In this document: positions 1 through 35,147 of the stretch, in pieces
How positions within the stretch are numbered: position 1 is the first letter of the stretch
Layout of the letters: each line of letters opens with the position of its first letter
Source of the DNA: Treponema sp.
GTDB lineage: Bacteria > Spirochaetota > Spirochaetia > Treponematales > Treponemataceae
Direction: 5' to 3'
Length of the DNA: 35,147 bases
Assembly: GCA_024697295.1 (NCBI GenBank)
Contig: JAILFZ010000136.1
Coordinates: 1-35,147, forward strand
The notes under the pieces: generated by a model
What the model saw: the letters and a program-made list of their open reading frames with translations, nothing else
Told to the model about the DNA's origin: nothing
Database searches by the model: none
Position numbers and translations under genes: made by a program

Positions 1-105
1 GCAGTTGCAGAATATATAGACTATTATAACAATAAGCGAATACAGGTTAAAACAAAATGGATGCCTCCAACAAAATATAGGGAAGCATCCATTCTTTCTG
101 CCTAA
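1..105 (+). CDS. IS3-family transposase (OrfB, DDE integrase), C-terminal fragment
   Basis: The open frame enters from the left edge and ends at TAA 103-105, leaving 34 codons. The peptide contains YIDYYNNKRIQ, then KTKWMPPTKYREAS. This matches the end of IS3-family OrfB transposases, where a 'YNxxRIhxxLxxxxPxxYR' segment follows the last catalytic Glu of the DDE integrase core. The catalytic residues would lie upstream of the window. The protein would cut and join the ends of its own element. The reading frame is intact as far as it can be seen, so nothing suggests decay, but only the tail is visible. Confidence 0.8.
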   Translation, partial: AVAEYIDYYNNKRIQVKTKWMPPTKYREASILSA

Positions 106-141
106 TTCATAATATGTGTCCAGAATTATGGGTACATATCA
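1..141 (+). mobile_element. Right end of an IS3-family insertion sequence (left part outside window)
   Basis: The element's transposase ends at 105. About 12-36 bases later comes a candidate right terminal repeat near 117-141, ending in ATATCA. Read on the other strand it starts TGATATGTACCC, the TG...GTACCC style of end common in IS3-family elements. The left end and target duplication lie outside the window, so neither completeness nor activity can be judged. Confidence 0.6.
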
Positions 142-153
142 ACAGGACAGCCT

Positions 154-202
154 TTTTTTATGAGCGGATTTTTTTTGAGTCTTTTTTATGAGCGGATTTT
201 TT
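154..202. repeat. 21-bp direct repeat spanning the 3' end of the membrane-protein gene
   Basis: Bases 154-174 and 182-202 are identical. Each is a T-run, ATGAGCGG, then another T-run, and the two are offset by 28 bases. The second copy holds the last codons and TAA stop of the minus-strand gene at 186-848. The first copy lies just beyond it, 13 bases from the putative IS end. A slippage duplication or rearrangement linked to the IS insertion are both possible. Confidence 0.75.
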
Positions 203-848
203 CGGCAATATTAAGCGCGCTTGCCTTGAGGCCGCTCCGTAAAAAACAGAGGGCGGCGTACAAGAGTGCCGGAACAGCCCAGACCAGGATAAACAGGCCC
301 GCATACCAGAGGCTGTAAATAAGGGCAGGAACAACAGATTCGGCAAAAATCAAAATTCCAAAAATATATTTATCCCCCTTCGTTGTTGAATCAAAAAGCC
401 TTCTTAAATCGGCCGAAACTACAATCAGCATCAGAAGAACGAGTGACGGTTCAATAAAAATCGTAAAGAAAGTCGGACTTTCCAGGCTGAAGAGCACACA
501 GAAAGGAAGCCAGACTGCGTAAAACGGAAGCGCAAAAAACAAAAAGGAAGTCTTTCTTTCAGAAATCAGGTCGTTTGACCAGAAAAAATAAAGGACAAAC
601 AGAAGAGCCGGCACAAAAAAATAACGGAGCCAGCGGAACAGTGCACGCAGGGCGGCATTTGTTCCCGTGTATTCAGGGAAGAATACAAAAAAGCCGAGGA
701 TCGTGCACATAACGGCAGCAGAAACAAGACCGTAAATACACACAAAAAGTTTATTTTTTAAAGTATTGAATGAACCTTCGAGAGAGTAAATTGAAAAACC
801 GTAGTAAATCATTGCCACGGGAATCAGGGCAAATAAAAATAAATACAT
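186..848 (-). CDS. Polytopic membrane protein of unknown function
   Basis: This 220-residue protein is not recognised. It is almost wholly hydrophobic, with about seven predicted membrane spans: near residues 3-21, 33-56, 72-90, 99-121, 125-146, 158-176 and 180-203. Short charged loops separate them (for example SDLISERK and DLRRLFDSTTKGDK). There is no signal peptide, catalytic motif or cofactor site that I can name. The start codon ATG at 848 has no Shine-Dalgarno sequence and lies only 6 bases from a good -10 box, so the mRNA may be leaderless. The 3' end carries the 21-bp repeat and faces the IS end. It is divergent from infC. A small permease or membrane sensor are both possible, without evidence for either. 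Confidence 0.7.
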   Translation of the reverse strand: MYLFLFALIPVAMIYYGFSIYSLEGSFNTLKNKLFVCIYGLVSAAVMCTILGFFVFFPEYTGTNAALRALFRWLRYFFVPALLFVLYFFWSNDLISERKTSFLFFALPFYAVWLPFCVLFSLESPTFFTIFIEPSLVLLMLIVVSADLRRLFDSTTKGDKYIFGILIFAESVVPALIYSLWYAGLFILVWAVPALLYAALCFLRSGLKASALNIAEKIRS

Positions 849-854
849 AGAAAA

Positions 855-883
855 AACATAACAAAGTTCGCATTCTTGTTCAA
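855..883 (-). promoter_or_regulatory. Sigma70-type promoter for the membrane-protein gene
   Basis: On the minus strand, TTGAAC (878-883) is separated by 17 bases from TATGTT (855-860). Only 6 bases separate the -10 box from the ATG at 848, so transcription would begin at or next to the start codon. Confidence 0.55.
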
Positions 884-940
884 GGTAACCTCAACACTAA
901 AAAAAATAGCCTAAATCACGGTAATAGAACAAAATTCGAC

Positions 941-970
941 TAGACAACATTTATTATTTTTTGATATATT
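941..970 (+). promoter_or_regulatory. Sigma70-type promoter for the infC operon
   Basis: TAGACA (941-946), an 18-base spacer and TATATT (965-970), preceded by TTTTTGA, which resembles an extended -10 element. Predicted transcription starts near 977, giving a leader of roughly 37 bases. That is too short for a classical L20-binding pseudoknot leader. Confidence 0.55.
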
Positions 971-1013
971 ATTAGAACTTATCAAAGTGTGTTTTCAGAC
1001 ACAAGGAGGAACG

Positions 1014-1535
1014 TTGGCAGACGTAAAAGGTTTACGAATAAACGAACATATTCGTGTTCGTGAGGTTCGCTTGATTGATGATGAAGGTGGAAGGAATGGT
1101 ATTGTAGCTACCCGGGAAGCCTTGGAATTAGCAAAAGAGAGAAATCTGGACCTTGTAGAAGTCTCACCAAACGCAAATCCGCCGGTTTGTAAAATCATGG
1201 ACTTTGGAAAGTACAGGTATGAGCAGGAAAAAAGACTCCGTGATTCCCGCAAGAACCAGAAAGCCCTTAAGATTAAGGAAATCCGCATGCAGCCAAAGAT
1301 TGGTTCAGGCGACCTTGATACTAAGGCAAAACATGTTCAGGAATTTTTGGACGAGGGAGATAAGGTAAAAGTTACAATCCGTTTCCGCGGACGCGAACTT
1401 GCACACACCGAACTCGGCTATGATGTCCTGAAAGAAGTAGAGAAAAGGCTTAGAGAAGGTTCGTATGCCATCGAAAAACCGGCTGCTATGGAAGGCCGTT
1501 TTATGTCGATGACTTTGAACTCAAAAGCCAAATAG
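1014..1535 (+). CDS. infC: Translation initiation factor IF-3
   Basis: IF-3 binds the 30S subunit, prevents premature joining of 50S and proofreads start codon and initiator tRNA choice. The 173-residue product shows the N-domain ([17 protein letters not shown], about residues 6-22), the linker region with [10 protein letters not shown] (64-73), and the C-domain starting [19 protein letters not shown], with the IRFRGRE segment near 128. I place the start at TTG 1014, because AAGGAGGA lies 4 bases upstream at 1003-1010. An earlier in-frame GTG at 987 has no ribosome site. A rare start codon is typical of infC: IF-3 discriminates against it and so limits its own synthesis. The gene is first in an operon with rpmI (15 bases later) and rplT. 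Confidence 0.96.
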
Positions 1536-1550
1536 GATGAGGTTAGAGAA

Positions 1551-1751
1551 ATGCCTAAAATGAAGACAAAAAAATCCTCTGCCAAACGTTTTACACTTAC
1601 AGGCACAGGTAAAGTAAAGTACAAGAAAATGAATCTTCGTCATATCTTGACTAAGAAATCATCAAAACGCAAGATGCACCTCCGTGGTGCAGGAATTCTT
1701 TCTGAAGATTCAGCAGCAAGAATCCGCAAGCAGCAGCTTCCATACGGCTAA
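1551..1751 (+). CDS. rpmI: Ribosomal protein bL35
   Basis: A 66-residue basic protein of the large subunit. It opens [20 protein letters not shown], the standard bL35 N-terminus (PKxKTkkaaaKRFk.TgtGK). The middle [13 protein letters not shown], the (H)IL.KK..KRKR-type segment, is also typical. The length fits the family (about 64-66). It lies 15 bases after infC and 15 bases before rplT, in the conserved IF3-L35-L20 order. In other bacteria L20 can repress this operon through the mRNA; no such site is evident here. Confidence 0.97.
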
Positions 1752-1766
1752 TTAAGGAGATAAAAA

Positions 1767-2123
1767 ATGTCTAGAGCAATAGATGGTACAAAACGCAATA
1801 ACCGCCGCTCAAAGATCCTTAAGCTCGCAAGTGGCTTTACAGGACGCCGCGGAACAAACTACAAGGCAGCTAAAGACGCTGTAACAAAAGCTCTCCGTCA
1901 CGCATACGTTGACCGCCGTGACCGCAAAGGCGACTTCCGCCAGTTGTGGATCAGCCGTATCAACGCAGCAGTACGCGACGAAGGTCTTTCATACTCAAGA
2001 TTTATCGACGGTCTCAACAAGGCCGGTGTAACTCTTAACCGCAAGGCACTTTCAAACATGGCTATCGAAGACCCTGCAGCTTTCAAAGCTGTTGTTGAAG
2101 TAGCTAAAAAAGCGCTCAAATAG
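1767..2123 (+). CDS. rplT: Ribosomal protein bL20
   Basis: The 118-residue 23S rRNA-binding protein is essential early in 50S assembly. The long basic N-terminal helix ([20 protein letters not shown], then [21 protein letters not shown]) and the globular C-terminal part with [22 protein letters not shown] and [11 protein letters not shown] are all canonical. AAGGAG at 1755-1760 provides the ribosome site. It is 15 bases after rpmI, and a coiled-coil gene follows after 10 bases, so ribosomal and cell-division genes appear to share a transcript. Confidence 0.97.
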
Positions 2124-2133
2124 GCGGTAGAAT

Positions 2134-2601
2134 ATGATTTCTCTCGATCAGGTCCTTCTTCTGGAAGAAAAAGTAGAAAGCGCTGTTGCAAAAATTGCAC
2201 AGCTTAATGCAGAAAATGCTGCTTTGCGTAGTAAATGCGCAGAGCTCACAAACGCACTTTCAGCAAAAACGGAGCAGTTTTCTAATTTTCAGTCAGACCA
2301 GGGCAAGATCGAGGCAGGCATTCTCAAGGCGCTCGAGCGCCTTGACAGTGTCGAAAATGCAATTCATCAGGCAGGTTCAACTGCCGCAAATCCAGGCCAG
2401 TTAAATCACTCTCCACAGGCAGCAAGCCCTGCCCCACAGCAGAGTGCACCGGTTACTCAGACTGCTCCGGCAGCACCAGTTGAAGAAAAACCAGTTCAGG
2501 CACCTGTAAATACTTTTGACACAATGAATCCAACACCATCAGCTCCTGCTCCTCAGGAAAGCGCACCGGATTCAAGCCAGCCGACATTCGATATTTTTTA
2601 A
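2134..2601 (+). CDS. Coiled-coil protein with Pro/Ala-rich tail, possible ZapB-like partner of ZapA
   Basis: The 155-residue protein has two parts. Residues about 4-80 form a heptad-rich coiled coil (LDQVLLLEEKVESAVAKIAQ, then LNAENAALRSKCAELTNAL). Residues about 85-148 are a low-complexity Pro/Ala/Gln/Ser linker. It ends in a short acidic-hydrophobic tip, PTFDIF. I do not know a named family for the whole protein. The coiled coil resembles ZapB, a ZapA-binding division protein, and the next gene (15 bases on) is zapA, so a role at the division ring is a reasonable inference. The terminal tip resembles peptide ligands such as the SSB C-terminus, but this is only a visual likeness. It lies 10 bases after rplT. 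Confidence 0.75.
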   Translation: MISLDQVLLLEEKVESAVAKIAQLNAENAALRSKCAELTNALSAKTEQFSNFQSDQGKIEAGILKALERLDSVENAIHQAGSTAANPGQLNHSPQAASPAPQQSAPVTQTAPAAPVEEKPVQAPVNTFDTMNPTPSAPAPQESAPDSSQPTFDIF

Positions 2602-2615
2602 TTTGAGGTCTTTTT

Positions 2616-2924
2616 ATGGGAACACTTCAAATTAATATGCTGGGAACTTCCTTTTCAATAAAATCCTCAGAAGACGAAGCATACCTCAATAAATTATTGG
2701 GTTATTATAAAAAAATCGTAGACGCAATCGAAGAAAACGGAATGATGCACAACCAGATGCAGATTTCTATCATGGCGGGCATTATGCTTTGCGATGAACT
2801 TTACAAAGAAAAATCAAAGACAGCCAAAATCACACAGAATTCGACAATCGGCTCCGAAGTAGAGGCCGAAAAACTTGCCGAAGACATGATCAGAAAACTC
2901 GACGAAGCAATAAATATAAAATGA
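2616..2924 (+). CDS. zapA: Cell division protein ZapA
   Basis: The 102-residue protein has the ZapA layout. An N-terminal beta segment (GTLQINMLGTSFSIKSSEDE) precedes the helix EAYLNKLLGYYKKIVDAIEE, then a long helix ISIMAGIMLCDELYKEKSK running into a C-terminal coiled coil. ZapA binds FtsZ in the cytoplasm and crosslinks filaments at the Z-ring. TGAGG at 2604-2608 is the ribosome site. Its stop codon overlaps the next gene's start (ATGA), implying translational coupling. Length is in the usual range (about 85-110). A matching coiled-coil gene lies directly upstream. Confidence 0.85.
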   Translation: MGTLQINMLGTSFSIKSSEDEAYLNKLLGYYKKIVDAIEENGMMHNQMQISIMAGIMLCDELYKEKSKTAKITQNSTIGSEVEAEKLAEDMIRKLDEAINIK

Positions 2925-3421
2925 GCAAATTTGTAATCTGGGTAGACGCTGATTCCTGCCCGCTTCAGGTAAGAAACTGCATCCTGAATAATTCAAAATC
3001 AAAAAAAATGAACGTAGTATTTGTCGCAAACCACCAGATTCCATGTCCGGACGAATCTGATGTTTTTAAAATGGTAATCTGTTCAAAAGAGGCCGGCGCG
3101 GCAGACGATTATATTTTTGAAAACTGCAGGGATACGGACATCGTTGTAACACGCGACATTGCCTTTGCAGACCGCCTCGTTAAAAAGCAGATTTTTGTAA
3201 TGAACGACCGCGGAACAGTTTTTACAAAAGAAAACATCGGCGAACGCATGAGCGAACGCAATTTTAACCTTACACTAGCCTCTCTCGGACTCGGCGGAAG
3301 CGGTTCAAAAACCTACGGCAAAAAAGAACTGCAAAAGTTTGCAGCAGCCTTTGAGAGACAGACAAGCCAGTTATTGATGAATGAATACGCGGCGCAAATC
3401 AGAAGCGCCGCAAAAGAATAA
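2921..3421 (+). CDS. YaiI/YqxD family (UPF0178, DUF188) protein
   Basis: The 166-residue product begins IWVDADSCPLQVRNCIL, the family signature 'I.VDADACPV...I'. It continues with DDYIFENC, a 'D..I...... D(I)VVTrDI.LA...V.KG' segment (TDIVVTRDIAFADRLVKK), and GERMSERN. The fold is related to PIN-like nucleases and the conserved Asp residues (VDAD, TRD) could bind metal, but no activity is established for the family as far as I know. Length matches (about 150-165). It overlaps zapA by 4 bases and ends 4 bases from the convergent HD-GYP gene; no terminator is visible between them. Confidence 0.88.
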   Translation: MSKFVIWVDADSCPLQVRNCILNNSKSKKMNVVFVANHQIPCPDESDVFKMVICSKEAGAADDYIFENCRDTDIVVTRDIAFADRLVKKQIFVMNDRGTVFTKENIGERMSERNFNLTLASLGLGGSGSKTYGKKELQKFAAAFERQTSQLLMNEYAAQIRSAAKE

Positions 3422-3425
3422 AAGC

Positions 3426-4667
3426 CTACTCGCTTGAAAGTTCCCACATTGCGTTGATAGCGCAGATGCGGTCTTTAACCTGCATAAAAGCCATTACAAC
3501 TTCAGGGTCAAACTGAGTACCCGAAAGATTCTGTACTTCCTGGAATGAGTCTTCAATTGACCAGGCAGACTTATAAACACGTTTATGGCTCAAAGCGTCA
3601 AATACATCGGCAAGTGCTACAATACGTGCTGCAAGTGGAATTTCTTCATGTTTGAGAGGCTCGGCGCGTGGAACCGGCTCCCCGGGAATGAGTTTTGTAT
3701 AGTCGATTTTTCCAGGATAACCGCGTTCGCTGCCATCCCACCATTCGTGGTGGCGCAGTGAAACGTCACGGCACATTTCGTCGAGGGCTGATTCAGGTTC
3801 AGTAAAGAGCATTGCACCTACACAGGTGTGTCCCTTCATGATATCGCGTTCTTCTTCTGTAAAACGCGGATATTCCTTTTTGAGAATTAAATCCGATACA
3901 CCGATTTTACCAAAGTCGTGACATTTGGCCGCAATCTTCAGGTTGTCACGGAATTTCTGCTGTTCATAATTTGAAATTCCATGGTTTGCAGCCCAGCGGT
4001 CATAAATTTCAAGGGCAAAAGAAGATACACGTTCAACGTGGGGATAAGTTTCTTTTGGGTCACGGTACTGAGCCATACGCTGCATACGCATAATCATGTT
4101 ACCTGTCAGATATGCGTGTTCAAGAGCCTGTGTAGCATTGGAAGCAAAGTGTGTAATGTACAATTCTGCATCTTCGTCAAATTCAATTACTTCGCCCTGT
4201 TCGTCCTGAGCGTTGATAATCTGAAGAAGACCAAGGATTCGTCCGTTTGCCATTTTAAGAGGTATGCTAAGCATGGACTTTGTGCGGTAGCCTGTTGTTA
4301 CGTCTGTAGATTTATTGAATGAATAAGGAACTTCTTTAGGAAGTTTGTAACAGTCTTTGATGTTCAGGATTTTTCCGGAAAGAACGCAGTAACCTGCAAC
4401 TGATTTTTCTGTAATCGGGAAAGAAAATGCCACATAAGGAAGTTTTGTTCCCGGAGCAAGCTTACGAAGCTGTGTATCATTCTGAGCGTATTTAATCTTT
4501 AAGTTATTGTCTTCTACTACATAAATTGAACCGGCATCAGCGCGGACAATACCGCGGGCTTCTGTCAGAATACGTTCGAGCAAAACGTCCATATCCTGGA
4601 TTTCGCTGAGCATGCGCTCCATTTCGATAATAGTTTGAAGTTTCTGTTCTTTAGACGTATTGTTCAT
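3426..4667 (-). CDS. GAF and HD-GYP domain protein, probable cyclic-di-GMP phosphodiesterase
   Basis: The 413-residue cytoplasmic protein has an N-terminal helix, a GAF sensor domain (about residues 17-180; GSIYVVEDNNLKIKYAQND, SIPLKMANGRILGLLQIINA) and an HD-GYP output domain (about 205-395). Visible metal and signature residues include HVERVS, CHDFGKIGVSD (HD), KGHTCVGA, SLRHHEWWDGSERGYPGKI (HHE and GYP) and ALADVFDAL. HD-GYP enzymes hydrolyse cyclic di-GMP to pGpG or GMP. The metal ligands look complete, so activity is expected. The GAF ligand is unknown. There are no membrane spans. It lies 21 bases after the methyltransferase gene with AGAGG as ribosome site, and is the last gene of the minus-strand cluster. 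Confidence 0.9.
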   Translation of the reverse strand: MNNTSKEQKLQTIIEMERMLSEIQDMDVLLERILTEARGIVRADAGSIYVVEDNNLKIKYAQNDTQLRKLAPGTKLPYVAFSFPITEKSVAGYCVLSGKILNIKDCYKLPKEVPYSFNKSTDVTTGYRTKSMLSIPLKMANGRILGLLQIINAQDEQGEVIEFDEDAELYITHFASNATQALEHAYLTGNMIMRMQRMAQYRDPKETYPHVERVSSFALEIYDRWAANHGISNYEQQKFRDNLKIAAKCHDFGKIGVSDLILKKEYPRFTEEERDIMKGHTCVGAMLFTEPESALDEMCRDVSLRHHEWWDGSERGYPGKIDYTKLIPGEPVPRAEPLKHEEIPLAARIVALADVFDALSHKRVYKSAWSIEDSFQEVQNLSGTQFDPEVVMAFMQVKDRICAINAMWELSSE

Positions 4668-4688
4668 AAAAAAAACCTCTTTGCTATT

Positions 4689-5591
4689 TTAAATATAACA
4701 TAACTCAGAGAGATTTTCTATTGAATTTGGATTTTTTTTAGACAGGACACAATAATATAAAGGACCCGCCCCGTCACTTGCATCAGGCAGAACGTGACGT
4801 CCAAAACGTGTCTGCTCGCCAAGCGGAAGCTCTGCATTGCAGAACGCACTCACGTCAGAAACGGGAAGTCCGTCTCCAGTTGAAGAGACTTCATTATCCC
4901 CTTCACTTGTAAGCACTTCTACATCATCAAACTTTTTTATGAGTTTTTGAATTACATTGTCGTTTTCGTCAGGATTAAGCGCGCAGGTTGAATAAACCAT
5001 ACAGCCGCCCTCGTTGAGCATTCTCCAGGCGCTGGAAAGAAGCGCCCACTGTGTACCTGCAAGGGTTTTGATTCTTGAAGGAGACCAGTCTTTGAGGTAA
5101 TTGGGATCCTGCAGAACATGGCGCTCAGAAGAACATGGAGCGTCAAGCAGAATGCGGTCAAAGCGGTTTGATGGAGCCAGACACAGGGTTGCCCCATCCT
5201 TACCGATTACGGTTACGCGTTCAGCGATTTGAGGAGGAAGACAGTTTTTTACCGTGTTTACAAGACGCTTTTTTCTGTCGGCTGAGCGTTCGTTTGAAAG
5301 CAAGGCTGCATCCTTATCCATACAGGATGCGATTACAACGGTTTTTCCGCCCGGAGCTGCACACATATCAAGAATGGATTTTGCCCCGGAAAGAGGAAGG
5401 CTTGCAGCCGCACGGACTGAGGCAGAGTCCAGAAAGTATTTGTCCTTTCCGCCTGCATCGTAGGAAAGCGGACTGTCTTTTCCCAAAAGGGCTTTTTTTA
5501 ACAAAGGCCAGCGTTCGCCGAACAGCTCAGAATAATACTGCTCAAAGCCCTGCTCCCCAGTAAGTTTTCTGGCACGGTCCTTCTGCTTCAT
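4689..5591 (-). CDS. RsmB/NSUN-type RNA m5C methyltransferase
   Basis: The 300-residue protein carries the SAM-binding motif SILDMCAAPGGKTVVIAS, the motif IV Cys in LLDAPCSSERHV and the catalytic Cys motif VYSTCALNPDENDNVI. These are the two-cysteine hallmarks of RNA (cytosine-5) methyltransferases, which form a covalent adduct with the base. It lacks the N-terminal NusB-like domain of full RsmB (about 430 residues), so it is a core-only enzyme. The residues after the motif IV Cys (SSERHV) are closer to mitochondrial NSUN3/NSUN4 (CTTDRHS-like) than to bacterial RsmB (CSGTGv). The substrate (16S rRNA or tRNA) cannot be read from sequence. Start ATG 5591 overlaps the GH3 gene's stop by 4 bases. 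Confidence 0.85.
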   Translation of the reverse strand: MKQKDRARKLTGEQGFEQYYSELFGERWPLLKKALLGKDSPLSYDAGGKDKYFLDSASVRAAASLPLSGAKSILDMCAAPGGKTVVIASCMDKDAALLSNERSADRKKRLVNTVKNCLPPQIAERVTVIGKDGATLCLAPSNRFDRILLDAPCSSERHVLQDPNYLKDWSPSRIKTLAGTQWALLSSAWRMLNEGGCMVYSTCALNPDENDNVIQKLIKKFDDVEVLTSEGDNEVSSTGDGLPVSDVSAFCNAELPLGEQTRFGRHVLPDASDGAGPLYYCVLSKKNPNSIENLSELCYI

Positions 5592-6880
5592 TTTTTTTCC
5601 TCAGGCCGGAAAGGAACAAGTTCATACATCGGACCAAATTTATTTTTACCTATCATCTCGTAGCGGAGAAGTCCGTTTTTGATTTTGTATTCAATTACGT
5701 GGCGGCAGGCACGATCGAGTTTTGTTGCAAAATTCGGGTTTGCCTCGCATTGTTCAAGAAGAATTTTTGCAATTTCGCCAAAAAGCTTTTCGCTGATCAT
5801 GATAACATCAACGCCTGCATTAATTGCGCTTATTGCGGCCTTTTTCATGTCGTAACCGTTTTTAACCAGTGCCCCCATAAAAATATCGTCACTGATTACA
5901 AGACCGTCAAAGCCCAGTTCACCGCGGATAATGCGTTTAACCCAATATTCTGAAAGGCAGGCCGGTGTCTGGCTGTCAGCGTCAGGGCTGTCAATTACGT
6001 TTATGCGTGCGTGGCTCATCAGAACAGCGTCCGCATAAGGCATAAGTTTTTTGAACGGTTCAATATAGGTTGAATTCAATTCGTTTTTGTTTACAGAAAT
6101 TTCCGGAAGTCCACTATGCGGGTCAAGGTTTGTGTTTCCAGGAAAATGCTTGATGGCAGAGCCGATTTTTTGTGCCTTAAACTGTTGAATCTGTACACTT
6201 CCGTAGGCAGTAACCTGTTCAAGAGTTCCAAATGAGCGTGTATCCAGGAACTCTTCATTAAATTTTGTTTCGATTTCTGCAACAGGAGCAAGATTCAGGG
6301 AAAAGCCAAGCTCAGCCATTTGTTTTGCCTGATTTGCATACAGTGCAGACGCTTCTTCAAGGGTGTATTCGGCTGCAACAAGTTTAGCCGAAGGAAGAAT
6401 ATCTGTAATTCCACGCAGACGGTTTACATAGCCGCCTTCCTGGTCAATGGCAATGTAAGGCGGAACCTTGTTGTGAATGTAATAGTAATCTTTGATGGAT
6501 TTTATGAATTCAATTACCTGCTCTTTTGAATTGGCAATATTATAACTGAAAAGCAGTACTCCGCCCGGAACCAGAGACTCGCCTACACGCGGATTTCCAA
6601 TCAAAGCGCCTGTCTTCTCTACCGGGATGTATTTGCTGTTTCCTTCAACGTTAACGAGAAAAATCTGAGAGATTTTATCGTCGACCGGAAGCGTCTGGAC
6701 ATAATTATCAAGCGCAATGTGCTGGGCGATTCTGATTTTTCTCAAAGTCCCTTTTTGAGCGCCGATAATAAAAAACTGAATGCCCACAACCATCAGAAGC
6801 AGGAAAACACCAACAGCGGACAGTAATATCAAATTCATTTTTTGATTTTTAAAAAGTGAAATACGAAGCGTTTTCATCAA
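5588..6880 (-). CDS. Membrane-anchored GH3 beta-N-acetylhexosaminidase-like protein (NagZ family)
   Basis: The 430-residue protein starts with a signal anchor (about residues 15-38, LILLSAVGVFLLLMVVGIQF), so the catalytic part is exported. The GH3 domain shows IDQEGGYVNRLRG, LNLAPVAEIE, RSFG, KHFPGNTNLDPHSGLP, VLMSHARI and the nucleophile segment GLVISDDIFMGAL. NagZ enzymes remove N-acetylglucosamine from muropeptides. The general acid/base pair D-x-H of the NagZ loop appears kept (DPH), but the usual HGD after KHFPG is replaced by NTN. It may therefore cleave cell-wall or dietary beta-linked sugars. It starts 6 bases after the polyferredoxin gene and overlaps the methyltransferase start, so it belongs to the same operon. 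Confidence 0.85.
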   Translation of the reverse strand: MMKTLRISLFKNQKMNLILLSAVGVFLLLMVVGIQFFIIGAQKGTLRKIRIAQHIALDNYVQTLPVDDKISQIFLVNVEGNSKYIPVEKTGALIGNPRVGESLVPGGVLLFSYNIANSKEQVIEFIKSIKDYYYIHNKVPPYIAIDQEGGYVNRLRGITDILPSAKLVAAEYTLEEASALYANQAKQMAELGFSLNLAPVAEIETKFNEEFLDTRSFGTLEQVTAYGSVQIQQFKAQKIGSAIKHFPGNTNLDPHSGLPEISVNKNELNSTYIEPFKKLMPYADAVLMSHARINVIDSPDADSQTPACLSEYWVKRIIRGELGFDGLVISDDIFMGALVKNGYDMKKAAISAINAGVDVIMISEKLFGEIAKILLEQCEANPNFATKLDRACRHVIEYKIKNGLLRYEMIGKNKFGPMYELVPFRPEEKK

Positions 6881-6886
6881 GGTCCC

Positions 6887-7729
6887 CTATTTTATTGCGC
6901 CAAATTTGCAACGTTCAATACATTCACCGCATCGGATGCACTCACGGTCATTGATTTTTAACACGTCCATTTTACAAAAATTAGTGCAGGCGTTGCAATT
7001 AGTACACTTTTTATTATCGACTTTTATACCGAAAATTGCAGTTTTATTGAAGAATGAATAAATCGCACCAAGCGGACAGAAAAAGCGGCAGAAAGGCCTG
7101 TACATAAAAACCGACCATATGATAAAGCTTGCAGCAACCGCACTCTTCCACAAAAAAATGTGTCCCGCCGCAGAGCGTAAATATTCATTAAGCGCGGTCA
7201 AAGGCCATCCTGCAAAAATAGTTCCTGCAGGACAAAACCACTTGCAGAAAAGTGGCGAAGAAATTCCATTTTTAAAATAAAAATATACCGGAATCAAAAT
7301 GCACATAAAGGCAAGGATAAAATACTTAAGGAGAGAAATTTTTCTTGTTACACGCAGTGTCTTCGGGCTCTTTTTAAGTTTTGGAAGCGGAATTCTGTAA
7401 AAAAGTTCCTGGACAAGACCGAACGGACACAAAAACGAACACACCATGCGTCCAAAAAGTGTTCCTGTCAAAAGCAAAAAGCCAGTCACAAAAAACGGAA
7501 ACCTGCCGTTTCCAATCGTGTTCTGCAATGAACCGAGCGGACAGGAAGCGACCGCCCCGGGGCAGGAATAACAGTTGAGCCCCGGAACGCAGCCCCGCTT
7601 GAGCGGGCTTGAAGAAATGCCGCCGCTAAACCAGCGTTTAACGTCAGCATTGTAAACAAGCATTGCGGTAAATTGAACTAACTTTCTTCGAATATTTGAG
7701 TTCTTAAAAGCCTTAAGCAATTCCCACAC
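6887..7729 (-). CDS. 4Fe-4S membrane polyferredoxin (NapH/NosR/YccM-like)
   Basis: The 280-residue protein has about five membrane spans and several cysteine clusters: CPGAVASCPLG, CSFLCPFG, FCKWFCPAG and CRFFCPLG in the membrane part. Two ferredoxin motifs close the protein, CTNCNACTNFCKMD and CIRCGECIERCKFGA (about residues 242-277). Paired CPxG motifs facing the membrane are the NapH/NosR/RnfB-like electron-transfer pattern. It could pass electrons between a cytoplasmic donor and an extracytoplasmic acceptor. The start is GTG 7729, inside the end of the CXXC peptide gene (17-base overlap). The genes before it encode that peptide and a TlpA-like lipoprotein, which suggests the acceptor is a thiol protein outside the membrane (inference). 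Confidence 0.88.
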   Translation of the reverse strand: MWELLKAFKNSNIRRKLVQFTAMLVYNADVKRWFSGGISSSPLKRGCVPGLNCYSCPGAVASCPLGSLQNTIGNGRFPFFVTGFLLLTGTLFGRMVCSFLCPFGLVQELFYRIPLPKLKKSPKTLRVTRKISLLKYFILAFMCILIPVYFYFKNGISSPLFCKWFCPAGTIFAGWPLTALNEYLRSAAGHIFLWKSAVAASFIIWSVFMYRPFCRFFCPLGAIYSFFNKTAIFGIKVDNKKCTNCNACTNFCKMDVLKINDRECIRCGECIERCKFGAIK

Positions 7730-7862
7730 ACTCCATACAGATAAAAACTGCCTTTCTGAAGATATTCAGATTGTCGCCGAGCAAAATGCCCGCAGCAAGG
7801 AGACAAAAGGAGACAATGAGTAAAACCACAGAAAGTCTGGAAAAGTGAATTTTATTCGACAT
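7713..7862 (-). CDS. CD1871A-like CXXC membrane micropeptide
   Basis: This 49-codon gene is easy to miss. Its ATG is at 7862, inside the last codons of the TlpA gene (11-base overlap), and its TAA at 7713-7715 lies inside the start of the polyferredoxin gene (17-base overlap). The peptide has a short basic N-terminus (MSNKIHFSR), one membrane span (about residues 11-29, VVLLIVSFCLLAAGILLG) and a C-terminal tail FRKAVFICMECVGIA with a CxxC pair. Small proteins with a single span and a terminal C-x-x-C-[IV]-G motif are known as the CD1871A family and, to my knowledge, are found beside 4Fe-4S membrane proteins. Function is unknown. The Cys pair could be a thiol relay or a cluster ligand. Nested overlaps on both sides argue strongly that it is translated. 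Confidence 0.82.
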   Translation of the reverse strand: MSNKIHFSRLSVVLLIVSFCLLAAGILLGDNLNIFRKAVFICMECVGIA

Positions 7863-8397
7863 AACCTTTTACAAACTGAGCAAGCTGTTCTTCGCTCATC
7901 ATGCCGACATTCGTTTTGAGGACTGTGCCGTCCGGTCCGATAAGCACAGTAGTCGGGATTCCCTGGACACCGTAACTTGCAGCAACGATTCCGCTCTTAT
8001 CAAGTGCTCCGGTAAAGGTGTAGTTGTTTTCTTTCATAAAGGCTGAACGCTCGTCTTCCGTGTCAGAAACACAAACCGCCAGGAATTCAAGTTTTTTAGA
8101 ATCGCCCTGGGATTCAAGTTTTTCAAAAAAAGCCTGCATGCCGGGAAGTTCTGCGCGGCATGGCGGACACCAGGTTGCCCAGAAATGCAAAAGCAGAGCT
8201 TTTCCTTCATAGTCTTTCAGACTTACCTGTCTGCCGTTTTCTTTATCAACAAGCTTCAATTTAAAATCAGGAGCCTTGCTTGCCTTAGTTTTTGCCGAAG
8301 ACGGCTCAGTGCTTTCAATTGTTTTTTTATTGGTCTTTGCACACGAAACAGATCCAATCATCGTGATTGCCAAAATGACGGTTAATAATTTTTTCAT
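7852..8397 (-). CDS. TlpA/ResA-like thioredoxin-fold lipoprotein
   Basis: The 181-residue product starts with a lipoprotein signal (MKKLLTVILAITMIGSVSCA, lipobox GSVSC, a relaxed spirochaetal type). A polar linker follows, then a redoxin domain: APDFKLKLVDKENGRQVSLK, LLHFWATWCPPCRAELPGM with the WCxxC active site, GIPTTVLIGPDG with the cis-Pro, and KTNVG. Such proteins reduce disulfides outside the cytoplasmic membrane, for example in cytochrome c maturation or oxidant defence. I chose ATG 8397 because GGAGGT lies just upstream and the signal peptide starts there. A longer frame to 8514 adds 39 residues without merit. It needs an electron donor, and the adjacent CXXC peptide and polyferredoxin are the obvious candidates. 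Confidence 0.92.
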   Translation of the reverse strand: MKKLLTVILAITMIGSVSCAKTNKKTIESTEPSSAKTKASKAPDFKLKLVDKENGRQVSLKDYEGKALLLHFWATWCPPCRAELPGMQAFFEKLESQGDSKKLEFLAVCVSDTEDERSAFMKENNYTFTGALDKSGIVAASYGVQGIPTTVLIGPDGTVLKTNVGMMSEEQLAQFVKGYVE

Positions 8398-8458
8398 GCT
8401 ACCTCCAGAAGATGTTCCGGCTTTGCCCGGCGTGACAGGCTGTCTGACCAGGCGCAGC

Positions 8459-9043
8459 CTATATAAGGATAACACTTTCCAGGCGTTTACGATACACTTT
8501 AAAATTGCTTTCAAAGCGTTCCATAAGCGCGTAAAAGTCTTTTGAGTGGTTCAGGTAAATAAAATGGCAGAACTCATGAACAATAACCTGCCTGATGCAG
8601 CCTTCGTCAAAATAAATCAGGTTCATGTTGAGCGTGATTTGTTTTTTGGACGGAATGCATGAGCCCCACCGGCTTTTCATCTTTCTGATTTTTAACACGG
8701 GGTACGGAACTTTGAGCCCGGCCGCAGTAAACTCTCCGTAAACACTGTCGATAAGCGGCATAAAAACGGCCGTACATTTTTCCTTCATTTTTGAATCCAT
8801 CTTATCAGTTCTGATTACTTTTTTAGACTCAAGGCTTGAGCGGGCGCGGTTGATGAATTCAATTTTTTCAGAAATAAACTTCTGGATTTTATACAAAGGA
8901 GAAAACACCGGGGCAGAGACCATAATCGTTCCTCCTGGGGCAACACGGAGAATTATGTTTTTAATATGCTTCCTGCATAAAACATATTGAATCTTCTGCT
9001 GAGTATTTGAATCAGTAAAACTGCGCTCTTCGTATACTGTCAT
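8459..9043 (-). CDS. YgjP-like (DUF45) metallopeptidase domain protein
   Basis: The 194-residue protein has the YgjP/WLM layout. An N-terminal beta region (IQYVLCRKHIKNIILRVAPG) leads to the signature MKSRWGSCIPSKKQITLN, then LIYFDEGCIRQVIVHEFCHFIYLNHSKDFYALM. HEFCH plus the downstream His of NHSKDF give the HExxH...H zinc site. The fold is related to SprT and minigluzincins; substrates are unknown. No signal peptide is seen. The start ATG 9043 has no Shine-Dalgarno sequence; TATAAT and TATATT boxes lie 13 and 7 bases upstream, so a very short leader is likely. It is the first gene of the minus-strand cluster, 61 bases before the TlpA gene. Confidence 0.87.
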   Translation of the reverse strand: MTVYEERSFTDSNTQQKIQYVLCRKHIKNIILRVAPGGTIMVSAPVFSPLYKIQKFISEKIEFINRARSSLESKKVIRTDKMDSKMKEKCTAVFMPLIDSVYGEFTAAGLKVPYPVLKIRKMKSRWGSCIPSKKQITLNMNLIYFDEGCIRQVIVHEFCHFIYLNHSKDFYALMERFESNFKVYRKRLESVILI

Positions 9044-9136
9044 TTATTAAAATATAATTATATTCCCCAAAAAAATGAATTTTTTTTTATTTTTTTTGCA
9101 ACCTTTTTTATTTTGCCCTCGTCTAATTTAATGAAA

Positions 9137-9153
9137 GGCAAAAATTTTCTGCC
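9137..9153. promoter_or_regulatory. 17-bp imperfect inverted repeat upstream of the acyl-CoA synthetase
   Basis: GGCA...TGCC flanks a palindromic AAAATTTT core, with two mismatched positions besides the centre. It lies 48 bases before the acyl-CoA synthetase start, in a divergent region, and could be a repressor operator. No regulator can be named. The surrounding DNA (9044-9200) is very AT-rich with long T and A runs. Confidence 0.3.
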
Positions 9154-9200
9154 GTTAAAAAATACTTTTTACAAAAAAAATTAATGTAAAGGATACTACA

Positions 9201-10862
9201 ATGAACTTTTTAAAAGACTATTTGCAGAACGACATCGATTTTTCAAGTTATGAAGACATCAAAAAGAATTTTAAAATAAAGGTACCTGAGAATTTCAACT
9301 TCGCATACGACATCGTAGACAGATACGCAAAAGAAGCCCCTGAAAAACTTGCCATGCTCTGGATTGATGACAAGGAAGAAAGACGATTCAACTTTAAGGA
9401 AATATCACTTCTTACAAACAGGGCGGCAAACTTTTTGACTTCAATGGGAATCAAAAAAGGCGACGCAATCATGCTTATTCTCCGCCGCCGCTGGGAATTC
9501 TGGCCGATTCTGCTTGCCATGCATAAAATCGGAGCAGTTGCAGTTCCTGCAACAAACCAGCTTGTAAAAAAAGACATCGAATACCGCACAAACGCGGCTG
9601 ACATTAAAATGATTATCTGTGTTGACGAAGAAAACATAAGCGCAGAAGTAGAAAAAGCAATGCCGGACTCTCCGACGGTAAAACACCTTGTACGCGTCGG
9701 CGCTCCAAAAGAAGGCTGGATTGACTTTGCAAAAGAATTTGAAAAACAAAGCGAGAGCTTTACTCGTCCTTCTGGCGACGCAGACACACAAAACTCAGAT
9801 ATCATGCTCCGCTACTTTACTTCGGGAACTTCAGGTTATCCGAAGATGGTACAGCATAACTTTGCTTATCCTCTCGGCCACATAACTACAGCCAAATTCT
9901 GGCAGCAGGTTGTTGACGACGGCCTCCATCTTACAATTGCAGAAACCGGCTGGGCAAAAGCCATGTGGGGAAAACTCTATGGACAGTGGATCTGCGGTTC
10001 GGCCGTATTTGTATACGACATGATGTCTTTCAAGCCGTATGTGATTTTGCAGAAAATCCAGAACTACAGGATTACAACTTTCTGTGCACCGCCGACTGTT
10101 TACCGCTATCTGATCCGTTCAAAACTTGACAGTTACGATTTGTCTTCCCTCAAACACTGTGTTACGGCAGGCGAAGCTTTAAATCCTGAAGTATACAACA
10201 AGTTCTACGAAATGACCGGAATCCGCATGTACGAAGGATACGGCCAGACAGAAACTACACTTCTTGCCGGAAACTTTGCCGACATGACTCCAAAACCCGG
10301 TTCAATGGGAAAACCGGGACCGGGCTACGACATGGACATTGTCAACGCTGACGGAAAGCCATGCAAGGCGGGCGAAGTTGGTTCAATTGTATTGTACTTT
10401 AAGGAAGGCAAACCTGTCGGAGTATTCTCAGGCTACTACAAGGACCAGGAACTTACAGACAAGGCTTTTGAAGGCGGAATCTACCACACAGGTGACACCG
10501 CATACTTTGACGAAGACGGTTACTACTGGTTTATCGGGCGCGATGACGACCTTATCAAAACATCGGGCTACCGCGTAAGTCCGTTCGAAGTAGAAAGCAT
10601 CTTCCAGCAGCACCCGGCCTGCCTTGAATGTGCCGTTACAGGGATTCCGGACAAGCACCGCGGCCAGGCTGTAAAAGCAACAGTTGTTCTTGCTCAGGGC
10701 TATGAACCTACAGAAGAACTTAGAATAGAGATGTTAACCTTTGTAAAGGAGCGATCGGCAGTTTACAAACATCCGCGCGAGCTGGAATTTGTAAAGGAAC
10801 TTCCAAAGACAATCAGCGGCAAAATCCGACGGGTAGAAATTCGCAACAAAGACAATGTATAA
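9201..10862 (+). CDS. AMP-forming acyl-CoA synthetase (ACSM/acetyl-CoA synthetase-like)
   Basis: The 553-residue enzyme activates a carboxylic acid as acyl-AMP and then forms the CoA thioester. Visible ANL-superfamily motifs are YFTSGTSGYPKMVQHN (A3, about residues 205-220), MYEGYGQTETTLLAGNF (A5, about 344-360), YHTGDTAYFDEDGYYWFIGR (A7), DDLIKTSGYRVSPFEVES (A8) and the catalytic Lys in KTISGKIRRVEIR near 541. TGWAKAMWGKLYGQW resembles medium-chain (ACSM-type) enzymes, so a short- or medium-chain fatty acid is the best guess for substrate. AAAGGA at 9187-9192 is the ribosome site. A small membrane-protein gene follows after 24 bases and an ECF sigma factor after that. Confidence 0.92.
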   Translation: MNFLKDYLQNDIDFSSYEDIKKNFKIKVPENFNFAYDIVDRYAKEAPEKLAMLWIDDKEERRFNFKEISLLTNRAANFLTSMGIKKGDAIMLILRRRWEFWPILLAMHKIGAVAVPATNQLVKKDIEYRTNAADIKMIICVDEENISAEVEKAMPDSPTVKHLVRVGAPKEGWIDFAKEFEKQSESFTRPSGDADTQNSDIMLRYFTSGTSGYPKMVQHNFAYPLGHITTAKFWQQVVDDGLHLTIAETGWAKAMWGKLYGQWICGSAVFVYDMMSFKPYVILQKIQNYRITTFCAPPTVYRYLIRSKLDSYDLSSLKHCVTAGEALNPEVYNKFYEMTGIRMYEGYGQTETTLLAGNFADMTPKPGSMGKPGPGYDMDIVNADGKPCKAGEVGSIVLYFKEGKPVGVFSGYYKDQELTDKAFEGGIYHTGDTAYFDEDGYYWFIGRDDDLIKTSGYRVSPFEVESIFQQHPACLECAVTGIPDKHRGQAVKATVVLAQGYEPTEELRIEMLTFVKERSAVYKHPRELEFVKELPKTISGKIRRVEIRNKDNV

Positions 10863-10886
10863 TAAATCTTAATTGTGAGGTTTTTT

Positions 10887-11219
10887 ATGGAACAATTCAG
10901 TCCGGCTGCACAGGTAATAATTGCCTTGATTCCAATCATCGGAATTGTATTTGCGGCAGTACTTATCTTTTTTGCACTTTTATGGCGTCACCACGAAATT
11001 AAAATGCAGATTTCCAAGGGAACTTACGAAGTAAAGCATTTTAACTTCAGGCTGTTTGCCTTATTTTCGGGCCTCTGCCTGACCGGCGTGGGTGTAATGC
11101 TTACCCTTATGTTCTTCGTGATGAATTCAATTTCATGGGGACTTTTGGGCGGTCTGATTCCACTCGTGCTTGGAATTATGAACATTATATTCTACAAAAT
11201 GCTCCCGAATGAAAAATAG
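10887..11219 (+). CDS. Small two- to three-span membrane protein (DUF6249-like)
   Basis: The 110-residue protein has hydrophobic spans near residues 9-33 (VIIALIPIIGIVFAAVLIFF), 53-75 (LFALFSGLCLTGVGVMLTLM) and 79-102. Between them is a cytoplasmic-looking loop RHHEIKMQISKGTYEVKHFN. I chose ATG 10887, preceded by TGAGG at 10876-10880, over a GTG at 10875. The layout recalls DUF6249-type proteins often found with ECF sigma factors; this family name is from memory and uncertain. It overlaps the sigma gene by 11 bases, so the two are co-translated and it may be an extra regulator or target of the sigma system. Confidence 0.8.
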   Translation: MEQFSPAAQVIIALIPIIGIVFAAVLIFFALLWRHHEIKMQISKGTYEVKHFNFRLFALFSGLCLTGVGVMLTLMFFVMNSISWGLLGGLIPLVLGIMNIIFYKMLPNEK

Positions 11220-11781
11220 ACTTTCCAGGATAGAAAACTATCTTGAGTCTATACGCGACAGGTTTCTGATAAAAGAAATCCTGGCCGGAAATTCGGTGGC
11301 ATTTGCAACGCTGATGGCTTTGTACCAGAAGCGTGTAGAAGCCGTTGGCATGAGATTTTTTCATAACAACGCGGACACAGAAGATTTTGTTCAGGAAGTT
11401 TTTTTAAAAGTTTTTAAAAATCTTTCGACATTTAACGGTCAAAGCAAGTTTTCAACCTGGCTTACAAAAATCGCTTTTACAACGGCAATCGACTCTGCAA
11501 AAACACGGAAAGACGTAGAAAATCTTTCTGATGAGGAAGAAATTTGTTCAAACATTGACGATCCGGAAGAAGAAAACCTCAAGGCCGCCACACGACAGGC
11601 AGTTCAGGAGGCAATCAGGGAACTTCCGGAGCAATACGGACAATGTCTTGAAATGTATTTTTTTGTCGGCATGAATTATGAGGACATAAGCGAAACAACC
11701 GGTATTCCGGTAAATACGATTAAGTCCCACATTTTCCGTGCCAAAAGAACTTTGTTTGAAAAGCTCAGGGAGTACAAATGA
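11209..11781 (+). CDS. ECF-family RNA polymerase sigma factor
   Basis: The 190-residue protein has sigma region 2 (FATLMALYQKRVEAVGMRFF, then DTEDFVQEVFLKVFKNLSTF and FSTWLTKIAFTTAIDSAKTRK). An acidic linker follows (LSDEEEICSNIDDPEEE), then region 4 (AIRELPEQYGQCLEMYFFVG, MNYEDISETTGIPVNTIKSHIFRAKRTL, a helix-turn-helix). These two domains alone define the ECF group. It would direct polymerase to a stress or envelope regulon not identifiable here. It overlaps the preceding membrane-protein gene by 11 bases and the anti-sigma gene by 4. No matching self-promoter was recognised in front of the cassette. Confidence 0.94.
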   Translation: MKNRLSRIENYLESIRDRFLIKEILAGNSVAFATLMALYQKRVEAVGMRFFHNNADTEDFVQEVFLKVFKNLSTFNGQSKFSTWLTKIAFTTAIDSAKTRKDVENLSDEEEICSNIDDPEEENLKAATRQAVQEAIRELPEQYGQCLEMYFFVGMNYEDISETTGIPVNTIKSHIFRAKRTLFEKLREYK

Positions 11782-12230
11782 AAAACGATACATGTCAGAA
11801 CGTCATGGACACTTTTTTTGCCCTTGATAAAAACCAGCGCATTCCTTTCAAAGTTACCCTTCACATTTTATCATGTAAAGAATGCCGCACAAACATCAGA
11901 ATGATGACAAAGGCAGAACGAATTCTTGCCAAACGCCACGAAGATTATTCAACATACGAAGGTCTGAGTCTTTTTGATATAATGCAGAAAGTTTACCCGG
12001 AAAAATACTCGTTAAAAAAAGTATCAATGAAACAGTGGTTGATAACAGGAATCATTCTTGTTCTGTGCATGATTTTTGCGACAATTTTAACCGCACATGC
12101 AATTCCTGCGATTCAGGTATTTGTCTGCATTTTTATCGGAGTTGTTCTTTCGGTTTACATAGCACTTTTTATCGGAACCAATCTGGACTTTTTTATAAAA
12201 AGAGTTGAACAGGCCGATTCAATAAAATAG
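11778..12230 (+). CDS. Probable membrane-bound zinc-type anti-sigma factor
   Basis: The 150-residue protein starts in the sigma gene's stop (ATGA overlap). Its N-terminal part carries CQNVMDTFFALDKNQRIPFK and THE motif HILSCKEC (H-x3-C-x2-C), the ZAS/zf-HC2 anti-sigma signature. Two membrane spans follow (about residues 88-110, WLITGIILVLCMIFATILTA, and 112-133). The cytoplasmic N-terminus would hold the sigma factor at the membrane until released by a signal. There is almost no extracytoplasmic domain, so sensing probably occurs inside the membrane or through a partner, perhaps the small membrane protein two genes upstream. Confidence 0.85.
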   Translation: MKNDTCQNVMDTFFALDKNQRIPFKVTLHILSCKECRTNIRMMTKAERILAKRHEDYSTYEGLSLFDIMQKVYPEKYSLKKVSMKQWLITGIILVLCMIFATILTAHAIPAIQVFVCIFIGVVLSVYIALFIGTNLDFFIKRVEQADSIK

Positions 12231-12235
12231 CCCGA

Positions 12236-13312
12236 TTATTTAAAAAATTTAATTCTGTCTTTTCCGGTCTTTTTAAGAAGGAATAATACGCTCTTTCCCT
12301 TTTTGATATCATCACGGATAGAAGCACTTGCACCTGTAATCCCGCAGGAAGCCGTAACCATCGTTCCACCGGTTCTCTGCTCGGTATCCGATTTGAATTT
12401 TGAAATTCCTTCGCTTACAGATTCAAGAAGTTTTTCTGCTGTCATCAGGCTTGCAATTACAAACTTGTCGCCTTCATAACGGTAAATACGAATCAAAGGT
12501 GAAGAAAGGTTTTTTACAAGGTTAATCAAAATCCAGTCGCCGATTTCTACCCCGAACTTTTCATTAACACGGTTAAAGTCATCAAGATCGATAAAGGCAA
12601 CCGACTTGAATACGAGTGTATTGATGTCGCGGTAAAGTTTTTCGTAAACCCAGGCGCCTGTAAGTTTATCAACAGTCTGACTGTTGTCTATATTGTCCGA
12701 GTAATTAACTGCCGCAACATTTTTCATGAAAAGTTCATCAAAAACGTTGTTCATTCCGATGGCAAGGAAGGAACACAATCCCTGGATAAAAAGAATAATT
12801 ACGCCAAGAGGAATGTAATAAGTTGTATGTCTTGTTACGCCCTGATAAATACAGTAAGAGGCAACAAGAACTCCTGAGATTGCACTTGTGATTCTGATTG
12901 CCCGTCGGCTGAAAACCGCAGAAATCAGAACAGGAACAACGTAAAGGAGAACCAGGCAGTTAAAGCCCGGATGACCAAAAATATAACCGGTAAACGCAAA
13001 ATAAATCGAAGCAAGGTAATAAATCTTTTTCTGAAGATAACTTGCGTGTGAGCAGGAAAATAAAAAATAAAAGACTACGTAGGCTATCAGAGCGTGTACG
13101 GTCGGAAAAAATGCGTGAAAAGCCGTCCACTTTTTAAGAAGGTAAACCTGATCATTCTGAATGTTTACACTGCCGTTTACGGTAAAAAAAAGAACGGTTT
13201 CTATGATAGCAGCTACAAGTAAAACAAAAGGGAAAAACTTCCACATAAAGTAGAGGTTTTTTTCTACAACTTCTTCCCTTAATGATGAATAAGTCTGCTC
13301 AAGATCTCCCAT
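12236..13312 (-). CDS. Membrane protein with degenerate GGDEF domain
   Basis: The 358-residue protein has about six membrane spans (residues about 24-190), a short linker and a C-terminal GGDEF-fold domain (about 205-358). Recognisable parts are DKLTGAWVYEKLYRD, SVAFIDLDDFNRVNEKFG and SCGITGA. The signature loop reads RYEGDKF instead of RY[GSA]GDEF, so both the first Gly and the catalytic Glu are lost. It is therefore unlikely to make cyclic di-GMP, and may sense a nucleotide or act through protein contacts. GGAG precedes ATG 13312 at a normal distance. The gene is convergent with the anti-sigma gene (5 bases apart) and downstream of mgtE. Confidence 0.85.
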   Translation of the reverse strand: MGDLEQTYSSLREEVVEKNLYFMWKFFPFVLLVAAIIETVLFFTVNGSVNIQNDQVYLLKKWTAFHAFFPTVHALIAYVVFYFLFSCSHASYLQKKIYYLASIYFAFTGYIFGHPGFNCLVLLYVVPVLISAVFSRRAIRITSAISGVLVASYCIYQGVTRHTTYYIPLGVIILFIQGLCSFLAIGMNNVFDELFMKNVAAVNYSDNIDNSQTVDKLTGAWVYEKLYRDINTLVFKSVAFIDLDDFNRVNEKFGVEIGDWILINLVKNLSSPLIRIYRYEGDKFVIASLMTAEKLLESVSEGISKFKSDTEQRTGGTMVTASCGITGASASIRDDIKKGKSVLFLLKKTGKDRIKFFK

Positions 13313-13426
13313 GTATTTTTAACTCCAAAAGTTTTCACCCTTAATATGAAAACAGTATAATTCAATTTGGAAAATTCAAAAGAGACATAACATTGATTTA
13401 ATGAATTTAACAGTTTTTATAACAGT

Positions 13427-14800
13427 TTAGAACAACAGCGCCTTTGCGATTCCAAAATAAACAAGAAGCGAAACCGCATCGACGATTGTTGTAATAAACG
13501 GACTTGCCATTACAGCAGGATCAAAGCCGAGTTTTTTAGCACACAAAGGAAGTGAACAGCCGATAAGTTTTGCGATGATAACTGTCGCCCACATTGTTAC
13601 GCAGACAGTGAGTGCAACCAGAAGTGTTACCGACTCGTTGCCCAGGATAATTCTGTCGATGACCATAAGTTTTGTAAAGCACGCGCACGAAAGAACAAGA
13701 CCGCACAAAAATGCTGTAAAAAACTCTTTAAATACAATCTTCGGAATATCGCGGAATTCAATTTCGCCGAGCGAAAGAGCACGGATAATTGTTACAGATG
13801 ACTGCGAACCCGAATTACCGCCGGTGTCCATCAGCATCGGGATAAAGGCAGCGAGCACCACCTGAACTGCGAGGGCGTTTTCAAAGTTTGTAATGATGAG
13901 CCCGGTAAAGGTTGCTGACACCATCAAAAGCAAAAGCCAGCCGATACGGTGCTTGAACAGGTCAAGCGGTGAAGAACGCAGGTATGTCTTTTCTGACGGG
14001 GTCATACCACCCATGATTTCGATATCTTCTGTTGCTTCGTCTTCCATTACATCGAGAGCGTCGTCAAAAGAGATGATACCGACCATTCTTCCGTCACGGT
14101 CAACGACCGGCAGGGCATAGTAATTGTACTGGGAAAGAAGTTTTGCAACCTCTTCCTTGTCATCCAGTGTGTTTACGCTTATTACATTTGTCTTCATCAA
14201 ATCATCGATTATTACCGAGTCATCCTTTGCAAGAAGGAGGTCCTTTACGGAAATACGGCCAATGAGTTTTCTATTCTTGGTAACGTAGCATGCGTAGAAT
14301 GATTTTTTATTAATGCCGGTATTGCGGATATGGTTGATTGCTTCGCCGACTGTGATGCCGAGACGGAGCGAAACATATTCTGTGGTCATGATTGAACCGG
14401 CAGAATTTTCCGGGTACTGCAGGAGCTGGTTGATGTCTTTTCTGATTGCAGGATCAACCTGATTTAAAATTCGTTCAACAACGTTGGCAGGCATTTCTTC
14501 GATGATGTCGGCAGTATCGTTTGCGTACAGTTCATCGAGGACGGCCTTAAGTTCGGAGTCAGAAAAACTCTTGATAAGGAGTTCCTGAAAGTCGTGGTCC
14601 ATTTCCATAAAGGCATCTGCGGCAGTGTCTTTTGGAAGGAGCCTGAAAATCACAGGAACTTCTTTTTTGTCGATATGTTCAAAAAGTACGATTACTTCGG
14701 AGGCATTAATCGTGGAGAGAATGTCTTTTATAGTTGCAAACTTCTTTTCTTCAAGCAGTTCATAAATGATGTGGTCGATTTTAATACTTGTTTCTGACAT
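13427..14800 (-). CDS. mgtE: Magnesium transporter MgtE
   Basis: The 457-residue protein shows the full MgtE plan. It has an N-terminal alpha-solenoid (HIDKKEVPVIFRLLPKDTAA, ELYANDTADIIEEMPANVVE), two CBS domains (SIMTTEYVSLRLGITVGEAI; DLMKTNVISVNTLDDKEEVA), the plug helix and a five-span pore domain (residues about 275-457; FTGLIITNFE, ALAVQVVLAAFIPMLMDTGG, GNSGSQSSVTIIRAL, a hallmark of the pore). It carries Mg2+ into the cell, gated by cytosolic Mg2+ bound between the N and CBS domains. I chose ATG 14800, preceded by GGAGG. A longer frame adds five residues only. No magnesium riboswitch is apparent in the short upstream region. Confidence 0.95.
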   Translation of the reverse strand: MSETSIKIDHIIYELLEEKKFATIKDILSTINASEVIVLFEHIDKKEVPVIFRLLPKDTAADAFMEMDHDFQELLIKSFSDSELKAVLDELYANDTADIIEEMPANVVERILNQVDPAIRKDINQLLQYPENSAGSIMTTEYVSLRLGITVGEAINHIRNTGINKKSFYACYVTKNRKLIGRISVKDLLLAKDDSVIIDDLMKTNVISVNTLDDKEEVAKLLSQYNYYALPVVDRDGRMVGIISFDDALDVMEDEATEDIEIMGGMTPSEKTYLRSSPLDLFKHRIGWLLLLMVSATFTGLIITNFENALAVQVVLAAFIPMLMDTGGNSGSQSSVTIIRALSLGEIEFRDIPKIVFKEFFTAFLCGLVLSCACFTKLMVIDRIILGNESVTLLVALTVCVTMWATVIIAKLIGCSLPLCAKKLGFDPAVMASPFITTIVDAVSLLVYFGIAKALLF

Positions 14801-14894
14801 TCCACGCCTCCACAATGCTTTAAATGTGCAGTGTCATTTTATACACATTCTTAAACTTGCACAACAAAGAATTGCAAAATATGTATTGAATTAT

Positions 14895-14923
14895 TTGACC
14901 CTTTTGACGTTTGAGAATAAACT
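14895..14923 (+). promoter_or_regulatory. Sigma70-type promoter for the short-chain dehydrogenase gene
   Basis: TTGACC (14895-14900), 17-base spacer and TAAACT (14918-14923). The ATG at 14933 is only 9 bases beyond the -10 box, so the leader would be about 0-4 bases. The same -10 hexamer is used by the pncB promoter. Confidence 0.6.
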
Positions 14924-14932
14924 GAAAATCTG

Positions 14933-15751
14933 ATGAAAAAGTTAACGATTGTAACCGGAGCCGGAAGCGGAATCGGAAAGGAATTTGCCCTCCAGCTCTC
15001 ACAAAGACTCAACACAGCCGATGACGAACTGTGGCTTATGGCCCGCTCAGAAGACAAGCTCCAGGCGGTAAAAACTCTGATTCAAACAGAAAAACCGTCG
15101 CTTGCCGTAAAATGCATTCCCGTTGATTTGACCGGGGCGGCTGGAGCGGTCAAGTTCAATTCAATTCTTGATGAATTTAAAAAAACTGAAGACTTTACAA
15201 TCACCTGTCTCGTAAACAACGCGGGATTCGGCACCTACGGACCTTTTTCTGACACACCGCTTGATGAACAGCTGTCCATGATTGAACTCAACTGTACAAG
15301 CCTTACGGGGTTGTGCGGACACGCAATTGAATACATGGGGCCGCTCTCAAAAATAATAAATGTTTCAAGCCTTGCGGCATTTATGCCCCTCGGAAACTTT
15401 GCCGTTTACGCTGCAACAAAGGCCTATGTTTTAAGTTTTTCTGTCGCACTCGCCGCAGAACTTAAAGAACGCGGCATCTCAGTCACTGCCCTCTGCCCGG
15501 GTTCGGTCAGCACAAACTTTGCAAACGTTGCATCAAACGGGGCACGAAAAGAAGTTCTTCACGGAAAGGACCCCCAAAAAGTAGTAGCCCACTGCATCAA
15601 AAAAGCATACAGGAATAAACGGATTGTATTGTACGCACCTAAATGGAAGTTCACTGCATTTTTAAGCCGTTTTACAGGCCGTTACCTTGTTGCACGCTTT
15701 ACGTATTTATTCAATAAAAGACCGAGGGCAAAACAGGCGGCACAAAAATGA
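14933..15751 (+). CDS. Short-chain dehydrogenase/reductase
   Basis: The 272-residue NAD(P)-dependent oxidoreductase has TGAGSGIGKEFA (TGxxxGIG dinucleotide loop, residues 8-19), CLVNNAGFGTYG (NNAG), the catalytic Ser in INVSSLAAFMPL and YAATKAYVLSF (YxxxK), and PGSVSTNF. It is a classical SDR, closest in feel to the DltE/YqjQ/17-beta-HSD12-like subgroup. The substrate cannot be read from sequence. The Rossmann strand begins at residue 3, so ATG 14933 is the real start even though no Shine-Dalgarno sequence precedes it. It is divergent from mgtE. pncB follows but has its own promoter. Confidence 0.9.
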   Translation: MKKLTIVTGAGSGIGKEFALQLSQRLNTADDELWLMARSEDKLQAVKTLIQTEKPSLAVKCIPVDLTGAAGAVKFNSILDEFKKTEDFTITCLVNNAGFGTYGPFSDTPLDEQLSMIELNCTSLTGLCGHAIEYMGPLSKIINVSSLAAFMPLGNFAVYAATKAYVLSFSVALAAELKERGISVTALCPGSVSTNFANVASNGARKEVLHGKDPQKVVAHCIKKAYRNKRIVLYAPKWKFTAFLSRFTGRYLVARFTYLFNKRPRAKQAAQK

Positions 15752-15770
15752 ACAAAACGCGGTTTACTGT

Positions 15771-15799
15771 TTGACTAAGACAGATATCTTTTCTAAACT
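15771..15799 (+). promoter_or_regulatory. Sigma70-type promoter for pncB
   Basis: TTGACT (15771-15776), 17-base spacer and TAAACT (15794-15799). The predicted leader of about 14 bases includes GAGG at 15810-15813, ahead of ATG 15820. Confidence 0.6.
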
Positions 15800-15819
15800 G
15801 AATAAAAAAGAGGCAATAT

Positions 15820-17046
15820 ATGAAATTTCCAAAACTGATTCATTCACTTCTCGAAAACGACCTTTACAAATATTCAATGGGACAGGCCATTTACCACCAG
15901 TTCCCGTCGTACAAGACGACATGGACATTCAAATGCAGAAACAAGGATGTTCACTTTTCGCACGAGACTGTAGAAGAAATCCGTGAGCAGATTAAAGCAT
16001 ACTGCAAACTCCGTTACACAGAAGAAGAACTTGAATACCTCCATAAAATTCAGTGGCTCAAAGGTTCATATATTGACTTTCTGCGCATCTGGCAGCCGCG
16101 CTACGAAGATTTTGAAATCAAAGAAACCAGCGAAGGCTGCGGACTTTCGATTGAAACAAAGGGAACCTGGCTCAACACCAGCATGTACGAAATCCCTACC
16201 CTCGCAATTGTAAACGAAGTTTACTTCCGCACAAATTACGACTACGAGGAACTGAAAGTTCAGTTTGAACGCCGTCTGGATAAAAAAATCCAGGGCCTCG
16301 TTGACGGAACTTACAAAATCGGCGCATTCTCAGAATTTGGTGTACGCCGCCGTCTGAGCGGCGCAATGCAGGAAGCAGCCGTAAAAGCCCTGATTAAAAA
16401 ACAGCAGAAACCGGGATACAGGGATTCTGTTTTTGTAGGAACATCAAACGTTTACCTTGCAAAAAAATACGGCGTAAAACCGGTCGGAACAATGGCCCAC
16501 GAATGGATTATGTGTGTCGGCCAGGGAAACCGCAAACACAACCCCGCATACAGCAACTGGTACGCACTCGATGCCTGGGTTAAGGAATATGGAATTCTCA
16601 ACGGAACCGCGCTGACAGACGCAATCACAACAGACTGCTTTCTGCGCGACTTCCAGCTTACATACGCCACACTCTTCAGCGGTGTGCGCCACGACTCAGG
16701 CGACCCGTTTGCCTGGGGCGACAAAATAATTGCCCACTACGAAAGCCTGGGAATCGATGCAAAAACAAAGACTCTGCTTTTCAGCGACAGCCTTGATTTT
16801 GAACGAGCAGACAAAATCCGCGCATACTTTAAGGACCGCGCAAAGGTAGCCTTCGGCATCGGAACTTATATTTCAAACGACACAGACGTTCCGCCTCTCA
16901 ACATTGTAATGAAGACAACAGCCTGCAATGGCGGGGATGTGGCAAAGATTTCTGACATCGAAGGAAAGAGTGTCTGCAAAAACCCCGAATACGTTGACTA
17001 CCTGCAGCGAAGCATCAACTGGCGCATGCAGCACAAGGAAATGTAG
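15820..17046 (+). CDS. pncB: Nicotinate phosphoribosyltransferase
   Basis: The 408-residue enzyme converts nicotinate, PRPP and ATP to nicotinate mononucleotide, the entry step for salvaging nicotinic acid into NAD. Typical PncB features are LLENDLYKYSMGQAIYHQFP at the N-terminus, YEIPTLAIVNEVYFR, EFGVRRRLSGAMQEA, GTSNVYLAKKYGVKPVGTMAHEW with the conserved His, DAITTDCFLRDF, LFSGVRHDSGDPFAWGDK and FGIGTYISND. The length is that of the bacterial enzyme. Its product is used by NadD, which is also encoded in this window (31858-32508). The GAGG ribosome site and a good promoter precede it, so it is probably monocistronic. Confidence 0.95.
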   Translation: MKFPKLIHSLLENDLYKYSMGQAIYHQFPSYKTTWTFKCRNKDVHFSHETVEEIREQIKAYCKLRYTEEELEYLHKIQWLKGSYIDFLRIWQPRYEDFEIKETSEGCGLSIETKGTWLNTSMYEIPTLAIVNEVYFRTNYDYEELKVQFERRLDKKIQGLVDGTYKIGAFSEFGVRRRLSGAMQEAAVKALIKKQQKPGYRDSVFVGTSNVYLAKKYGVKPVGTMAHEWIMCVGQGNRKHNPAYSNWYALDAWVKEYGILNGTALTDAITTDCFLRDFQLTYATLFSGVRHDSGDPFAWGDKIIAHYESLGIDAKTKTLLFSDSLDFERADKIRAYFKDRAKVAFGIGTYISNDTDVPPLNIVMKTTACNGGDVAKISDIEGKSVCKNPEYVDYLQRSINWRMQHKEM

Positions 17047-17212
17047 GCAGCACTTTTTGAATTCAACACGGCTGATTTTCTCCAAAAACTCTATTTCTAA
17101 AATATAATTTCAGAATTTTAGTCATAATTAAGTAATATTGAACTATTCTTAAATTTCACTCGCTCCGATTATTGAAAACGGAGAGCAGTTACAAATTTCC
17201 CTCATAATTTAA

Positions 17213-17953
17213 ATGGAGTATACAAAAAGTATGAGAGTCTGTTTTGTAACGGAGCAGAAAAGTGTCTGTCGGGTAATAATAAACCGACTCAATGATTTTG
17301 GTTACCACGGTTATATCCAGGATGACTGGCTCGGTTTAGACAACGATTTACATTCAACCGAAAAAAAAATCGATCTTCTTGTCTGCGATTTTTCGTACGC
17401 AGGGAACGCTTCGGTAAACTTCTTTGACATTGTAAAGCAAACCGGCAACAACGTTCCCGTCATTTTTTACAACGATCCCCTGCCCGATGATGAAGAGCGG
17501 GTTGCCTGGTGGATCATGCAGAACGAAAATGCCTACAACATCATCCTTTCAACAGATACAGTCGAATTATTGAACCGCTTGAATTCACTTATCTGCGATT
17601 CAAAAATCCGCCCCCACATTTCACTTTTACAACCGCCGGTTCCGCTCGCCTACAAAGACCTGCGCCAGAACACTCCCTGCCGCGAACTTGATTTGTACCA
17701 GTTCCGGCGACGCACAGGCATTCCGCCTTCCATGTTCAGCCTTTTTGAATACATGTACAAAAACCGCAGACGCGACTTTACCTTAATGGATCTTGCAAAG
17801 GCGCTCTTTAAAACAAGAGCCCGAGCCAGGGAAAGCGTCAATTCGGTTTATTCGTATATTTCGCGCCTGAAAAAATATATAGAAAAAGACACTGAAAGCA
17901 GGATTGATATAATCCGGACCTCGATGGGCCGGTACGAGATGATAGTTTATTAA
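17213..17953 (+). CDS. Orphan OmpR-like regulator with atypical receiver domain
   Basis: The 246-residue protein has a receiver-like domain (residues about 7-125) and a C-terminal winged helix (about 175-246). The receiver keeps the aspartate strand (IDLLVCDFSYAG, matching hxxDhxMPG), but the usual acidic pair after strand 1 is TE (CFVTEQ) and no clear switch Lys is seen. The C-terminal part, VYSYISRLKKYIEKD then IIRTSMGRYEM, matches OmpR/PhoB wings (hISRLRkKL...I.TVrGxGY). No histidine kinase is next to it. Phosphorylation may be absent. The start is uncertain: ATG 17213 has no ribosome site, while ATG 17231 follows GGAG by 12 bases and fits the domain edge better. Confidence 0.75.
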   Translation: MEYTKSMRVCFVTEQKSVCRVIINRLNDFGYHGYIQDDWLGLDNDLHSTEKKIDLLVCDFSYAGNASVNFFDIVKQTGNNVPVIFYNDPLPDDEERVAWWIMQNENAYNIILSTDTVELLNRLNSLICDSKIRPHISLLQPPVPLAYKDLRQNTPCRELDLYQFRRRTGIPPSMFSLFEYMYKNRRRDFTLMDLAKALFKTRARARESVNSVYSYISRLKKYIEKDTESRIDIIRTSMGRYEMIVY

Positions 17954-17964
17954 GTGAAAAAAAG

Positions 17965-18037
17965 TCGGGTATGGCGGATTCGAACCGCCGGCCTCTACGT
18001 CCCGAACGTAGCGCGCTACCAGCTGCGCTAATACCCG
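17965..18037 (-). tRNA. tRNA-Pro (anticodon CGG)
   Basis: The acceptor stem pairs CGGGTAT (18037-18031) with ATACCCG (17972-17966), discriminator A. The anticodon stem CTACG/CGTAG encloses loop TTCGGGA, anticodon CGG. The T-arm GGCGG/CCGCC with TTCGAAT is standard. The 3' CCA is not encoded. A T-run follows on the transcribed strand and may serve as an end. It reads the CCG codon. Confidence 0.95.
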
Positions 18038-18069
18038 AAAAAAAAATGCCCTCCTAAAATCAGGAGGGC
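18038..18069 (-). terminator. Intrinsic terminator between tRNA-Asp and tRNA-Pro
   Basis: A perfect 8-bp GC-rich stem (18048-18055 with 18062-18069, 6-base loop) is followed on the minus strand by A and nine Ts (18046-18038). The T-run touches the first base of tRNA-Pro. It lies just 3 bases after the tRNA-Asp 3' end, so tRNA-Pro would need readthrough. Confidence 0.8.
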
Positions 18070-18072
18070 TTA

Positions 18073-18146
18073 CGCGAGCAGCGGGGCTCGAACCCGCGAT
18101 CTCCGGCGTGACAGGCCAGCGCGATAACCAGCTTCGCTATGCCCGC
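18073..18146 (-). tRNA. tRNA-Asp (anticodon GTC)
   Basis: The acceptor stem pairs GCGGGCA (18146-18140) with TGCTCGC (18080-18074; one G-U), discriminator G as expected for Asp. The anticodon stem CTGGC/GCCGG encloses CTGTCAC, anticodon GTC. The T-arm GCGGG/CCCGC with TTCGAGC is standard. CCA is not encoded. A strong promoter sits 12 bases upstream. Confidence 0.95.
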
Positions 18147-18157
18147 GTGATGTTGTT

Positions 18158-18186
18158 ATATTATCAAAGCATGGATTTTAGGTCAA
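18158..18186 (-). promoter_or_regulatory. Strong sigma70-type promoter for tRNA-Asp (and tRNA-Pro)
   Basis: On the minus strand TTGACC (18186-18181), exactly 17 bases, TAATAT (18163-18158), preceded by TTTGA. The -10 box ends 11 bases before the tRNA 5' end, giving a very short 5' leader. Confidence 0.75.
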
Positions 18187-18257
18187 TAGCATTTTTTCAA
18201 AATTTAATATTTTTTTTCATTTTTTTAACTTCACTCCCAAACCGGCGCGTTCCTTTG

Positions 18258-18287
18258 TTGACAGTTAACAAGGCTAGATGATAAAAT
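18258..18287 (+). promoter_or_regulatory. Sigma70-type promoter for the PpiD/SurA-like gene
   Basis: A consensus TTGACA (18258-18263), 18-base spacer and TAAAAT (18282-18287). The leader would be about 55 bases. It is divergent from the tRNA-Asp promoter, with about 70 AT-rich bases between the two -35 boxes. Confidence 0.65.
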
Positions 18288-18348
18288 CAAATACTATATT
18301 TAATAAAGGATAATATCCATTATTACTAAAAAGAAGGACACATTCACT

Positions 18349-19815
18349 ATGAGAAAAACATTGTTATTTGTCGGATCTGTAATCATTCTTATTTTTTCCG
18401 CAATCACCTTTATTTTTATTCCGGCTGCTACACCGGGCGCACAGGGCGAAGCTCTTGTTTTTGGTAAATACGGAAACAAAAAGATTGAATATGCACAGGG
18501 TACAGAATTTGCAAACGCTGTAAACAACTACACAGAAATGTACCGCAACCAGGGTTCAAACCTTACAGACTCTGATTATTTCTACATTTACAACTATGCT
18601 TTTAATTCAGCTGTACAGGCAATTGCCTACAAACAGGCAATCGACAAAGCAGGCTGGAAACCGGCAGAAGAAGCTGTTGCACGCGCAATGGTTCCGTACT
18701 TTGCTGACGAAAACGGCAACTATTCATCAAAAATCTACAATTCTGTATCTCCAGAAGATATTGCAAACCTCAAAAAAGAACTTAAACGCGGCCAGACATG
18801 GAACCGCTACAGCGAAGACCTTCTCGGTTCTCAGGTTAATGTCGGCGGACAGAAAATGTACGGTCTTAAAGCTCCTGAAGCAGAAGCTGAATTCCTCGCT
18901 AAAGTCGGCGGAGAAAAACGTGCCTTTGACATGGCTGTATTCAATACAGAAGACTATCCGGACTCTGCAGTTAAAACATTTGCAGGCGAAAACAAGGATT
19001 TGTTCAACAAATACAATGTTTCTGTAATCACTGTAAAAGAAGCTGCAAAAGCAAAATCAGTCCTCAACAAAATCAAAAACGAAGAAATCACTTTTGCTGA
19101 TGCTGTCGGTGAATACTCTGACAAAGCATACTCAGGAAGCGACGGTCTCGTAACTTCAAATTTTGAATATCAGATTAAAGACATCCTCAAAAATGCCGGC
19201 GACATCGAAAAGATTTCTGCATTGAACGTTGATGAACTTTCTGACGTAATCGAAACAAACACAGGTTACTCAATCTTCCGCTGCAACCTTGCAAAATCAG
19301 CTCCGGACCTTTCTGACAAAGCAACACTTGCTGCAGTCCGCAGTTACATCGAATCAAAAGAAGCTTCAAAAATCGAAGACTTCTACATCACATCTGCAAA
19401 AGGCATGATCAGCAATGCATCAACAAAGGGATTCAAAAAAGCTTGTGATGACAGCGAAGGTAAATACGTTTCAGTTCCAGCCTTCCCTCTCAACTATGAC
19501 AACTCAGAACTCTTTGCTTCAATTTCTTCTGATGTTAAAGAACTTTCTTCGGCTTCATCAAACGAAAACTTCCTCAAAACTGCATTCTCCCTCAAACAGG
19601 GCGAAATCTCTGAACCAATCGTTCTTGGCAACAATGTAATCGTTCTCAAGCTTACAACAGTTCAGACAGACAACGTAACTGACGACGCTAAAAAATCTGT
19701 AACAGAAAAAATCAAAACAATTGACCAGAGCGCAAGCCAGTCTACACTGCTCACAAGCAGCAAGGTTAAGAATGACGTTTCAAACGTTTTCTTTAACAAA
19801 ATCATGAAAAAATAA
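18349..19815 (+). CDS. PpiD/SurA-like periplasmic foldase with parvulin-type domain
   Basis: The 488-residue protein has an N-terminal signal anchor (about residues 4-25, LLFVGSVIILIFSAITFIFI). A SurA_N-like helical region follows (about 45-165; NYAFNSAVQAIAYKQAIDKA, PYFADENGNYSSKIYN), then a parvulin-like domain near 223-312 (VSVITVKEAAKAKSVLNKIK, ITFADAVGEYSDK, GSDGLVTS, VIETNTGYSIFRC) and a second weaker rotamase-like module near 390-450 (TAFSLKQGEISEPIVLGNNV). Such proteins assist folding of exported proteins at the outer face of the inner membrane. Whether isomerase residues are intact is unclear. Well-expressed codons and a consensus promoter fit an abundant chaperone. A DUF115 gene follows within 23 bases. 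Confidence 0.85.
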   Translation: MRKTLLFVGSVIILIFSAITFIFIPAATPGAQGEALVFGKYGNKKIEYAQGTEFANAVNNYTEMYRNQGSNLTDSDYFYIYNYAFNSAVQAIAYKQAIDKAGWKPAEEAVARAMVPYFADENGNYSSKIYNSVSPEDIANLKKELKRGQTWNRYSEDLLGSQVNVGGQKMYGLKAPEAEAEFLAKVGGEKRAFDMAVFNTEDYPDSAVKTFAGENKDLFNKYNVSVITVKEAAKAKSVLNKIKNEEITFADAVGEYSDKAYSGSDGLVTSNFEYQIKDILKNAGDIEKISALNVDELSDVIETNTGYSIFRCNLAKSAPDLSDKATLAAVRSYIESKEASKIEDFYITSAKGMISNASTKGFKKACDDSEGKYVSVPAFPLNYDNSELFASISSDVKELSSASSNENFLKTAFSLKQGEISEPIVLGNNVIVLKLTTVQTDNVTDDAKKSVTEKIKTIDQSASQSTLLTSSKVKNDVSNVFFNKIMKK

Positions 19816-19838
19816 AAATCTTTTTGAAGATAGAAGGC

Positions 19839-21482
19839 ATGGATAATTCCGATATCACTCAAAAAGAAAACAAACCCTGCCCGGTTGAGACCGGACAGGG
19901 TCTTTCAATTCTATACAAAGACAGATACCTCTATTCAAAATACGCCGCAGACCGTTCAATCAAACAAATCATCCAGAACCTTACAATTCCTGACAGTACC
20001 CTGATTCTATTATTTTCACCGTGTCTTTGGCATGGAATCACTGAATTACTTGAAAAAACAAAATCAAATTCTGATATCCGGATTTTTGCAGTTGAAGACG
20101 ATACTGCCCTTTTTGAACTTGCATCGAAGGGCCTGAAACCGGAATGGAATATCAAGCTTATAACTTCTAAAGAGCTGCCGTCAATTTTTGACAAAGTGTA
20201 TTTATTCAAGCGGGCCCTGTCTATCGACATGAGCGGCGGAACTTTTTTTAATTCAAAACAATATGAATACGACAGGATTTTTGCACAGGATACAATCGGC
20301 CAGTTCTGGAAAAACCGCGTAACGCTTGTAAAACTCGGCCGCCTTTTTAGCAGGAACTTCCTAAAAAACCTGAAAAAGGCTCCGGCAAATCACAGTATCG
20401 AAGACTTTTACAAAAAAATCGACCGTCCGATTGTAGTCTTTGGAGCAGGTCAGGGTTTAGAAGAATTATTGAATTCAATTCATGAGCAGAATAAAGATTT
20501 TGATTCAATTTTCAGCCGGCTCTGCATAATCGCAGTTGACGCCGCCCTGAGTGCCCTAAAAAAACATAACATCACGCCGGATTTTGCCGTAGCAGTCGAA
20601 AGCCAGCTTGCTTCCGAAAAATGCTACATCGGAAGCACAGACATGGAAAGCATTCTTTTGTGCGACATGACGAGCAGAATAAGTCTTTCTAAAAAAATCA
20701 AAAGTCCTCACGCTTTCTTTACCTCAGAATATGACAGGGCTTCATTTATCGATGAAGCAAACAGTATTGGTATTCTTCCGCCGTCCGTACCTCCATTGGG
20801 CTCTGTAGGCCTCACAGCAGCCTTTATAGCGCTTCAAATGAGGTCGTCCAGCATGTATCCCGTTTTTGTCACAGGCCTCGATTTTTCGTTTACAGAAGGC
20901 TTTACGCATGCCCGCGGAACTCCAGCCCATACGGCACGCCTGTTCAAAAGCACAAGATTAGTACCGGTTCAAAACTATGACGCCTGTTACCGCACCGGCT
21001 GCAAAAAAGTTATGGGAAAAACAGCGCCGGTCATCACGGACATAACGCTTAAAAACTACGCCGATCTTTTTAGCCGGTATTTTGCAGGCATTCCAAATCT
21101 TTTTGATGCAGGTAAATCAGGACTCAATCTGGGACTTCCTTTTATTCCGGCCAAAAACTTTATTGAATGCGCATTATCTTTCCAGAAAAAAACAAGCCCG
21201 GTAAACTTTATCAAAAACTCTGACGAAAAAACCGGGGCAACCCGGAACTTTATCGAAGAACACAAAAAAAACCTGCTCAGGATAAAAGAATTACTTTCAA
21301 AAGGACAGTCTGCAAACCCACCCCCAAAACCTGATTTACAGACAGAAATAAAAAACCGCCTGGAAAAATGCAGTTATTTGTACCTGCACTTTCCGGACGG
21401 TTATGTCTGCAAAAGCGATGATTTAAGCTTCTTAAAACGCGTAAGAAGCGAAATCGACTTTTTTATCAAAGACTTAAGTTAG
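19839..21482 (+). CDS. DUF115/MptE-like, motility-associated-factor glycosyltransferase-like protein
   Basis: The 547-residue protein contains a Rossmann-like core: RPIVVFGAGQGLEELL, then RLCIIAVDAALSALKKHNITPDFAVAVES, and later PLGSVGLTAAFIALQM with FVTGLDFSFTEGFTHARGTP. This is the DUF115 region of MptE-like and Maf proteins. In flagellated bacteria Maf proteins glycosylate flagellin with nonulosonic acids; in archaea MptE is a pterin pyrophosphokinase. In a spirochaete, sugar transfer to flagella or surface proteins is plausible but unproven. I prefer ATG 19839 over the upstream TTG 19824. It follows the foldase gene closely and its 3' end overlaps the convergent lepA by 4 bases. Confidence 0.78.
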   Translation: MDNSDITQKENKPCPVETGQGLSILYKDRYLYSKYAADRSIKQIIQNLTIPDSTLILLFSPCLWHGITELLEKTKSNSDIRIFAVEDDTALFELASKGLKPEWNIKLITSKELPSIFDKVYLFKRALSIDMSGGTFFNSKQYEYDRIFAQDTIGQFWKNRVTLVKLGRLFSRNFLKNLKKAPANHSIEDFYKKIDRPIVVFGAGQGLEELLNSIHEQNKDFDSIFSRLCIIAVDAALSALKKHNITPDFAVAVESQLASEKCYIGSTDMESILLCDMTSRISLSKKIKSPHAFFTSEYDRASFIDEANSIGILPPSVPPLGSVGLTAAFIALQMRSSSMYPVFVTGLDFSFTEGFTHARGTPAHTARLFKSTRLVPVQNYDACYRTGCKKVMGKTAPVITDITLKNYADLFSRYFAGIPNLFDAGKSGLNLGLPFIPAKNFIECALSFQKKTSPVNFIKNSDEKTGATRNFIEEHKKNLLRIKELLSKGQSANPPPKPDLQTEIKNRLEKCSYLYLHFPDGYVCKSDDLSFLKRVRSEIDFFIKDLS

Positions 21483-23281
21483 TCTTCCTTTTCTTTAAGA
21501 ACTGCAAGGAAGGCGCTCTGAGGAAGTTCAACATTACCAACCATCTTCATGCGCTTTTTACCTTCCTTCTGTTTTTCCAGAAGTTTTCGTTTACGGGTAA
21601 TATCACCGCCATAACACTTTGCCAGAACGTCCTTACGGACTGGGTTTACTGTCTCACGGGCAATAATCTGGCTTCCGATAGCCCCCTGAATCGCAACCTT
21701 AAACTGCTGACGTGCAATTTCATCCTTGAGACGCTCGCAGACCTTTTTGGCGCGGGCAACGGCACCCGCCCTGAATGCAAGAAAGGATAAAGCATCAACC
21801 GGTTTTGAGTTAATCAGAGTGTCTACTTTTACAAGGTCAGTTGTTCTGTAGCCGGTTACTTCGTAATCAAAACTTGCATAACCGCGGCTATAGCTTTTTA
21901 GGCGGTCATAAAAGTCAAAGAGAACTTCGGCAAGCGGCATTTCGTAGATAAGTTCAACGCGCTTTTCGTCGAGGTACTGCATGTTCTTCTGCTCGCCGCG
22001 TTTTTCAGTACAAAGCGCAATGATTGAACCGATATATTCTGCCGGTGTTATAATCGATGCGCTGATATACGGTTCCTGAGCTTCCCGTATTTTTGTTTCC
22101 GGATACTCGGTCGGGTTATCGATTGTAATTGTATCTCCGTTAGTCAAAGTACATTTGTATTCAACAGATGGAGATGTAAAAATAACTGCCTGGTCGTAGT
22201 CACGTTCCAGGCGTTCCTGGATAATTTCTAGATGCAAAAGTCCCAAAAACCCGCAGCGGAAGCCGTTACCCAAAGCAATCGAATTATCCTTTTCGTAAAC
22301 AAGGCTTGCGTCATTGAGCTTGAGTTTTTCCATTGAGTCTTTTAATTCTTCATAATCATTTGAATCCATCGGGTAAATGGAAGAAAAGACTACAGGCTTA
22401 ACCTCTTTAAATCCCGGAAGAGGAGCTGGAGCCGGATCGTTTGAAAGAGTTACCGTATCGCCTACTTTTACATCGCTTACGGTTTTACAGCCTGCAACAA
22501 TATAACCTACATCTCCTGCTTCAAGATACTGAGTTTCTTCGTAATTGATTTTAAAGATACCAATCTGTTCAACCTTGTAATCCGTGTTATTCGACATAAA
22601 ACGAATCGGGTCTCCCTTTCTGATTCTTCCCTCTTTTACGCGGATATGAATTACAACGCCACGGTATTCGTCATAGTGACAGTCAAAAATAAGGGCCTGG
22701 GCCTTGCCTTCAGGATTGCCGCTCGGAGGCGGAAACTTTGTAACGATGGCTTCCATCAGGTCATCGATACCCTCGCCTGTTTTGGCGCTTACCTTTACGG
22801 CATCAGCGCTGTCGAGCCCAAGGTCATGTTCAATCTGATGGCAAACGCCAGGAATGTCTGCCGAAGGCAGGTCAATTTTATTGATTACAGGAACGATGGT
22901 TAAATCGTGTTCCATCGCCATGTAAAGGTTGGAAACGGTCTGACTTTCGACGCCCTGACTTGCGTCAACAAGAATCAGGGCACCCTCGCACGATGCGATG
23001 GCACGGCTTACTTCGTAAGAAAAGTCTACGTGGCCCGGTGTATCTACAAAGTTAAGTTCATAATCTTTGCCGTCCTTTGCATGATAAGGAATTGTTACTG
23101 CCTGACTTTTTATTGTAATTCCACGCTCGCGTTCTATATCCATATTGTCCAGAATCTGGTTTGTCATATAGCGGTCGTCGATAATCTTTGCTTTTTGAAT
23201 CAAGCGGTCGGCAAGTGTTGACTTACCGTGGTCGATATGGGCAACAATACAAAAGTTGCGTTTGAATTTCATCTCTGTCAT
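21479..23281 (-). CDS. lepA: Elongation factor 4 (LepA)
   Basis: The 600-residue GTPase has the LepA domain order. The G domain shows CIVAHIDHGKSTLADRL (P-loop), ERERGITIKSQ, NFVDTPGHVDFSYEVSRA and PVINKIDLPSAD. It continues through the EF-G-like domains II-V to the LepA-specific C-terminus (QGAIGSQIIARETVNPVRKD, VLAKCYGGDITRKRKLLEKQ, EGKKRMK). LepA acts on ribosomes at initiation or stalled elongation and supports 30S biogenesis. AAGGA sits 8 bases before ATG 23281. It follows the HtrA-like gene by 17 bases and is likely in its operon. No terminator is visible at its convergent end. Confidence 0.98.
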   Translation of the reverse strand: MTEMKFKRNFCIVAHIDHGKSTLADRLIQKAKIIDDRYMTNQILDNMDIERERGITIKSQAVTIPYHAKDGKDYELNFVDTPGHVDFSYEVSRAIASCEGALILVDASQGVESQTVSNLYMAMEHDLTIVPVINKIDLPSADIPGVCHQIEHDLGLDSADAVKVSAKTGEGIDDLMEAIVTKFPPPSGNPEGKAQALIFDCHYDEYRGVVIHIRVKEGRIRKGDPIRFMSNNTDYKVEQIGIFKINYEETQYLEAGDVGYIVAGCKTVSDVKVGDTVTLSNDPAPAPLPGFKEVKPVVFSSIYPMDSNDYEELKDSMEKLKLNDASLVYEKDNSIALGNGFRCGFLGLLHLEIIQERLERDYDQAVIFTSPSVEYKCTLTNGDTITIDNPTEYPETKIREAQEPYISASIITPAEYIGSIIALCTEKRGEQKNMQYLDEKRVELIYEMPLAEVLFDFYDRLKSYSRGYASFDYEVTGYRTTDLVKVDTLINSKPVDALSFLAFRAGAVARAKKVCERLKDEIARQQFKVAIQGAIGSQIIARETVNPVRKDVLAKCYGGDITRKRKLLEKQKEGKKRMKMVGNVELPQSAFLAVLKEKED

Positions 23282-23298
23282 TACAAATTCCTTAGGAT

Positions 23299-24942
23299 TT
23301 AAAAATAGTAAGGGCTGTCGAGCGGAGCCGCGATTCCCATGTTTATATCAAGATAGCCCTTTTTGCGATTTTTTGCATAAATTTCTGCATACAAGGCTGT
23401 ATTATCATTGTTAAAACTGATGTTTTTGATTTCTATCGGATCGCTTTCAGAAAATCCGGATTCATCAGCAATTGAACCACGGATAACTTCGGCAATCTGA
23501 TAACGCTTTCTTCCCTGAGTAACCGCATTGAGTTTCATACCGAAAATCGGTGTAAAAGAAGAAGCAACAATATCGTTTTTATAGAACTGATAGCCCGGAT
23601 TGAGAGGTCTGTCGGTTACATAAACCACAGTTGTCTTGACAGGACCGTCAGTTTCTGAGTAATAAGTTACCTTTACGGTTGATTTTGAAGTAATTCCCAT
23701 CATAACTTTCTGGACATCTTCAAGATTTGAAACCGCAATATCTTCAATCTTTATAATTACGTCTTTTGCGCGTAACCCTGCCCTGAAGGCACATCCGCCC
23801 GGCATAACATAATTGAGTTCAACGCCGTTGTCCTTGAGACCGACTTTGTGGGTACGACCGTTTGATTCCATCCATGAGTGTTCAAATTTTCCGCCGTTAA
23901 TCAGAACCGGAAGTTCAGCCTTCAGGTATTCAACAGGAATGGCAAAATTCAAGCCCGAATACTGGAGCATTCCGGCAAATACAACCGCCTGAACAGCCCC
24001 CTTTTCATCAACACACGGGCCGCCGCTGTTACCTGAGTTTACAGCCGCATCAATCTGCATAACCGGTCCCGCACTGAACAAAACCCTGTCGCGTGCACTT
24101 ACGATTCCGCTGGTGAGTGTGCGCTCAAGGCCGATTGGAGAGCCGATACAATAAATCTTATCGCCTACATCAAGGTTGTTGCTTGAACCGAGAGCAAATA
24201 CATAAGGCGCGTCAATTTCGGCCTTTAACACAGCAAGGTCAACTACACTGTCCCAGCCAATAACTTTGGCAGGAATACGGGTTTCGCTGTCCTGCGCAAG
24301 TTTTACATATAAGCGGGCGTAACCTTCGTATTTTGGATTTACAAGGTCTGCAATTACGTGATGGTTTGTTACGATGTAACCGTCTTTGGAAATAAAAAAT
24401 CCTGAACCGATAACGCGGTCTGCATAACCCATTCCGTTTTCTACTTTGATTCCCTTATCAACCCAGACAGTTACAGTTCCGTCAATGAGCTGTGATACTT
24501 TAAAATCCGTGCTCTTTGTCGACTCAAAACCTTTTACTTTTTTATTGCACAATTCTTCAAGCCGGGCACTTGATTTTGCAAGGGTTTTTGCACGTTCGTC
24601 ATTCAAGTCTTCGAGAGCTTTTGCCATGCGTTTTGAAGTAAAATAGTTTTCTTCTTCGAGGGCCTTGTTGTACTGTTCGATGAGTTTTGCTCCCATCAAG
24701 TCCACAGTTGCCCTGTCGTTTAACAAAGTTGAACGCCAGTAGGCTTTTACGATGTCCTGTTCTGCAATCTGGTTGATTCGTTTGATTTCTTCACGGCGGA
24801 CATCTTCCAGGGTGTAATCCGGCTGTTCAAAAACTTCGACCGTTTCATCAGATGATTTGCAGGCAGTAAGTGTCATGGTCTGGGCAAGGCTCAGGGCCAG
24901 CACAGAAAGCAATAATGTAGTTTTAATTTTATTTGTATTCAT
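23299..24942 (-). CDS. HtrA/DegP-like S1C serine protease lipoprotein with PDZ domain
   Basis: The 547-residue protein starts with a lipoprotein signal (lipobox LTAC near residue 28). A helical region follows (about 45-150), then a trypsin-like domain with the full triad: His in IVTNHHVIAD, Asp in SVVDLAVLKAE and Ser in AAVNSGNSGGPC. A PDZ domain comes next (GVELNYVMPGGCAFRAGLRA, VIIKIEDIAVSNLEDVQKVM). The C-terminal 100 residues are unassigned. HtrA proteases degrade or refold damaged envelope proteins. I chose ATG 24942; TTG 24948 is also possible. The start overlaps the TPR gene's end by 14 bases. The long helical insert before the protease domain is unusual for HtrA and may mediate oligomerisation or partner binding. 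Confidence 0.9.
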   Translation of the reverse strand: MNTNKIKTTLLLSVLALSLAQTMTLTACKSSDETVEVFEQPDYTLEDVRREEIKRINQIAEQDIVKAYWRSTLLNDRATVDLMGAKLIEQYNKALEEENYFTSKRMAKALEDLNDERAKTLAKSSARLEELCNKKVKGFESTKSTDFKVSQLIDGTVTVWVDKGIKVENGMGYADRVIGSGFFISKDGYIVTNHHVIADLVNPKYEGYARLYVKLAQDSETRIPAKVIGWDSVVDLAVLKAEIDAPYVFALGSSNNLDVGDKIYCIGSPIGLERTLTSGIVSARDRVLFSAGPVMQIDAAVNSGNSGGPCVDEKGAVQAVVFAGMLQYSGLNFAIPVEYLKAELPVLINGGKFEHSWMESNGRTHKVGLKDNGVELNYVMPGGCAFRAGLRAKDVIIKIEDIAVSNLEDVQKVMMGITSKSTVKVTYYSETDGPVKTTVVYVTDRPLNPGYQFYKNDIVASSFTPIFGMKLNAVTQGRKRYQIAEVIRGSIADESGFSESDPIEIKNISFNNDNTALYAEIYAKNRKKGYLDINMGIAAPLDSPYYF

Positions 24943-27031
24943 CTTCAATTTTTTCCATAATTACCGGAGAACTCGGCAAAACCTGTCCAAAGACATATTT
25001 TCCGATTCGCACGGCAAGCATTCGGTTGATATCAGTCTCAACTATACTACAAACACCTTGAACGGTTCTTTGGTTAACATATTTTAGTATAGTTTTTGCA
25101 TCTTTTTTTGTACCTGCATTACCAACCCAATAAAGTTCTTCGCCTGAGGCCTTAACGACAGGAAGTTCACGCTTTCCGTCAGTAACTTTAACAGGAAGCC
25201 CGTTTTTTAACAAAACGGTTACGAGTGAATTATGAAGCGGTTCATAGAACAATGATTCTTCAAGGAGGGGCCCGTCGTCAGAAACAGGATATTTAACGTA
25301 GCGCACATCCCAGTGACCGTTGCTGTTTAAGTCCCACGAAGAAATCTTTCCGTAACCTTCAGTATATTCTTCCGTAAAGTCAGGAATTGTATCTCCGTTG
25401 CTGTCCACCTGAATCATCTTTACGTAAAATCCAGTTCCACTTTCGCCGTCGCCAAAGAGGTTTGTCATTACCTGAAGTTCGTCCTGTTCAGAAATGTAGT
25501 TCTGCTTCTGGTCCCGGTTGAATCCGTAGGTTTCTACAGTTTCAAAAAGTCCGTCTCCGTCCATGTCCACAGTTCTGAATGCAGGAAGCCCCTGAGAAAA
25601 CTGTGTCTGGGCGTACATTTTTCCGTCCACATAATAGCGGCCAAGCTGTGCCATTCCGTCGAGTACCGATACATGAATAACTGCGTTTTTGCGTTCCTTT
25701 GAAGGAAGTTCGTAACTTGAACAGGCATACAAAAGCTGCTGTCCTGATACATTCTGCACTTTTTCCGGAATTATTGGAACAAAGAATTCAACACCGAGGT
25801 AATTCTTAAAGTCATTATCAGGATTTATATAAAACGGAGTCCAGTTCAGGGTTTCTGCGACAAGGTTGAATTTAAGCTTGGAAGCATTTCCTTCTCCAAG
25901 ATAAGTCGCCTTTGAAACAGAAGGCCATGAGCCGTATTCAATATCGAGTTCACCTTCGGTCAGATGAACAGAAACTGGAACCCCAAAGTCACATTCACAG
26001 GTCCACTCATTGCGGTCGTCCTGTTCTTTGTCGTAGGAGATTTTCTGCGGGCGTCCGCGGGTGTAATCAACAATCATGTTAAAGGTCAGGTCGCCGTCAG
26101 TATCGATTAAAATCTGACCGTTGTAGGCATTTAAATATTCACCAAACTCGCGGATACAGTCTGGATTTGTAAGGGAACGTGCAAAATCCTTTAATACTTC
26201 AAAATCCACTGATTTGTCAGCAAACTTGTAAAAATAATCAAGTGCCTTTACTTCTTCAATCAGGCCTTCTTTAATTGCGGCGGCCGGATACATAGGTGAT
26301 TTATAAGAGCGTGCGTTAAAAGATTTTAACATGCGCACTTTCTGCTCGCCCGAAGCAAAAAGAGTCGCGTACATTTCAAGTTCAGAGCCGGGATTTTTGT
26401 ACAGCGAAACTAAAGAAATAAAGGAATCGGCGATTTTCTGATTGGCTTCGTTTCTGCCGCCAAGAGCATATTCGTACCTGAAGAACAATTCTGCAAAGCG
26501 TTTGTCGTCAGGATAAATACGGCGTGCTGCGTCAACTTTTTCGCGTGCCTTTTGAATTGAATTTTCATCGTGCAGATTGTAGTAAGACTTTGCACGGATG
26601 TACTCGGCATCGGCAGAATAAATGAACGGGTCTCCGTCAAGTACGGCCAGAGCCTGATCAAATTCCCTTGTAGAAGCAAGAAGGTCAGCATACATTACGC
26701 GGGCGCTTTCCCTGTTGTAATCCACCCACTGCCCCTGAGTCAGCGACTTTACGAGCAGAGGCATTATTTTATATTTTGGATAGTTTAAGTTTAAGTCAGA
26801 AACAGCATTAATGTACCAGAGGTCAGCTATTGAATCATCATAAGCAAGCCCGATTTTGGCGTTGGACTTTGCTTCTTCCCATTTTTTGTCGGCCGCATAC
26901 TGCTCAGACAGTTTGAGATAACGTACGGCTGTCTTTTTATTTGCAACCGAAGCGGATTGAGATACAACCGGCAAAACACCGGCAAACGAGGTAAAAAAAC
27001 ACAATAAGGCAAAGACTTTTCTTAATTGCAT
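24929..27031 (-). CDS. Exported TPR protein with calcium-binding-type loops
   Basis: The 700-residue protein is not a named family to me. It has a signal peptide (LRKVFALLCFFTSFAGVLPV) and TPR-like helices (about residues 34-200: AVRYLKLSEQYAADKKWEEA, ADLLASTREFDQALAVLDGD). A long beta-rich part follows (about 300-690). Inside it are Asp-rich loops of EF-hand/FG-GAP type: DTDGDLTFN (310), DMDGDGLFETVE (489), DSNGDTIPDF (543) and DLNSNGHWDVRY (567). These suggest Ca2+ binding outside the cytoplasm. The next genes are an HtrA-like protease and lepA, so it may be a partner or scaffold for the protease. ATG 27031 has a weak ribosome site and a TAGAAT box 6 bases upstream. Confidence 0.82.
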   Translation of the reverse strand: MQLRKVFALLCFFTSFAGVLPVVSQSASVANKKTAVRYLKLSEQYAADKKWEEAKSNAKIGLAYDDSIADLWYINAVSDLNLNYPKYKIMPLLVKSLTQGQWVDYNRESARVMYADLLASTREFDQALAVLDGDPFIYSADAEYIRAKSYYNLHDENSIQKAREKVDAARRIYPDDKRFAELFFRYEYALGGRNEANQKIADSFISLVSLYKNPGSELEMYATLFASGEQKVRMLKSFNARSYKSPMYPAAAIKEGLIEEVKALDYFYKFADKSVDFEVLKDFARSLTNPDCIREFGEYLNAYNGQILIDTDGDLTFNMIVDYTRGRPQKISYDKEQDDRNEWTCECDFGVPVSVHLTEGELDIEYGSWPSVSKATYLGEGNASKLKFNLVAETLNWTPFYINPDNDFKNYLGVEFFVPIIPEKVQNVSGQQLLYACSSYELPSKERKNAVIHVSVLDGMAQLGRYYVDGKMYAQTQFSQGLPAFRTVDMDGDGLFETVETYGFNRDQKQNYISEQDELQVMTNLFGDGESGTGFYVKMIQVDSNGDTIPDFTEEYTEGYGKISSWDLNSNGHWDVRYVKYPVSDDGPLLEESLFYEPLHNSLVTVLLKNGLPVKVTDGKRELPVVKASGEELYWVGNAGTKKDAKTILKYVNQRTVQGVCSIVETDINRMLAVRIGKYVFGQVLPSSPVIMEKIEDEYK

Positions 27032-27057
27032 ATTCTTATTCTACAATGTTTTAAAGC

Positions 27058-27088
27058 AAAAAAAAAGTCCCCTGTAAAGGAGACTTTT
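27058..27088 (-). terminator. Intrinsic terminator after rplY
   Basis: An 11-bp stem with one mismatch (27078-27088 with 27063-27073, 4-base loop) runs directly into a T-tract on the minus strand (27066-27058). It separates the rplY transcript from the TPR-HtrA-lepA genes, whose promoter must lie in the 27-44 bases that follow. Confidence 0.85.
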
Positions 27089-27111
27089 GTTCACTAACTG
27101 TAAAGTTAATC

Positions 27112-27663
27112 CTAGCGAGCTGGAGCTACGCTGATAACTTCTGATTCAGCTGGTGTAAGGATAGTTACGTTTTTACCGAGATCAATGTCTTTTACGCGGA
27201 AAATATCACCAATGTTGATTGGAGATACGTCAACTACAACGCGTACAGGAAGATCTTTTGGCAAAGCCTTAACTTTGATTTCCGGAACGTGCTTAACCAT
27301 GAATCCGCCCTTGAGAACACCGGCAGCAGTACCTGTGTACTGGAGCTTGTATTTGCGAACTACAGGCTTTTTGTTAGAAACTGCGAAGAAATCTGCGTGA
27401 AGTACAGAATCAGTGATGATATCATATTCTGTATCGCGGATAAATGCGTCGCAAGACTTTCCGTCTACGTTAAGGGTGATCAAAGATGTGGCAGTGATTG
27501 AACGCCATACTTTGTTAAACTGAACTGCATCAACATCTACTGATACAGCCTTTCCTTCTTCGTCATACACAACAGCAGGAATACGTCCGGCAGCGCGAAG
27601 AGCTTTTGCTGCTTTTTTACCAGTTTCCTTGCGTGTTTTTGCATCAACTACTAACTGTTCCAT
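27112..27663 (-). CDS. rplY: Ribosomal protein bL25, Ctc form
   Basis: The 183-residue protein has the 5S rRNA-binding L25 domain (residues 1-95; TRKETGKKAAKALRAAGRIP, then AVVYDEEGKAVSVDVDAVQF and FIRDTEYDIITDSVLHADFF) and the Ctc/TL5 C-terminal domain (about 96-183; GTAAGVLKGGFMVKHVPEIK, LPVRVVVDVSPINIGD). This longer form is usual outside enteric bacteria. It lies downstream of spoVG and tRNA-Gln, as in the ispE-spoVG-ctc neighbourhood of Firmicutes and Borrelia. AAGGAG at 27678-27673 is the ribosome site. A clear terminator follows. Confidence 0.96.
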   Translation of the reverse strand: MEQLVVDAKTRKETGKKAAKALRAAGRIPAVVYDEEGKAVSVDVDAVQFNKVWRSITATSLITLNVDGKSCDAFIRDTEYDIITDSVLHADFFAVSNKKPVVRKYKLQYTGTAAGVLKGGFMVKHVPEIKVKALPKDLPVRVVVDVSPINIGDIFRVKDIDLGKNVTILTPAESEVISVAPAR

Positions 27664-27731
27664 TTTATAGAACTCCTTTAATTTTGAGCGGTCATCTAAA
27701 ACTAGAGTTTAGCCGGCCTCTCTTAATCTAT

Positions 27732-27769
27732 CCCCCACACGGGGAACCCCACGTACAACGTATGCGGGG
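27732..27769 (-). other. Tandem hairpins between tRNA-Gln and rplY
   Basis: On the minus strand, bases 27769-27747 fold as CCCCGCATAC/GTACGTGGGG around a 3-base loop (one mismatch, one G-U). Directly after, CCCC (27744-27741) can pair with GGGG (27735-27732). There is no T-run, so these are not simple terminators. They may guide tRNA 3' processing or act in the rplY leader. Confidence 0.4.
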
Positions 27770-27775
27770 TGAATG

Positions 27776-27848
27776 CTGGGACGACAGGATTCGAACCTGT
27801 GGAATACCGGCACCAAAAGCCGGGGGCTTACCGCTTGCCGACGTCCCA
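27776..27848 (-). tRNA. tRNA-Gln (anticodon TTG)
   Basis: The acceptor stem pairs TGGGACG (27848-27842) with CGTCCCA (27783-27777), the weak U1-A72 first pair being typical of tRNA-Gln, with discriminator G. The anticodon stem CCGGC/GCCGG encloses TTTTGGT, anticodon TTG. The T-arm ACAGG/CCTGT with TTCGAAT is standard. CCA is not encoded. It sits 15 bases after spoVG on the same strand, so it is probably cut from an mRNA. Confidence 0.96.
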
Positions 27849-27863
27849 ATAAAAACAGTTTAA

Positions 27864-28148
27864 CTAATCCTCACCGCTTCCGTCATCTTCTATGACATGT
27901 CCTGCATTGTATTCGGCAAGAATTTTATCCTGCAATGCTGTTCTGAATTCAGGGCTGATGGGATGTGCAACATCCTTAAATTCGCCACTGGCAGTCTTTC
28001 GACTTGGCATTGCAATAAACAGGCCTGCTTTACCTTCAATAATTTTTACATTATGAACAACAAAACAGCCGTCAAATGTTACTGTAACGTAAGCCTTGAG
28101 CTTACCTTCAGCCGCTACTTTTCTGATACGCAGTTCTGATACTTCCAT
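27864..28148 (-). CDS. spoVG: SpoVG family RNA/DNA-binding regulator
   Basis: The 94-residue protein begins MEVSELRIRKV and contains LKAYVTVTFDGCFVVHNVKI, GLFIAMPSRKTASGEFKDVA and HPISPEFRTALQDKIL, which together are the SpoVG signature. Despite its sporulation name it is widespread in non-sporulating bacteria. In Borrelia SpoVG binds nucleic acids and affects gene expression. The C-terminus is acidic (EDDGSGED). GGAGG lies ahead of ATG 28148. It is between ispE and tRNA-Gln, a conserved arrangement, and likely co-transcribed with both. Confidence 0.96.
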   Translation of the reverse strand: MEVSELRIRKVAAEGKLKAYVTVTFDGCFVVHNVKIIEGKAGLFIAMPSRKTASGEFKDVAHPISPEFRTALQDKILAEYNAGHVIEDDGSGED

Positions 28149-28216
28149 ACAAGTAAATCCTCCGCTGCAAAATACACCGACTCAAATCACGCTTAAAGCC
28201 TTGACATCGTCGTTTT

Positions 28217-28237
28217 GAGGATTTGTACTAAACCCTC
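28217..28237 (-). other. Hairpin between ispE and spoVG
   Basis: GAGGGTTT and AAATCCTC form an 8-bp stem (one G-U) with a 5-base loop, 8 bases beyond the ispE stop. No T-run follows, so it is more likely an mRNA processing or stability element than a terminator. Confidence 0.4.
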
Positions 28238-28244
28238 ATTATGT

Positions 28245-29117
28245 TCAAGTCACCAATACGCAGTGACTCCAACTTTTGTGTAACTGCTCATAGGCTTTTT
28301 TTGCAGATTGTTCTGATTCATAAACACCAAATACAGTTGCGCCCGAGCCAGACATGTCTGACCATAAAGCACCGCTTTTTCTGATGTCTTCCAGTGCATC
28401 GCCTATCACAGCATACTTTTGCACAAGTACGGATGTAAAAGTGTTTGCGAATGTCCAGTCCTTTACAGGACGGTTGTAGACAGCCTCCAATTCCGAAATT
28501 TTTGGGCAGATTACTTTCTGATTATTTGAATAAGCTTTATCCACAAGTTCATATGCTTCTTTTGTTGAACTATGAACTCCGGGAAAGACAAGAACAAAAA
28601 ACAAATCGTTTCTCGGTCTTATCGGCTTAACAAACTCACCCCTTCCGGTTACTATTGCAGACCCCGTCTTACCTTCACTTTCTCCGCTGTGCAGAAAGAA
28701 AAATACATCGCTACCGACTTGGGAAGCAACACCGTCCGCAAGACTGTCTGTAAGTTTCACACCAGTAAGATAAGCAAGAGCCTTTAGAAAGTATGCGGCA
28801 TCAGCTGAGCCGCCACCCAGTCCGCCACCTGAAGGAATACGCTTTGTGAGATTAACCTTAACCCCGGCCGTGCATCCTGTCAGCTGACAAAAAGCTTTGT
28901 ATGTCGAAGAAATTGTATTATTCAGGGGAAGATCTAATTCTTCACAAGTTATACAACAAGAGTTTTGTTTTTCGTCCAACAGAACAGAAATTGTGTCACA
29001 AAGATTAATTGTCTGAAAAATACTCTCGATATTATGGTATCCATCTGCCCGCTTAGGTAGTACATTGAGTCCCAGATTAACTTTAGCAGGCACTTGAACC
29101 GTAATACCGCTCAACAT
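28245..29117 (-). CDS. ispE: 4-diphosphocytidyl-2-C-methyl-D-erythritol kinase
   Basis: The 290-residue GHMP kinase phosphorylates CDP-methylerythritol, the fourth step of the MEP isoprenoid pathway. Typical features are VQVPAKVNLGLNVLPKRADG then YHNIESIFQTIN at the N-terminus, the ATP loop IPSGGGLGGGSADAAYFL, SQVGSDVFFFLHSG and the C-terminal SDMSGSGATVFGVY. Length is normal. The ATG at 29117 lacks a Shine-Dalgarno sequence and lies 11 bases from a good -10 box, so the leader would be about 5 bases. spoVG follows 96 bases later. This gene order is conserved in Firmicutes. Confidence 0.96.
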   Translation of the reverse strand: MLSGITVQVPAKVNLGLNVLPKRADGYHNIESIFQTINLCDTISVLLDEKQNSCCITCEELDLPLNNTISSTYKAFCQLTGCTAGVKVNLTKRIPSGGGLGGGSADAAYFLKALAYLTGVKLTDSLADGVASQVGSDVFFFLHSGESEGKTGSAIVTGRGEFVKPIRPRNDLFFVLVFPGVHSSTKEAYELVDKAYSNNQKVICPKISELEAVYNRPVKDWTFANTFTSVLVQKYAVIGDALEDIRKSGALWSDMSGSGATVFGVYESEQSAKKAYEQLHKSWSHCVLVT

Positions 29118-29128
29118 ATTTAGAGTAT

Positions 29129-29156
29129 TTTATACAAATTCACGTTATAAAGTCAA
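29129..29156 (-). promoter_or_regulatory. Sigma70-type promoter for ispE
   Basis: On the minus strand TTGACT (29156-29151), 16-base spacer, TATAAA (29134-29129). The start codon is 11 bases downstream of the -10 box and no ribosome site fits between them. Confidence 0.6.
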
Positions 29157-29277
29157 TTGAGTTTTTGCTGATTTTTCAAGAAAATTTCTATGTATAGAAA
29201 CAAAAAAATGAGTATTTTTTATAAATTTAAACAGGCTGCCATAATTAGAATTTATACAAAAAAAGTCATAAATTCGA

Positions 29278-29306
29278 TTGATTAAAAGGCTGTAAAAATT
29301 TATTAT
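29278..29306 (+). promoter_or_regulatory. Sigma70-type promoter for the small acidic protein
   Basis: TTGATT (29278-29283), 17-base spacer, TATTAT (29301-29306). Transcription would start near 29313, giving a leader of about 26 bases that contains GAGGAAGGGA at 29327-29336, a strong ribosome site. Confidence 0.65.
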
Positions 29307-29338
29307 CAAATTGCGCGTAAAGCGAGAGGAAGGGAACG

Positions 29339-29590
29339 ATGTTCAATTTGAGTGAATTGTTGGATGGTCCGTTCGAAGGTTCCGGCTTTTCGTATGTTGA
29401 TGAATACAATGACGACATTTCTGATTCAGAAGATGAATCAGTGTTCGAAGAAGATTCATTGAACGATTTCGAAAATGACGAACTTCTGGACGAATTTTTT
29501 GATGATGAACTTGATGATTCAGTCGATGAAAGTGCAGCCGACGAATCAAATTCGGACAACAGTTTTAACGACGACTTTGACGAAATGTAA
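29339..29590 (+). CDS. Highly acidic small protein with no basic residues
   Basis: The 83-residue protein is not recognised. It contains 20 Asp and 14 Glu (41 percent) and no Lys, Arg, His, Cys, Trp, Thr or Gln. Most of the rest is Ser, Asn, Phe and Leu. The N-terminal 20 residues (MFNLSELLDGPFEGSGFSYV) are less charged and could form a small hydrophobic patch; the remainder is probably disordered or folds on binding cations or a basic partner. There is no signal peptide or membrane span. It stands alone, divergent from ispE and convergent with rsfS, with a good promoter, strong ribosome site and its own terminator. This argues for real, substantial expression. Roles such as a ribosome- or DNA-mimic or cation buffer are speculation. 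Confidence 0.8.
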   Translation: MFNLSELLDGPFEGSGFSYVDEYNDDISDSEDESVFEEDSLNDFENDELLDEFFDDELDDSVDESAADESNSDNSFNDDFDEM

Positions 29591-29602
29591 TTGCCGTAAG
29601 TT

Positions 29603-29623
29603 TTAATTGTTTAAAACAATTAA
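29603..29623. repeat. 10-bp AT-rich inverted repeat after the acidic-protein gene
   Basis: TTAATTGTTT and AAACAATTAA are perfect inverted copies around a single A, 12 bases beyond the stop codon and just before the terminator. It could help end or protect transcripts arriving from either side (the acidic gene or convergent rsfS). Confidence 0.5.
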
Positions 29624-29677
29624 GGGAAGCAGGAAAATATGGAACACACACATATTTTCCGGCCTCCCCTTTTTTTT
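29624..29677 (+). terminator. Intrinsic terminator of the acidic-protein gene
   Basis: A long stem pairs 29624-29641 with 29651-29668 (8 perfect base pairs at the loop end and 4 at the base, with internal mismatches), loop of 9 bases, followed by CTTTTTTTT to 29677. It ends 4 bases before the convergent rsfS stop. Confidence 0.8.
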
Positions 29678-29680
29678 GCC

Positions 29681-30049
29681 CTAAGCAGCAGGTTCGCCCT
29701 TGATGAACTTTCCGGCGTGCCAGAGTTTTTCCAGTTCATAAAAGCGTCTTGCGTCCTCAGACATCAGGTGAACTACAACCGGTCCGATGTCAATAAGGTT
29801 CCAGTCATCACCACCGCTGGTTTTATTATGTGTCAGGTGAATCTGCATATCGTTCGCCTTTACATAATCTTTTATCTGTTTTGCAATTCCCTGCCAGTGT
29901 GCTGAACTGTGAATCGTTACGATTACAAAATAATCAGTCCAGCTGTTAAGTTTGGAAACATCAATTACACAAACATTTTCGCCTTTGCTGTCTTCGCAAA
30001 GCTGGGCAAGTTCAAGAGCATTCTGCTCAGCTGTTTTAGATTCTGCCAT
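29681..30049 (-). CDS. rsfS: Ribosomal silencing factor RsfS (Iojap family)
   Basis: The 122-residue protein has the conserved core NVCVIDVSKLNSWTDYFVIV, IAKQIKDYVKAN, GDDWNLIDIGPVVVHLMSED and RRFYELEKLW. RsfS binds L14 on the 50S subunit and blocks joining to 30S when nutrients are scarce. Length is normal. The gene ends the rplU-to-rsfS run; its ATG shares one base with the stop of the LCP gene. Obg-NadD-YqeK-(LCP)-RsfS is a common bacterial order. Confidence 0.95.
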   Translation of the reverse strand: MAESKTAEQNALELAQLCEDSKGENVCVIDVSKLNSWTDYFVIVTIHSSAHWQGIAKQIKDYVKANDMQIHLTHNKTSGGDDWNLIDIGPVVVHLMSEDARRFYELEKLWHAGKFIKGEPAA

Positions 30050-31266
30050 TATTTGTTACCTCCTGAATTTTTAACATAGCGGCCGTCAAAGTCGCTTCCA
30101 AGAATAATAGTAAAGTCAACGTTAGAGTTTGACTCAGCTCCTTCAGATTCCGGTTTAATTTCTTCGTCAATGATATTTGTACAACGAATAAAGTCGCCGA
30201 GATTCTTAGCAATTTCGGCGTTACCAATGTGGTTGATAATCTGGGTTTTTTCAACATCGCTTGATTCGGCGTTGATTGTACTCAAAACATCATAACCTGT
30301 ACTCTTTAAGAGAGCAGCCGTGTTGCGGGCAAGCCCCTGTACGGTTGTTCCGTTTTGAATTTCAAGAACGTAGATTCGGTTTACGCTTGTGTCATCAAGT
30401 GCAACGAGAGCGTTCGAAGCCTGCTTGACAACGTCCTTGATCAGCTGGCCGTCATACAGCGGAAACAAAAGTACCTTTCCGTCTACAAGCCGTCTGGAAC
30501 CGGTAATTGTCTGAGGAACCAGGCGTTCAGCATCAATGTTCGAAATCTCGGAAAAGAGACTGTAAAGGTCATCTTCTTCAAGATTGGACTTGAGCTTACC
30601 TGCATACAGCGGAAAGCTTTTTTTATTCAACAGTTGAGAAGCAGAACGATTGAGAGCACTTAAAAAGGCAATCATAACATTCTGGCGGCGGTCATCAATT
30701 TCGCCCTCAGACTCTTCAATTTTTGAATAAGTCAGGTAGGTTGTAATTTTATCACCGTCAAGATTTACGGCGCCGCTCGGCAAAAGCCAGCGTTCGCCTT
30801 CATCAGTTTTTACATCAACCGGAGCAGGTACAAAAACCCTTAAACCACCGAGCATATCAGTCAACTCGCTGAATTTAGCCATATTCATTTCCACATAAAA
30901 TGGAATCGGCTGACCGATAAGCTTTTCTATTTCTGCCTTATAAACTTCAATTCCTTTTTCGGTGTAGATAGCATCAATTCGGTCTACACGTCCAAGGCTC
31001 TGGAAAATAGCACCAGTATTTCCGAGGATGTTTATCAGGGCTCCTCTCTGCGAAACCGGATAATAAATAAAGATATCGGTAAACAAAACCTGATCCTTAT
31101 CTTCCATCACAAAGAGAGTTTTTATTACAGAGTCATTTTTGAGACTTTCATCTACAGTATCAACACGCAGTGACATTGCAATAAAGGCTGCAACGCCAAC
31201 GATAATTACAAAAATAAGAACTAAAAAGAGAGCACCCCTGTTATTTACGTTTCTTTTTAATCTCAC
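30049..31266 (-). CDS. LytR-CpsA-Psr (LCP) family protein with LytR_C domain, active site apparently altered
   Basis: The 405-residue protein has an N-terminal membrane anchor (about residues 11-33, ALFLVLIFVIIVGVAAFIAM). An LCP-like domain follows (about 48-250; TDIFIYYPVSQRGALINIL, IEKLIGQPIPFYVEMNMAKF, SELTDMLGGLRVFVPAPVDV, DGDKITTYLTYS), then a LytR_C domain (about 295-390; RIYVLEIQNGTTVQGLARNT). LCP enzymes attach glycopolymers to peptidoglycan through lipid phosphates. Here the canonical Ser-Ile-Pro-Arg-Asp segment aligns with NILGNTG, so the Arg and Asp needed for transfer look absent. The start is GTG 31266, overlapping yqeK's stop by 4 bases, with GGGAGG upstream. Confidence 0.82.
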   Translation of the reverse strand: MRLKRNVNNRGALFLVLIFVIIVGVAAFIAMSLRVDTVDESLKNDSVIKTLFVMEDKDQVLFTDIFIYYPVSQRGALINILGNTGAIFQSLGRVDRIDAIYTEKGIEVYKAEIEKLIGQPIPFYVEMNMAKFSELTDMLGGLRVFVPAPVDVKTDEGERWLLPSGAVNLDGDKITTYLTYSKIEESEGEIDDRRQNVMIAFLSALNRSASQLLNKKSFPLYAGKLKSNLEEDDLYSLFSEISNIDAERLVPQTITGSRRLVDGKVLLFPLYDGQLIKDVVKQASNALVALDDTSVNRIYVLEIQNGTTVQGLARNTAALLKSTGYDVLSTINAESSDVEKTQIINHIGNAEIAKNLGDFIRCTNIIDEEIKPESEGAESNSNVDFTIILGSDFDGRYVKNSGGNK

Positions 31267-31857
31267 TTTTTAAGACCTCCCGTCAATTGAAGCAGTTCGT
31301 CACGCAAAGTGTAAGAAACCGCTGCTACAATTTTACCACGACTTTCAAGATATTCTATATTTTCCTGCAAAACACTCAGCGCAAGTTCGTTCAGTGTTTT
31401 GGCAAAGAGGTTTGCCCTGTATTCGTCGGTTGACTGCGGGCGTCCCGGTTCAATTTTGTCTGCTGCAAAAAGAATCTTTCCCAAATCACAAAGATGCGGA
31501 GAAGCAAAGGTGTGGTTTGCAATCGCTTCTTTGATTTCTTTATCATCTACACCAAATTTCTGCTCGATTAAAACAGCAGCTGCCCTTCCGTGTAAAAGCG
31601 ACGGTTTTTCTTTTTCGAGCCCGCTTACAGGAAGGCCGTCAAATTCAACCAGCTTAAAAAGGTCTTCATCAGAAAATTCCTTGCACATATCATGGGCAAT
31701 TCCTGCAAGATAACCTTTTTCGCCATCCAGCCCATAAAGGTCACACATTTTTCTGGCAGTTTGAGCAGTTCTTACCGAATGAGCGTAGCGTTTTGGGCTT
31801 ACAACAGTCCTTAAATATGAATCTATATCATCTATAACTTTTTGAATTACTTTTTCG

Positions 31858-31877
<20 letters not shown>
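31263..31877 (-). CDS. yqeK: YqeK-family HD-domain Ap4A hydrolase
   Basis: The 204-residue protein has the YqeK HD pattern: YAHSVRTAQTARKMCDLYGL, GYLAGIAHDMCKE (HD), LLHGRAAAVLIEQKFG and AIANHTFASPHL, with Asp at AADKIEPGR. YqeK enzymes cleave diadenosine tetraphosphate symmetrically to ADP, controlling this alarmone. The gene overlaps nadD by 20 bases and the LCP gene by 4. nadD-yqeK adjacency (sometimes fusion) is common. Confidence 0.93.
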
Positions 31878-33746
<1,869 letters not shown>

Positions 33747-33748
33747 TT

Positions 33749-33785
33749 AAAAAAAATCCCGGACACAGAGTAAACTGGATCCGGG
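33749..33785 (-). terminator. Intrinsic terminator between rpmA and obg
   Basis: On the minus strand CCCGGA (33785-33780 side) pairs with TCCGGG (33763-33758), with further CAG/CTG pairing inside, and runs into A plus eight Ts (33756-33749). It lies 24 bases after the rpmA stop and would let ribosomal-protein mRNA exceed obg mRNA. Confidence 0.8.
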
Positions 33786-33808
33786 CGTAAAATCAAGTTT
33801 AGAATTGA

Positions 33809-34291
33809 TTATTCAGCTTTTGCGTCTGCTTTTTTAGCAGTTGCTTTTTTTGCAGCTGGTTTTTTTGCAGCAGCTGGCTTTTTAGCAGCTGTTTTCTTTT
33901 CTGCTGCAGGTTTCTTTTCTGCTGCTGGCTTTTTTGCTGCTGCTGGTTTCTTTTCTGCTGCAGGCTTTTTTTCTGCTGCAGGTTTTTCTGCCTTTGGAGC
34001 TTTTGGAGCAGAAACCTTTTTTGCAGCCTTTGCAGATTCTTCAGCAGAAACTACAGAAACGATTTTTCTGTTCTTGCGTTCTCCAAAAAGAACAACACCG
34101 TCAGCAGTTGCGAACAAACTGTCATCTCCAGCTTTCTTTACATTGTCGCCAGGGAAGATTTTAGTTCCACGCTGCTTAATGATAATTGAACCTGCTGTGA
34201 TAGCCTGTCCACCGTATACTTTAACGCCCAAGTGTTTTGGATTTGAATCGCGGCCGTTTTTTGCGCCACTACCACCTTTACTGCGTCCCAT
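33809..34291 (-). CDS. rpmA: Ribosomal protein bL27 with long Lys/Ala/Pro-rich C-terminal tail
   Basis: The 160-residue protein is nearly twice the usual length (about 85). Residues 1-84 are bL27: [70 protein letters not shown]. Its N-terminus reaches the peptidyl-transferase centre. Residues about 85-160 are low-complexity repeats of [14 protein letters not shown], resembling histone H1 tails. The DNA (33820-34010) is correspondingly repetitive. Start ATG 34291 follows GCGGAGG at a good distance; no N-terminal leader of the Firmicutes type (ending in Phe-Ala/Phe-x before AHKKG) can be encoded upstream. It lies between prp and the terminator before obg. Confidence 0.95.
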
Positions 34292-34317
34292 ATTTAGCCT
34301 CCGCTATAATTTTCGTT

Positions 34318-34650
34318 TTAGTTTTCTCGCAGCTGTACGTTTTCGGGATACGAAGCCGAAAGTGATTTTATTCCGGTCCGGATAAAATCTGCCGTACATT
34401 GAAGCCTGGTTTTAACAGAATCAGACTCCCTGTTAACTGAAACGCGGAAAGCGAGATTTCCACGCTCAGAAGTGTCAGCAGTTAAAGTAACTTCTTCAAT
34501 CTGTGAAAGAACCTGCATCGAAGTTTTTAACAGCGTAGTGACCGCCGCACAAACAATGTCAGTTCCCTTCTGAGAAAAACAAGCGTGTCCGTTAGCTTTA
34601 CATTCAATTAACGCGCCGTCTTTGCCAGTCGAAAGTGTTACTAAAATCAT
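34318..34650 (-). CDS. prp: Ribosomal-processing cysteine protease Prp
   Basis: The 110-residue protein has the Prp active-site pattern: His in ECKANGHACFSQKGTDIV and Cys in IVCAAVTTLLKT, 12 residues apart (H22 and C34). Prp removes the N-terminal leader of L27 in bacteria that make one, for example Staphylococcus. Position between rplU and rpmA is the conserved one. The L27 encoded here shows no leader, so the substrate is unclear. Its ATG follows the rplU stop directly (TAAATG). Confidence 0.93.
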   Translation of the reverse strand: MILVTLSTGKDGALIECKANGHACFSQKGTDIVCAAVTTLLKTSMQVLSQIEEVTLTADTSERGNLAFRVSVNRESDSVKTRLQCTADFIRTGIKSLSASYPENVQLREN

Positions 34651-34962
34651 TTAGCCAACGATATTCTTAACACGAACGTTTGTGTATTCCTGTCTGTGTC
34701 CAATAAGACGATGATAGTCTTTCTTGCTCTTGTATTTGAAAACAAGAACTTTTTTGTCGCGGATGCTGTTTTCTACAACAACCTCAACTTTAGCGCCATT
34801 AACATATGGAGTACCTACTTTAACATTGTCTCCATCGCTAACCAAAAGGACTGAATCAATAGTTACTGAATCCCCTTCTTTTGCTTCAAGTTTATCAACC
34901 TGAATGAGGGCATCCTTTTCAGCCTTGTACTGTTTACCTTTGTATTCAAAAAGTGCGTACAT
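34651..34962 (-). CDS. rplU: Ribosomal protein bL21
   Basis: The 103-residue 23S rRNA-binding protein opens MYALFEYKGKQYKAEKD and contains GDSVTIDSVLLV, VGTPYVNGAKVEV and the C-terminal KVLVFKYKSKKDYHRLIGHR, all canonical for bL21. I use ATG 34962, preceded by GAAGAGG. A TTG at 34977 would add five residues that overlap the ribosome site. It is the first gene of the rplU-prp-rpmA operon and has a good promoter upstream. Confidence 0.97.
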   Translation of the reverse strand: MYALFEYKGKQYKAEKDALIQVDKLEAKEGDSVTIDSVLLVSDGDNVKVGTPYVNGAKVEVVVENSIRDKKVLVFKYKSKKDYHRLIGHRQEYTNVRVKNIVG

Positions 34963-35032
34963 ATAATACCTCTTCAACGCCGCAAAGTGTAACGGATACT
35001 CTAACGACTAATTATAAAAATATGAGTATGAT

Positions 35033-35062
35033 ATATTATCAAAAAAGATTATACTTGGTCAA
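35033..35062 (-). promoter_or_regulatory. Sigma70-type promoter for rplU-prp-rpmA
   Basis: On the minus strand TTGACC (35062-35057), 18-base spacer, TAATAT (35038-35033), preceded by TTTTTTGA as in the tRNA-Asp promoter. The leader would be about 65 bases. The stretch 34978-35115 holds only this promoter and, presumably, that of the divergent gene. Confidence 0.65.
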
Positions 35063-35115
35063 TGATGAAAGGTTTGTTTGAGGAACTTTTATCGTAACCC
35101 GACGGAGGATTAATT

Positions 35116-35147
35116 ATGGATGAATTAAACTTTACGGTTGAATCAGA
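35116..35147 (+). CDS. Start of an unidentified gene (runs off the window)
   Basis: ATG 35116 follows a strong ribosome site (GGAGG, 35104-35108) at 7 bases. Ten codons are visible, MDELNFTVES, and are too few to assign a family. It is divergent from rplU, with about 150 bases between the two start codons. Confidence 0.65.
   Translation, partial: MDELNFTVES

Follow-up and report, generated by a model that had tools for sequence, protein, structure and literature searches.

Three overlapping genes in the Treponema window

The reverse strand of the window (the whole 35,147-nucleotide stretch of Treponema sp. DNA analysed) carries three overlapping genes, encoding a TlpA/ResA-like lipoprotein, a short membrane peptide and a NapH-like membrane iron-sulfur protein (Table 1). 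The first-pass annotation had described the same three genes, with overlaps of 11 and 17 bases, and its coordinates check. The TlpA and peptide genes share positions 7852-7862, whereas the 17-base overlap of the peptide and NapH-like genes depends on the GTG start, and becomes 8 bases with TTG 7720, the sole other candidate. The window has no start codon between the peptide stop and the conserved region of the NapH-like gene; because both alternative starts overlap the peptide gene, the existence of this overlap is certain, although its length is not. It recurs as a family feature, the NapH-like frame being without a start codon past the peptide stop in 85 of 142 distinct pairs, which fits translational coupling. 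A promoter scan gave a result no better than shuffles, and a scan for terminator-like matches (10, compared with 4.6 in shuffles) was uninformative because none of them lies where the three-gene set ends.

Table 1. Positions of the three genes and of their cysteine motifs in the window
Feature	Position	Strand	Basis or conservation
TlpA/ResA-like thioredoxin-fold lipoprotein, 181 aa	7852..8397	-	Pfam AhpC-TSA and Redoxin
TlpA lipobox Cys19	8341-8343	-	Sequence
TlpA CPPC, residues 77-80	8158-8169	-	Sequence
CD1871A-family membrane peptide, 49 aa	7713..7862	-	NF040920 match
CXXC motif of the peptide (CMEC, residues 42-45 of 49)	7728..7739	-	Both Cys invariant in alignment A1
NapH-like membrane iron-sulfur protein, 280 aa	6887..7729	-	Fer4_5 and Fer4; start GTG 7729 or TTG 7720
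Predicted outer four-Cys motif, C47-C53-C56-C63 (CVPGxNCYSCPGA...CP)	7541..7591	-	147/147 homologues bar one C63W
Predicted inner CX3CP, C97/C101	7427..7441	-	147/147
Predicted outer CX3CP, C162/C166	7232..7246	-	147/147; side inferred
Predicted inner CX3CP, C214/C218	7076..7090	-	147/147
Two C-terminal [4Fe-4S] ferredoxin motifs (C242-C252, C264-C274), predicted cytoplasmic	6908..7006	-	Fer4; 147/147

The lipoprotein has the domain (AhpC-TSA 93.7 bits, Redoxin 87.8 bits, both above the Pfam cut-off), the CPPC, the GIPTT cis-Pro motif and the lipobox for export that are expected of the TlpA/ResA type, and lies below the curated equivalogs for ResA (NF002854, 110.7 of 170 bits) and TlpA (NF047696, 64.5 of 230 bits). 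The NapH-like protein is likewise above the Pfam cut-offs for its domains (Fer4_5, PF12801, 62.5 bits; Fer4, 35.8 bits) and fails those for NapH itself (TIGR02163, 60 of 213 bits; NF007013, 51.4 of 234 bits).

The peptide, MSNKIHFSRLSVVLLIVSFCLLAAGILLGDNLNIFRKAVFICMECVGIA, has no Pfam match and scores 36.6-37.5 bits against the CD1871A_fam model NF040920, passing its curated cut-off of 32; a resemblance to this family had been suggested from the letters of the DNA, as had a single membrane span and a terminal CMEC pair, and all of these are borne out. One hydrophobic span, at about residues 10-29 (12-28 on a narrower delimitation), is followed by the CXXC at the extreme C terminus, as in the family at large, within a conserved segment that ends CMECVGIA in the window copy. 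Conservation among the homologues is highest at the two cysteines and at an almost invariant CIG[IL]G ending. A second full set, in the same gene order, lies on another contig (C41) of the assembly, with a TlpA-like protein of 171 aa, a peptide of 50 aa that ends RICMECIGIG and scores 62.5-63.4 bits against NF040920, and a NapH-like protein of 287 aa. By sequence, this second set is the typical Treponema form and the window copy, the peptide of which is without the RGE that follows the membrane span, a diverged one. The second copy, together with conservation of the frame and of the CXXC in hundreds of genomes, indicates that the peptide is not a chance open reading frame, and the loss of conservation that would have spoken against it was not found. 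A Cys-less CD1871A-like peptide (AISLHYIGIG; L191:2709-2867, reverse strand) was also observed, scoring below the cut-off, in a genome that does not have the NapH-like partner.

Pairing across genomes and domain fusions

In Treponema the peptide is carried by 78 of 146 genomes, and in 79 of 82 peptide matches the NapH-like gene is next on the same strand. The three unpaired matches are in G099, where the contig ends with the NapH-like frame just starting, in G113, which was traced only to the end of the stretch examined, and in G094, a weak match with in-frame stops. Looked at from the other partner, the peptide precedes 80 of 82 strong NapH-like matches, the other two being partial. Among 245 genomes of Clostridia, the 44 strong NapH-like matches (over 250 bits) and the 44 above-cut-off peptides coincide in place. 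A collection scan returned 536 relatives, the best 80 of which, drawn from Spirochaetes, many Clostridia and one Pyramidobacter, were compared by gene neighbourhood. In 78 of these loci the peptide is followed by the NapH-like gene, and the remaining two end soon past the peptide; TlpA-like genes occur in 70 of the same best 80, ahead of the peptide in 60 and behind the NapH-like gene in 10. These counts imply that the NapH-like protein is the obligate partner of the peptide and that TlpA is a frequent third member. The co-occurrence proposed earlier thus proved to be near one-to-one for the polyferredoxin, whereas for TlpA it is frequent but without strict adjacency. Since its strict partner is the NapH-like protein and not TlpA, the peptide is best viewed as a small subunit of the former.

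The only plasmid carrier was that of Peptoclostridium acidaminophilum, in which the peptide and NapH-like genes overlap and the TlpA gene lies 1.5 kb upstream. All three families are annotated close together in Peptoclostridium in RefSeq, such that the parts have already been named, although apparently not the system; a literature search found no paper naming CD1871A, or the trio of TlpA, 4Fe-4S protein and CXXC peptide. The CD1871A family thus carries a name only, whereas here its member appears as the obligate partner of one NapH-like subfamily.

Some loci depart from the compact arrangement. In one Treponema genome a gene for an unrelated protein of about 450 aa (L230:1364-2707, forward strand) lies between the peptide and NapH-like genes, and in three others the two are separated by 0.8-1.2 kb. 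In Clostridia with TlpA after the NapH-like gene (L079, L087, L100 and L113) a histidine kinase/OmpR regulator pair often adjoins the set, divergently in three of these four, which suggests regulation.

The peptide could instead have a structural or assembly role in the NapH-like protein, with the outer cluster of the latter passing electrons directly to TlpA or to another acceptor, as its shortness, its obligate pairing and the loci from which TlpA is missing would allow. We consider this quite unlikely, given that the most conserved part of the peptide is precisely its two cysteines and CIG[IL]G end, and that the lone Cys-less homologue (L191) belongs to a genome without this NapH-like protein.

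A functional tie between the NapH-like protein and TlpA is indicated by fusions. In two Clostridia (G386 and G344; loci L186 and L187) a NapH-like domain is joined in one frame, through a further hydrophobic segment, to a TlpA/redoxin domain, giving proteins of 798 and 585 aa that score 55.1 and 41.1 bits against the Redoxin model, the cut-off of which is 26.6. The upstream gene overlapping each fusion encodes a membrane protein of 276-299 aa with a C-terminal CD1871A domain above the cut-off.

Cysteine motifs, a candidate selenoprotein and structure models

The NapH-like protein has 18 cysteines, four in CVPGxNCYSCPGAxxxCPxG, six in three CX3CP pairs and eight in two ferredoxin motifs, all of which are kept in 147 sequences with the single exception of C63W. 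From charge and hydropathy, the four-Cys motif and C162/C166 are predicted to face outward, and the ferredoxin motifs and remaining two CX3CP pairs to lie on the inner side. On comparison with the PDB, matches were confined to the ferredoxin part, the membrane part matching no solved structure. The Fer4_5 membrane protein, CX3CP motifs and two ferredoxin motifs are shared with NapH/MauN and with the NapH-like proteins described by Meheust et al. 2021 (PMC8238504) as modular trans-membrane conduits to FMN-binding carriers and oxidoreductases. The window protein differs in lying far below the NapH cut-offs and in its extra outer four-Cys motif, and its outer partners would be the CXXC peptide and TlpA, which is unmentioned in that work, in place of an FMN domain.

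A different NapH-like iron-sulfur protein of about 393 aa directly follows a CcdA-like DsbD_2 protein in about 20 Treponema genomes (for example L147:1829-4336, forward strand, and L148), with no peptide or TlpA next door. The outer CX3C is present in NapH-like proteins unpaired with the peptide, both in this arrangement (L147) and elsewhere (L189).

In one genome (G248), the peptide gene (L192:2392-2538, forward strand) reads LNKAVRV-TGA-LECIGIG-stop, with the TGA in precisely the position of the first CXXC cysteine; an intact NapH-like gene lies behind it, and TlpA is not adjacent. The same genome has selD-selA-selB and tRNA-Sec in a row (selD and selA named by sequence alone), its selD itself contains a TGA (GUAAK), and among five genomes tested it alone has a full-length SelB. 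An in-frame TGA in a Sec-decoding genome makes this peptide a probable UxxC selenoprotein (VULECIGIG), and Sec in place of the first Cys would indicate that the thiols act in redox chemistry. The TGA may nevertheless stem from a mutation or a sequencing error, since the survey of well over 100 peptides gave this lone case and since the SECIS search found a 6-bp hairpin 12 nt past it with an energy no better than shuffles.

The two peptide cysteines added to the 18 make 20, a number that fits five [4Fe-4S] clusters, and for this reason we retain the reading in which the CXXC is not redox-active alone but contributes two ligands to an iron-sulfur cluster that it holds jointly with the outer CX3CP pair, C162/C166. 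Although the obligate, one-to-one pairing and the predicted outer location of both Cys pairs agree with such a shared cluster, the peptide-free relatives (L147, L189) retain the outer CX3C, and replacement of the first Cys by Sec is more typical of redox thiols; overall we regard it as somewhat unlikely, while the strongest of the alternatives.

For AlphaFold2 the peptide and NapH-like protein were joined in one chain, with the peptide stop read as Gly where both genes share a frame, which is a modelling device and not a claim of read-through; peptide-only rows, being misaligned along the NapH-like protein, were left out of the structural alignment (A4). In both models, which are of good overall confidence (pLDDT 86.7 and 85.1; pTM 0.86 and 0.84), the peptide forms a membrane helix, whereas its C terminus is bridged to another part of the chain in the first and disordered in the second. 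Docking of the peptide was not read from the models, as this C-terminal contact was not reproduced.

A proposed trans-envelope thiol-reducing module

We propose that the three genes probably encode a trans-envelope thiol-reducing module, in which a NapH-like iron-sulfur wire would supply the peptide dithiol and the latter TlpA. In this mechanism, which is predicted as to its topology, number of clusters, electron donor and substrate as well as the direction and order of transfer, the two cytoplasmic [4Fe-4S] clusters would be reduced by a donor in the cytosol, such as ferredoxin or flavodoxin, or by quinol, and further clusters would pass them to the outer four-Cys site. The peptide, as an obligate small subunit with its membrane helix holding the C-terminal CXXC at the outer face, would convert one-electron iron-sulfur chemistry to two-electron dithiol chemistry and reduce the CPPC of TlpA, which may in turn keep extracytoplasmic substrates reduced. 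Such a conversion would resemble that by ferredoxin-thioredoxin reductase, which, however, is a soluble enzyme of different fold.

The proposal starts from what is read in the genomes, namely the families, the invariant cysteines, the overlapping frames, the obligate pairing of the peptide with the NapH-like protein, the frequent presence of TlpA and the NapH-TlpA fusions, and is supported further by the second set, the TGA at the first Cys, the outer Cys motifs opposite the ferredoxin domain and the conduits of PMC8238504. Counting against it are the pairs beside which TlpA is absent, including the TGA case, the outer CX3C of proteins without the peptide, the C-terminal bridge being in one AlphaFold2 model only, and the coexistence of DsbD-type proteins in many genomes.

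Sequence does not reveal direction, and the module could in principle run in reverse, with TlpA acting to oxidise thiols or form disulfides while electrons are drawn inward through the peptide and iron-sulfur protein. TlpA/ResA-like domains are, however, for the most part reductants, and the hosts of the module are anaerobes. NapH-like proteins, moreover, mostly feed extracytosolic carriers, although some have been placed with oxidases (PMC8238504), and we consider an inward flow very improbable.

With respect to DsbD/CcdA, to which the module had been suggested as an alternative, the assembly containing the window (1.93 Mb in 205 contigs, 82.8% complete) gave no match to DsbD_TM (PF02683) or DsbD_2 (PF13386). 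In Clostridia, PF02683 is present in 12 of 39 peptide-bearing genomes compared with 112 of 206 others (Fisher p 0.008, kinship ignored), whereas in Treponema DsbD-type domains occur in 20 of 77 peptide-bearing genomes and 22 of 69 others (p 0.47), with no negative association. Strict mutual exclusion is thus ruled out in Treponema, and the negative association in Clostridia is modest; the suggestion holds to the extent that the module appears to be an alternative or an addition to DsbD/CcdA, not a strict replacement. As a separate observation, among Treponema genomes with DsbD_2 proteins of 420-670 aa (G017, G020, G077 and others) the peptide is present in 15 of 17 (p 0.002).

The closest functional parallel is the feeding of TlpA-like lipoproteins by CcdA/DsbD-type proteins, as in the pneumococcal CcdA-Etrx system (PMC3914529). 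The proposed transfer of trans-membrane reducing power to a thioredoxin-fold lipoprotein is common to both, with an iron-sulfur protein and peptide here in place of a DsbD_TM or DsbD_2 domain; in contrast to that system, no MsrAB was found among the 20 flanking genes tested.

More generally, the chances seem even that the CD1871A peptide and its NapH-like partner constitute a distinct, DsbD/CcdA-independent class of membrane thiol reductase, in which an iron-sulfur wire with a minimal CXXC (rarely UxxC) peptide at its end would reduce TlpA-type proteins outside the cell. A named family of unassigned function thereby gains a partner and a probable role, and the module provides a compact, widespread and testable candidate for extracytoplasmic thiol reduction in anaerobes without DsbD or CcdA. 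If the proposal is correct, thiols would join FMN domains and cytochromes as acceptors of NapH-like electron conduits.
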